From positions 1-36,499 of the forward strand of contig JBFLZW010000066.1 of assembly GCA_040755755.1 (NCBI GenBank): a stretch of 36,499 bases of DNA, written 5' to 3'. The notes below the pieces were generated by a model. The model ran no database searches. It was given only the letters and a program-made list of their open reading frames with translations, and was not told the DNA's origin. The translations under genes were made by a program, and so were the position numbers. This stretch comes from a bacterium (GTDB taxonomy: Bacteria; SZUA-182; DTGQ01). This document shows, in pieces, positions 1 to 36,499 of this stretch. How positions within the stretch are numbered: position 1 is the stretch's first letter; each line of letters begins with the position of its first letter.

Positions 1-98
1 GGAAAATTGGCATTCACTGGTTATCTGCATTACGAAAGATTTTACATCATCCCTTCGATAATGCGGCTATCAAAATTTTAGCTACTACCTAGCAAATG

Positions 99-1319
99 CT
101 ATGCAAAATGTATTCCGTTTTGTATTGGGGTATCACAGAAGGGGCAGTGAAATATATCGGAGCAGCGGCTGCCGATAAGCTCATCCCTGTCAAAGCCGGT
201 CAGAGTGCAAAAGGCATGGTTAACCCGAAGAAACGTGCGATTATGATCTATAATGCATATTCCTTCGGCTGCACCCTCGAATATCTGATTAAGCTCGGCA
301 TAAGCGAGTCTTGATGCATCTTCAGCCCGGTAGCGCTCGATAATCTCGGTCTGGAGATGCTCATTGGTTTTGATCAATCGGTCGGTGCGCTCTTTAACCA
401 GTTCCTCAAGCTGGCAGCGATATTTTTTCAATTCCTCTTCCGCCTGCTTTCGCCCGGTGATGTCTGAGGCTATCCCGGCTACCTTTACAACCTGGCCATC
501 CTTGTCCCGGACCGGAAAAGCACGATTCTGAATCCAGCGGATAGACCCATCCGGCCGCATGATGCGGTATTCGAAGTTAGAGGAAATTCCTTTGGCATGT
601 TTCTTAACTTCGGCAAGAAATCGCTCACGATCTTCAGGGTGAATAGTTTCAATGAAGAGTTCAGGAGACTGGTAACTGCGGCCCCAGATATTTTCATACG
701 CCGGGCCGACATAGAGCATGTCTTTAATATCGGGCTTACTTATCCAGAAGACATCCTCAATGGCCTCGGTCACCAGATGAAAATTTGTCTGGTTCTCCCG
801 GAATGACTGCTCGGCGGATTTGCAGTCAGTAATGTCTTCTACTATGCCAGCGATCCTGAGCTCCTGACCTTTTCCGCTGACAGGGGCTGATCGGGCCAGA
901 ACCCACCGTATCGTCCCGTCGGGTCTGATTATCCGATACTCTTCCCTGAATGGCTTACCCTGATTCCGCTCAAGGTTTACCGCCTCCATGACGCGCTCTC
1001 TATCCTCCGGATGAACGCTCTCCAGAAAGGAATCCGGATCTTCATATAAGCTCTGGCAGCTTCGTCCGGTAAGCTCCTCATAGGCGGGGCTGATGTAAAT
1101 CAACCTGCTTTGGCTTCTGAGCCAGACAATCAAATGGATATTTTCAGCTAATTCCCTGAAAAACTGATCATACTCCTCGATAGCCCTTTCCTTCTGTATC
1201 CCCGCCTTATGGCCGGCATGTATCTCCCCTTCAAGCTCGGCAATTCGCTGGCGCAGGGTGCTCAACTCCTCGATCAATTGCTCTTTCGTTTTGTCTCGAT
1301 CTCTCATACTCTCCGACAC
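99..1319 (-). CDS. Multi-PAS sensor protein, probably truncated at the C-terminus
   Basis: Predicted cytoplasmic signal sensor of about 406 residues. A short N-terminal coiled coil (TKEQLIEELSTLRQRIAELE) is followed by two complete PAS/PAC units at roughly residues 50-165 and 175-290. Each ends in a PAC-type stretch (EYRIIRPDGTIRWV, EYRIMRPDGSIRWI). A second coiled coil leads into a third PAS near 340. The third PAS breaks off after a cysteine-rich CPFCDTP motif, and the last residues look like read-through into unrelated sequence. No histidine kinase, GGDEF or other output domain follows, and none is visible in bases 1-98. The start is GTG at 1319; an ATG at 1307 preceded by GGAGAG is equally possible. 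It is either a relic of a larger hybrid kinase or a stand-alone ligand sensor. Domain assignment is firm; truncation is inferred. Confidence 0.75.
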   Translation of the reverse strand: MSESMRDRDKTKEQLIEELSTLRQRIAELEGEIHAGHKAGIQKERAIEEYDQFFRELAENIHLIVWLRSQSRLIYISPAYEELTGRSCQSLYEDPDSFLESVHPEDRERVMEAVNLERNQGKPFREEYRIIRPDGTIRWVLARSAPVSGKGQELRIAGIVEDITDCKSAEQSFRENQTNFHLVTEAIEDVFWISKPDIKDMLYVGPAYENIWGRSYQSPELFIETIHPEDRERFLAEVKKHAKGISSNFEYRIMRPDGSIRWIQNRAFPVRDKDGQVVKVAGIASDITGRKQAEEELKKYRCQLEELVKERTDRLIKTNEHLQTEIIERYRAEDASRLAYAELNQIFEGAAEGICIIDHNRTFLRVNHAFCTLTGFDRDELIGSRCSDIFHCPFCDTPIQNGIHFA

Positions 1320-1330
1320 TCTCAGCTTTC

Positions 1331-1466
1331 AGTAACTACTTACTTAGGCACAAAGGGGCAAAGGCACAGAGGCACAAAGTTACCTTTGCCCATTTGTTGC
1401 TTCATTGCTCAGCATTCATTACTATCTTCTTTGCCCTTTTGTGTCTTTGTGCCTGTGTAGTTACTA
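1331..1466. repeat. Inverted pair of the GGCACAAAGG intergenic repeat
   Basis: The left arm (1331-1380) reads AGTAACTACTTACTTAGGCA and continues with several GGCACAAAG/GGCACAGAG units. The right arm (1429-1466) carries the reverse complement, ending in GTAGTTACT. The same core, GTAACTACTCAGGCACAAAGG, recurs at 26186-26208 (+) and in reverse at 10849-10867, with a looser version at 17215-17242. It lies just upstream of the PAS gene start. Confidence 0.7.
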
Positions 1467-1620
1467 AAATTATACAATCCAGCCATAAAATTTTAAAGGC
1501 TTAAATGTTTCTCTTAAACCTTTTTCATTAATAATATCTTTTTTCGGCAGGCTATTTTTCCTGTAGACCTTTATCTCCTTTCAGGATAAACTTCGAATGA
1601 AGCAGGTTATGAGAGGCCAG

Positions 1621-1653
1621 AGTGGCCAGTGATCAGTGATCAGTGATTAGTGG
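1621..1653 (+). repeat. AGTGGCCAGTGATCAG short tandem repeat
   Basis: AGTGGCCAGTGATCAGTGAT continues with further GATCAGTG units, a 7-8 bp tandem pattern in the intergenic region before the glycosyltransferase. A second copy, in the opposite orientation, lies at 28763-28805. Confidence 0.6.
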
Positions 1654-1720
1654 AGATCGGACAAGGGTCAATGATTACCCTGCCGTTACCACTCAGGGAG
1701 GCGCAGAGGCACAGGGAAAG

Positions 1721-2794
1721 ATGAAAAATATATGCTTCTTTAACAGTAACAAAGTATGGGGCGGCGGTGAAAAATGGCATCATGACGCCTCCCTCTTTTT
1801 TCAAAACAGAGGATACCGCGTTCTCGTAATTACAAATTATCACAGTGAATTATTCGCCAACCTCAGTAACCAAAAAGAGATACAACTGAAACGGCTGAGA
1901 ATTAGCCGATTGAGTTTTCTGAATATCCTGAAAATCATCAGTATTGCTAACATACTGAAAGAAAACAAAATCGATACAATAATTCTTAACCTGCCTTCTG
2001 ATGTAAAGGTAGCAGGGATTGCCGCCAGAATTGCAGGGGTAAAAAAAATAATCTACCGGCGGGGGCTGGCAGTGCCGGTAAAAAATTCACCGCTCAACAG
2101 GTTCCTGTTTCAGCAGGTCATTTCCGGTATTATTGCCAATTCAGAAGAAATCAAAAGGACAATTTTGTTCAATAACCCTCATCTCATTGATAGCAGCAAG
2201 ATACAGGTTATCTATAATGGCGTTGACCTTCACGATTGCCCGATTCAGCCGCCGGTTGGAAAAAAGAATGAACCTGTTATACTGGGAAATGCGGGGAGAT
2301 TGGTTGAACAAAAAGGCCAAAGGTATTTAATTGAGGTTGCTCAAATCCTCCAGAACAAGGGAGTAAGGTTTAAGCTTCTGATAGCCGGTAAAGGAAAATT
2401 AGAACAAGAGCTTAAAGATTACGCAGAAGAGTTGGGCGTTAAAGACAATATCGATTTTTTAGGCTTTGTCCAGAACACGGCGAGTTTTATGAACAGTATT
2501 GATATTTTTTTATTGTCTTCTCTCCACGAAGGTTCTTCAAACGTTGTAATTGAAGCCATGGCCTATCAAAAACCAGTCATAGCCTTTAACCTGAGCAGTA
2601 ACCCTGAGATGATCATTCACAATGAAACCGGATACCTGGTCGATTTTCCCGATGTTGCTGATTTTGCTCAAAAAACCATCAGTTTAATAGAAGATTGCAT
2701 GCTGCGGGAGCGTTTCGGAAAGCAGGGTCGAAAGGTTGTTGAAGAAAATTTTAACAAGGAAAAAAATCTGGAAAAATTAATCAGGTTTATCTGA
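1721..2794 (+). CDS. GT4-family glycosyltransferase
   Basis: Predicted cytoplasmic, retaining GT-B glycosyltransferase of about 357 residues that would transfer a sugar from a nucleotide donor during cell-surface polysaccharide or glycan synthesis. The N-terminal acceptor lobe begins MKNICFFNSNKVWGGGE, the glycine-rich loop typical of GT4. The C-terminal lobe has GNAGRLVEQKGQRYLIE and the donor-binding E-x7-E motif in HEGSSNVVIEAMA, followed by KPVIA and ETGYLV. The ATG at 1721 is chosen because the family similarity begins exactly there; the reading frame stays open upstream to 1643, but that part is repeat-like sequence. No other glycan genes adjoin, so the acceptor cannot be inferred. Confidence 0.85.
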   Translation: MKNICFFNSNKVWGGGEKWHHDASLFFQNRGYRVLVITNYHSELFANLSNQKEIQLKRLRISRLSFLNILKIISIANILKENKIDTIILNLPSDVKVAGIAARIAGVKKIIYRRGLAVPVKNSPLNRFLFQQVISGIIANSEEIKRTILFNNPHLIDSSKIQVIYNGVDLHDCPIQPPVGKKNEPVILGNAGRLVEQKGQRYLIEVAQILQNKGVRFKLLIAGKGKLEQELKDYAEELGVKDNIDFLGFVQNTASFMNSIDIFLLSSLHEGSSNVVIEAMAYQKPVIAFNLSSNPEMIIHNETGYLVDFPDVADFAQKTISLIEDCMLRERFGKQGRKVVEENFNKEKNLEKLIRFI

Positions 2795-2960
2795 GATTAT
2801 TTCTCCACCCGGGAAAAACAGGCAATGAACTTGCAACTCCTAACCGGAAGGAAAAAGTAATCATCTCACGGAAATGGCGTATCTATAAATTTAATGCAGA
2901 TGCATAGGGTGCTGGTAATGGGATTTACGCCTCGTGATTCAAAACAGTGGAGGTTTTACC

Positions 2961-4085
2961 ATGTCGTTATCGAAAGATAGTTGTTGGCTCGGCTTCTTTA
3001 TCATTATTTTTACCCTACCAGTCATTTTTCCTATGACATCCAGTGCGCAGTTCCCGCTTGGTTTGCCATTACTTGGCGGTTTGCCATTACCCGGCGGTTC
3101 ACCGTTACTTGCTGGAGGAGGCGGTATCTCTCCTGCCCTTCTTGGAGGAGCGTACTCCCCTTATGGGCTGTCCGGAATAAATCCTGGCCTGGGCCAGTTT
3201 ATTCCTGCTGGCAGATTTGGCATACCATACCAGTATCAGCCTGCTAATGGATATCCAACTCAGAATCAGTATACTCAAAATCCTTATGGCCAGTATCCCT
3301 ATAGTCAGACCCCCTATGGCCAGTATCCATACACGCAAAATCCATATGGACAAAATCCTTATGGGCAGTATCCATATGGGCAGTATCCATATGGGCAATA
3401 CCCTTACACTCAGAACCCATATGGACAGAATCCTTACGCACAATACCCGTATAGTCAGACCCCCTATGGCCAGTATCCTTATGGGCAGAATCCTTACGCT
3501 CCGAATCCTTATGCCCAATACCCCTATAGTCAATATCCTTCTGGCCAGTATCCCTATAGTCAGTATCAGTATGCTCAAAATCCTTACGGCCAATATCCCT
3601 ATAGTCAGAATCCCTATAGCCAATATCCCTATAGTCAATATCCCTATAGTCAATATCCCTATAGCCAGAATCCCTATAGTCAATATCCCTATAGCCAATA
3701 TCCCTATAGTCAATATCCCTATAGTCAGAATCCTTATAGCCAATACCCAACCATCCAGCAATTACAGACCGCGGATAAGTCCCTTACGATTAATGATGAT
3801 GGCGATGAAGTAACCATTGGAGAGAATGATACGCTGAGCATTGTCCTGGGTGTCGACACTGCCTCTGCTTATCAATGGGCTCTGGATACGTCTGAACTAG
3901 ATGACAATATTGTTGAAAAGGTAAGCAACCAATATTATATTAACAACACGACCGCTGGGGTTGGAATCGTGCAGCAGTGGATGTTCAAGGCCACAGGAAC
4001 CGGCACGACTACTATCAAACTGGAATACGTAAACTCTTCCGGAACTGTCAACACTGCTTTTGAAGTTACGGTAATAGTTGAGTAG
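2961..4085 (+). CDS. Secreted P/Y/Q pentapeptide-repeat protein with chagasin-like C-terminal domain
   Basis: Predicted exported protein of 374 residues. The ATG at 2961 is favoured by GTGGAGGT eight bases upstream; a GTG at 2934 is possible. Residues 1-30 form a Sec signal peptide (FFIIIFTLPVIF ... SSAQ). A Gly/Leu/Pro-rich stretch follows, then 31 consecutive five-residue units of the form (N/Y/T)PY(G/S/T/A)Q. The last 100 or so residues are a beta domain resembling the I42 chagasin family of cysteine-protease inhibitors. DTASAYQWAL corresponds to the NPTTGYxW loop and GVGIVQQWMFKATGTG to the GxGGxxxWxFxA loop with the following strand. The third inhibitory loop (RPW) is not recognisable (NSSG instead). 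The repeat part resembles aggregation-prone or adhesive proteins. Function is unknown; the domain match is by eye from memory of the family. Confidence 0.75.
   Translation: MSLSKDSCWLGFFIIIFTLPVIFPMTSSAQFPLGLPLLGGLPLPGGSPLLAGGGGISPALLGGAYSPYGLSGINPGLGQFIPAGRFGIPYQYQPANGYPTQNQYTQNPYGQYPYSQTPYGQYPYTQNPYGQNPYGQYPYGQYPYGQYPYTQNPYGQNPYAQYPYSQTPYGQYPYGQNPYAPNPYAQYPYSQYPSGQYPYSQYQYAQNPYGQYPYSQNPYSQYPYSQYPYSQYPYSQNPYSQYPYSQYPYSQYPYSQNPYSQYPTIQQLQTADKSLTINDDGDEVTIGENDTLSIVLGVDTASAYQWALDTSELDDNIVEKVSNQYYINNTTAGVGIVQQWMFKATGTGTTTIKLEYVNSSGTVNTAFEVTVIVE
3279..3743 (+). repeat. 15-bp tandem repeat, 31 units
   Basis: 465 bases made of exactly 31 in-frame 15-mers such as TATCCCTATAGTCAA, coding for xPYxQ pentapeptides. 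The last third shows a 60-bp higher-order unit (one NPYSQ followed by three YPYSQ). Near-identical neighbouring units there point to recent slippage or unequal exchange. The repeat also keeps several other frames open on both strands, and these are not genes. Confidence 0.95.
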
Positions 4086-4126
4086 TAAAAGATATCTCAC
4101 CGTAATCTTTCAGACATCTCTTCACC

Positions 4127-4157
4127 TCACCCTCTCCCCCCTTCGGGGAGAGGGTGA
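4127..4157. terminator. Strong hairpin downstream of the pentapeptide-repeat gene
   Basis: Perfect 13-bp inverted repeat TCACCCTCTCCCC / GGGGAGAGGGTGA with a five-base loop, 42 bases after the stop at 4085. No T-run follows on either strand, so it is not a canonical intrinsic terminator. It could act as a 3-prime mRNA stabiliser or be a dispersed palindromic element. Confidence 0.45.
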
Positions 4158-4210
4158 AGAGTGAGGAGGAGGAAAAGCGAACGGATACTGACTCGCGATA
4201 TCACCTGCCG

Positions 4211-4271
4211 GTTCCCCTGATTGACATGGCCTCTTCCGGGAAACCGTCAAGCATGCTCTGATCAGGGGAAC
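4211..4271. terminator. Long-loop hairpin just past the 3-prime end of the 4289-5638 gene
   Basis: Perfect 11-bp arms GTTCCCCTGAT and ATCAGGGGAAC enclose 39 bases that contain a smaller TTGAC/GTCAA pair. On the minus strand it starts 18 bases after the stop of the secreted repeat protein. No U-tract is seen, so termination is only suggested by position. Confidence 0.35.
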
Positions 4272-4288
4272 TTGAACGGGGTATCTTT

Positions 4289-5638
4289 TCAGGGAACCAT
4301 TTTCCAGATTTCACAGCCCACATCCTTACCGGCAATAGTTGCCTTATCGTCCCGGTCATATTTGGGCACCGGGACACTGATAACCGTGGCCGTGCCTGCA
4401 AACAAAGTATCATTGAGAATGCCAAAACAGCGGATGCCATAGTTTTTCGGCATTTCTATATCGGCCAGGGTAAGGGTCTCTCCATCAAAGCCATTGTGGA
4501 CAAGGTTATAGAATGAACCTGGATCGCCGGAGTCGGAAACCCAGATTTGAGCGCCGGTCACGCCTGGATCTTCAACCGATCCTTCATTCAAGGTGCCGAC
4601 GTACAATTTATCCCTGAAGGAAATCAAGCGCCAGATATAATAGTTATATTTTTCCCCCAGGTCCTGAAAAGCCAAAACCTTTGTCCACTGAGTCCCATTA
4701 TGGGTCCGCCAGATAGAAGTGTTTCCGTCGCTGTTTTGTGTCCCCAGATACAATTGATCTTTATAAACAGCCGAGGCAGTGACAATATCGTTATTCAAAC
4801 CGCCGGAATCACGAAGGCAAAACCCCATGCCGTTCCCATAGCGGTCCTCTTTGCCCACCACTTTCTCCCAACTGACGCCGTCACCGCTCCGCCATATTTC
4901 AAAAGCACCGGGAGCCTGGGGGAGCTTTAAATCCTTGGTGGGCTCGCTCTTCAGCGCACCGCTTACCACAGTGGGTTTTAAGTCTTTGGTCCAGGTAATG
5001 GCATAGAGTTTATCTTTAAAAACGGTCATCTCTCCAACCAGGATGTTATTAACGACCCAGGCATTGGTATTGGGATCAAAGACCTTGGTCGATTCAAAGT
5101 CCGGATTGGTTTTGGCCACTTCCCAATTCAGGCCGGATTTACTCCGCAATAATTTGGCCCCGTTATTACCTGCTCCCCCATAAAGATATTTTCCAAAACG
5201 GACCATGCAGCGAATGCTGGTATTTTTTACATTTCCTATGCCTCTTTTTCCAACTATGATCCATTCTTTCCCGTCGGATGTTCGCAAAATCTCGGCCCCG
5301 CTGAGATTTGAGGCGCAGGCATACAGATATTGATTACTATCAGCATATAAATAGCGTATACCTGAATTGGATCGGACAGGGCCGGGTTTGGAATTGTAAA
5401 CCCGCTCCCAGGTTCCCGGCTCTCCACTGCCGCTCCTCCAGATTTCCGCTCCCTTCAGCAGGTTCAGTGTTCCGACATAGAGCTTTCCCTGAAACGTGGT
5501 CATGCTCCAGGCGTAGTCATTGGCTGGATCACCAAAGCCCTTGCTGACAACTTTCTCCCAGTATTCTGCGCCACAGACATGGCAGAGAGAAAGAACAAAC
5601 AGGGTGACTATTATGAGTGATCGAAAGGCCTTCTTCAT
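4289..5638 (-). CDS. Secreted beta-propeller-like repeat protein
   Basis: Predicted exported protein of 449 residues. The signal peptide is MKKAFRSLIIVTLFVLSLC followed by HVCGA; an excellent AAAGGAGGAG Shine-Dalgarno sits directly upstream of the ATG at 5638. The mature part is built of repeats with the pattern F..KLYVGT(L/Q)N...GAEIWRSG, for example near residues 50-70, 105-125, 150-170, 290-310 and 345-370. This is the look of a sialidase/Kelch-type beta-propeller with one aromatic-rich blade every 50-60 residues. No sialidase Asp-boxes or catalytic residues were recognised. It is transcribed away from the next gene, also a secreted repeat protein, across a 295-base AT-rich divergent intergenic region. 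Extracellular binding or structural role is inferred; substrate unknown. Confidence 0.7.
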   Translation of the reverse strand: MKKAFRSLIIVTLFVLSLCHVCGAEYWEKVVSKGFGDPANDYAWSMTTFQGKLYVGTLNLLKGAEIWRSGSGEPGTWERVYNSKPGPVRSNSGIRYLYADSNQYLYACASNLSGAEILRTSDGKEWIIVGKRGIGNVKNTSIRCMVRFGKYLYGGAGNNGAKLLRSKSGLNWEVAKTNPDFESTKVFDPNTNAWVVNNILVGEMTVFKDKLYAITWTKDLKPTVVSGALKSEPTKDLKLPQAPGAFEIWRSGDGVSWEKVVGKEDRYGNGMGFCLRDSGGLNNDIVTASAVYKDQLYLGTQNSDGNTSIWRTHNGTQWTKVLAFQDLGEKYNYYIWRLISFRDKLYVGTLNEGSVEDPGVTGAQIWVSDSGDPGSFYNLVHNGFDGETLTLADIEMPKNYGIRCFGILNDTLFAGTATVISVPVPKYDRDDKATIAGKDVGCEIWKMVP

Positions 5639-5933
5639 CTGCTCCTCCTTTGAATTATGGGTGAATCATTAATGGAGAAATCGGGACATTTTTAATCTCT
5701 TTTCGTACATTAGCTAAGTTAATCTTTATTGCTGATGATTTATTTTTTCGATTTAGTTTTACGTTATTGAAATGGGTGGGAGTTTATGAGCGATTGGAGT
5801 AATTTTGCTCAATCTGCTATATTATTATAGTGAAGTTCCTTTCAGCCAACTGGGAGCGACGAACTCTTGTTCTGGTAACTGCTTTGGAATCTGGATCAAA
5901 GGAAGGGGGGAGAGATAGGGATGAGGTACAGCT

Positions 5934-7202
5934 ATGTTTCTTCAGCGTTTGGGCAGCGCCCTGGTCATTGCCGCTTTTCTTCTTCTTTTCCTTCTCCCCT
6001 CGTTCTGCCGGGCGGATTGGAATGTCTATACCATACAGCCGTTGAATCATTTCATTTCCTGGTATTCGGTCCGCTCGCTTGCTCTGGATGATCAGGGATG
6101 TGCACACCTGGCCTATGGCTCGGACAGCCTGTACTATGCTCACTCACTCACCGGGGAAGGATACCCTGCCTGGCTGGTGGAAAACCTGAGTACCGCTGCC
6201 GGAGTCGATGGCGATGAAGTCAGTGACGGTAAGGCTTCCGGGTTTGCCGCTCTTGCCCTTGATGCGGCAGATAATCCTCACCTGTGCTACTACGCCCATG
6301 GCTGTCTGATTTACACCCGGAGAAAAGGGATAGCCTGGATTACAAAAACCATCGATGATTCGCACCATGTCGGCACCTCCATCTCGATCGTTCTGGGTCC
6401 GGAAGGTTCTGCTCACATCAGCTTTTACGACTGCCAGCAAAAGTGCTTGAAATATGTATTCATTCGCGAAAGTAAAGCAGGCAGTGGACCCGAACCGGGC
6501 AGCGCAGGCGAACCGGATCCTGAGATTATTCCAGAGATAATCGATGATTCCGCGGATGTTGGCATGGTCAATTCATTAAGTCTGGATTCGGCGGGTAACG
6601 TTCATCTAGCCTATTACGACTGGTCTCACCGCGATCTGAAATACGCCTGCAAGAGGGGGAGCAGGTGGGAAATACAGGTCGTGGACAGCTTTGGAGACGT
6701 CGGAGACTGGCCTGCCCTGGCCGTGGATCAGGATGGGCATCCTCACCTCAGTTACTGTGACTGGACCAACCGCAACCTGAAATACGCCCGGCACACCGGT
6801 GAAGGCTGGAACCTTGAGACCGTGGATGCTTCAGACGATGATACCGGCAGATGTACGGCGATTGCCCTGGACCGGGAGGGAAGGCCTCAAATAAGCTATT
6901 TCAACTTGTCCAGGCACAGGCTCATGTATGCCGCCCATGACGGACGGACCTGGCAAACCCGGGTGGTGAGTGAGGATGAGGATATCGAAGGTTCAACTGC
7001 TCTGGCTATAGATTCTTCTGGACAATCGCACATCATTTATTATAATTACACAACCGGATCATTAAAATACGCACTATTCCGGAAAGATAGCCGATTATCT
7101 CAATCGTCGGAATCATCCGACTGGCCCATTGCAGGGGGGAAAAACGCCCCCGCTGCTGTAGATGTCGGATGTTTTCTCTCGGTTATCAAAACCTTATGGT
7201 AA
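5934..7202 (+). CDS. Secreted repeat protein, probable beta-propeller
   Basis: 422-residue exported protein. The signal peptide is a long hydrophobic run (ALVIAAFLLLFLLPSFC) ending RADWN. The rest is a chain of about eight repeats of the pattern SLALD..G.PHL.YYD...LKYA....W....VDD, spaced about 50 residues apart (SLSLDSAGNVHLAYYD, ALAVDQDGHPHLSYCD, ALAIDSSGQSHIIYYN). Such ~50-residue beta repeats normally close into a propeller. GAGG lies nine bases before the ATG at 5934. The C-terminus runs past the last repeat into a low-complexity tail. It is divergent from the other secreted propeller-like gene and only 95 bases before the secreted MEMO-like gene on the same strand. No enzymatic motif is seen. 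Confidence 0.7.
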   Translation: MFLQRLGSALVIAAFLLLFLLPSFCRADWNVYTIQPLNHFISWYSVRSLALDDQGCAHLAYGSDSLYYAHSLTGEGYPAWLVENLSTAAGVDGDEVSDGKASGFAALALDAADNPHLCYYAHGCLIYTRRKGIAWITKTIDDSHHVGTSISIVLGPEGSAHISFYDCQQKCLKYVFIRESKAGSGPEPGSAGEPDPEIIPEIIDDSADVGMVNSLSLDSAGNVHLAYYDWSHRDLKYACKRGSRWEIQVVDSFGDVGDWPALAVDQDGHPHLSYCDWTNRNLKYARHTGEGWNLETVDASDDDTGRCTAIALDREGRPQISYFNLSRHRLMYAAHDGRTWQTRVVSEDEDIEGSTALAIDSSGQSHIIYYNYTTGSLKYALFRKDSRLSQSSESSDWPIAGGKNAPAAVDVGCFLSVIKTLW

Positions 7203-7297
7203 CTATGGCGGATCGCAGGATTACAGAAATCAGGGGGTAACTGGTGGAGCCATTATCGGGTGGCTTGCAGAAAGTTACGCTCAGGGAGGGGAGCAAC

Positions 7298-8353
7298 ATG
7301 ATGCGCCGATGGCTGGTTATGGTTTCCAGGGCAGGATCTTTGCTCCTGCTCATGGCAGGTTTCACCCGCATAGCGATAGCGGCCAACAAGACCGTGGTTC
7401 CGGCTGCCGGAGCTCCGGCTGCGCACAAGCCCGCTGTGGCTGCCCCGGCTGCTGCTGCTTCATCTGCATCTGCGGCATCTGCGGCTAACCGGACTGCGGC
7501 TGGGCATACTGCGGCTGGCCCGGCAAGTGCCAGCCGTACTCCAGCGGCTGACAACACTGCAGATGTCCGGCATCCTGGCCCGCCAGGGGCTGGCTCAGGA
7601 ACCGGCCGATACTATCCTCCTGATCCGGTCACACTTCGGCTCATCGTGCAGCGACTCTTATCCGCTGCTTCGGGAAAGAAGACCCAGGGCAGGATTTTCG
7701 GGCTGATATCTCCCCATCACGGATACCTTTCCTCCGGCATTGTGGCCGCGGCAGGCTATAAGCAACTGACTTCGCCAATCAAGACGGTGTTTCTTCTCGC
7801 TCCAGGGCATCAGGGTAATTTCTCCGGGGCCTTTATCCCTGCCATGAAGTCATTCCGGACACCCCTGGGAGAAATCCCGGTATCAGCACTGGCCGCCAGG
7901 CTCAGCCAACAGCAGGGATTTATCGCTCCACCAAAGGGCTGGTCCGGTGATCGTTCCATTGACATTCAGCTTCCATTCCTGCAGCAGGTGGTAAAAAGTT
8001 TCGAGCTTGTTCCCATCCTTGTCGGCAAAGCTGATCCCGCAGCTCTGGCCAGGCAGATTCTCCCCTGTCTGACCGAAGAGAGCCTGATTATCGCCAGCTC
8101 CGATCTATCCGAGCGCTATCCTTCCGAGAAAGCCACACCCCTGGATCAGAAAGCCATTAAAGCCATCACCTCGTTCGATTTCAAGACACTGGCTTCCTCG
8201 GAGGCCTGCGGCAAGGTTTCGATTGCAGTTCTCATGGAGATAGCCAGGCAGAAAAAATGGTCTGCGCAGCTCATAGATTATGCAAATTCGGGCACTACAA
8301 CCAGAGCACGAAAGCAGGTGGCAGGATTTGCCAGCATCGCCTTTGTTCGATGA
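7298..8353 (+). CDS. Exported MEMO/AmmeMemoRadiSam-B family protein
   Basis: The ATG at 7298 is chosen for the GGGAGGGG seven bases upstream. A signal peptide (SRAGSLLLLMAGFTRIAIA) is followed by about 80 residues of Ala/Pro/Thr-rich linker, then a MEMO domain to the end. Family landmarks are SPHHGYLSSG, LLAPGHQGNF, DIQLPFLQ, ASSDLSERY, EACGK and a C-terminal YANSG ... VAGFASIAF. The three residues known in human MEMO1 as metal ligands (two His and one Cys) appear in place as PHHGY, APGHQ and EACGK. MEMO proteins belong to the LigB-type non-haem dioxygenase fold. Most bacterial members are read as cytoplasmic and sit beside AMMECR1 and a radical SAM gene; neither partner is here, and the export signal plus linker is unusual. 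The SPASM gene at 9689 is a different radical SAM type. Confidence 0.8.
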   Translation: MMRRWLVMVSRAGSLLLLMAGFTRIAIAANKTVVPAAGAPAAHKPAVAAPAAAASSASAASAANRTAAGHTAAGPASASRTPAADNTADVRHPGPPGAGSGTGRYYPPDPVTLRLIVQRLLSAASGKKTQGRIFGLISPHHGYLSSGIVAAAGYKQLTSPIKTVFLLAPGHQGNFSGAFIPAMKSFRTPLGEIPVSALAARLSQQQGFIAPPKGWSGDRSIDIQLPFLQQVVKSFELVPILVGKADPAALARQILPCLTEESLIIASSDLSERYPSEKATPLDQKAIKAITSFDFKTLASSEACGKVSIAVLMEIARQKKWSAQLIDYANSGTTTRARKQVAGFASIAFVR

Positions 8354-8439
8354 AGATAGTTATCAGCAGCCAGTCTCACATCTTTTTCCCCCACTTCACC
8401 TCCTTGATAAACCGGCTTGCCCGATCCGGACATGAGCGA

Positions 8440-8844
8440 TTACCTTTTCTTTATCAAGGTGTAACACCAAAGCGCCATCACCGCCACCAGGAGAAAAATC
8501 AGACCCGTGACCAGGAAACGTTGAATCTTGGTACCCTGCTCCTCTTTATTCACTGGTGTTCGTGGATCGTAGACTGGGTTCTTGCCAAGTTTGCTAATGC
8601 GCAGAGCTGGCAAGTTGCTCAGTTGTTCCGGCTCGTATGGCAGGATGAGTTCTGCGGGCAGTGCCACTTGCACCGGCTCGTCCGGTATAAACGCTCCGGT
8701 AATGTTTGCCTGAAAGGGAAAGACCTCCGGTTCGACTGCCCACAACGCAGACACGACCGTCAGCCAGGTAAATACGACAACCAGCCAGGTAGATGCGACC
8801 ACCAGCCGGGTGCCAAACACAAAGAGATAGCCCAGCTTTTTCAT
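8440..8844 (-). pseudogene. DUF3999-like membrane protein reduced by internal deletion
   Basis: 134 residues: a hydrophobic leader ending VVSALWAVEP, then FPFQANITGAFIPDEPVQVA, which resembles the first strands of DUF3999, then a short link and a single C-terminal membrane segment (FLVTGLIFLLVAVMALW) ending IKKR. Family members as I recall them are about 400-450 residues, with the beta-rich middle between these two parts, so an in-frame deletion of about 300 codons is inferred. The start overlaps the stop of the upstream DUF2339 remnant as ATGA, which keeps the translational coupling expected of an intact pair. It may still be expressed as a small membrane protein. Family assignment is by eye. 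Confidence 0.5.
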
Positions 8845-9484
8845 TGGGGGCGGGCCTTGTCGATGGTTTCATCGAGCGAGATCAGGTGCTTGTAGCGATG
8901 ATACAGAAATGACGTTCCGATCAGCATCAATCCGAGCACGATAAACGAAATGATCCGAAAGGGGGTGCTGATCCTGGCCATATCCACAGCAAACACCTGA
9001 AGGTGGCAAAGGAATACCCAAAGGCAATAAAGGCATTGGGAATGGTGATAAAGAATCCACTCAACTGCTCCTGGCAGTCCTGACAGGGCTTGACAAAGTA
9101 ATAGACGAACGGCACCAGTGCATAGATCAGAAAAAAAATGGTAATAAAGATCGCGGTTGGCCAGAATTTGGTCTCCTGATAGGAGCGGAAAAACCAAACC
9201 GAAAACAGGAGCCAGGTGAAGGATGATCCGAGATAGTTCAGCAGATCCCATCTCTTGAAGAAGGAAATGAAAAGAATGCCAATATTGAGAACGGTCATAT
9301 AAATCATCAGTTCGACTTGGCGATCGCTGCCGCTGCTGAGCACGACCGGAGTAAAAAAACCACCGATAAGCCCCAGTACCGCCAGCCATTTGACGTCGTA
9401 CACAATTGACAAAACTCCTCTATCATTATACAAAAGGTAATCTTCCCCCCTGGTTAAAATATAACCTCTGCTTTTCTTTTCCAT
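8841..9484 (-). pseudogene. DUF2339 membrane protein remnant with frameshift and large deletions
   Basis: From 9484 the frame gives a signature DUF2339 stretch (KWLAVLGLIGGFFTPVVLSS, then a LNIGILFISFFKRWDLLNYL-type helix pair) with four or five membrane segments. Near 8995-9010 the frame breaks; the family C-terminus (TPFRIISFIVLGLMLIGTSF, then LYHRYKHL) continues in another frame to the stop at 8841. Intact DUF2339 proteins are very large (typically 600-1000 residues, many helices); here about 210 codons remain and the whole N-terminal half is missing. DUF2339 and DUF3999 genes commonly adjoin, matching the next relic. Both the frameshift and the deletions argue for a dead gene. Confidence 0.6.
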
Positions 9485-9688
9485 ACCAAGAATAAATCAG
9501 TGTCAATGAAGAATAAAGCTCAAAAATAAACAAAAATAGATATAAGAGTAACTGATAAGGCACGAAAAATTCCGATCTAGGATCGACTAAAGTCAAGCAG
9601 GGAAATTGAAGGGGCATTTAAAAAGAAACTCAGGATATCAGGATAGTTAAGGCAGAGGTTGAGCACGGGAAGAGTGGAGTATGCTTTT

Positions 9689-10843
9689 ATGACATTGAAG
9701 GAAATGAAGATAGAAGACCGGAACCGGGATCGGGCAGCTCCTTTGAGCAGGCCTCCTGTTCTGGCGGGCTATATCTATGATCCCGAAGAGGCCTACGGGG
9801 CGAGGAATAGTAACCGCCTTCTTGCTATCCGGCTGGAAACCAGCCGATCCTGCAACCTGCGATGCCGCTACTGTTATGCTGAGAGCGGAGGGCACCTTGA
9901 GCATGAATTAGATTTTGAGGACTTGACCAGTGTGATCAGGCAGGCATGGGAACTGGGGGCGGATTCCGTGGTAGTCATCGGAGGGGGCGAGCCGACCCTG
10001 TATCCCCGGTTCCGGGATTTGATCGCATATATTCATTCCCTGCGGATCATCCCGGTAATCTTCACCAACACTGTCACCATGACCAGGGAACTGGCCGAAT
10101 TTCTCCATGACCAGGGAGCATCGGTGATGGGCAAGCTGGACTCTCTCCGGCCCGAAGTGCAGGATTATCTGGCAGGGCAGGCCGGAGCCTTTCACCAGAT
10201 TCAGGAAGGGTTGAACAATCTGATTGAAGCCGGTTTCACCCGGACAGAGACCCCGCATCGGCTCAGGATGGGCGTATCATTCGTGAGCGGCAGGTTGAAT
10301 GTGGAGGAAGTTGAAGAAATATGGCATTTTTGCCGTCAGCGGCGCATTTTTCCGAATATTGAGTTTTTGACGCCAACCGGCAGGGCAAGGCAGGAGTTGA
10401 GTCAATATATCCTTTCTCCAGAAGAGATAAAGAATTATAAGCTCAGGCTGCTGGAAATCGATCAGGATTGCTATGGTCATACCTGGCTCCCCTATACCCC
10501 CCTGACAGCCAGTGGATGTCTTCAGCATCTCTACAGCCTTTATGTAACTGGAGAGGGGAACGTCAGGCCATGTGCTCCCACCAAGTTCGATGAACATCCT
10601 GACCTTGAGCACAAGGGAACTTATCCCCACAATGTCCGGCGGCGTTCCCTGAGAAAAATCTATGAAGATCCTCTGTTCCAGTATGTCAGGAACATTGACC
10701 GGTATCTGGAAGGAAAATGCCGCCAGTGTGAGCACCTGAATGAGTGCATCGGCTGCCGGGGATATACCTACAGCGTTGGCGTGAATGAGGGCAAAGACCC
10801 TTGCAGTGCCCTGCGGGCCGAATGCCTCCAGTGTTTCAAATAG
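9689..10843 (+). CDS. Radical SAM protein with SPASM domain
   Basis: 384 residues. It binds a [4Fe-4S] cluster and cleaves S-adenosylmethionine to start radical chemistry. The radical SAM motif CNLRCRYC lies near residue 55 and is followed by GGGEPT. The C-terminal third is a SPASM/twitch region with auxiliary-cluster cysteines: one in SGCLQHL, one in NVRPCAP, then CRQCEHLNECIGC and DPCSALRAECLQC. The start is uncertain: ATG 9689 has GTGGAG ten bases before it; TTG 9659 and ATG 9704 also fit. SPASM enzymes typically modify peptides, tRNA-like or enzyme substrates. No precursor peptide is visible in the 200 bases upstream. The next gene, 42 bases on, is an EgtD-type methyltransferase, so the two probably act in one pathway. 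Confidence 0.85.
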   Translation: MTLKEMKIEDRNRDRAAPLSRPPVLAGYIYDPEEAYGARNSNRLLAIRLETSRSCNLRCRYCYAESGGHLEHELDFEDLTSVIRQAWELGADSVVVIGGGEPTLYPRFRDLIAYIHSLRIIPVIFTNTVTMTRELAEFLHDQGASVMGKLDSLRPEVQDYLAGQAGAFHQIQEGLNNLIEAGFTRTETPHRLRMGVSFVSGRLNVEEVEEIWHFCRQRRIFPNIEFLTPTGRARQELSQYILSPEEIKNYKLRLLEIDQDCYGHTWLPYTPLTASGCLQHLYSLYVTGEGNVRPCAPTKFDEHPDLEHKGTYPHNVRRRSLRKIYEDPLFQYVRNIDRYLEGKCRQCEHLNECIGCRGYTYSVGVNEGKDPCSALRAECLQCFK

Positions 10844-10885
10844 ACCTTTGTGCCTGAGTAGTTGTTACAATTTAAGGAGGATACA

Positions 10886-12010
10886 TTGAAGAAAATCGAA
10901 TTGATCACCCGGAGTGAACTGGAGAGCAGGTTTAAGGAGTGCCTGGAGCAGCGCAGGATGCCAGATTATTTCCTGTACCTTGGTGGATCCGGTGTCAGGA
11001 GCTGGCTCAAGCTCGACAGCTTCAAGGGATTTCCGATTGCCAGACAGCTCACGGACCTTCTCAGGCAGAGCCTTCCTTCCCTGGTCAGTCACTTTCCCCG
11101 GGATCTGAGTCTGGTCAGTATCGGGGTAGGCAGAGGGGAAAAGGAGAGACTCCTGCTGGAATCTTTGCTGACAGCCGGCTCTTCGAAATATTTTGCCATA
11201 GATATCAGCAGTTGGATGATTGACGAAGCCCTGAAAACCGTGGCTGATCTCAAGGTGGATAAGGTCGGCCTGGTAGCCTTTCTCGAAGACCTGCCTCTGA
11301 TGAGGCAGTACTGGAATCCGCCGGTTCTGCTCTGCCTTTTGGGCAATACCTTCTGTAATTTCGATCCGGACTACATTCTGGCAATTATCTGGGGACAGCT
11401 TGAAGATAACGATCTTGTGCTCCTCGACTGCCATCTTTTCCCTGAACAGGAGGAAGGCGAAGACTCAGGTCGTGAACAGATCGAGCGGGTATATCGCACT
11501 GAACCCAATATGCGGTTCAACATCAATCCCCTGGTCCAGAGAGGGTTTGACAGCGATAACTGTGTATTTCACCTGGAATTGAGGCCAGTCGAGACAGATG
11601 TGGGTATCGTGTACAGAACCAACAAGCAATTGAAGATCCTGAAGAACGCAACTATCTTGTGCGGACAGGATAAGGTTACTCTGTCATCCGGAGATGTAAT
11701 CCAGTTGGGATTCACTTACAAGTACACCCGCCAGCAGGTGGAAGGCTACCTGCAGCGGAACGGCTTTGAAAAAGTGCAGAGTTTCACGAGCAGCGACGGC
11801 GAAAACCTCCTTGTCCTTGCCAGGAAGCGGCAGTCCGAAGAGGATAGCCTCTGGGAGGAAAGCGATAAAGATATCATTCCGCAGGACGAGAGCGACGGGT
11901 TACCGGATGATGGTGCGGACCAGCCTGGAGATGCCAGGGTGGACCGCCGCAAAGACGACGATAAGGATTATCCGGGAGGAAATGTAGCTCAGGAGAACAC
12001 GATACCATGA
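10886..12010 (+). CDS. EgtD-family (Methyltransf_33) SAM methyltransferase, divergent
   Basis: 374 residues. The TTG at 10886 is chosen because AAGGAGG ends five bases before it. The SAM-binding fold reads LVSIGVGRGEKERLLLESLL and FAIDIS, then LLGNTFCNFDP, which matches the GSTxGNF segment of the histidine methyltransferase EgtD. The C-terminal YKYTRQQVEGYLQRNGFEKV matches the EgtD YKYT...F...L...GF ending. However, the EgtD substrate signatures are changed: the FExIT..PEYY region reads LKLDSFKGFPIARQ, and the E-N-S before YKYT reads LGFT. Hercynine synthesis is therefore unlikely. A 55-residue acidic, disordered-looking tail follows the fold. The gene sits 42 bases after the radical SAM gene, so joint action on an amino acid or peptide is the simplest inference. 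Confidence 0.75.
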   Translation: MKKIELITRSELESRFKECLEQRRMPDYFLYLGGSGVRSWLKLDSFKGFPIARQLTDLLRQSLPSLVSHFPRDLSLVSIGVGRGEKERLLLESLLTAGSSKYFAIDISSWMIDEALKTVADLKVDKVGLVAFLEDLPLMRQYWNPPVLLCLLGNTFCNFDPDYILAIIWGQLEDNDLVLLDCHLFPEQEEGEDSGREQIERVYRTEPNMRFNINPLVQRGFDSDNCVFHLELRPVETDVGIVYRTNKQLKILKNATILCGQDKVTLSSGDVIQLGFTYKYTRQQVEGYLQRNGFEKVQSFTSSDGENLLVLARKRQSEEDSLWEESDKDIIPQDESDGLPDDGADQPGDARVDRRKDDDKDYPGGNVAQENTIP

Positions 12011-12389
12011 GCACCGGGAGCACCGGATCAGAGACTGCCGGAATCCCCTGTGGCTGCGAGCAGTTTGGGAGTTTGACCAGGGTGCTCCTGCTGCCTGCAC
12101 CTCCCTTCGCCTCCACTGCGGAGCAATCATCCATTACGATACCGCCCTGGACAGGCGGACCCGTCAAACTCTGGCCAGAAATGGAGTGGAGCTCATCACC
12201 CTGCATCCCGAAGCCCTGACCGCAGGAGGAGGCAGCCTGCGGTGCCTGCCCCTGAGACCTTCACCGGGAATGCCAGTGCAGGCTGGACAACACCACCGGC
12301 CAGTCCTGCATCACCGGATGCAGGCGCATGGTGTACAAAGAATGCTGCAAAAAGGAACCATCATTGACAAAGATCCCTTTTCTTCATAA
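11988..12389 (+). pseudogene. C-terminal remnant of an amidinotransferase/arginine-deiminase-like enzyme
   Basis: This open frame lacks an ATG, GTG or TTG before 12186 but reads as an enzyme fragment: a WEFDQGAPAACTSL stretch, then CGAIIHYDTALDRRTRQTLA, then GVELITLHPEALTAGGGSLR and C. In the arginine deiminase/dimethylargininase superfamily the C-terminus has the same order: a VVxYDRN segment, a GIEVI segment, and a Gly-rich loop carrying the nucleophilic Cys (RGGPRCM). The sequence then degenerates and stops at 12389. It overlaps the end of the methyltransferase gene in another frame. Only about the last quarter of such an enzyme remains. A SAM methyltransferase next to a guanidine-modifying enzyme is suggestive, but this copy should be inactive. 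Assignment is by eye. Confidence 0.4.
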
Positions 12390-12494
12390 AATTATCTTAG
12401 ATATTGCCTTTAATTAGTATAATCATTTATACCATTTACCTTATTGCAGTTGCAAGAGCTGCGGGAGCCTCAAAAAGTAGGGGGCAGCACCACA

Positions 12495-13742
12495 ATGGAA
12501 CAATACCGGCATTATGCTGACTATCTGATCAAAATGGCTATGAGTGATGCGGCTTCCGTGGATCATTTCTTACGATATGTACTGTTCACCGATTCCCTCT
12601 GGCAGCCGAGGATCATCAGGCTGGGCAAGCGGGTTCAAGGGCTTGAAGGCCCGTGGCAGAGGGTGAACCTCAATGAGGTCATAAAGCAGGAGACACTGGA
12701 TGGAGGGCTTCTCTTCGATAATGTCAGGATCATTATTGAAGGGGAAAGCTCCCTTTCGGCAGAGGATATCTACCAGTTGTTGAGGCAGGAGGCCGCTGCC
12801 CTGAAACCTGGAGAGAAACGGCTGCCCCTGATTGCGGTGATTATCTCCCTGGCCCGATCCTCTGTTCACCTGATTCGTAAAAAGGCACATCCTTTTCTGG
12901 AAGTAACCAAAATCTTAGGCCCCAAGACTTTCATCGGCTTTGCCTCAATCAATCTTCATTCGATAGATATTGCCTTCTATCAAGAATATATGAGGGAACT
13001 TTTCCAGGACTGGAGCCTCAAAAAAGCTGAGCATATTCTGAATGGATCATTCAGCAGCCTGCTCCTTGGCTATTGCGTAAGACAACTGTGGCTCAGGAAG
13101 GATACCGATAATGATCTATCCGATAAGTTAGGGGTCTTAAAAGGCTTTTTAGAGAGAATCTGGAAGAAAGCTGCCTATGCTAATATATTTTATGAGACGC
13201 TGGGATTTTTTATAAAAGATTTACCTGATTTATATAACTATTTTGATGAAGGGGGTATTAAGATGAAATCCTTTATAGATACCATACCCAAGGGTACCAG
13301 AGAGATTTATAAAGAGGTCCTGGTTACTCCGGTAGTTAAAGAGTACCAGGAAAAATTGAAACAGTTGAAGATGGAAAAGAAAAGAGCGGAAAAGGAAAAG
13401 AAAAGAGCGGAAAAGGAACGGGAAAGAACAGAAAAGGAGATGGAAAGGGAAAGAGCGGAAAAGGAACGGGAAAGAACAGAAAAGGAGATGGAAAGAGAAA
13501 GAGCGGAAAAGGAACGGGAAAAGGAGAAGAGCGAATTACAAAAGACCTGCCAATTAGTTGTTTCCCATAGGTTCCCTGATATCCCCGCCGCATCTTTGAT
13601 GTCCATAAGTCAATTGAGTTTTTCTGATTGCAGTCATCTCCTCAGAGAGTTGGAAGGAATCTCCAATGCCCATGATTGTGAGATATTGATAGAGAATCTC
13701 TGTAAGAAGGCCAAGCCTGGAGCGTCTGGAAAAGTGGGCTGA
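12495..13742 (+). CDS. Coiled-coil protein of unknown function with DUF4351-like tail
   Basis: 415 residues from the ATG at 12495; a GGGGG run is the only Shine-Dalgarno candidate. Residues 1-270 form an alpha/beta region I do not recognise (for example LPLIAVIISLARSSVHLI and FLEVTKILGPKTFIGFASIN). Residues 275-360 are a highly charged K/E/R coiled coil encoded by a 48-bp tandem repeat. The last 60 residues (CQLVVSHRFPDIPAASLMSI) resemble the DUF4351 tail seen on Rpn/PD-(D/E)XK proteins. No intact nuclease motif was found at the N-terminus. After the stop at 13742 another frame continues SLERLEKWADEM, which would suit such a tail, so the natural C-terminus may be frameshifted. Confidence 0.6.
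   Translation: MEQYRHYADYLIKMAMSDAASVDHFLRYVLFTDSLWQPRIIRLGKRVQGLEGPWQRVNLNEVIKQETLDGGLLFDNVRIIIEGESSLSAEDIYQLLRQEAAALKPGEKRLPLIAVIISLARSSVHLIRKKAHPFLEVTKILGPKTFIGFASINLHSIDIAFYQEYMRELFQDWSLKKAEHILNGSFSSLLLGYCVRQLWLRKDTDNDLSDKLGVLKGFLERIWKKAAYANIFYETLGFFIKDLPDLYNYFDEGGIKMKSFIDTIPKGTREIYKEVLVTPVVKEYQEKLKQLKMEKKRAEKEKKRAEKERERTEKEMERERAEKERERTEKEMERERAEKEREKEKSELQKTCQLVVSHRFPDIPAASLMSISQLSFSDCSHLLRELEGISNAHDCEILIENLCKKAKPGASGKVG
13390..13535 (+). repeat. 48-bp tandem repeat coding a 16-residue coiled-coil unit
   Basis: About two and a half near-identical copies of a unit translating to RAEKERERTEKEMERE, flanked by shorter KKRAEKE units. The purine-rich strand (GAAAGAGCGGAAAAGGAACG) makes a likely slippage site inside the coiled coil. 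Confidence 0.85.
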
Positions 13743-13746
13743 TGAG

Positions 13747-14130
13747 ATGGTACTGGCCACTAAACTAGCTTGTGCACAGGTCCTTCGGCGATTGAACCAG
13801 ATGCTGGTAAAGGTACCTCGCCAGATACTCCTGGAACTTCGGGCCAATCTGAGAAGAGAAGAGATGGAAGACTTCTTCCTCCTTCTAAATCGCTATCCAG
13901 AGCAGATAATTTTTCAGTGGGATAAACCGGAGCAGCTTTGATAAGCAAATATCAGCAATCAGGCTGCAAGCTGGGCGATGCGGCTGTTGCAGCTCATGTT
14001 GAAGCAATGGATGTGGGAATTTTAGTTTCTGAGAACCGCGACTTTTTGTCCGAGATCAGGGGCTTGCCTTCACTCCGGCTTCTGCTTGAACAACGCATCG
14101 AACTTCCGCCTGACCTCATCAAGGGGGCTT
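13747..14130 (+). pseudogene. Frameshifted PIN-domain (VapC-like) remnant
   Basis: The first frame ends VPRQILLELRANLRREEMED ... QWDKPEQL at a TGA near 13939. The overlapping next frame continues ISKYQQSGCKLGDAAVAAHV and GILVSENRDFL. Joined, these read as the middle and end of a PIN-domain ribonuclease: the LGDA segment carries an acidic active-site residue and SENRDFL matches the usual T(E/R)NxxDF ending. The N-terminal VxDTN motif with the first catalytic Asp is missing. One frameshift plus loss of the 5-prime end makes this a dead toxin gene. No antitoxin gene adjoins. Its 3-prime end overlaps the zinc-ribbon gene on the other strand. Confidence 0.5.
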
Positions 14131-14375
14131 GGCTTGTTATCAGCGCCCTCACCGGCTGCTGTTTCGGCAAAGGTGAAAAAGTCACAGAAGTTTGACTGCC
14201 CGCGGTCCGCGACCTGCTCACTCTGCGGCTCCCTGCACTTATTCGGCGCGTACTCGGAGTACAGGGCGCAGTTGAGGCAGCAGTGGAGGTAGCTTTCACA
14301 ATGCGGGCAGGTAGCCAGCCTGCTGACAATTCTTCCGACTTCAACGGGTTTTCGGCAATGATGGCAGATTTTCAT
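14070..14375 (-). CDS. Small zinc-ribbon protein downstream of polA
   Basis: 101 residues. Cysteine pairs CHHC and CPHC near residues 4-26 form a probable zinc ribbon, followed by CCLNCALYSEYAPNKCREPQ and a NFCDFF motif, then a charged helical tail ending LDEVRRKFDALF. This small Cys-rich family with the KCREPQ.E.V.D....NFC pattern is one I recognise as conserved but without a known function. It starts 32 bases after the polA stop in the same direction, so co-transcription is likely. Eight or more cysteines argue for zinc, though an Fe-S site is possible. Confidence 0.75.
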   Translation of the reverse strand: MKICHHCRKPVEVGRIVSRLATCPHCESYLHCCLNCALYSEYAPNKCREPQSEQVADRGQSNFCDFFTFAETAAGEGADNKPSPLDEVRRKFDALFKQKPE

Positions 14376-14407
14376 GATACTTTCTCCTTACTCTCTCCCC
14401 TCTCCCC

Positions 14408-17125
14408 CTAATGTGCCCTGGCCCAGGATGAGCCAAGGCCGATATCGACTTTCAGGGGGATGCTCATTTGGATGACATGTTCCATTTCGCTCCGGACGAG
14501 CCGGGTAATTTCCTCGACATCCCCTTCCGGGACCTCGAAGAGCAGCTCATCATGGATTTGCAGAATCATGCGGGCAGAAGCGGATAAGGATGGCTCCCGC
14601 AGCCTGTTGAAAATCCGGATCATGGCCAGTTTGATGATATCTGCGGCTGTTCCCTGCACCGGGGTATTGATGGCCATGCGCTCGGCCATTTGCCGGATAT
14701 TTTTATCGGAGGCGTGCAGTTCGGGCAGGTGGCGTTTGCGGTTGAACATGGTCGTCACGTACCCGGTTTCTCTGGCCTGCTGAATGACCTGATCGAGGAA
14801 GGCCTTGACTCCTGCATAGCGGAGGAAGTAATTTTCGATATACTCATTGGCCGTGGTCCGGCTGATCCCCAGGTCCTTGGCCAGGCCAAAGGGGCTCATG
14901 CCGTAGATGATCCCGAAATTTACCACCTTGGCCCGCCTGCGCAGCTCGCCGTTTATCATCTGCGGGGTAATGCCGAAGATCTCACAGGCGGTGCGGGTGT
15001 GGATATCCTCTCCCTGCTGGAAGGCCCGGATCAGAATAGGGTCCTGGGAGAGGTGGGCCAGAATCCGAAGCTCCACCTGAGAATAGTCGGCGCTGAGCAG
15101 CACGCAGCCTTTTTCCGGAACAAAAGCCTCCCTGATCCTTCTGCCCAGTTCAGTGCGGATCGGAATATTCTGCAGGTTGGGCTCGCTGCTGCTCAATCTG
15201 CCGGTGGCGGTAACCGTCTGGTTGAATGAAGTATGGACCCGGCCGGTCTGATTATTAATCAGGCACGGCAGGGCATCCACATAGGTGGATTTCAATTTTT
15301 TCAACTGGCGGTACTCGAGCATCACCAGGGGCAGCTCATACTGTTTCTGGGCCAGTTCCGTGAGCACATCCACATCGGTGGAGAAGCCGTTTTTGGTCCG
15401 CTTCTTGACCGGCAGGCGGAGCTTGTCGAACAGAATATACCCCAATTGCTTGGGAGAGTCGATGTTGAAGGTCTCACCGGCCAGAGTGTGGATCTGCCGG
15501 GTCAATTCCTGCAATCTGATATCCAGCTCGCGCGACATCAGGGACAGGCTTTCGGTATCGATCTTTACCCCTTCCCGCTCCATATGGGCCAATATCTTGA
15601 CCAGGGGAAGCTCGATCGTGGAGAAGAGGGGGAAAAGCCCTTCCTGCTCGATTTTGGGACGCAGGATATTCGTCAATTGAAAGGTAATATCCGCATCCTC
15701 GCAGGAATAAAAACTGGCCTGGTTTATCTCTACCTGATCGAAGGTCAGCCCGTTCTTTCCACTCCCCACCAGTTGCTTGTAGGTCAGCATCTGATAATTC
15801 AGGTATTCCAGGGCGATCACCTCCAGGTTGTGCTGTGCACGGCTGGGGTTGAGCAGATAGGAGGCGATCATGGTATCGAACGAAATGCCCTGCAATTCGA
15901 TGCCATAGCGGAAGAGGACCAGGTAATCGTACTTGATGTTCTGGCCGACCTTTTTGATTCTGCCATCTTCGAGGATTGGCCGAAGCCGATCCAGTACAAA
16001 TTTCATGTCCAACTGCCGGGGGCAGGAGAGATAGCTGTGGGCAAGGGGAATGTAATACGCCTGGTGGGGGGTGAAGGCAAAGGAAATCCCTACCAGTCTG
16101 GCCAGCATGGGGTCTTTGCTGGTGGTTTCAAGGTCCACGGCAAACTCTGGTGCTGTCTGCAACCGGGAGAGCAGATTCTCGAACATCTCCTCGCTGAGAA
16201 CAGGGCGGTAATCCTGCTGAGCGGGTTTCACCGGCTCCTTAGCCGGAGCATCGGGAATCTGCTTCAGGAGGGAGAAAAACTCCATCTCTCTCAGGAATTG
16301 GGTGAGGTTATCCCGGTCCGGCGGCTGAACCCGGAATTCATCCACCTGAAAAGTTACCGGCACATCCCGGTGGATCGTAGCCAGAAACCTGCTCTGCTCG
16401 GCCTGCTCCCTGTGCGCGATGATCTGTTCGCGCAATTTGGGCCGCTTGATTTCCGAAGCCCTGGCCAGAAGGTTATCCAGGCTGCCGAATTCCAGGAGAA
16501 GGTCGCGGGCGGTTTTTTCTCCGACACCGGGAACTCCGGGGATGTTATCGATCTTGTCTCCGGTCAGGGCAAGAAGATCCACAATGCGGTCCGGCCCGAC
16601 TCCATAGCGATCCCTCACCTTTTCCGCATCATAAAAAGCCCGCTCCTTCTGCCGCTGCTCCCGGATAACCTGAACATGCGGGCCAATAAGCTGAAAGGCA
16701 TCCTTATCCCCGGTGATAATGAAAATATCGAAGGCATCACGCATCCTCTCGGCTATGGTGCCGATAACGTCATCAGCCTCATAGCCCGGCACCTCCAGGG
16801 TGAAGATGCGAAAAAGCGAGACAATTTTCTTGATAGCCGGTATCTGCTCCAGCAATTCGTCCGGCATTTGAGGCCGGTTGCTCTTGTAGCCGGCAAAAGA
16901 TTCATGCCGGAAAGTCGAGCCCTTGACATCAAAGGCCACGGCCAGAAAGTCCGGCTTGTCTTCCCTGATTACCCGAAGCAGCATGGTGGTAAAGCCAAAA
17001 ACAGCATTCGTGGGAACCCCTTTCGAGGTGGAAAGATGGGGCATGGCATAATAAGCCCGGTAGATATAGGAATTCCCGTCAATCAGATAAAGCCTTGGGC
17101 GGTCTTGTCGCATTTCTTCATTCAT
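14408..17125 (-). CDS. polA: DNA polymerase I
   Basis: 905 residues, the usual full length. The enzyme fills gaps and removes RNA primers in replication and excision repair. The N-terminal 5-prime nuclease (about 1-290) has LIDGNSYIYRAYYA, YEADDVIGT and the helix-hairpin-helix IPGVPGVGEKTA. The 3-5 proofreading domain (about 310-490) keeps its catalytic residues: D331 and E333 in VDLETT, VGQNIKYDYL, and YSCEDAD. The polymerase domain has motif A LLSADYSQVELRIL, motif B RRAKVVNFGIIYG and motif C QIHDELLFEVP. All three activities therefore look intact, unlike the many PolA proteins that have lost proofreading. The ATG at 17125 has AAGGTG 15 bases before it, which is long spacing; ATG 17113 is an alternative. 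It lies 112 bases after rlmD in the same direction. Confidence 0.97.
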   Translation of the reverse strand: MNEEMRQDRPRLYLIDGNSYIYRAYYAMPHLSTSKGVPTNAVFGFTTMLLRVIREDKPDFLAVAFDVKGSTFRHESFAGYKSNRPQMPDELLEQIPAIKKIVSLFRIFTLEVPGYEADDVIGTIAERMRDAFDIFIITGDKDAFQLIGPHVQVIREQRQKERAFYDAEKVRDRYGVGPDRIVDLLALTGDKIDNIPGVPGVGEKTARDLLLEFGSLDNLLARASEIKRPKLREQIIAHREQAEQSRFLATIHRDVPVTFQVDEFRVQPPDRDNLTQFLREMEFFSLLKQIPDAPAKEPVKPAQQDYRPVLSEEMFENLLSRLQTAPEFAVDLETTSKDPMLARLVGISFAFTPHQAYYIPLAHSYLSCPRQLDMKFVLDRLRPILEDGRIKKVGQNIKYDYLVLFRYGIELQGISFDTMIASYLLNPSRAQHNLEVIALEYLNYQMLTYKQLVGSGKNGLTFDQVEINQASFYSCEDADITFQLTNILRPKIEQEGLFPLFSTIELPLVKILAHMEREGVKIDTESLSLMSRELDIRLQELTRQIHTLAGETFNIDSPKQLGYILFDKLRLPVKKRTKNGFSTDVDVLTELAQKQYELPLVMLEYRQLKKLKSTYVDALPCLINNQTGRVHTSFNQTVTATGRLSSSEPNLQNIPIRTELGRRIREAFVPEKGCVLLSADYSQVELRILAHLSQDPILIRAFQQGEDIHTRTACEIFGITPQMINGELRRRAKVVNFGIIYGMSPFGLAKDLGISRTTANEYIENYFLRYAGVKAFLDQVIQQARETGYVTTMFNRKRHLPELHASDKNIRQMAERMAINTPVQGTAADIIKLAMIRIFNRLREPSLSASARMILQIHDELLFEVPEGDVEEITRLVRSEMEHVIQMSIPLKVDIGLGSSWARAH

Positions 17126-17214
17126 TTTTTATTTTATTTCACCTTTGTGTTGTTTTATCTTTATCCTGTCTTACCTTTTTAAGAAGCCATTCTGAGAATC
17201 ACGTGCTCTCGTTT

Positions 17215-17242
17215 GTTTTTCTCTGTGCCTCTGTGTCTCAGT
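17215..17242 (-). repeat. Degenerate GGCACAGAGG-type repeat between rlmD and polA
   Basis: TTTTTCTCTGTGCCTCTGTG lies at the 3-prime end of rlmD and is the reverse of CACAGAGGCACAGAG, related to the units at 1361-1376. It may overlap the last codons of rlmD, whose tail KDKDKRQGNH is low-complexity. Confidence 0.45.
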
Positions 17243-18587
17243 GGTTTCCTTGTCTTTTGTCTTTGTCTTTGCTTAACCTGACCACACTTTCCACATGGTG
17301 AGTTTGAGGAAACATGTCAATCGGCTGGACCTCATCGACCTGATATCCCAGGCTTATCAAAATCCCCACATCCCTGGCCAGGGTCGCAGGATTACAGGAA
17401 ACGTAGATGATGTGCTGAACACCCAACTGGGGGATATATTCCAGGATATCCTGGCAGCCGCACCGGGGCGGGTCCATCAGAAGCAGATCAAAGGATCGGT
17501 TGGCCCGGATCAGGAATTTCACTCCCTTGAGGTCACTTTTACTGAAAAGCTGGCTATTGGTGATGCCATGAGTCCAGATGCTTTTCCGGGCAAGGTCCAC
17601 ACTGGCCGGACAGCTCTCCACGCCGACCACATCCCTGGCTAGCCGTGAGACAGGCAAGGTGAAATTACCCGCTCCGCAGTGCAATTCAAGGATATTGACC
17701 CTCTTGCCTTCGGCAGCCTGTGCAATCTGATCCAGCACTGTCTGAACCAGTACCCTGTTTCCCTCACAATTGACCTGAATGAAAGTTTCAGGGCCGATAA
17801 AAAGATTGTAACCGACCGTGGGATAGAGTATCTGCTGACCGCCAACCTCTACAGTCCTGGCCTTTTTAAACTCCTCGGTTTTCAGCATCGCTCCGGTCAC
17901 TTCCGGCATGGCAGCCTTGAGCTGCTCATAGAGCTGCTTCTGATCCGCCTCGTCACCCCGCTTGAAGTGAAAAACCAAAAGGAGCCGCTCTCCCTTTCCA
18001 TCCACGGTGAGATCGATTCCCTGAATGAACCGGTTATCGAGACGGCAAAACAGCTCCCGCATCCGGCATAGGAACGAATTGATGAGCGGATGAGCCAGGT
18101 GGCAGGCTTTCATTTCGACCAGGTCATGGGTTTTTTCCCGGTACAGCCCGATGTGCGGGGTGCGGTCCCGGTGATTCACGCTGAACTGCATGCGGTGCCG
18201 GTAGTGAAATCCGTGGGGAGAAGGAATGATCGGACGCACAACCGGAGCAAGGTGAAGCTCATTCAGCTTTCCCTCCCGTACCAGCGCCTGGCGCACGATT
18301 TCCGTTTTAGCCCGCAGTTGCTCATCATAACTTATATGCTGCCACTGGCACCCCCCGCATGTCCCGAAAACCTCACACACCGGTTCTATCCGTGAGGGCG
18401 AGGGCTCTATGATCTCGGCGATTTCCGCCCTGGCATAGTCATGGTTCACCGAGGTGATCCGAACCCGCAGATGGTCCTGTACAGCAGCCATCGGCACAAA
18501 AACGACATAGCCGTCAATCCGGCCAAGTCCATCACCACCATGAACCAGGGTGTCAATTTTTACTTCTCTGATTTCTCCACTATTCAT
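17238..18587 (-). CDS. rlmD: 23S rRNA (uracil-5-)-methyltransferase, RlmD/RumA family
   Basis: 449 residues. It methylates a uracil C5 in 23S rRNA (U1939 by the E. coli enzyme). The N-terminal TRAM domain (about 1-60) reads IDTLVHGGDGLGRIDG. The iron-sulfur cysteines follow in CEVFGTCGGCQWQH. The Rossmann methyltransferase has ILELHCGAGNFTLPV, the DPPRCGC motif and the catalytic cysteine in YVSCNPATLARD, and ends VQPIDMFPQTHHVE. All catalytic landmarks are present. The related RlmC and TrmA families share much of this; the TRAM domain plus four-Cys cluster fits RlmD best, but the exact target uracil is not proven. It is the first gene of a minus-strand run continuing to polA. Confidence 0.9.
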   Translation of the reverse strand: MNSGEIREVKIDTLVHGGDGLGRIDGYVVFVPMAAVQDHLRVRITSVNHDYARAEIAEIIEPSPSRIEPVCEVFGTCGGCQWQHISYDEQLRAKTEIVRQALVREGKLNELHLAPVVRPIIPSPHGFHYRHRMQFSVNHRDRTPHIGLYREKTHDLVEMKACHLAHPLINSFLCRMRELFCRLDNRFIQGIDLTVDGKGERLLLVFHFKRGDEADQKQLYEQLKAAMPEVTGAMLKTEEFKKARTVEVGGQQILYPTVGYNLFIGPETFIQVNCEGNRVLVQTVLDQIAQAAEGKRVNILELHCGAGNFTLPVSRLARDVVGVESCPASVDLARKSIWTHGITNSQLFSKSDLKGVKFLIRANRSFDLLLMDPPRCGCQDILEYIPQLGVQHIIYVSCNPATLARDVGILISLGYQVDEVQPIDMFPQTHHVESVVRLSKDKDKRQGNH

Positions 18588-18624
18588 GAAAGAACCTGTT
18601 CCTGCTCAGTACACGTGGCGTGGC

Positions 18625-18725
18625 GATAAATCCGCGGCCAGTCAGGCTCGACAAAGAGATCGCGTGCGGTATGTGGGGGGGCAAAAAAGCAGCCCCACCC
18701 TCCATGTGCCCGCTGCCTTTCTCAT
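18625..18725 (+). repeat. REP-like hairpin repeat, copy A
   Basis: About 100 bases starting GATAAATCCGCGGCCAGTCA and ending CTGCCTTTCTCAT. They match the reverse complement of 35720-35822 at about 90 percent. The core is a stem-loop of the form GTGGGGGGGC, AAAAAAGCA, GCCCCACC. A shorter copy of the core lies at 32455-32488. Confidence 0.8.
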
Positions 18726-19092
18726 GAGGGACAGCCCTCCTCCACCGCGTAATTCCCACGCTGTGTACTTAATGCTCTGTTGATAATTATGGTCCTATAC
18801 CTCTTGATGAAGGGGTATAAGTAGCTTAAAATGCTATCATAATATAAAAATTTAATTTCGGCAACCCCATTTCAGAGATGAACCCGAGCCAGTGGGGTGT
18901 CCCCCTGCCATTCTTTCAACCTCTTCCTCCTGATCAAGACAGTTTTAGAGGGAGGAGATGGCTATCCCCCATGTGAAAGGCAGGGATTTATACTGTGAAC
19001 GGGTGAATATTGAACTTTTTGCTCAGGAGTCAGAAGTCAGAAGCCAGGAGCCAGAAGGTAGTTCATTTTTCTCATTTACGAACCCTGCCCGC
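18726..19092. other. Gene-free stretch between repeat A and the dehydrogenase fragment
   Basis: 367 bases with no credible gene. The part around 18780-18860 is AT-rich (TATCATAATATAAAAATTTA). At 19024-19058 lies a GGAGTCAGAAGTCAGAAGCC tandem motif that also occurs at 28716-28735 and, reversed, over the last codons of the LsrF-like gene at 21174-21197. Open frames here are not supported by any protein similarity. Confidence 0.6.
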
Positions 19093-19344
19093 TTACCGCG
19101 CCTGCCTCCAGGGTTCAATGAGCACCTTGATGGACTCCCTGGCTTCGGCCACCATACGAAATCCCAGCCCTGCCTCGTCCAGGCTCAGGCGGTGGGTGAT
19201 CATCCGGGACAGAAGGGGGAGTTTTTTGAGCCTGATCAGATCCAGGGCAGTCATCAGATCCTGCGGGCTTGCACCATACGAGGTCTGAAGGGTTATTTCC
19301 CGCCGCCAGAGGTCGGTAATGGGGATTGGCACCTGTACTCCAGC
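19093..19344 (-). pseudogene. Duplicated 3-prime fragment of the zinc dehydrogenase gene
   Basis: 252 bases match 20118-20369 with four mismatches (three of them within the last 30 bases at the gene-internal end), in the same orientation and 1025 bases apart. It encodes only the last 80 or so residues (GVQVPIPITDLWRREI to EPWRQAR and the stop). Beyond 19344 similarity ends abruptly in AT-rich sequence. No start or cofactor-binding region is present, so it cannot make an enzyme. Confidence 0.9.
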
Positions 19345-19469
19345 TGTAATCTTGAAAAATATTTTTACACCTGATCTAAACAATAAAATAGCCAAAGGTT
19401 GAGGTAAAAATAAAGTTAGCTAAGGAATAGAATTATAGGTTAAGGGCAAGAGCACAGAATTATTCTTAC

Positions 19470-19628
19470 CTATCTGTATGGTAGATAAACTAAACAGATA
19501 GATGGTACATAAATACACCCTCCCTCATGCTCACACTGAATAAAATACTGTAAAGCGACCGGTGATAGCTGGTCATCATCCTGAAGATACCAAATAAGAG
19601 CATGAGTATCAGTTACTGCGTTGGGCAT
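19470..19628 (-). pseudogene. Truncated VapC-type PIN toxin
   Basis: Translation from 19628 reads MPNAVTDTHALIWYLQ, the standard first strand of a VapC with the catalytic Asp (TDTHALIWYL), then LSPVALQYF and CIYVPSICLV before an early stop. VapC proteins are about 125-140 residues; only about 52 are left, missing the other acidic residues of the active site. The start overlaps the end of the antitoxin gene by 20 bases, the usual coupling of such pairs. The break lies about 125 bases from the end of the duplicated dehydrogenase fragment. Confidence 0.7.
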
Positions 19629-19854
19629 TAAAATCCTCTCTGGGAAAATTACCCCACATTTCTTTGCGTGTGTGGTCAATCTCTTCCGCACTGATCGAGC
19701 ATCCTTTTAACAATCCACGCAATGAACGGCGCTGTTGCGTTGTTTGAGTTTGAAGAGATGCCTCTATATCACGGGTAAGATTTTCAATTAACCGTAATTT
19801 ATCAAGTGGTGATAATTGCCTAGTCAAACCTATAACCTGCTCATAAATAGTCAT
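19609..19854 (-). CDS. VapB/RelB-type antitoxin, apparently intact
   Basis: 81 residues from the ATG at 19854, which has GGGAG eight bases upstream; ATG 19872 is an in-frame alternative. It begins MTIYEQVIGLTRQLSPLDKL, followed by RLIENLTRDIEASL, a helical region typical of small antitoxins that work with PIN toxins, and then a charged C-terminus (EEIDHTRKEMWGNF) that would bind the toxin. It directly precedes and overlaps the vapC remnant. With the toxin gone it is an orphan; it could still autoregulate through the CCCTAAATTGGGG partial palindrome at 19874-19886, just upstream. Confidence 0.65.
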   Translation of the reverse strand: MTIYEQVIGLTRQLSPLDKLRLIENLTRDIEASLQTQTTQQRRSLRGLLKGCSISAEEIDHTRKEMWGNFPREDFNAQRSN

Positions 19855-19940
19855 AACTTTCTCCCTGCCCATACCCTAAATTGGGGAATAGGTTAAGGCT
19901 CCACTTTTTAGTATCTTCCTACTCTGTTGATAAAATAGCA

Positions 19941-20087
19941 TCAAAAGGAATGATTTTCAATAGGGTATGAGCTTTTAGTGAACTGAAAGATAAACTGTCC
20001 AAATTCTTCGGCGTGGTCGATAGGTTTATCTGATCATCCTAACAGAAGAATATCTGTTCTATCCTTACTATATCGAATCTTTACCAT
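19941..20087 (-). pseudogene. DUF2283-like small protein relic with in-frame stop
   Basis: From an ATG at 20087 the frame reads MVKIRYSKDRTDILLLG, stop, SDKPIDHAEEFGQFIFQF, then TKSSYPIENHSF and a stop at 19941. This resembles DUF2283 (KIxYxKDxDxLxIxLSDKxI.xxEE..), a family often found in toxin-antitoxin settings, where it may be an antitoxin. The internal TGA and the degraded end, where an IEILDAS-type motif would be expected, make it a likely relic. Assignment from memory of the family. Confidence 0.4.
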
Positions 20088-20117
20088 ATCGTTCCTTCCA
20101 TCGCCTTACAGCCTCAT

Positions 20118-21158
20118 TTACCGCGCCTGCCTCCAGGGTTCAATGAGCACCTTGATGGACTCCCTGGCTTCGGCCACCATACGAAATCCCAGCCCTGCCT
20201 CGTCCAGGCTCAGGCGGTGGGTGATCATCCGGGACAGAAGGGGGAGTTTTTTGAGCCTGATCAGATCCAGGGCAGTCATCAGATCCTGCGGGCTGGCACC
20301 ATACGAGGTCTGAAGGGTTATTTCCCGTCGCCAGAGGTCGGTAATGGGGATTGGCACCTGCACTCCGGCGGGCGGAACAGCGAAGAACAGCACCGAGCCG
20401 CCGTTATCCACAGTCTGAAGGGCTGATGGAACGACCGCATCGGTTCCGGCACAGATGATGACCAGATCGGCCAGCCGGTGGTCATTGATTTCCAGCAGCC
20501 TGCCGACGACATCTCCCCCGCCTGAAATTGCGGCATCCGCTCCGAACCTGCGGGCGGCTTCCAGCCTGGACTCATGGATATCCGAAGCAATGATTCTTCC
20601 TGCACCCAGAGCCCTGGCTAACTGGATATGCAGCAGGCCGCTGATGCCCGCTCCAATGACCAGGACCGTATCCCCCGCATTGATGCCCGTCAGACGCTGG
20701 CCGCGAAGAACGCAGGCCAGAGGCTCGATCAGGGTCCCTTCCTCACAGGAAACCCCATCGGGCAGGACATATACTCCCCGGTCCACCTGGAGCTCAGGAA
20801 CGCGGACATACTCGCTGAAGCCGCCGGGATCGAAATTCGTGCTCTGGAGAGTGGCGCAGGCCGTATGATGACCCATCAGGCAGTAGCGGCAGGTGTTGCA
20901 GGGCACATGGTGGGAAACAAAGACGCGCTGCCCAATCCGATACCTGGCCGCTGCCCGTTCTCCAAGCTCCGCAATTTCCCCGCACATCTCGTGCCCAAGC
21001 ACCAGCGGAGCCTTTTTCCGGCGGTACCACTCCATGACATCACTGCCGCAGATACCGCAGGATGCGACCTTGACCAGCATCTCCCCAGGCCCTATGGCGG
21101 GTTTTGGCATCTCCTCCACCCGGACATCGTGATTATGGTAATACATGGCAACGCGCAA
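20118..21158 (-). CDS. Zinc-dependent medium-chain alcohol/polyol dehydrogenase
   Basis: 346 residues, the normal length for this family, which oxidises a hydroxyl group with NAD(P). Catalytic zinc ligands are C37 (GICGSD) and H56/E57 (GHE). Structural zinc ligands are C87, C90, C93 and C101. The Rossmann fold carries VLVIGAGISGLLHIQLARAL, with an acidic residue at the end of the next strand (ASDIHESR) suggesting NAD preference. The closest overall look is threonine or sorbitol dehydrogenase; the substrate cannot be read from sequence. It begins 15 bases after the LsrF-like gene in the same direction, so the two are likely one operon. Its 3-prime 252 bases are duplicated at 19093-19344. Confidence 0.9.
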   Translation of the reverse strand: MRVAMYYHNHDVRVEEMPKPAIGPGEMLVKVASCGICGSDVMEWYRRKKAPLVLGHEMCGEIAELGERAAARYRIGQRVFVSHHVPCNTCRYCLMGHHTACATLQSTNFDPGGFSEYVRVPELQVDRGVYVLPDGVSCEEGTLIEPLACVLRGQRLTGINAGDTVLVIGAGISGLLHIQLARALGAGRIIASDIHESRLEAARRFGADAAISGGGDVVGRLLEINDHRLADLVIICAGTDAVVPSALQTVDNGGSVLFFAVPPAGVQVPIPITDLWRREITLQTSYGASPQDLMTALDLIRLKKLPLLSRMITHRLSLDEAGLGFRMVAEARESIKVLIEPWRQAR

Positions 21159-21173
21159 AGGTTTTTCCTCCCC

Positions 21174-21995
21174 CTAAACTCTGGCTCCTGACTCTGCCAA
21201 CTGCACGGTTTCCCCTTCCCGCTTCAGGTTTTGATACAGGTCATAGGCCTCATGAACGTTCCTGTTTCCATGAACAATGGCCCGGACTGCCTGGATCATG
21301 GCTGAGGGGGCTTCGGACTGGAAGATGTTGCGGCCCATGTCAACCCCGCAGGCACCGCTCTGAATGGCCTGGAAGGTCAGTTGCAGGGCCTCTTTTTCCG
21401 GCAGTTTCTTCCCGCCCGCAATTACCAGGGGAACCGGACAGTTATGGACAACACTTTCAAAACCCTCGCAATAGTAAGTTTTGACAAAATGGGCACCCAG
21501 CTCTGCCGCAATCCGGCAGCACAGCCCCAGATACCGCGCATCCCGGTTCATCTCTTTGCCCACGGCCGTAACAGCCAGGACCGGTATACCGTACCGCTCG
21601 CCCTCATCAACCAGACGGGTCAGATTGAGCAGGGTTTCACGCTCATGCTCGGAGCCGACAAAAATGGAAATGGCCACTCCGGCCACGTTCAGGCGAATGG
21701 CATCCTCCATGGCCACGGTAAGCCCCTCGTTGGAGAGCGGGGTCAGGATGCTGGTCCCGCCCGATACCCGCAGGACAATAGGTGTAGGACTGCACGGATC
21801 AACGCTGCTGCGCAGGACACCCCGTGTCAGCATGAGGGTGTCGGCATAAGCCTGAATGGGCTTCAGGGTTTCCCTCGGCACTTCCAGGCCGGTGGTGGGG
21901 CCGAGAAAGTAGCCATGATCAATGGCCAGCATTACCGTGCGATGATTTTCAGGATTGATAATCCGGGCTAAACGGTTTTTTAATCCCCAGGACAT
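21174..21995 (-). CDS. LsrF-like class I aldolase/thiolase family protein
   Basis: 273 residues. It closely resembles E. coli LsrF, the thiolase that acts on 3-hydroxy-5-phosphonooxypentane-2,4-dione in autoinducer-2 breakdown: AIDHGYFLGPTTGLE, ADTLMLTRGVLRSSV, IFVGSEHE, KTYYCEGFE, VIAGGKKLPEKEAL and GVDMGRNIFQS. K172 in VKTYY is the probable Schiff-base lysine of this DhnA/DeoC-type family. AAGGAGGG eight bases before the ATG is a strong ribosome site. No other lsr genes (kinase LsrK, transporter, LsrG) are nearby; a zinc dehydrogenase follows 15 bases later. It may therefore serve a different phosphorylated sugar or ketone. The last codons (ESGARV) coincide with an intergenic-type GAGTCAGGAGCCAGA repeat. 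Confidence 0.85.
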   Translation of the reverse strand: MSWGLKNRLARIINPENHRTVMLAIDHGYFLGPTTGLEVPRETLKPIQAYADTLMLTRGVLRSSVDPCSPTPIVLRVSGGTSILTPLSNEGLTVAMEDAIRLNVAGVAISIFVGSEHERETLLNLTRLVDEGERYGIPVLAVTAVGKEMNRDARYLGLCCRIAAELGAHFVKTYYCEGFESVVHNCPVPLVIAGGKKLPEKEALQLTFQAIQSGACGVDMGRNIFQSEAPSAMIQAVRAIVHGNRNVHEAYDLYQNLKREGETVQLAESGARV

Positions 21996-22311
21996 GATTT
22001 TGTTCCCTCCTTGGCAGGTTTTGAATAGTTAACAATTTGTATCGGCATTTTCGTATGGTTTACTTTCAACAAACAATATCAAAACCTGCAATCTGGAAAT
22101 GCTTATCCAATGTGCAGGCACTTTTTATACCGTAATTTTCCATAAGGACAAAAGAAGTGCAATCAGTAAAAAGGAAATAGAACCATTTTTAATGGTTGTT
22201 ATCTTTTTGATTGCCTCCATAGCTTCTCCTTATTTTTTTGCTTATATTTCAGAACACTCTACTCCGGTGGATGCCCTTCGGAGTTGCTTCATGGATATCC
22301 CTGACCGCTTC
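21996..22311. other. Intergenic region between the 635-residue gene and lsrF-like gene
   Basis: 316 bases. It should hold the promoter of the lsrF-like operon on the minus strand; AT-rich sequence (around 22030-22090) is compatible, but no confident -35/-10 pair was picked. A plus-strand frame crosses it with a possible membrane helix (FLMVVIFLIASIASPYFF) and then runs antisense into the neighbouring gene, so it is not annotated. Confidence 0.5.
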
Positions 22312-24219
22312 CTAACTCCCCCCTCTGATAAACCTCGAAGCCCAACTGCGCACCTGTTTGCCGTTCAGGACATGGAAGTAGCGCAATTTCTGGAGCCTGG
22401 TATGGCTGAAGGAGGAGAGGGGGAGAAAGACGAGCCTTTTTTGCTGGAGGCGGGCATAATCCTGAATGGACAAGGGAGGTTTATGTCTGGCCACGACAGC
22501 CACGTAGCGATCCTGGGAATAGTAGAGCCCGGCCATCATGAGACGCTCGATATTATTGGCTGCCGCGTCAAACCGGGGGTCTGACCATACATCCTCGATC
22601 AGTTGAGGGGGGTAGAGAAACATGGCCCCGCCGTAAAAGCAGCGGGATATGCCAGGGCCAACAAGGTCATTTTTGAAGTCAGTGGCATAAAAGGCCAGGG
22701 TGGATTCATTTTGATGCTCGGCCAGCCAGGTCAATTTGTACGGGTATTTTTCGCCATCCGGGTCTTCGTCGAAGATAAAGACTACCGCTCCCACCTCACC
22801 CTGAATCTGGGGTTCTTCCTTGACATAGATCTTGCCAAGATGCAGATTTCGCATGGTTTCCCGTACATGGAGGCCATCTTTTAAGGTACTCTGAAATTCT
22901 TCAACCCTGACCTGTGACAGTCCGACCAGCTTGAGAGCGCGTTTTCGAATGTAGCCGCAGAAATTCTCGATAATTTCATCTTCCGGCGGCCAGGAACAGA
23001 CCGTATTCGGGTTCCAGCAGGTTGCCCAGTGTTTTTTCTGCTTCTGGCTCGGCTTTTTCTCCAGTCTGAGGCGCTTCCACTCCTTGGCCAGAGCCGGTAC
23101 TCTCCGGTAGACCGGCCAGACGGACCGATCGAGACTGATAAACTGGCTGGTCATTTTAATGGTCGGGCAGGTTGAAGAGACATCCATATAGGGATAGAAT
23201 TTGGCTATTTCAATCAGCTTCAGGGCAAAATCGTTGCCCATGACTCCCTTGGCCGCGGCTACCAGCTCGTAGAGGTCAGGCGTGAGGCGGTTTTTGATCA
23301 GGCAGAGGTTGCGGATCAGTTGAAGGGCAGTCTGCACATCCTGACAACTGATGTGGTAAATCTCTTCGGGAAATTCCCGCTGGTATTCATCGCGGGTTTC
23401 CATGAGAAGCTTTTTAATGGCTTCCGCTTTCTGAAATTCTTCAAAGAGCAGGGTGCCTTTCACTTTTTCATAAAGGTAGGTAAAGTAGGGGATTTCACCC
23501 AGAATGAAATAGAGAGAATCAGGATGAACGGAATACAGCTTGAGCTCCTGCGGCCGATCGCCGTTGGGCACGTTACGGTATTCGGCCTGATAGAAATGAA
23601 GAATGGCGCGCAGGTGATGCAGGGAGAAGACAAAGAGGACTTTCCGGTGCTCCAGGCTCAGTTCCTGGAGTCTGGCAGCCATGAATCTGGCCTGGATATC
23701 CTCTTCAGCCTGTCGCTGCAGCTCCCCGCGTTGATTCTCCCCCTGCGGCGATGCAAGAGAGGGAAAAACCGCCTGGATATAAGGAGGAAGCCCGACCTGG
23801 GACACGGCATACTCATCGGGCAGGATCAGCCCCTGGCCAGCCACAGTCAGTCCGGTGCTCAAAATGTCATGGCCGAAGGTCCTGTTCATTTCCCGGTCAA
23901 TGAACCGGATCGCCTTGCCTTCCTGCATTCCCAGCCGGATGGCCTCGATCATGCCGTCACAGGGGTCAACCGGGAAGTAGCTGTAAAAATCCTCCCGGTC
24001 CTGGGCTATGACCGTGGTGACATAGGGAAGTGCCTGGACTCCCTGCAGGATCAGTGGATAAAATGATTCGGGCAGCCCCAGGGCCAGACAGTCGAAGGAA
24101 GTGCTGAAAAATGCCTCCCTGACTTCCTGAGCAAAGGAAACCTTTCCGGAAATGACCGGCAGCAGGCAGATGTTATCGAGCCATAACTGGCCATCCCTGA
24201 TGAGAATTTTTCTCTTCAT
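22312..24219 (-). CDS. Large conserved protein paired with MoxR-like ATPase
   Basis: 635 residues, no signal peptide or membrane helices seen. The N-terminal 120 residues look like the TraB/ChaN-type or DUF5682-type fold known next to MoxR ATPases: FDCLALGLPES, YPLILQGVQ, SYFPVDPCDGMIEAIRLGMQ and AIRFIDREMN. The middle is helical (residues 180-400). The C-terminal 220 residues contain strongly patterned blocks (GLHVRETMRNLHLGKIYVKE, VVFIFDEDPDGEKYPYKLTW, AFYATDFKNDLVGPGISRC, FYGGAMFLYPP) that look like an enzyme or binding domain I cannot name. It begins 12 bases after the ATPase gene, so they form a two-gene operon. No VWA/CoxE partner is present. Family naming is tentative; gene reality is not. 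Confidence 0.8.
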   Translation of the reverse strand: MKRKILIRDGQLWLDNICLLPVISGKVSFAQEVREAFFSTSFDCLALGLPESFYPLILQGVQALPYVTTVIAQDREDFYSYFPVDPCDGMIEAIRLGMQEGKAIRFIDREMNRTFGHDILSTGLTVAGQGLILPDEYAVSQVGLPPYIQAVFPSLASPQGENQRGELQRQAEEDIQARFMAARLQELSLEHRKVLFVFSLHHLRAILHFYQAEYRNVPNGDRPQELKLYSVHPDSLYFILGEIPYFTYLYEKVKGTLLFEEFQKAEAIKKLLMETRDEYQREFPEEIYHISCQDVQTALQLIRNLCLIKNRLTPDLYELVAAAKGVMGNDFALKLIEIAKFYPYMDVSSTCPTIKMTSQFISLDRSVWPVYRRVPALAKEWKRLRLEKKPSQKQKKHWATCWNPNTVCSWPPEDEIIENFCGYIRKRALKLVGLSQVRVEEFQSTLKDGLHVRETMRNLHLGKIYVKEEPQIQGEVGAVVFIFDEDPDGEKYPYKLTWLAEHQNESTLAFYATDFKNDLVGPGISRCFYGGAMFLYPPQLIEDVWSDPRFDAAANNIERLMMAGLYYSQDRYVAVVARHKPPLSIQDYARLQQKRLVFLPLSSFSHTRLQKLRYFHVLNGKQVRSWASRFIRGGS

Positions 24220-24231
24220 GTCCGCTGGTCC

Positions 24232-25164
24232 CTATTCGGTTTCCTCATTTCCATCCATCCAGTCCTTTTCACTGGTGAAAAAGTCCTCCAAAAAGGCCAG
24301 ATTGGTCAAATGCTGCCGGTTGATCTGAGAGGATCTCTTTTTAATATCAAGCGCATCCTCACCCAGAGTCTGCTTTACGGCCTTTTGGAAGGTATCCTTC
24401 CAGGGGAACTTTCGCTCTCTGGAATGGTAATTACGGATTTTGAGAGCGTAGCGGGCAATGCTGAGACCATCCCGGATGCTGTAATCCAGGCGAGCCTCAT
24501 GGCTTCGCTGGAGAAAATCCAGAGTAAGGTTCAGGATTTCCTCCGGAGCAAAGGGAAGATTATACCGGAGAATGGCCATTTCTTCCTCCCGTTCCGGAAA
24601 CTCCAGTTGGATCATCGGCTGCAGCCGCGAGGTGATATAATCGGGGACCTCATAGGTCGAGGCATCGTCGTTCATGGTGACGCAGCAGCGAAAATCCGGA
24701 TGAGCATGGATCTTCACGCCAGCCACGATGCTTTCCACATATCTGCGGTGGTCCAGAAGAGGAGCGAGTGATGCCCAGGACTTCTCACTCATCCGGTTGG
24801 CTTCATCCAGGACAGCTATTCCTCCCCGGATGGCCGCCGTAACCAGAGAGCTGGCATGATACTGGATCTTACCGCTTTCGGCCAGCACCGGCGTTATAAT
24901 CAGATCCTCGGGCCGGGTATCCATAGTACACTGATAGATATACACCGGCTTTTCAAGCCTTGCGGCTGCCGCCATGGCCAGGGTGGTTTTCCCCATGCCG
25001 GGCTTTCCGACCAGACGGGGGCACAGGGGCAAATCCTCCGGGGCAACCACCAGCCAGCAGGCCAGAATCTGCTCCATCAACTCCTCCTGGCCAATCCAGG
25101 AGCGTTTCTGCTGGTCCGGATGTGAGAGAACCAGCTCGATTTCATCGATTTTTACTTTTTCCAT
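24232..25164 (-). CDS. MoxR/CbbQ-type AAA+ ATPase
   Basis: 310 residues from the ATG at 25164, chosen for the GGGAGG about ten bases upstream; the in-frame ATG at 25182 would place that site inside the gene. Walker A is GKPGMGKTT, Walker B GIAVLDEANR, sensor 1 CVTMNDD; an arginine-finger-like TSRLQP follows, then a helical lid. The DEANR followed by LAPLLDHRRYVE and an AHPDFRCCVTMN stretch is typical of the MoxR/CbbQ group, which remodel or insert cofactors into partner proteins, usually with a VWA protein. Here the only partner is the 635-residue protein 12 bases downstream. Confidence 0.85.
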   Translation of the reverse strand: MEKVKIDEIELVLSHPDQQKRSWIGQEELMEQILACWLVVAPEDLPLCPRLVGKPGMGKTTLAMAAAARLEKPVYIYQCTMDTRPEDLIITPVLAESGKIQYHASSLVTAAIRGGIAVLDEANRMSEKSWASLAPLLDHRRYVESIVAGVKIHAHPDFRCCVTMNDDASTYEVPDYITSRLQPMIQLEFPEREEEMAILRYNLPFAPEEILNLTLDFLQRSHEARLDYSIRDGLSIARYALKIRNYHSRERKFPWKDTFQKAVKQTLGEDALDIKKRSSQINRQHLTNLAFLEDFFTSEKDWMDGNEETE

Positions 25165-25481
25165 GTAGTATAAACCTCCCACAGATTAGACATCCTTTAC
25201 CCTGATTCAACTCCTTACGGGCCAGTCTCTCTAAGATTTTCCAGGACTTCCCCGTACTGATAGGTAAAACGGTCCTGTCTGTATCGATATCTTTTTGGAT
25301 AGCAGATTGTAGCATGCACGGGCATCTTTGGCAAGCATTGTGCCCGTGTACTGCAATTCTCTTGAGGGCTTTGAATATGCCCATTCAATTTGCACAAAAG
25401 TTACGGGTGTGATAATATTGCTCTGCAAAAATATTCACCGCAGGGTATTTCAATGGATGCAGGGTAGAAGGAGTTAAATTG
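25165..25481. promoter_or_regulatory. Divergent intergenic region with an inverted repeat
   Basis: 317 bases separate the minus-strand ATPase operon from exoD, so it should hold both promoters. A perfect 8-bp inverted repeat, CACGGGCA (25317-25324) and TGCCCGTG (25341-25348), with a 16-base spacer is a candidate operator or hairpin. No gene is seen. Confidence 0.35.
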
Positions 25482-26129
25482 ATGATAGAGCAGGCAAGCG
25501 AATATGAGAAATCATTCGGGGAAACGCTGGATGAAGTGATCGACAGGCTGCCGCCGGATAGCGTTACGCTGGAAACAGTTATGGATTTGATTGGCCAGGA
25601 TGGGCTCCTGATATTCTGCATCTTCCTGACCATCCCATTCCTCGTGCCTGTTTCGATTCCGGGAGTAAGTACGGTTTTTGGGCTGATTATTCTTCTGATC
25701 GGGATCAGCGTGATGAGTAATCGTCGTATCTGGCTCCCGGAACGTCTGATGAAACGGTCATTTCCCGTAGTCAAATTAAAACCGGCCCTGGAGAAAGGCG
25801 CAATCTGGGTTCACCGGATAGAGAAATTCAGCCACCCTCGTTTCCGGATACTGACACAGGGAATTACCTTGATCCGGTTTAACGGCCTCATGCTGATTAT
25901 CGCGGCACTGCTATTGATGGCGCCCTTCGGGTTCGTTCCATTCTCGAACACCTTGCCGGGATTAGCCATCCTCTTTCTATCCCTCGGCATACTGCAACAG
26001 GATGGATATTGCATTATGCTTGGGTATGTGACCATTGCGGCAACCACCATCTACTTTGCTTTCCTTCTGCTCGGAGGAGCAATAACAGCCCACAGGATTA
26101 TTGAAGTTATCAGAAGCTCATTTCCCTGA
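25482..26129 (+). CDS. ExoD-family membrane protein
   Basis: 215 residues. A 40-residue cytoplasmic N-terminus (SFGETLDEVIDRL) is followed by four or five membrane helices with the family landmarks LIFCIFLTIPFLVPVSIPGV, NRRIWLPE and APFGFVPFSNTLPGLAIL. ExoD proteins were named for an exopolysaccharide phenotype in rhizobia; their biochemical role is not established. The ATG at 25482 has AAGGAG eight bases upstream; a TTG at 25479 is also possible. It stands alone between the divergent ATPase operon and the RRM gene. Confidence 0.85.
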   Translation: MIEQASEYEKSFGETLDEVIDRLPPDSVTLETVMDLIGQDGLLIFCIFLTIPFLVPVSIPGVSTVFGLIILLIGISVMSNRRIWLPERLMKRSFPVVKLKPALEKGAIWVHRIEKFSHPRFRILTQGITLIRFNGLMLIIAALLLMAPFGFVPFSNTLPGLAILFLSLGILQQDGYCIMLGYVTIAATTIYFAFLLLGGAITAHRIIEVIRSSFP

Positions 26130-26439
26130 GCAAGCTGTTGTCAGGTAAATGCCGATGATGAATACCTGCAAGAGTGTCTTTTATCGTAACTACTCAGGCA
26201 CAAAGGCAAAAATACAGTAGTTATAAAAACAGTAAAATGTTAGCTCAATAAAAAACTGGCAAATATCGCCAGAAAGTTGTAGAATAGCGAGTCAGCCCGC
26301 TCAGGGTAAAGGTTATTAACACGAGTTCTTTTATGGTAGATAATGTTCTCATGGAAAAAAATATGCAATGCTATTCTTGTTTCTAACTCCAAAAGAAACA
26401 TTATCCAACAGAAAAAGACCACCGAGAAAGGAGTCTGGA
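26130..26439. other. Intergenic region with GGCACAAAGG repeat and small hairpin
   Basis: 310 bases before the RRM gene. It carries a copy of GTAACTACTCAGGCACAAAGG at 26186-26208 and a small stem-loop CTGGC/GCCAG at about 26253-26269. The remaining AT-rich part probably holds the promoter and a long leader for the RRM protein; no protein gene is supported. Confidence 0.5.
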
Positions 26440-26709
26440 ATGCAAGGTAGCAAGCTTTATGTAGCAAATTTCGGTTATTCGATAACAAATGACCAATTGG
26501 AAGAGTTATTCGCCACGTACGGTGAAGTTAAGGAAGTCAAGGTGATCGAAGGGAAAGGTTTCGGCTTTATTGAGATGGGTACCCAGGCGGAAGCCGAGAA
26601 AGCGAAAGAAGCCCTGAACGGTTCCGATTTCAAAGGACGTACCCTGAGAGTCGATACAGCCCGCCCGCCGAAAGAACGGCCTAAAGGACGTTATCCAAAA
26701 AGATATTGA
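26440..26709 (+). CDS. RRM RNA-binding protein
   Basis: 89 residues consisting of one RRM domain and a short basic tail (PPKERPKGRYPKRY). RNP2 is LYVANF and RNP1 is KGFGFIEM, with the aromatic RNA-stacking residues present. Single-RRM proteins of this type occur in cyanobacteria, deltaproteobacteria and others, where some respond to cold; they bind single-stranded RNA and probably act as chaperones. The ATG at 26440 has AAAGGAG six bases upstream. The long leader before it would suit post-transcriptional control, but none is shown. The next gene starts 18 bases later. Confidence 0.92.
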   Translation: MQGSKLYVANFGYSITNDQLEELFATYGEVKEVKVIEGKGFGFIEMGTQAEAEKAKEALNGSDFKGRTLRVDTARPPKERPKGRYPKRY

Positions 26710-26727
26710 GCACTATAATATCTGGTT

Positions 26728-27840
26728 ATGATTACTAAAAGGTTCTCAATTAAAAGACTTATTTTTGTCTTTTGCATAATCACCATCTGTGTTATCGGCA
26801 CCATGGCTGCTCTTACCGCAGGCCCCAAAACCTGGCAGGCCATCAAACAGATACATACCAAGTATCTGTTTCTGGCCCTGGCTCTTGGGGCCTTATCAAT
26901 ATCGATCGACAGCCTCGTGTTCAAGATTCTCGCGCGGGCAGCCGGGACGGAAATCAGCTTCTTCTACAGTGCGGAAACCATTCTTTTCTATATGTTTTTC
27001 TCCTCGATTACTCCTACGGTCACGGGCGGAGAGCCGCTGATAGTTTATCAGCTCACTCAGAAAGGCATGCCGCTGGGAAAAGCCACCAGCGTCATTCTCA
27101 TCCGGGGTATCCTGATTATCTCAATTATTGCCGTTGCTGCTCCGGTTATTGTATATTTTCATGGAGATCTTATCCAGAATGTCATCCTGAAAAACCTTTT
27201 TCGGTATATTGCGGTTTTCCTTTTCCTGGTTGTAGCTTTTCTCATTTACACCTTTTTAAATCCTATCCAGGGTGAAGAGATTATCCACAAAATCTGTGTA
27301 TGGATAGAGCGGTATAAGCCTCTGGCCAACTATACCGAAAAACTGGAGAGGAAGCTGAATATCTGGATCGATGATTTCAGCAGTTGTCTGAAGGAATTCT
27401 TAAAGTACAAAAAAAAGGTCCTCCTGGCCTGTAGTTTATCGAGTGCTGCTTCCCTGAGCGCCAATTATCTGATTGCCTATGTTATCTTGAAGGGTCTGAA
27501 CTTTCCTGTGCCGGTCCTGCGGGTGCTCATGGTCCAGTTTGTACTTTATTTCCTGCTCTACTTCACACCGACGCCGGGAGGAACAGGAGTGGCCGAAGGG
27601 GGCTGCTATGCAATGTTTGCCTCGTCAATCCCCAGTCATCTCTTGGGAATCTTCGTTATTCTCTGGAGATTTTTCACAATTTACCTCTGGGTTATTATCG
27701 GAGGGATGCTTATTACCAAAACCCTTGGCCTGGATATCCTGGATAAACTTTCCGCTTCTTCATCATCAGGGGGCAACATTTCCAGCCATCATCTGGAACC
27801 CGACACTACTTCCTGCCCGGACAGCAGTCCCGGCTGCTGA
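26728..27840 (+). CDS. LPG-synthase-type integral membrane protein (UPF0104)
   Basis: 370 residues with about eight membrane helices. Family landmarks are FFSSITPTVTGGEPLIVYQL, GKATSVILIRG, and TPTPGGTGVAEGGCYAMF followed by LLWRF-like ILWRFFTIYLWVII. This is the flippase-like membrane half of lysylphosphatidylglycerol synthase; the aminoacyl-transfer half is absent, as in many bacteria. It probably moves a lipid across the inner membrane. No strong ribosome site precedes the ATG at 26728, and translational coupling to the RRM gene 18 bases upstream is possible. Its 3-prime end overlaps the convergent DUF502 gene by 35 bases. Confidence 0.88.
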   Translation: MITKRFSIKRLIFVFCIITICVIGTMAALTAGPKTWQAIKQIHTKYLFLALALGALSISIDSLVFKILARAAGTEISFFYSAETILFYMFFSSITPTVTGGEPLIVYQLTQKGMPLGKATSVILIRGILIISIIAVAAPVIVYFHGDLIQNVILKNLFRYIAVFLFLVVAFLIYTFLNPIQGEEIIHKICVWIERYKPLANYTEKLERKLNIWIDDFSSCLKEFLKYKKKVLLACSLSSAASLSANYLIAYVILKGLNFPVPVLRVLMVQFVLYFLLYFTPTPGGTGVAEGGCYAMFASSIPSHLLGIFVILWRFFTIYLWVIIGGMLITKTLGLDILDKLSASSSSGGNISSHHLEPDTTSCPDSSPGC

Positions 27841-28537
27841 CCGGTTCTCTATCCCATGATTCCCCGGGAAAGACTGTTTCCGGGGATTCTTCTTTTAAAT
27901 GGCCAGGATAGGGGGGGGCAACCATTCCTCCGGAAACGATCAATTTTATGCCATCTTCGATGCTCATGGAAAGAGGCATCACCTGTTCACAGGGGACCAT
28001 AATGAGCATTCCGGAAGTCGGATTGGGAGTTGTAGGCATAAAAACATTGACTACGTTCTTTCCCGTAAGGTCATGAATCTCCCCTCTGGCATCAGAGGTA
28101 ATAAACCCTATGGCATATATTCCCTGGCGAGGATACTCCACCAGGACCACCTGCTGAAGAGATTTCCGATTGCTCATGGAAATCGTGGATTCCATGAGCT
28201 GCTTGGAGGCATAGTAGATATTCCAGACCAGGGGAACCTTGCTCAAAACCTTCTCCCCCAGAGTAATACATTTTTTGCCAATTACATTGGTAACAGCCAG
28301 CCCGAGAAAAAATGAGACAAGGGCAAGAAAGCCCAAACCCAACAGACCGGGCAGGTGATAGCCGATGAGCTGCGATAAACCCACCATCTTCAAGACCAGG
28401 GAAACTGGCCGGGCAAGAAGCTTTTCAAAGGTGTTAAAGATAAAAATCACCAGAAAAACGGTAATAAAAGCTGGCAGAATAACCAGGAAGCCAGCTACAA
28501 AAATATTTCTCATCCTGCGAAGAAAGTTTTCAGCCAT
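27806..28537 (-). CDS. DUF502 family membrane protein
   Basis: 243 residues. Two membrane segments (FVAGFLVILPAFITVFLVIF and LPGLLGLGFLALVSFFLGL) are followed by the DUF502 core: IPLV-type VPLVWNIYYASKQLMESTIS, VVLVEYPRQGIYAIGFIT, VFMPTTPNPTSGMLIMVPCE and SIEDGIKLIVSGG. The family is conserved in Gram-negative bacteria and plants; its role is not settled. The C-terminal 30 residues after the core are polar and lie over the convergent gene end, so they may be non-essential extension. No Shine-Dalgarno is apparent before the ATG. Confidence 0.9.
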   Translation of the reverse strand: MAENFLRRMRNIFVAGFLVILPAFITVFLVIFIFNTFEKLLARPVSLVLKMVGLSQLIGYHLPGLLGLGFLALVSFFLGLAVTNVIGKKCITLGEKVLSKVPLVWNIYYASKQLMESTISMSNRKSLQQVVLVEYPRQGIYAIGFITSDARGEIHDLTGKNVVNVFMPTTPNPTSGMLIMVPCEQVMPLSMSIEDGIKLIVSGGMVAPPYPGHLKEESPETVFPGESWDREPVSSRDCCPGRK

Positions 28538-28762
28538 AAATTATGAGGAAGGTTTTTAACTATAAATTATACATGGAGATAAATAATACAGGCACAAAAA
28601 AGTCTACCATGTTTCCTCCACTTTGTAAACTTTTAAGTATTGGAAATAAATATTCCCCATCGATGGAATACTTCTGTGCTGATTTGACTCAGGGAAGGTT
28701 GATGCAGTATACTTTGTCAGGAGTCAGGAGAAAAGGAAGCCATTATTCCGGCTCCTCGATTC

Positions 28763-28805
28763 TGGCCACTGATCACTGACCATTGACCACTGATCACTGG
28801 CCACT
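28763..28805 (-). repeat. AGTGGCCAGTGATCAG repeat, reverse copy
   Basis: TGGCCACTGATCACTGACCA continues to CTGATCACTGGCCACTT. Read on the minus strand it starts AAGTGGCCAGTGATCAGTGG, matching the tandem units at 1621-1653. A GTCAGGAGTCAGGAG unit lies just upstream at 28716-28735. Confidence 0.6.
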
Positions 28806-28824
28806 TAAAACCGGAGGATGTGCA

Positions 28825-29370
28825 ATGATCGATCTGGCCATAGAGGTTGCAGCCCGGGCTCATGAGGGGCAGGTTCGCAAGGGGACGGACATCCCCTACA
28901 TTACACACCCCTATGCTGTGGGCATGCTCCTGCTGAAGGCTGGCTGCTCCAATGAAGTGGTGACAGCCGGCCTGCTTCACGATACCCTGGAGGACACCTC
29001 ACTTCCCCTGGAGGAGATCAGACTGCTGTTCGGACAACGGGTTGCAGACATTGTACTGGGATGTTCCGAGCCAAACCGCGGTCTGCCCTGGGAGGAGCGC
29101 AAGCAGCATACCCTGGATTTTCTGCGCACTGCTCCCCTGGATATCCGGTGGGTGTCCTGTGCGGACAAACTGCACAACCTGCGGACCCTGGCAGGTGATC
29201 TTAACCGGGTAGGTGATCAGGTATGGTACCGGTTTCACCGGGGCCGCAACAGGCAGGAATGGTACTACCGGGGTATTGTGGAAAGCCTCTGGCACGGCCT
29301 GGAAGTTCCTCCCCAGGGCTCCCTGTTCCATCAGCTCAAGGAAGAAGTGGAAGCCCTGTTCGGGAAATAA
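28825..29370 (+). CDS. HD-domain phosphohydrolase, SpoT/Mesh1-like
   Basis: 181 residues from the ATG at 28825; GGAGG seven bases upstream decides the start. The HD-type metal site reads YITHPYAVG, then LLHDTLEDT with the HD pair and ED, and ADKLHNLR with the last Asp; HEGQVRKGTDIPY near the N-terminus completes the pattern of the (p)ppGpp hydrolase domain of RelA/SpoT proteins. No synthetase, TGS or ACT domains follow, so this is a stand-alone hydrolase. It may cleave (p)ppGpp or another nucleotide. It converges on priA with 11 bases between stops. Confidence 0.85.
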   Translation: MIDLAIEVAARAHEGQVRKGTDIPYITHPYAVGMLLLKAGCSNEVVTAGLLHDTLEDTSLPLEEIRLLFGQRVADIVLGCSEPNRGLPWEERKQHTLDFLRTAPLDIRWVSCADKLHNLRTLAGDLNRVGDQVWYRFHRGRNRQEWYYRGIVESLWHGLEVPPQGSLFHQLKEEVEALFGK

Positions 29371-29381
29371 GCAGGGGTGAA

Positions 29382-31670
29382 TCACATCAGATTGATGGGG
29401 TCGATATCGATATCGACCTGTATTCCCTCGCCGGTAAACCCTGCCTGAAATTCAGCTATCCCTTTGCGGATAAGGTCGTTGAGCATGAGAGACTGGCTGG
29501 ATTTCAGCAGTATCTGGAGCCGGTATTGCCCGCGGATTTTAAAGACCGGGGCCTGGGACGGGCCAAGAGCGCTGATTTCATCCGGCTTGAGTGAGACCAG
29601 GAGGTTCATCAGCCGTGATGCGGCTGCCTTGAGCAGATTGACATTTCCTCCCCTGACAATGATATTGACCATCCGGCTGAACGGCGGATAGCCAAGTTCC
29701 TTCCGGTATTGAATTTCCTGCTCGTAAAACGCCCGGTAATCCATCCGGCTGGCACATTGAAGGCTGTAGTGGGAGGGTGAGAAGGTCTGGACGATGACCT
29801 CTCCCTGGATATCTCCCCTTCCGGCCCGCCCCGAAACCTGGGTGATCAACTGAAAGGTCCGCTCCGCGGATCGGAAGTCCGGCAGATTCAGGATAGAGTC
29901 GGCAGCCACAACTCCAACCAGGGTCACTCTGGGGAAATCGAGCCCTTTGGCAATCATCTGGGTACCGATCAGAAGGTCGATTTCACCCCTGCCCAGGCGC
30001 GAGAGGATGCTGTGGTGAGATGTCCTGCGGGTCACTGTGTCCTGATCCATCCGTTCGATTCTGGCTGAGGGGAAAAGCTGCCTCGCTTCCTCTTCCACCT
30101 TTTGGGTGCCCGATCCGATGCACTGGAGTCTGCCTTTTTGACAGGCCGGACAGCTCTGCGGGGCCGGAGCAGCGAAGTTGCAGTAATGGCAGCGAAGCCG
30201 TCCCTCGCAGGCATGGTAGGTCAGGGAGACGCTGCAGTTTCTGCACTTGGGAACATGGCCGCAGTCGCAGCAGAGCAGGAAATGGGAGAACCCCCGGCGG
30301 TTGATGAACAGGATCGCCTGCTCCTTCCGCTTGATTCTTTGCTCTATGGCCTGGATCAGGGGCCGGGAAAAGAGTGGCTTTACTTTTTGGGCCTGATTTT
30401 CCGCTTTCATGTCAATCAGTTGGATCCTTGGCCCCGTATGGGTAGTGGCCCGGCTGGGCAGGGTGAGGAGACCGAAGGTTCCCTGTCTCACGGAAAAAAA
30501 TGATTCCATCGAGGGAGTGGCCGAGCCGAGCAGCAGGACGGCATTGGCCATTTTAGCCCGCATCAGGGCTACATCGCGGGCGTGGTAGCGGGGAGTATTA
30601 TCCTGCTTGTAGGAGGTCTCGTGCTCTTCATCGAGCACGATCAATCCCAGTCTTTCCAGGGGGGCAAAGATTGCCGACCGTGCTCCGATAGCCACTTTGG
30701 CCTCACCGGCCACCACCCTGCGCCACTCATCCACCCGCTCCCCCTTGCCAAGACCGCTGTGCAGGACGGCGATCCGGCGGCCAAACAGGGCGGAAAAGCG
30801 GCTGATCAACTGATGGGTCAGGGATATTTCCGGAACCATGACCAGGGCGGTCCTGCCCCTGTCGAGAGCATGGGCAACGGCCTGGAGGTAGACATAGGTT
30901 TTGCCGCTTCCGGTAACTCCGTGCAGCACAAAAGGGGCGAATTCCTCGCGGTCCAGGGCAGAGTGAATTTGCTGAATGGCCCGCTGCTGATCCGGATTCG
31001 GGATGATCTCCTTTCCGGCAGTCCCGGATTCGTCCTGAAAAATGAGCGGCCCGCGAAAGACCTCCTGCTCGAAGATTTCGACCAGGCCCCGGTGAGCCAG
31101 GCAGTCGAGGCTGGCGCGGTTTGCTCCGGTGAGTTTGCAAAGCTGCGGCATACTCATCTCCTGCTTCCGGAGTGCCAAAAGAGCCCTGGCCTGCCGTGGG
31201 GCTTTCTTTCCCTGAAGCTGAAGAAAATCCTCCACCTGCGCATCCCCGGCGATGATCCGGACATACTTCACCTTTTTGCCGGGAATGGACTTTTCCCGGA
31301 AACCGACTCCGGCAGGCAGGGAGCCGGAAATCACACTCCCCCAGGAAGCCAGATAGTAATCGGCGATCCACCTGGTCAGGCGAAGGAGCAGCGGAGGAAG
31401 GAGCGGAGCATCGTCCAGAACTTCCAGGATTTCCCTGATCTCGATACCCTCCCTGGTTTCCCTGGAGATGGTGGAGCTGGCAGGACCGGATACGGCGGGG
31501 CCGGACACGATGGCCCTGGCTGTCACCTCGACAATATAGCCGATAACCTGGCGGTTGCGGAAAGGGACTAAAACCCTTTTGCCGGCAGTCGCCTTCTCAA
31601 GGAGCTGCGGGGGGATCCGGTAAGTGAAGGCTCTATCCAGAGGGATATTGACGACTACGTGAGCAAACAT
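29382..31670 (-). CDS. priA: Primosomal protein N-prime, replication restart helicase PriA
   Basis: 762 residues. It reloads the replisome at stalled forks. The N-terminal DNA-binding region begins FAHVVVNIPLDRAFTYRIP. Helicase motif I is HGVTGSGKTYVYLQ, motif II VLDEEHE, motif III LLGSATPS, motif VI QVSGRAGR. The zinc module is intact with CCDCGHVPKCRNC, RCHYC and CPAC. Full length and all motifs indicate a working gene. The start follows the uracil-DNA glycosylase gene by 28 bases in the same direction, giving a small DNA-maintenance operon. No clear ribosome site was seen. Confidence 0.96.
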   Translation of the reverse strand: MFAHVVVNIPLDRAFTYRIPPQLLEKATAGKRVLVPFRNRQVIGYIVEVTARAIVSGPAVSGPASSTISRETREGIEIREILEVLDDAPLLPPLLLRLTRWIADYYLASWGSVISGSLPAGVGFREKSIPGKKVKYVRIIAGDAQVEDFLQLQGKKAPRQARALLALRKQEMSMPQLCKLTGANRASLDCLAHRGLVEIFEQEVFRGPLIFQDESGTAGKEIIPNPDQQRAIQQIHSALDREEFAPFVLHGVTGSGKTYVYLQAVAHALDRGRTALVMVPEISLTHQLISRFSALFGRRIAVLHSGLGKGERVDEWRRVVAGEAKVAIGARSAIFAPLERLGLIVLDEEHETSYKQDNTPRYHARDVALMRAKMANAVLLLGSATPSMESFFSVRQGTFGLLTLPSRATTHTGPRIQLIDMKAENQAQKVKPLFSRPLIQAIEQRIKRKEQAILFINRRGFSHFLLCCDCGHVPKCRNCSVSLTYHACEGRLRCHYCNFAAPAPQSCPACQKGRLQCIGSGTQKVEEEARQLFPSARIERMDQDTVTRRTSHHSILSRLGRGEIDLLIGTQMIAKGLDFPRVTLVGVVAADSILNLPDFRSAERTFQLITQVSGRAGRGDIQGEVIVQTFSPSHYSLQCASRMDYRAFYEQEIQYRKELGYPPFSRMVNIIVRGGNVNLLKAAASRLMNLLVSLKPDEISALGPSQAPVFKIRGQYRLQILLKSSQSLMLNDLIRKGIAEFQAGFTGEGIQVDIDIDPINLM

Positions 31671-31698
31671 AAGCCCGGCCCGGCCACATTCTTATGAA

Positions 31699-32442
31699 TC
31701 ATGTTCTTTTCCGCTCAACTGCATATCCCGGCAATTCCCTGCAGATTAGCTGCATGTCCTGCCAGACAAGCTTTTTCTCTTCCCCTTGTCTCTCTTCGGG
31801 ACAGTGGAGGATATGCCCCGGAGAATAGGTGGGAATAATTCTGATCCGGTTTTCTCCAAGCTGCAAGGGAAAGATTTTCCCCCGCAGGTCGGGGAGAGGG
31901 CCCATCGGCTTGCCCAGCACGGCCTGGATGACCGCAGCATCAGGGGTATCGAGGGTGCAGATGACTTTGGGCTTTACGAGCTGCAACTCCTGAAGGAGAA
32001 TTTTCCGGCACCTTCGAGGTAGCGGAAAGGTGTGCCCATCGCTTTCAGGAAGAGGGCATTTTACGGCATAGGTCAGATATACCTTCTCCCTGCTCAGCCC
32101 GATGGCAGCCAGGATCCGGTCGAGTAACGCTCCTTCCTCTCCCTGAAAGGGCTTCCTCCGGGCAGTTTCCGTGATGCCCGGTGATCTGCCGACAAAAACC
32201 AGGGGGGAGGCAGGGTCTCCTTCTCCGGCAACTGCCTGAGGCCGGTGAAGCGAGATCAGGCAGCCCTGACATTGGCTGACATACCGGCTAAGCTCCTCAA
32301 TCGTGGAAAAGCAGGGGAGGGCACACGGCTGGAGATTTAAGGACATTCCGGTCAGACCTATGTTCTGATAGTACTGAATGGAGGTTTTCACCAGATTAAG
32401 GATCTGGCTGTATTCCTGTTTGAGCTGAGCATATGAGTTCAT
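31699..32442 (-). CDS. Family-4-like uracil-DNA glycosylase, divergent
   Basis: 247 residues from ATG 32442; a longer frame to 32538 exists, but that part is repeat C. A 50-residue helical N-terminus precedes the glycosylase domain. The Fe-S ligands of the family-4/5 type are present in CQGCLISLH and, further on, KCPLP and RRC. Two active-site motifs deviate: the GE(A/G)PG..ED loop reads VGRSPGITETARRKPFQGEE, and the HPxxLL motif reads TYSPGHILHCP with Ser for His. It may act on a different lesion or be a non-catalytic relative; repair function is inferred from its operon with priA. Confidence 0.75.
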   Translation of the reverse strand: MNSYAQLKQEYSQILNLVKTSIQYYQNIGLTGMSLNLQPCALPCFSTIEELSRYVSQCQGCLISLHRPQAVAGEGDPASPLVFVGRSPGITETARRKPFQGEEGALLDRILAAIGLSREKVYLTYAVKCPLPESDGHTFPLPRRCRKILLQELQLVKPKVICTLDTPDAAVIQAVLGKPMGPLPDLRGKIFPLQLGENRIRIIPTYSPGHILHCPEERQGEEKKLVWQDMQLICRELPGYAVERKRT

Positions 32443-32454
32443 AATTACCCGTAT

Positions 32455-32488
32455 GGTATTTGGCGGGGCGAAAAGCCCCACCTTCCAT
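32455..32488 (+). repeat. REP-like hairpin repeat, short copy C
   Basis: GGTATTTGGCGGGGCGAAAA continues GCCCCACCTTCCAT. This is the core stem-loop of the copies at 18625-18725 and 35720-35822, without the flanks. It lies just upstream of the glycosylase start. Confidence 0.65.
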
Positions 32489-32574
32489 TCATCTGCTCCA
32501 TTTGATTGCCTTGTGCAGCGGCGCACTAATATAACCACAGTATTTTGGATCCGTGAGTATTTCTTACGCCGGTT

Positions 32575-32799
32575 TTATCGATCAGTTCTTCTCCCTTCAG
32601 AGATGAAGCGGATAATCTCATCGGTCGAGATACCAAGATTTATACCTTCCACATCCAAAGGAGACCTTTCGGTTTTCTCAGGTCTGAGAATAAAGACCCG
32701 ACCGTCTTTTCTCTGTATTCTGACTTCCCCTTCCTGATCCGCCTTCTCAAGGAGCGAGGCAAGGTTTTGTCTGGCTTTCGAATAGGTATACACAGTCAT
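32575..32799 (-). CDS. Phd/YefM-type antitoxin
   Basis: 74 residues: MTVYTYSKARQNLASLLEKA, then EVRIQRKDGRVFILRPEK and a C-terminal GISTDEIIRFISEGRR. The N-terminal part is the typical Phd/YefM DNA-binding fold. GGAGG nine bases before the ATG lies within the last codons of the vapC relic upstream, so the two were once translated together, toxin first. The toxin is gutted, leaving this antitoxin an orphan that may still repress its own promoter or buffer other toxins. Confidence 0.8.
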   Translation of the reverse strand: MTVYTYSKARQNLASLLEKADQEGEVRIQRKDGRVFILRPEKTERSPLDVEGINLGISTDEIIRFISEGRRTDR

Positions 32800-32802
32800 T
32801 GG

Positions 32803-32964
32803 ATTATTACCTCCAGGACCTTGATGTTAAATTGCCTGGCACAGTATACTAAATTTTTATCCAGGAAAATAAGCAGTTCCTTTTGTCAGTTCAATAAGAG
32901 CCTTTCTTTCCGGCTCATTGGCAATAACGGCAATAATAACGGAAGTGTCTACCACAACGTTCAT
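32803..32964 (-). pseudogene. VapC/PIN toxin with internal deletion
   Basis: From ATG 32964 the sequence reads MNVVVDTSVIIAVIANEPER and KALIELTKG, a perfect PIN-domain start with the first catalytic Asp, then TAYFPG and a stop. A shifted frame continues LLIFLDKNLVYCARQFNIKV and LEV, the usual C-terminus of the same toxin type. About 80 codons between these two ends are missing and the junction is frameshifted, so the toxin is dead. An upstream CAGGAGT ribosome site remains. Confidence 0.7.
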
Positions 32965-33076
32965 GGTTTACTCCTGGATAATTGACCAATTGTACAAGTC
33001 TATAAATCGATTATACAGCATTTAGGATTTTCCTGTAAACAATAGTCGTGCACATAATTGTGTTATTACAAAGATT

Positions 33077-33102
33077 GGATTCCTGCTTGAGCAGGAATGA
33101 CG
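33077..33102. repeat. ATTCCTGC/GCAGGAAT palindromic repeat
   Basis: GGATTCCTGC TTGA GCAGGAATGAC: perfect 8-bp arms with a TTGA loop. This is the widespread intergenic motif of the form GGATTCCxGC...GCxGGAATGAC known from many proteobacteria. Only one copy was seen here. Confidence 0.55.
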
Positions 33103-33140
33103 GGAAGTGCCTCTATTTGTAGACATATGCGATTATCAGC

Positions 33141-33431
33141 TCTATTGCGAATGGCACTTACATAAGAATTAGTAATTCTCCCGCAGAGACGCTGAGACGC
33201 AGAGGATGTCATTGAAAAGTAAGAGTAAAATAAGTTCCTCCTTGTGCCTTTTTACTTTTTGCTTGCTTCCAGGCCGTTGACACATCGGCATATCCCGACT
33301 TTCATCAGGGCCTTGTCGGATTGGTTGTTCTCTGCGTCTCTGCGTCTCTGCGGGAGATCGTTTTTCCCTGTGCGCTTTGTGTTCTCTCTATAATTATAAG
33401 CTTGGCTTATGTAAGTGACATTCGCTCTATT
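33141..33431. mobile_element. MITE-like element with nested inverted repeats and flanking direct repeat
   Basis: The left end GCGAATGGCACTTACATAAG (33147-33166) and the right end CTTATGTAAGTGACATTCGC (33406-33425) are inverted with one mismatch in 20. Inside them a second inverted pair (33177-33204 and 33330-33357) matches 27 of 28 bases, starting TCTCCCGCAGAGACGC. Immediately outside both ends stands TCTATT (33141-33146 and 33426-33431), a probable target-site duplication, possibly TCTATTGC. No transposase gene fits in the 279 bases, so it would be moved in trans. A 13-base match to the left end (CGAATGGCACTTA) lies at 35708-35720. Confidence 0.65.
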
Positions 33432-33543
33432 GCCTCTTCACAACTTGCTTTGTAAAGGAGAGAGGGGATGTTTTGCCGATTAATCTATAAATTATTCTCA
33501 CTAAAAAATTACCTTATAATGAAATGAAAGGCGGTAAAATCTC

Positions 33544-34506
33544 ATGAGACCACGCACCATCTTCATGTTTTCCGGACAAGGTTCCCATTACTATCAGATG
33601 GGAAGGGAAATTTTTGAGCAGAATCCAGTCTTTCGGAAATGGATGCTGGAGGGGGAAAAGATCGTATCCGGGCTTATCGGGGTATCGATAATTGATCAAA
33701 TTTACCATAACGGTTACAAAAAAAGTGATCAGTTCAGCCGCACGTTATATACTCATCCTGCAATCTTCCTGGTTGAATATGCATTAGCACAGGCAGTGAT
33801 GGAGATGGGAATACAACCTGACTATTGCCTTGGTGCAAGCCTCGGAGTATTCGCCGCTGCCGCTCTGGCAGATGCAGTAACCTTTGAAGCGGCATTAACC
33901 ACTGTGGTCAGACAGGCTCAGGCTATGGAGGCGCTTTGTTCTCAAGGAGGCATGATGGCAATTCTCAATCCTCCTGCCCTGTATTTTCAAAATCCTCTCT
34001 TTCATGAAAACTGCGAGCTGGCGGCGATCAATTTTCCCTCTCATTTTGTGGTCTCAGGCGGGCTCAAGCCGCTGTCCGATATCCAGACCTTCTTGGAGGA
34101 GAGAAAAATCACCTTTCAACGGCTGGCTGTATCTCACGCTTTTCACTCATCGCTCATTGATCCTGCCGAAGTCACTTACCGGAATTTTTTAAACACTCTT
34201 GTTCTCCGGGAGCCGCGGATCCCTTTTATCTCGTGTTCAGATGCACACATTCTGCCATATATACACCGGGATTATTTCTGGGACACTGTTCGTCTTCCGG
34301 TTCAATTTCAAAAAACCATTCAGTCATTGGAAGAACACGCAGAGCACGCGCCTTATCTCTATCTTGACCTTGGCCCTTCGGGAACACTGGCTTCCTTTGT
34401 GAAATATAACCTGAATCATCAATCGCGTTCAAAAAGCCTGAGCGTCCTCAATCCTTTCGGCCAGGAAGCCAAAGCCCTTGAAAGATTGAGGAGTTTAATG
34501 CCCTAG
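33544..34506 (+). CDS. Malonyl-CoA-type acyltransferase, trans-AT polyketide clade
   Basis: 320 residues, a stand-alone acyltransferase. It begins TIFMFSGQGSHYYQMG and has the strongly trans-AT-like stretch SRTLYTHPAIFLVEYALAQA. The nucleophile is S99 in GASLGVF, where FabD enzymes have GHSLGE. R123 and H201 (SHAFH) complete the usual active site; the HAFH motif is associated with malonyl specificity. The GASLG form, as I recall it, is common among PksD/PedC-type proteins, some of which are acyl hydrolases that clean stalled polyketide carriers. No polyketide synthase, carrier protein or ketosynthase is in the window, so the partner lies outside or is lost. AAAGGCGG is the ribosome site. Confidence 0.85.
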   Translation: MRPRTIFMFSGQGSHYYQMGREIFEQNPVFRKWMLEGEKIVSGLIGVSIIDQIYHNGYKKSDQFSRTLYTHPAIFLVEYALAQAVMEMGIQPDYCLGASLGVFAAAALADAVTFEAALTTVVRQAQAMEALCSQGGMMAILNPPALYFQNPLFHENCELAAINFPSHFVVSGGLKPLSDIQTFLEERKITFQRLAVSHAFHSSLIDPAEVTYRNFLNTLVLREPRIPFISCSDAHILPYIHRDYFWDTVRLPVQFQKTIQSLEEHAEHAPYLYLDLGPSGTLASFVKYNLNHQSRSKSLSVLNPFGQEAKALERLRSLMP

Positions 34507-34657
34507 GGGCATGGCAGGGCTGCGATGATAGGTAAGAAGAAGCACAAAGCTATCAGAAAACTCTCTGATATAGCGAAAAAGAATCTGATTTACCGAACGA
34601 AAGCATATGGAACCAGGATTATTTGACCAAATGATGCCTGAATTGATGGAGGTGCAT

Positions 34658-35683
34658 ATGTGTTTCAGCTTAGTGGAATTGTTTAAGGGAAAAACCCTCT
34701 ACCTTCTTCTCTTATCTCTGTTAGTTATCTCATCGGCATCTTTTGCCGCAACACCACCAGAGCAGCCATCAACAGGTCCTGGTGGTGCAGACTATTCTCA
34801 TGAGGTAGTCGTCAATACCTATTATCGTGTTGGAACTCTCAGCTACTGCATTTTTGAGCCGGATAATCCGAAGCCGGATACCGCTCCGGTAATCCTCTTT
34901 ATCGCCGGGCACATTCAATACCTGGCAAAACCGGATTTCTACGATGTCTGGATCAAGCATCTGGTTAGGAAAGGCAATATTGTCATTTTCCCTCTTCATC
35001 GCCCAACAGTATTTCTGATCTTCTCTTTATATACCGAGCAGATTATCCGCACCACGCAGGCTGCCATAAAAGAGCTTCAGACCGCAGATCACGTAAGAGC
35101 GGATTTCAATAAATTTGCCATTGTTGGACACTCAACCGGAGCTTTACTTGGACCGAATATATCAGCGGTGGCCGAAAGGTATAATTTACCCAGACCCAAG
35201 GCAATTATGGCTATTGCATGCCCCTCAATTTTCTTAAATAACCAATGGAAAATAGTACCAACAGAAGAGATTTTAGAAGATCTTTCGACAATCCCGGAGG
35301 ATACCCTTATTCTTACTGTAGTGGGCGATCTTGATTATGCGGCAAAGGATGATGGCGGCAAAGCGATTTATAATGCCCTTCCTCAAATTCCGCCTGAGAA
35401 TAAAGATTACATTACAGTCGTTTCAGATGATCATGGATCACCGCCCCTGTCCGCAATTCATCTTGCTGCCTGCAGTAAATCATCAGTTAACTGCTATTCT
35501 CCTTTTTGCGCTAATGCTCTTGATTACTATGGCTATTTCAAATTGTTCGATGGTTTGACTGATGCGGCCTTTTTCGGGAGAAATAGAGAGTATGCACTTG
35601 GTAATACTCCGCAACAGCGCTTCATGGGAATGTGGAGCGATGGGGTGCCGGTAAAGGAACTGGTTGTCACTGATAATCCCTGA
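34658..35683 (+). CDS. Secreted alpha/beta hydrolase
   Basis: 341 residues from ATG 34658, preceded by GGAGGT at five bases. The signal peptide is LYLLLLSLLVISSASFA. The alpha/beta hydrolase fold shows VILFIAGH as the oxyanion strand, GHSTGALLGP as the nucleophile elbow (Ser), VVGDLDYA as the probable acid and SDDHGSP as the probable His. The architecture is like a PET-hydrolase/lipase or chlorophyllase-type protein; the natural substrate is unknown. It lies 151 bases after the acyltransferase on the same strand and could share its transcript. Confidence 0.8.
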   Translation: MCFSLVELFKGKTLYLLLLSLLVISSASFAATPPEQPSTGPGGADYSHEVVVNTYYRVGTLSYCIFEPDNPKPDTAPVILFIAGHIQYLAKPDFYDVWIKHLVRKGNIVIFPLHRPTVFLIFSLYTEQIIRTTQAAIKELQTADHVRADFNKFAIVGHSTGALLGPNISAVAERYNLPRPKAIMAIACPSIFLNNQWKIVPTEEILEDLSTIPEDTLILTVVGDLDYAAKDDGGKAIYNALPQIPPENKDYITVVSDDHGSPPLSAIHLAACSKSSVNCYSPFCANALDYYGYFKLFDGLTDAAFFGRNREYALGNTPQQRFMGMWSDGVPVKELVVTDNP

Positions 35684-35719
35684 ATGAAATGCCTATAGAA
35701 GCTAACACGAATGGCACTT

Positions 35720-35822
35720 ATGAGAAAGGCAAGCGAGCACATGGAGGGTGGGGCTGCTTTTTTGCCCCACCAAATACCGCCCGCGATCTTCCTGGTCGAG
35801 CCTGACTGTCCGCGGATTTATC
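35720..35822 (-). repeat. REP-like hairpin repeat, copy B
   Basis: Reverse-complement copy of 18625-18725, about 90 percent identical over 100 bases with two single-base gaps. The stem-loop core is perfect here: GGTGGGGC, AAAAAAGCA, GCCCCACC (read on the minus strand). The 5-prime side abuts the 13-base match to the MITE-like terminal repeat. Confidence 0.8.
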
Positions 35823-35839
35823 ACACCGTATACTGGATT

Positions 35840-35887
35840 TTCCCGCCCGTTTTCCTCGAAGTTGGTAACGAGGAGAACAGGCGGGAA
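35840..35887. terminator. Strong hairpin between convergent genes
   Basis: Arms TTCCCGCCCGTTTTCCTCG and CGAGGAGAACAGGCGGGAA pair over 19 bases with a 10-base loop. The two differences would still pair as G-U on one RNA strand. It lies between the hydrolase stop (35683) and the convergent gene ending at 35923, where a bidirectional terminator is expected; a proper T-run is lacking. Confidence 0.5.
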
Positions 35888-35922
35888 TAATATCAGATAT
35901 AGACTTATCCGAGTAAGGAGAA

Positions 35923-36499
35923 TTAAATAACAACCGGAACGGTAAGAGTCAACTGGAAGGCTCCGGTTTCAAGTACGGTCTTGCTCTGAGTTATAGTGTA
36001 GTTACCAGCCATGTCAGTTGGAGAAGAAAGGGTTCCCACAATCTGGACAGTAACGGTTGTGGCAGTTACCGAAAGACCGGTTCCGGTCAGGATTACCTGG
36101 TTATTCAAAAGCTGCCCGGTTACATCGATCAGAGTCGGGATGATGCCGTTATTTGCCAGCAGGACAGTACCGGTCAGCGTGGTTGGAATCAGCGGATCCT
36201 GAACAATGGTCAAGGTCATGGGATTAGCGCTGGCATAGACAACCCACCAGAGACCTTCCCATGTCCCTGCCTGCTCGGCTAAACCATATCGCAAGCCGCC
36301 AAGTCCATAGAGCCCGCCGCCGTAAAGACCGCCAAGGCCATACAATCCGCCGCCGTACAGCCCGTAGAGTCCGCCCATGAGCCCGGAATAGCCGTAGAGA
36401 CCGCCACCGTAAAGGCCATATAACCCGCCCATAAGTCCGCCATAGCCATAGCTGTAATAAGCCCGGGCAGTGCCAGCGGGAATAACTGTGAAAGCAAAC
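35923..36499 (-). CDS. Secreted Gly/Leu/Tyr-repeat protein, 5-prime end beyond the window
   Basis: The frame is open to the right edge, so the true start is outside. The first visible residues (AFTVIPAGTARA, then YYSYGYGG) look like the end of a signal peptide with an ARA cleavage site. About 45 residues of GGLYGLYGGGLYG-type repeats follow, then a beta-rich domain of about 120 residues (TLTGTVLLANNGIIPTLIDV, VQIVGTLSSPTDMAGNYTIT). The plan of signal peptide, aromatic low-complexity repeats, and beta domain repeats that of the protein at 2961-4085, though the sequences differ. Function unknown; surface or matrix protein is an inference. Confidence 0.7.
   Translation of the reverse strand, partial: FAFTVIPAGTARAYYSYGYGGLMGGLYGLYGGGLYGYSGLMGGLYGLYGGGLYGLGGLYGGGLYGLGGLRYGLAEQAGTWEGLWWVVYASANPMTLTIVQDPLIPTTLTGTVLLANNGIIPTLIDVTGQLLNNQVILTGTGLSVTATTVTVQIVGTLSSPTDMAGNYTITQSKTVLETGAFQLTLTVPVVI

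Follow-up and report, generated by a model that had tools for sequence, protein, structure and literature searches.

A 275-bp MITE with ends of the IS4-subgroup type, dispersed through a bacterial genome and lying upstream of an acyltransferase gene

The short segment characterized here, which lies near one end of the window (the whole stretch of DNA that was analysed, 36,499 nucleotides, corresponding to contig C66 of a 5.26 Mb host genome assembled in 88 contigs), can be assigned with high confidence to a new family within the well-known class of MITEs, and its ends are of the type found in the IS4 subgroup (Table 1). The window element is short (its 275 bp fall within the roughly 50-1000 bp usual for MITEs), lacks a transposase gene, and has both terminal inverted repeats and a target-site duplication, while the family to which it belongs is present in multiple dispersed copies, for one of which (the L026 insertion) an empty site can be seen. 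We consider it very probable that the element is moved in trans by an IS4-family transposase of the IS4 subgroup, which leaves a 10-bp duplication at its target.

Table 1. Positions, within the window, of the MITE, its repeats and the neighbouring gene
Feature	Coordinates	Strand	Remarks
MITE	33149..33423	+	275 bp; boundaries from aligning 30 same-genome copies
Left terminal inverted repeat GAATGGCACTTACATAAG	33149..33166	+	18 bp
Right terminal inverted repeat GAATGTCACTTACATAAG	33406..33423	-	1 mismatch
Target-site duplication GCTCTATTGC, left copy	33139..33148		10 bp
Target-site duplication GCTCTATTGC, right copy	33424..33433		10 bp
Inner inverted repeat, left arm, CAGAGACGC-type palindrome	33177..33204	+	
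Inner inverted repeat, right arm	33330..33357	-	
Acyl transferase domain protein gene (PF00698)	33544..34506	+	outside the element

When the 30 same-genome copies are aligned, the true ends of the element prove to be GAATGG...CCATTC, with terminal inverted repeats that pair at 17 of 18 positions in the window copy and perfectly in most of the others, and the window element is flanked on both sides by a perfect copy of GCTCTATTGC. The preliminary description had already read this segment as a MITE, and that reading is supported with small corrections to the ends and to the duplication. Its outer arms (33147-33166 and 33406-33425) do pair at 19 of 20 positions, as reported, and its inner arms at 27 of 28; however, the outermost GC pair of the 20-base outer repeat belongs to the duplication, which itself begins and ends with GC and so mimics an extension of an inverted repeat that is in truth 18 bp long. 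Similarly, TCTATT is present on both flanks but is only the middle of the full 10-bp duplication. No ORF of 100 or more amino acids overlaps the element, which has no significant coding capacity, and the outer 20-mer has no further match in the window (0 expected in shuffled sequences).

Beyond the window, the further genomic copies of the ends that the preliminary description had suggested looking for are abundant. BLAST with the element region listed some 40 genomic matches of element size, most of them 92-100% identical, and the 18-bp end, at up to three mismatches, has 134 matches in the host as opposed to 6 for a reversed-pattern control. About 30 copies are near full length, to which are added those broken by contig ends, and the copies have sharp common boundaries and unrelated flanks. 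Among the 89 distinct ends of the family, 59 are in two-ended elements and 30 are solitary, mostly at the ends of contigs. Eight pairs of these solitary ends, on contigs that break off within the element, carry identical 10-mers, and each pair thus represents the halves of one insertion split by the assembly; the contig ends that could be joined across an element copy in this way are C35/C31, C46/C11, C73/C20, C12/C17, C16/C13, C38/C39, C64/C29 and C78/C84. There are, in total, roughly 40-50 insertions of the family in the host, a number that the contig breaks leave uncertain, and their amplification was apparently recent. One copy (L041 997-1116, on C24) is internally deleted to 120 bp and has kept both ends.

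The duplications were examined for 30 element pairs, mostly of the MITE family together with a few related elements. A perfect 10-bp duplication was seen in 22 of them, and a match of at least 9/10 in 24. The perfect duplications differ from one insertion to the next and take the form NNNYTARNNN: in all 24 good duplications, positions 5-6 are TA and follow a C or T at position 4, and 21 of them have A or G at position 7. TAA or TAG occupies duplication positions 5-7 at 101 of the 119 distinct ends for which 300 or more bases of flank are available. The six pairs that lack a good duplication point to later rearrangement or to recombination between copies. YTAR contains the stop codons TAA and TAG, and when ORFs of at least 150 codons are considered, 4 of 23 YTAR insertions fall exactly in a stop codon as compared with 21 of 443 background YTAR sites (Fisher p = 0.03), a small excess that is only suggestive and for which we make no claim. 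Elsewhere in the window, a solitary GAATGGCACTTA at 35709-35720 follows AAGCTAACAC, a YTAR-like context, and may be what is left of an old element.

A search of relatives for an empty site, also proposed in the preliminary description, was successful for the L026 insertion: the corresponding region of G001, a genome of the same genus, reads without interruption through CTCCTCCATTAAGCCTGCTCTCCATGC, with one CCATTAAGCC and no element (empty-site sequence, CTCCATTAAGCC). The full-length element has no match in G001, the other genome of the genus, or in the other family members sampled. At up to two mismatches, end matches number 0 in G001 and 125 in the host, and in G002 and G003 there is one each, at two mismatches. 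For two other insertions (L010 and L021), a relative has conserved the neighbouring genes and has no element close by, but the junction itself is not cleanly spanned by the alignment. At the window site itself, the acyltransferase gene is present in G003; its upstream spacer is not conserved and could not be aligned, and no end-like sequence was detected at that locus with a 12-base core at up to two mismatches.

That several contigs end inside the element, and that some copies have mismatched flanks, might be taken to indicate a repeat spread passively by recombination, or even an artefact of assembly. We regard this as extremely improbable, given that long contigs enclose most of the copies, that each of these has a private 10-bp duplication, and that one empty allele is seen in a sister genome.

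The MITE ends match those of a known group of insertion sequences. Members of the IS4 subgroup are 1400-1650 bp long, have ends of the form -AATR--------WTW---- and generate duplications of 10-13 bp (De Palmenaer et al. 2008, PMC2266710); GAATGGCACTTACATAAG fits every defined position of that consensus (PMC2266710), and the 10-bp duplication of the MITE falls within the range. A scan of one genome per species located the exact 18-mer end on 74 DNA stretches, mostly from beta- and gammaproteobacteria, and among these are complete elements. One of them (L144), whose transposase is about 459 aa long, measures 1,532 bp and has the same ends, with the 10/10 duplication ACGTTAAGCC flanking it on either side. 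A second (L105), with the same ends and a 9/10 duplication, encodes a transposase that matches the NF033592 IS4 family at 2.9e-68 and PF01609 at 4e-18. A plasmid of Acidovorax carolinensis (L236 458-1989) carries a 1,532-bp element with the same ends and with GTATTAAGGC flanking it on both sides, whose transposase is a relative of that of L105 at 89% identity. The Y(2)R(3)E(6)K motif is visible in the transposase translations, including that of L105. The window MITE therefore resembles the IS4 subgroup in its terminal pattern, NAATR(8)WTW, and in its 10-bp duplication, whereas the complete relatives encode a YREK transposase and the MITE does not. No sequence common to the MITE and the complete elements was noticed beyond the 18-bp ends, and as only the ends are in common, the MITE is not obviously the product of a simple internal deletion of those insertion sequences. 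MITEs with the same ends are found elsewhere, among others in Polaromonas (L095 and L106, 199 bp; L121, 224 bp) and in Ca. Muproteobacteria (L145, 186 bp), all with 10/10 duplications of the YTAR or YTAC type; their likeness to the window MITE is known from ends and duplications, and their lengths differ from its 275 bp.

The preliminary description had called for a transposase with matching ends, and one is indeed available, in the IS4 family of other organisms but not in the host assembly. There, a PF01609 search gave five partial matches and an NF033592 search three partial matches below the cut-off, none of them in an element with GAATGGCACTTA at both ends; one partner protein used as a query had no match, and a three-protein profile retrieved only a fragment at a contig edge on C35, again without GAATGGCACTTA at both ends. 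The YREK transposase and the 1400-1650 bp length typical of the subgroup are seen in same-ended relatives in other genomes and were not found in this assembly. Two remnants of other transposase genes that abut an element end (C33:111805 and C41:37678) were rejected as partners and are apparently targets. As many contigs end inside these repeats, a partner element of 1.5 kb with repeats on its flanks may have dropped out during assembly or binning.

This absence from the host assembly is what might favour a mover from outside the IS4 family, such as a different DDE family whose ends are similar. Such a mover seems to us improbable, as identical 18-mers and 10-bp YTAR duplications bound IS4-family elements elsewhere, and as the ends and the duplication length fit the published IS4 subgroup. 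Under the preferred assignment to the IS4 subgroup, in which the moving enzyme is deduced from other species since the host assembly has no transposase with these ends, the transposase would bind the 18-bp ends in trans and move the 275-bp unit, presumably by cut-and-paste chemistry like that of the Tn5/Tn10-type IS4 enzymes. The unit would then be joined to its target at a stagger of 10 bp with YTAR in the middle, giving rise to the 10-bp duplication.

The element folds far more stably than its shuffled counterparts (z = -9.0), and it is situated, as the preliminary description stated, just upstream of the acyltransferase gene, with the right duplication ending 110 bp before the ATG. Strong folding in this position is what one might expect of a fixed structured sequence belonging to the gene, such as a regulatory RNA, a terminator or an attenuator. 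We give this almost no credence: dozens of copies with sharp ends and duplications are scattered over unrelated loci, the element matches no family in a search of Rfam, and the two nested inverted repeats account for its folding. A simple scan for an outward promoter directed toward the acyltransferase gene produced minus-strand matches only, close to the number expected by chance.

The inner CAGAGACGC palindrome of the MITE is, judging from the sequence, most likely a passenger that makes the unit fold, and any role for it in transposition would be hypothetical. It had been suggested that such repeats can travel as cargo inside mobile elements. That idea is partly supported: the motif is found inside more than one kind of repeat, and it also occurs outside these elements. 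CTCTGCGTCTCTGCG has 104 occurrences in the host versus 30 for the reversed-pattern control; it is absent from the same-genus genome, but some other members of the class have it, as do unrelated genomes. Host copies of the palindrome outside GAATGGCACTTA-ended elements are about 70-100 bp long, some of them bounded by, for example, TGTTGTCTTACCAATATGAGCG. Stand-alone palindromes of this length, of the form CGCAGAGACGCAGAG...CTCTGCGTCTCTGCG, are seen at L206 (C1:120800-121200), L208, L210, L211, L213 and L219 (G000); several are bounded by sequence resembling CGCTCATA or TATGAGCG and possibly constitute a second MITE type with the same palindrome. One could speculate that the CAGAGACGC palindrome is a mobile or selfish unit in its own right, which has invaded several unrelated MITE families of the host (GAATGGCACTTA-ended elements and repeats bounded by sequence resembling CGCTCATA) and also exists alone in distant genomes, but we think this rather unlikely; if true, one miniature element would be hitchhiking inside others. 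The same genome also contains related but distinct elements, apparently older (L059 1962-2105, L060 1842-1986, L057, L062, L063, L179, L180 and L181). Among them are elements with ends GAATGGCACTTACAGAAG / CAGAACG and a length of about 144 bp when two-ended, and others end in CCTAAG or CACAGG.

Among the papers listed when the literature was searched for the sequence of the end or of the palindrome, none was relevant. Two MITEs from other bacteria offer points of comparison. Like the window MITE, BrickBuilt of Porphyromonas gingivalis contains a short repeated motif, a minisatellite, but this is a 23-nt tandem repeat as opposed to the inverted CAGAGACGC repeat described here, and BrickBuilt differs further in that its ends resemble ISPg1/ISPg9 and its duplications are irregular (PMC4596501). 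The hupL MITE of Candidatus Thiomargarita nelsonii has 10-bp direct repeats and a 19-bp inverted repeat, with matches on 260 of 439 contigs, and its authors did not identify a parental IS in ISfinder (PMC4853749). Its likeness to the window MITE is one of description and serves as a lead: the hupL MITE may have the same IS4-type ends.

As bacterial MITEs of such a sort are well known, the wider significance of the element is modest. For the host, the copies fragment the assembly, and their matching 10-bp duplications allow at least eight pairs of contig ends to be joined. What emerges is a defined MITE family that common ends and a common type of duplication tie to IS4-subgroup transposases, and an 18-bp end by which IS4-type elements and MITEs can be recognized over a wide range of bacteria, for the most part beta- and gammaproteobacteria.
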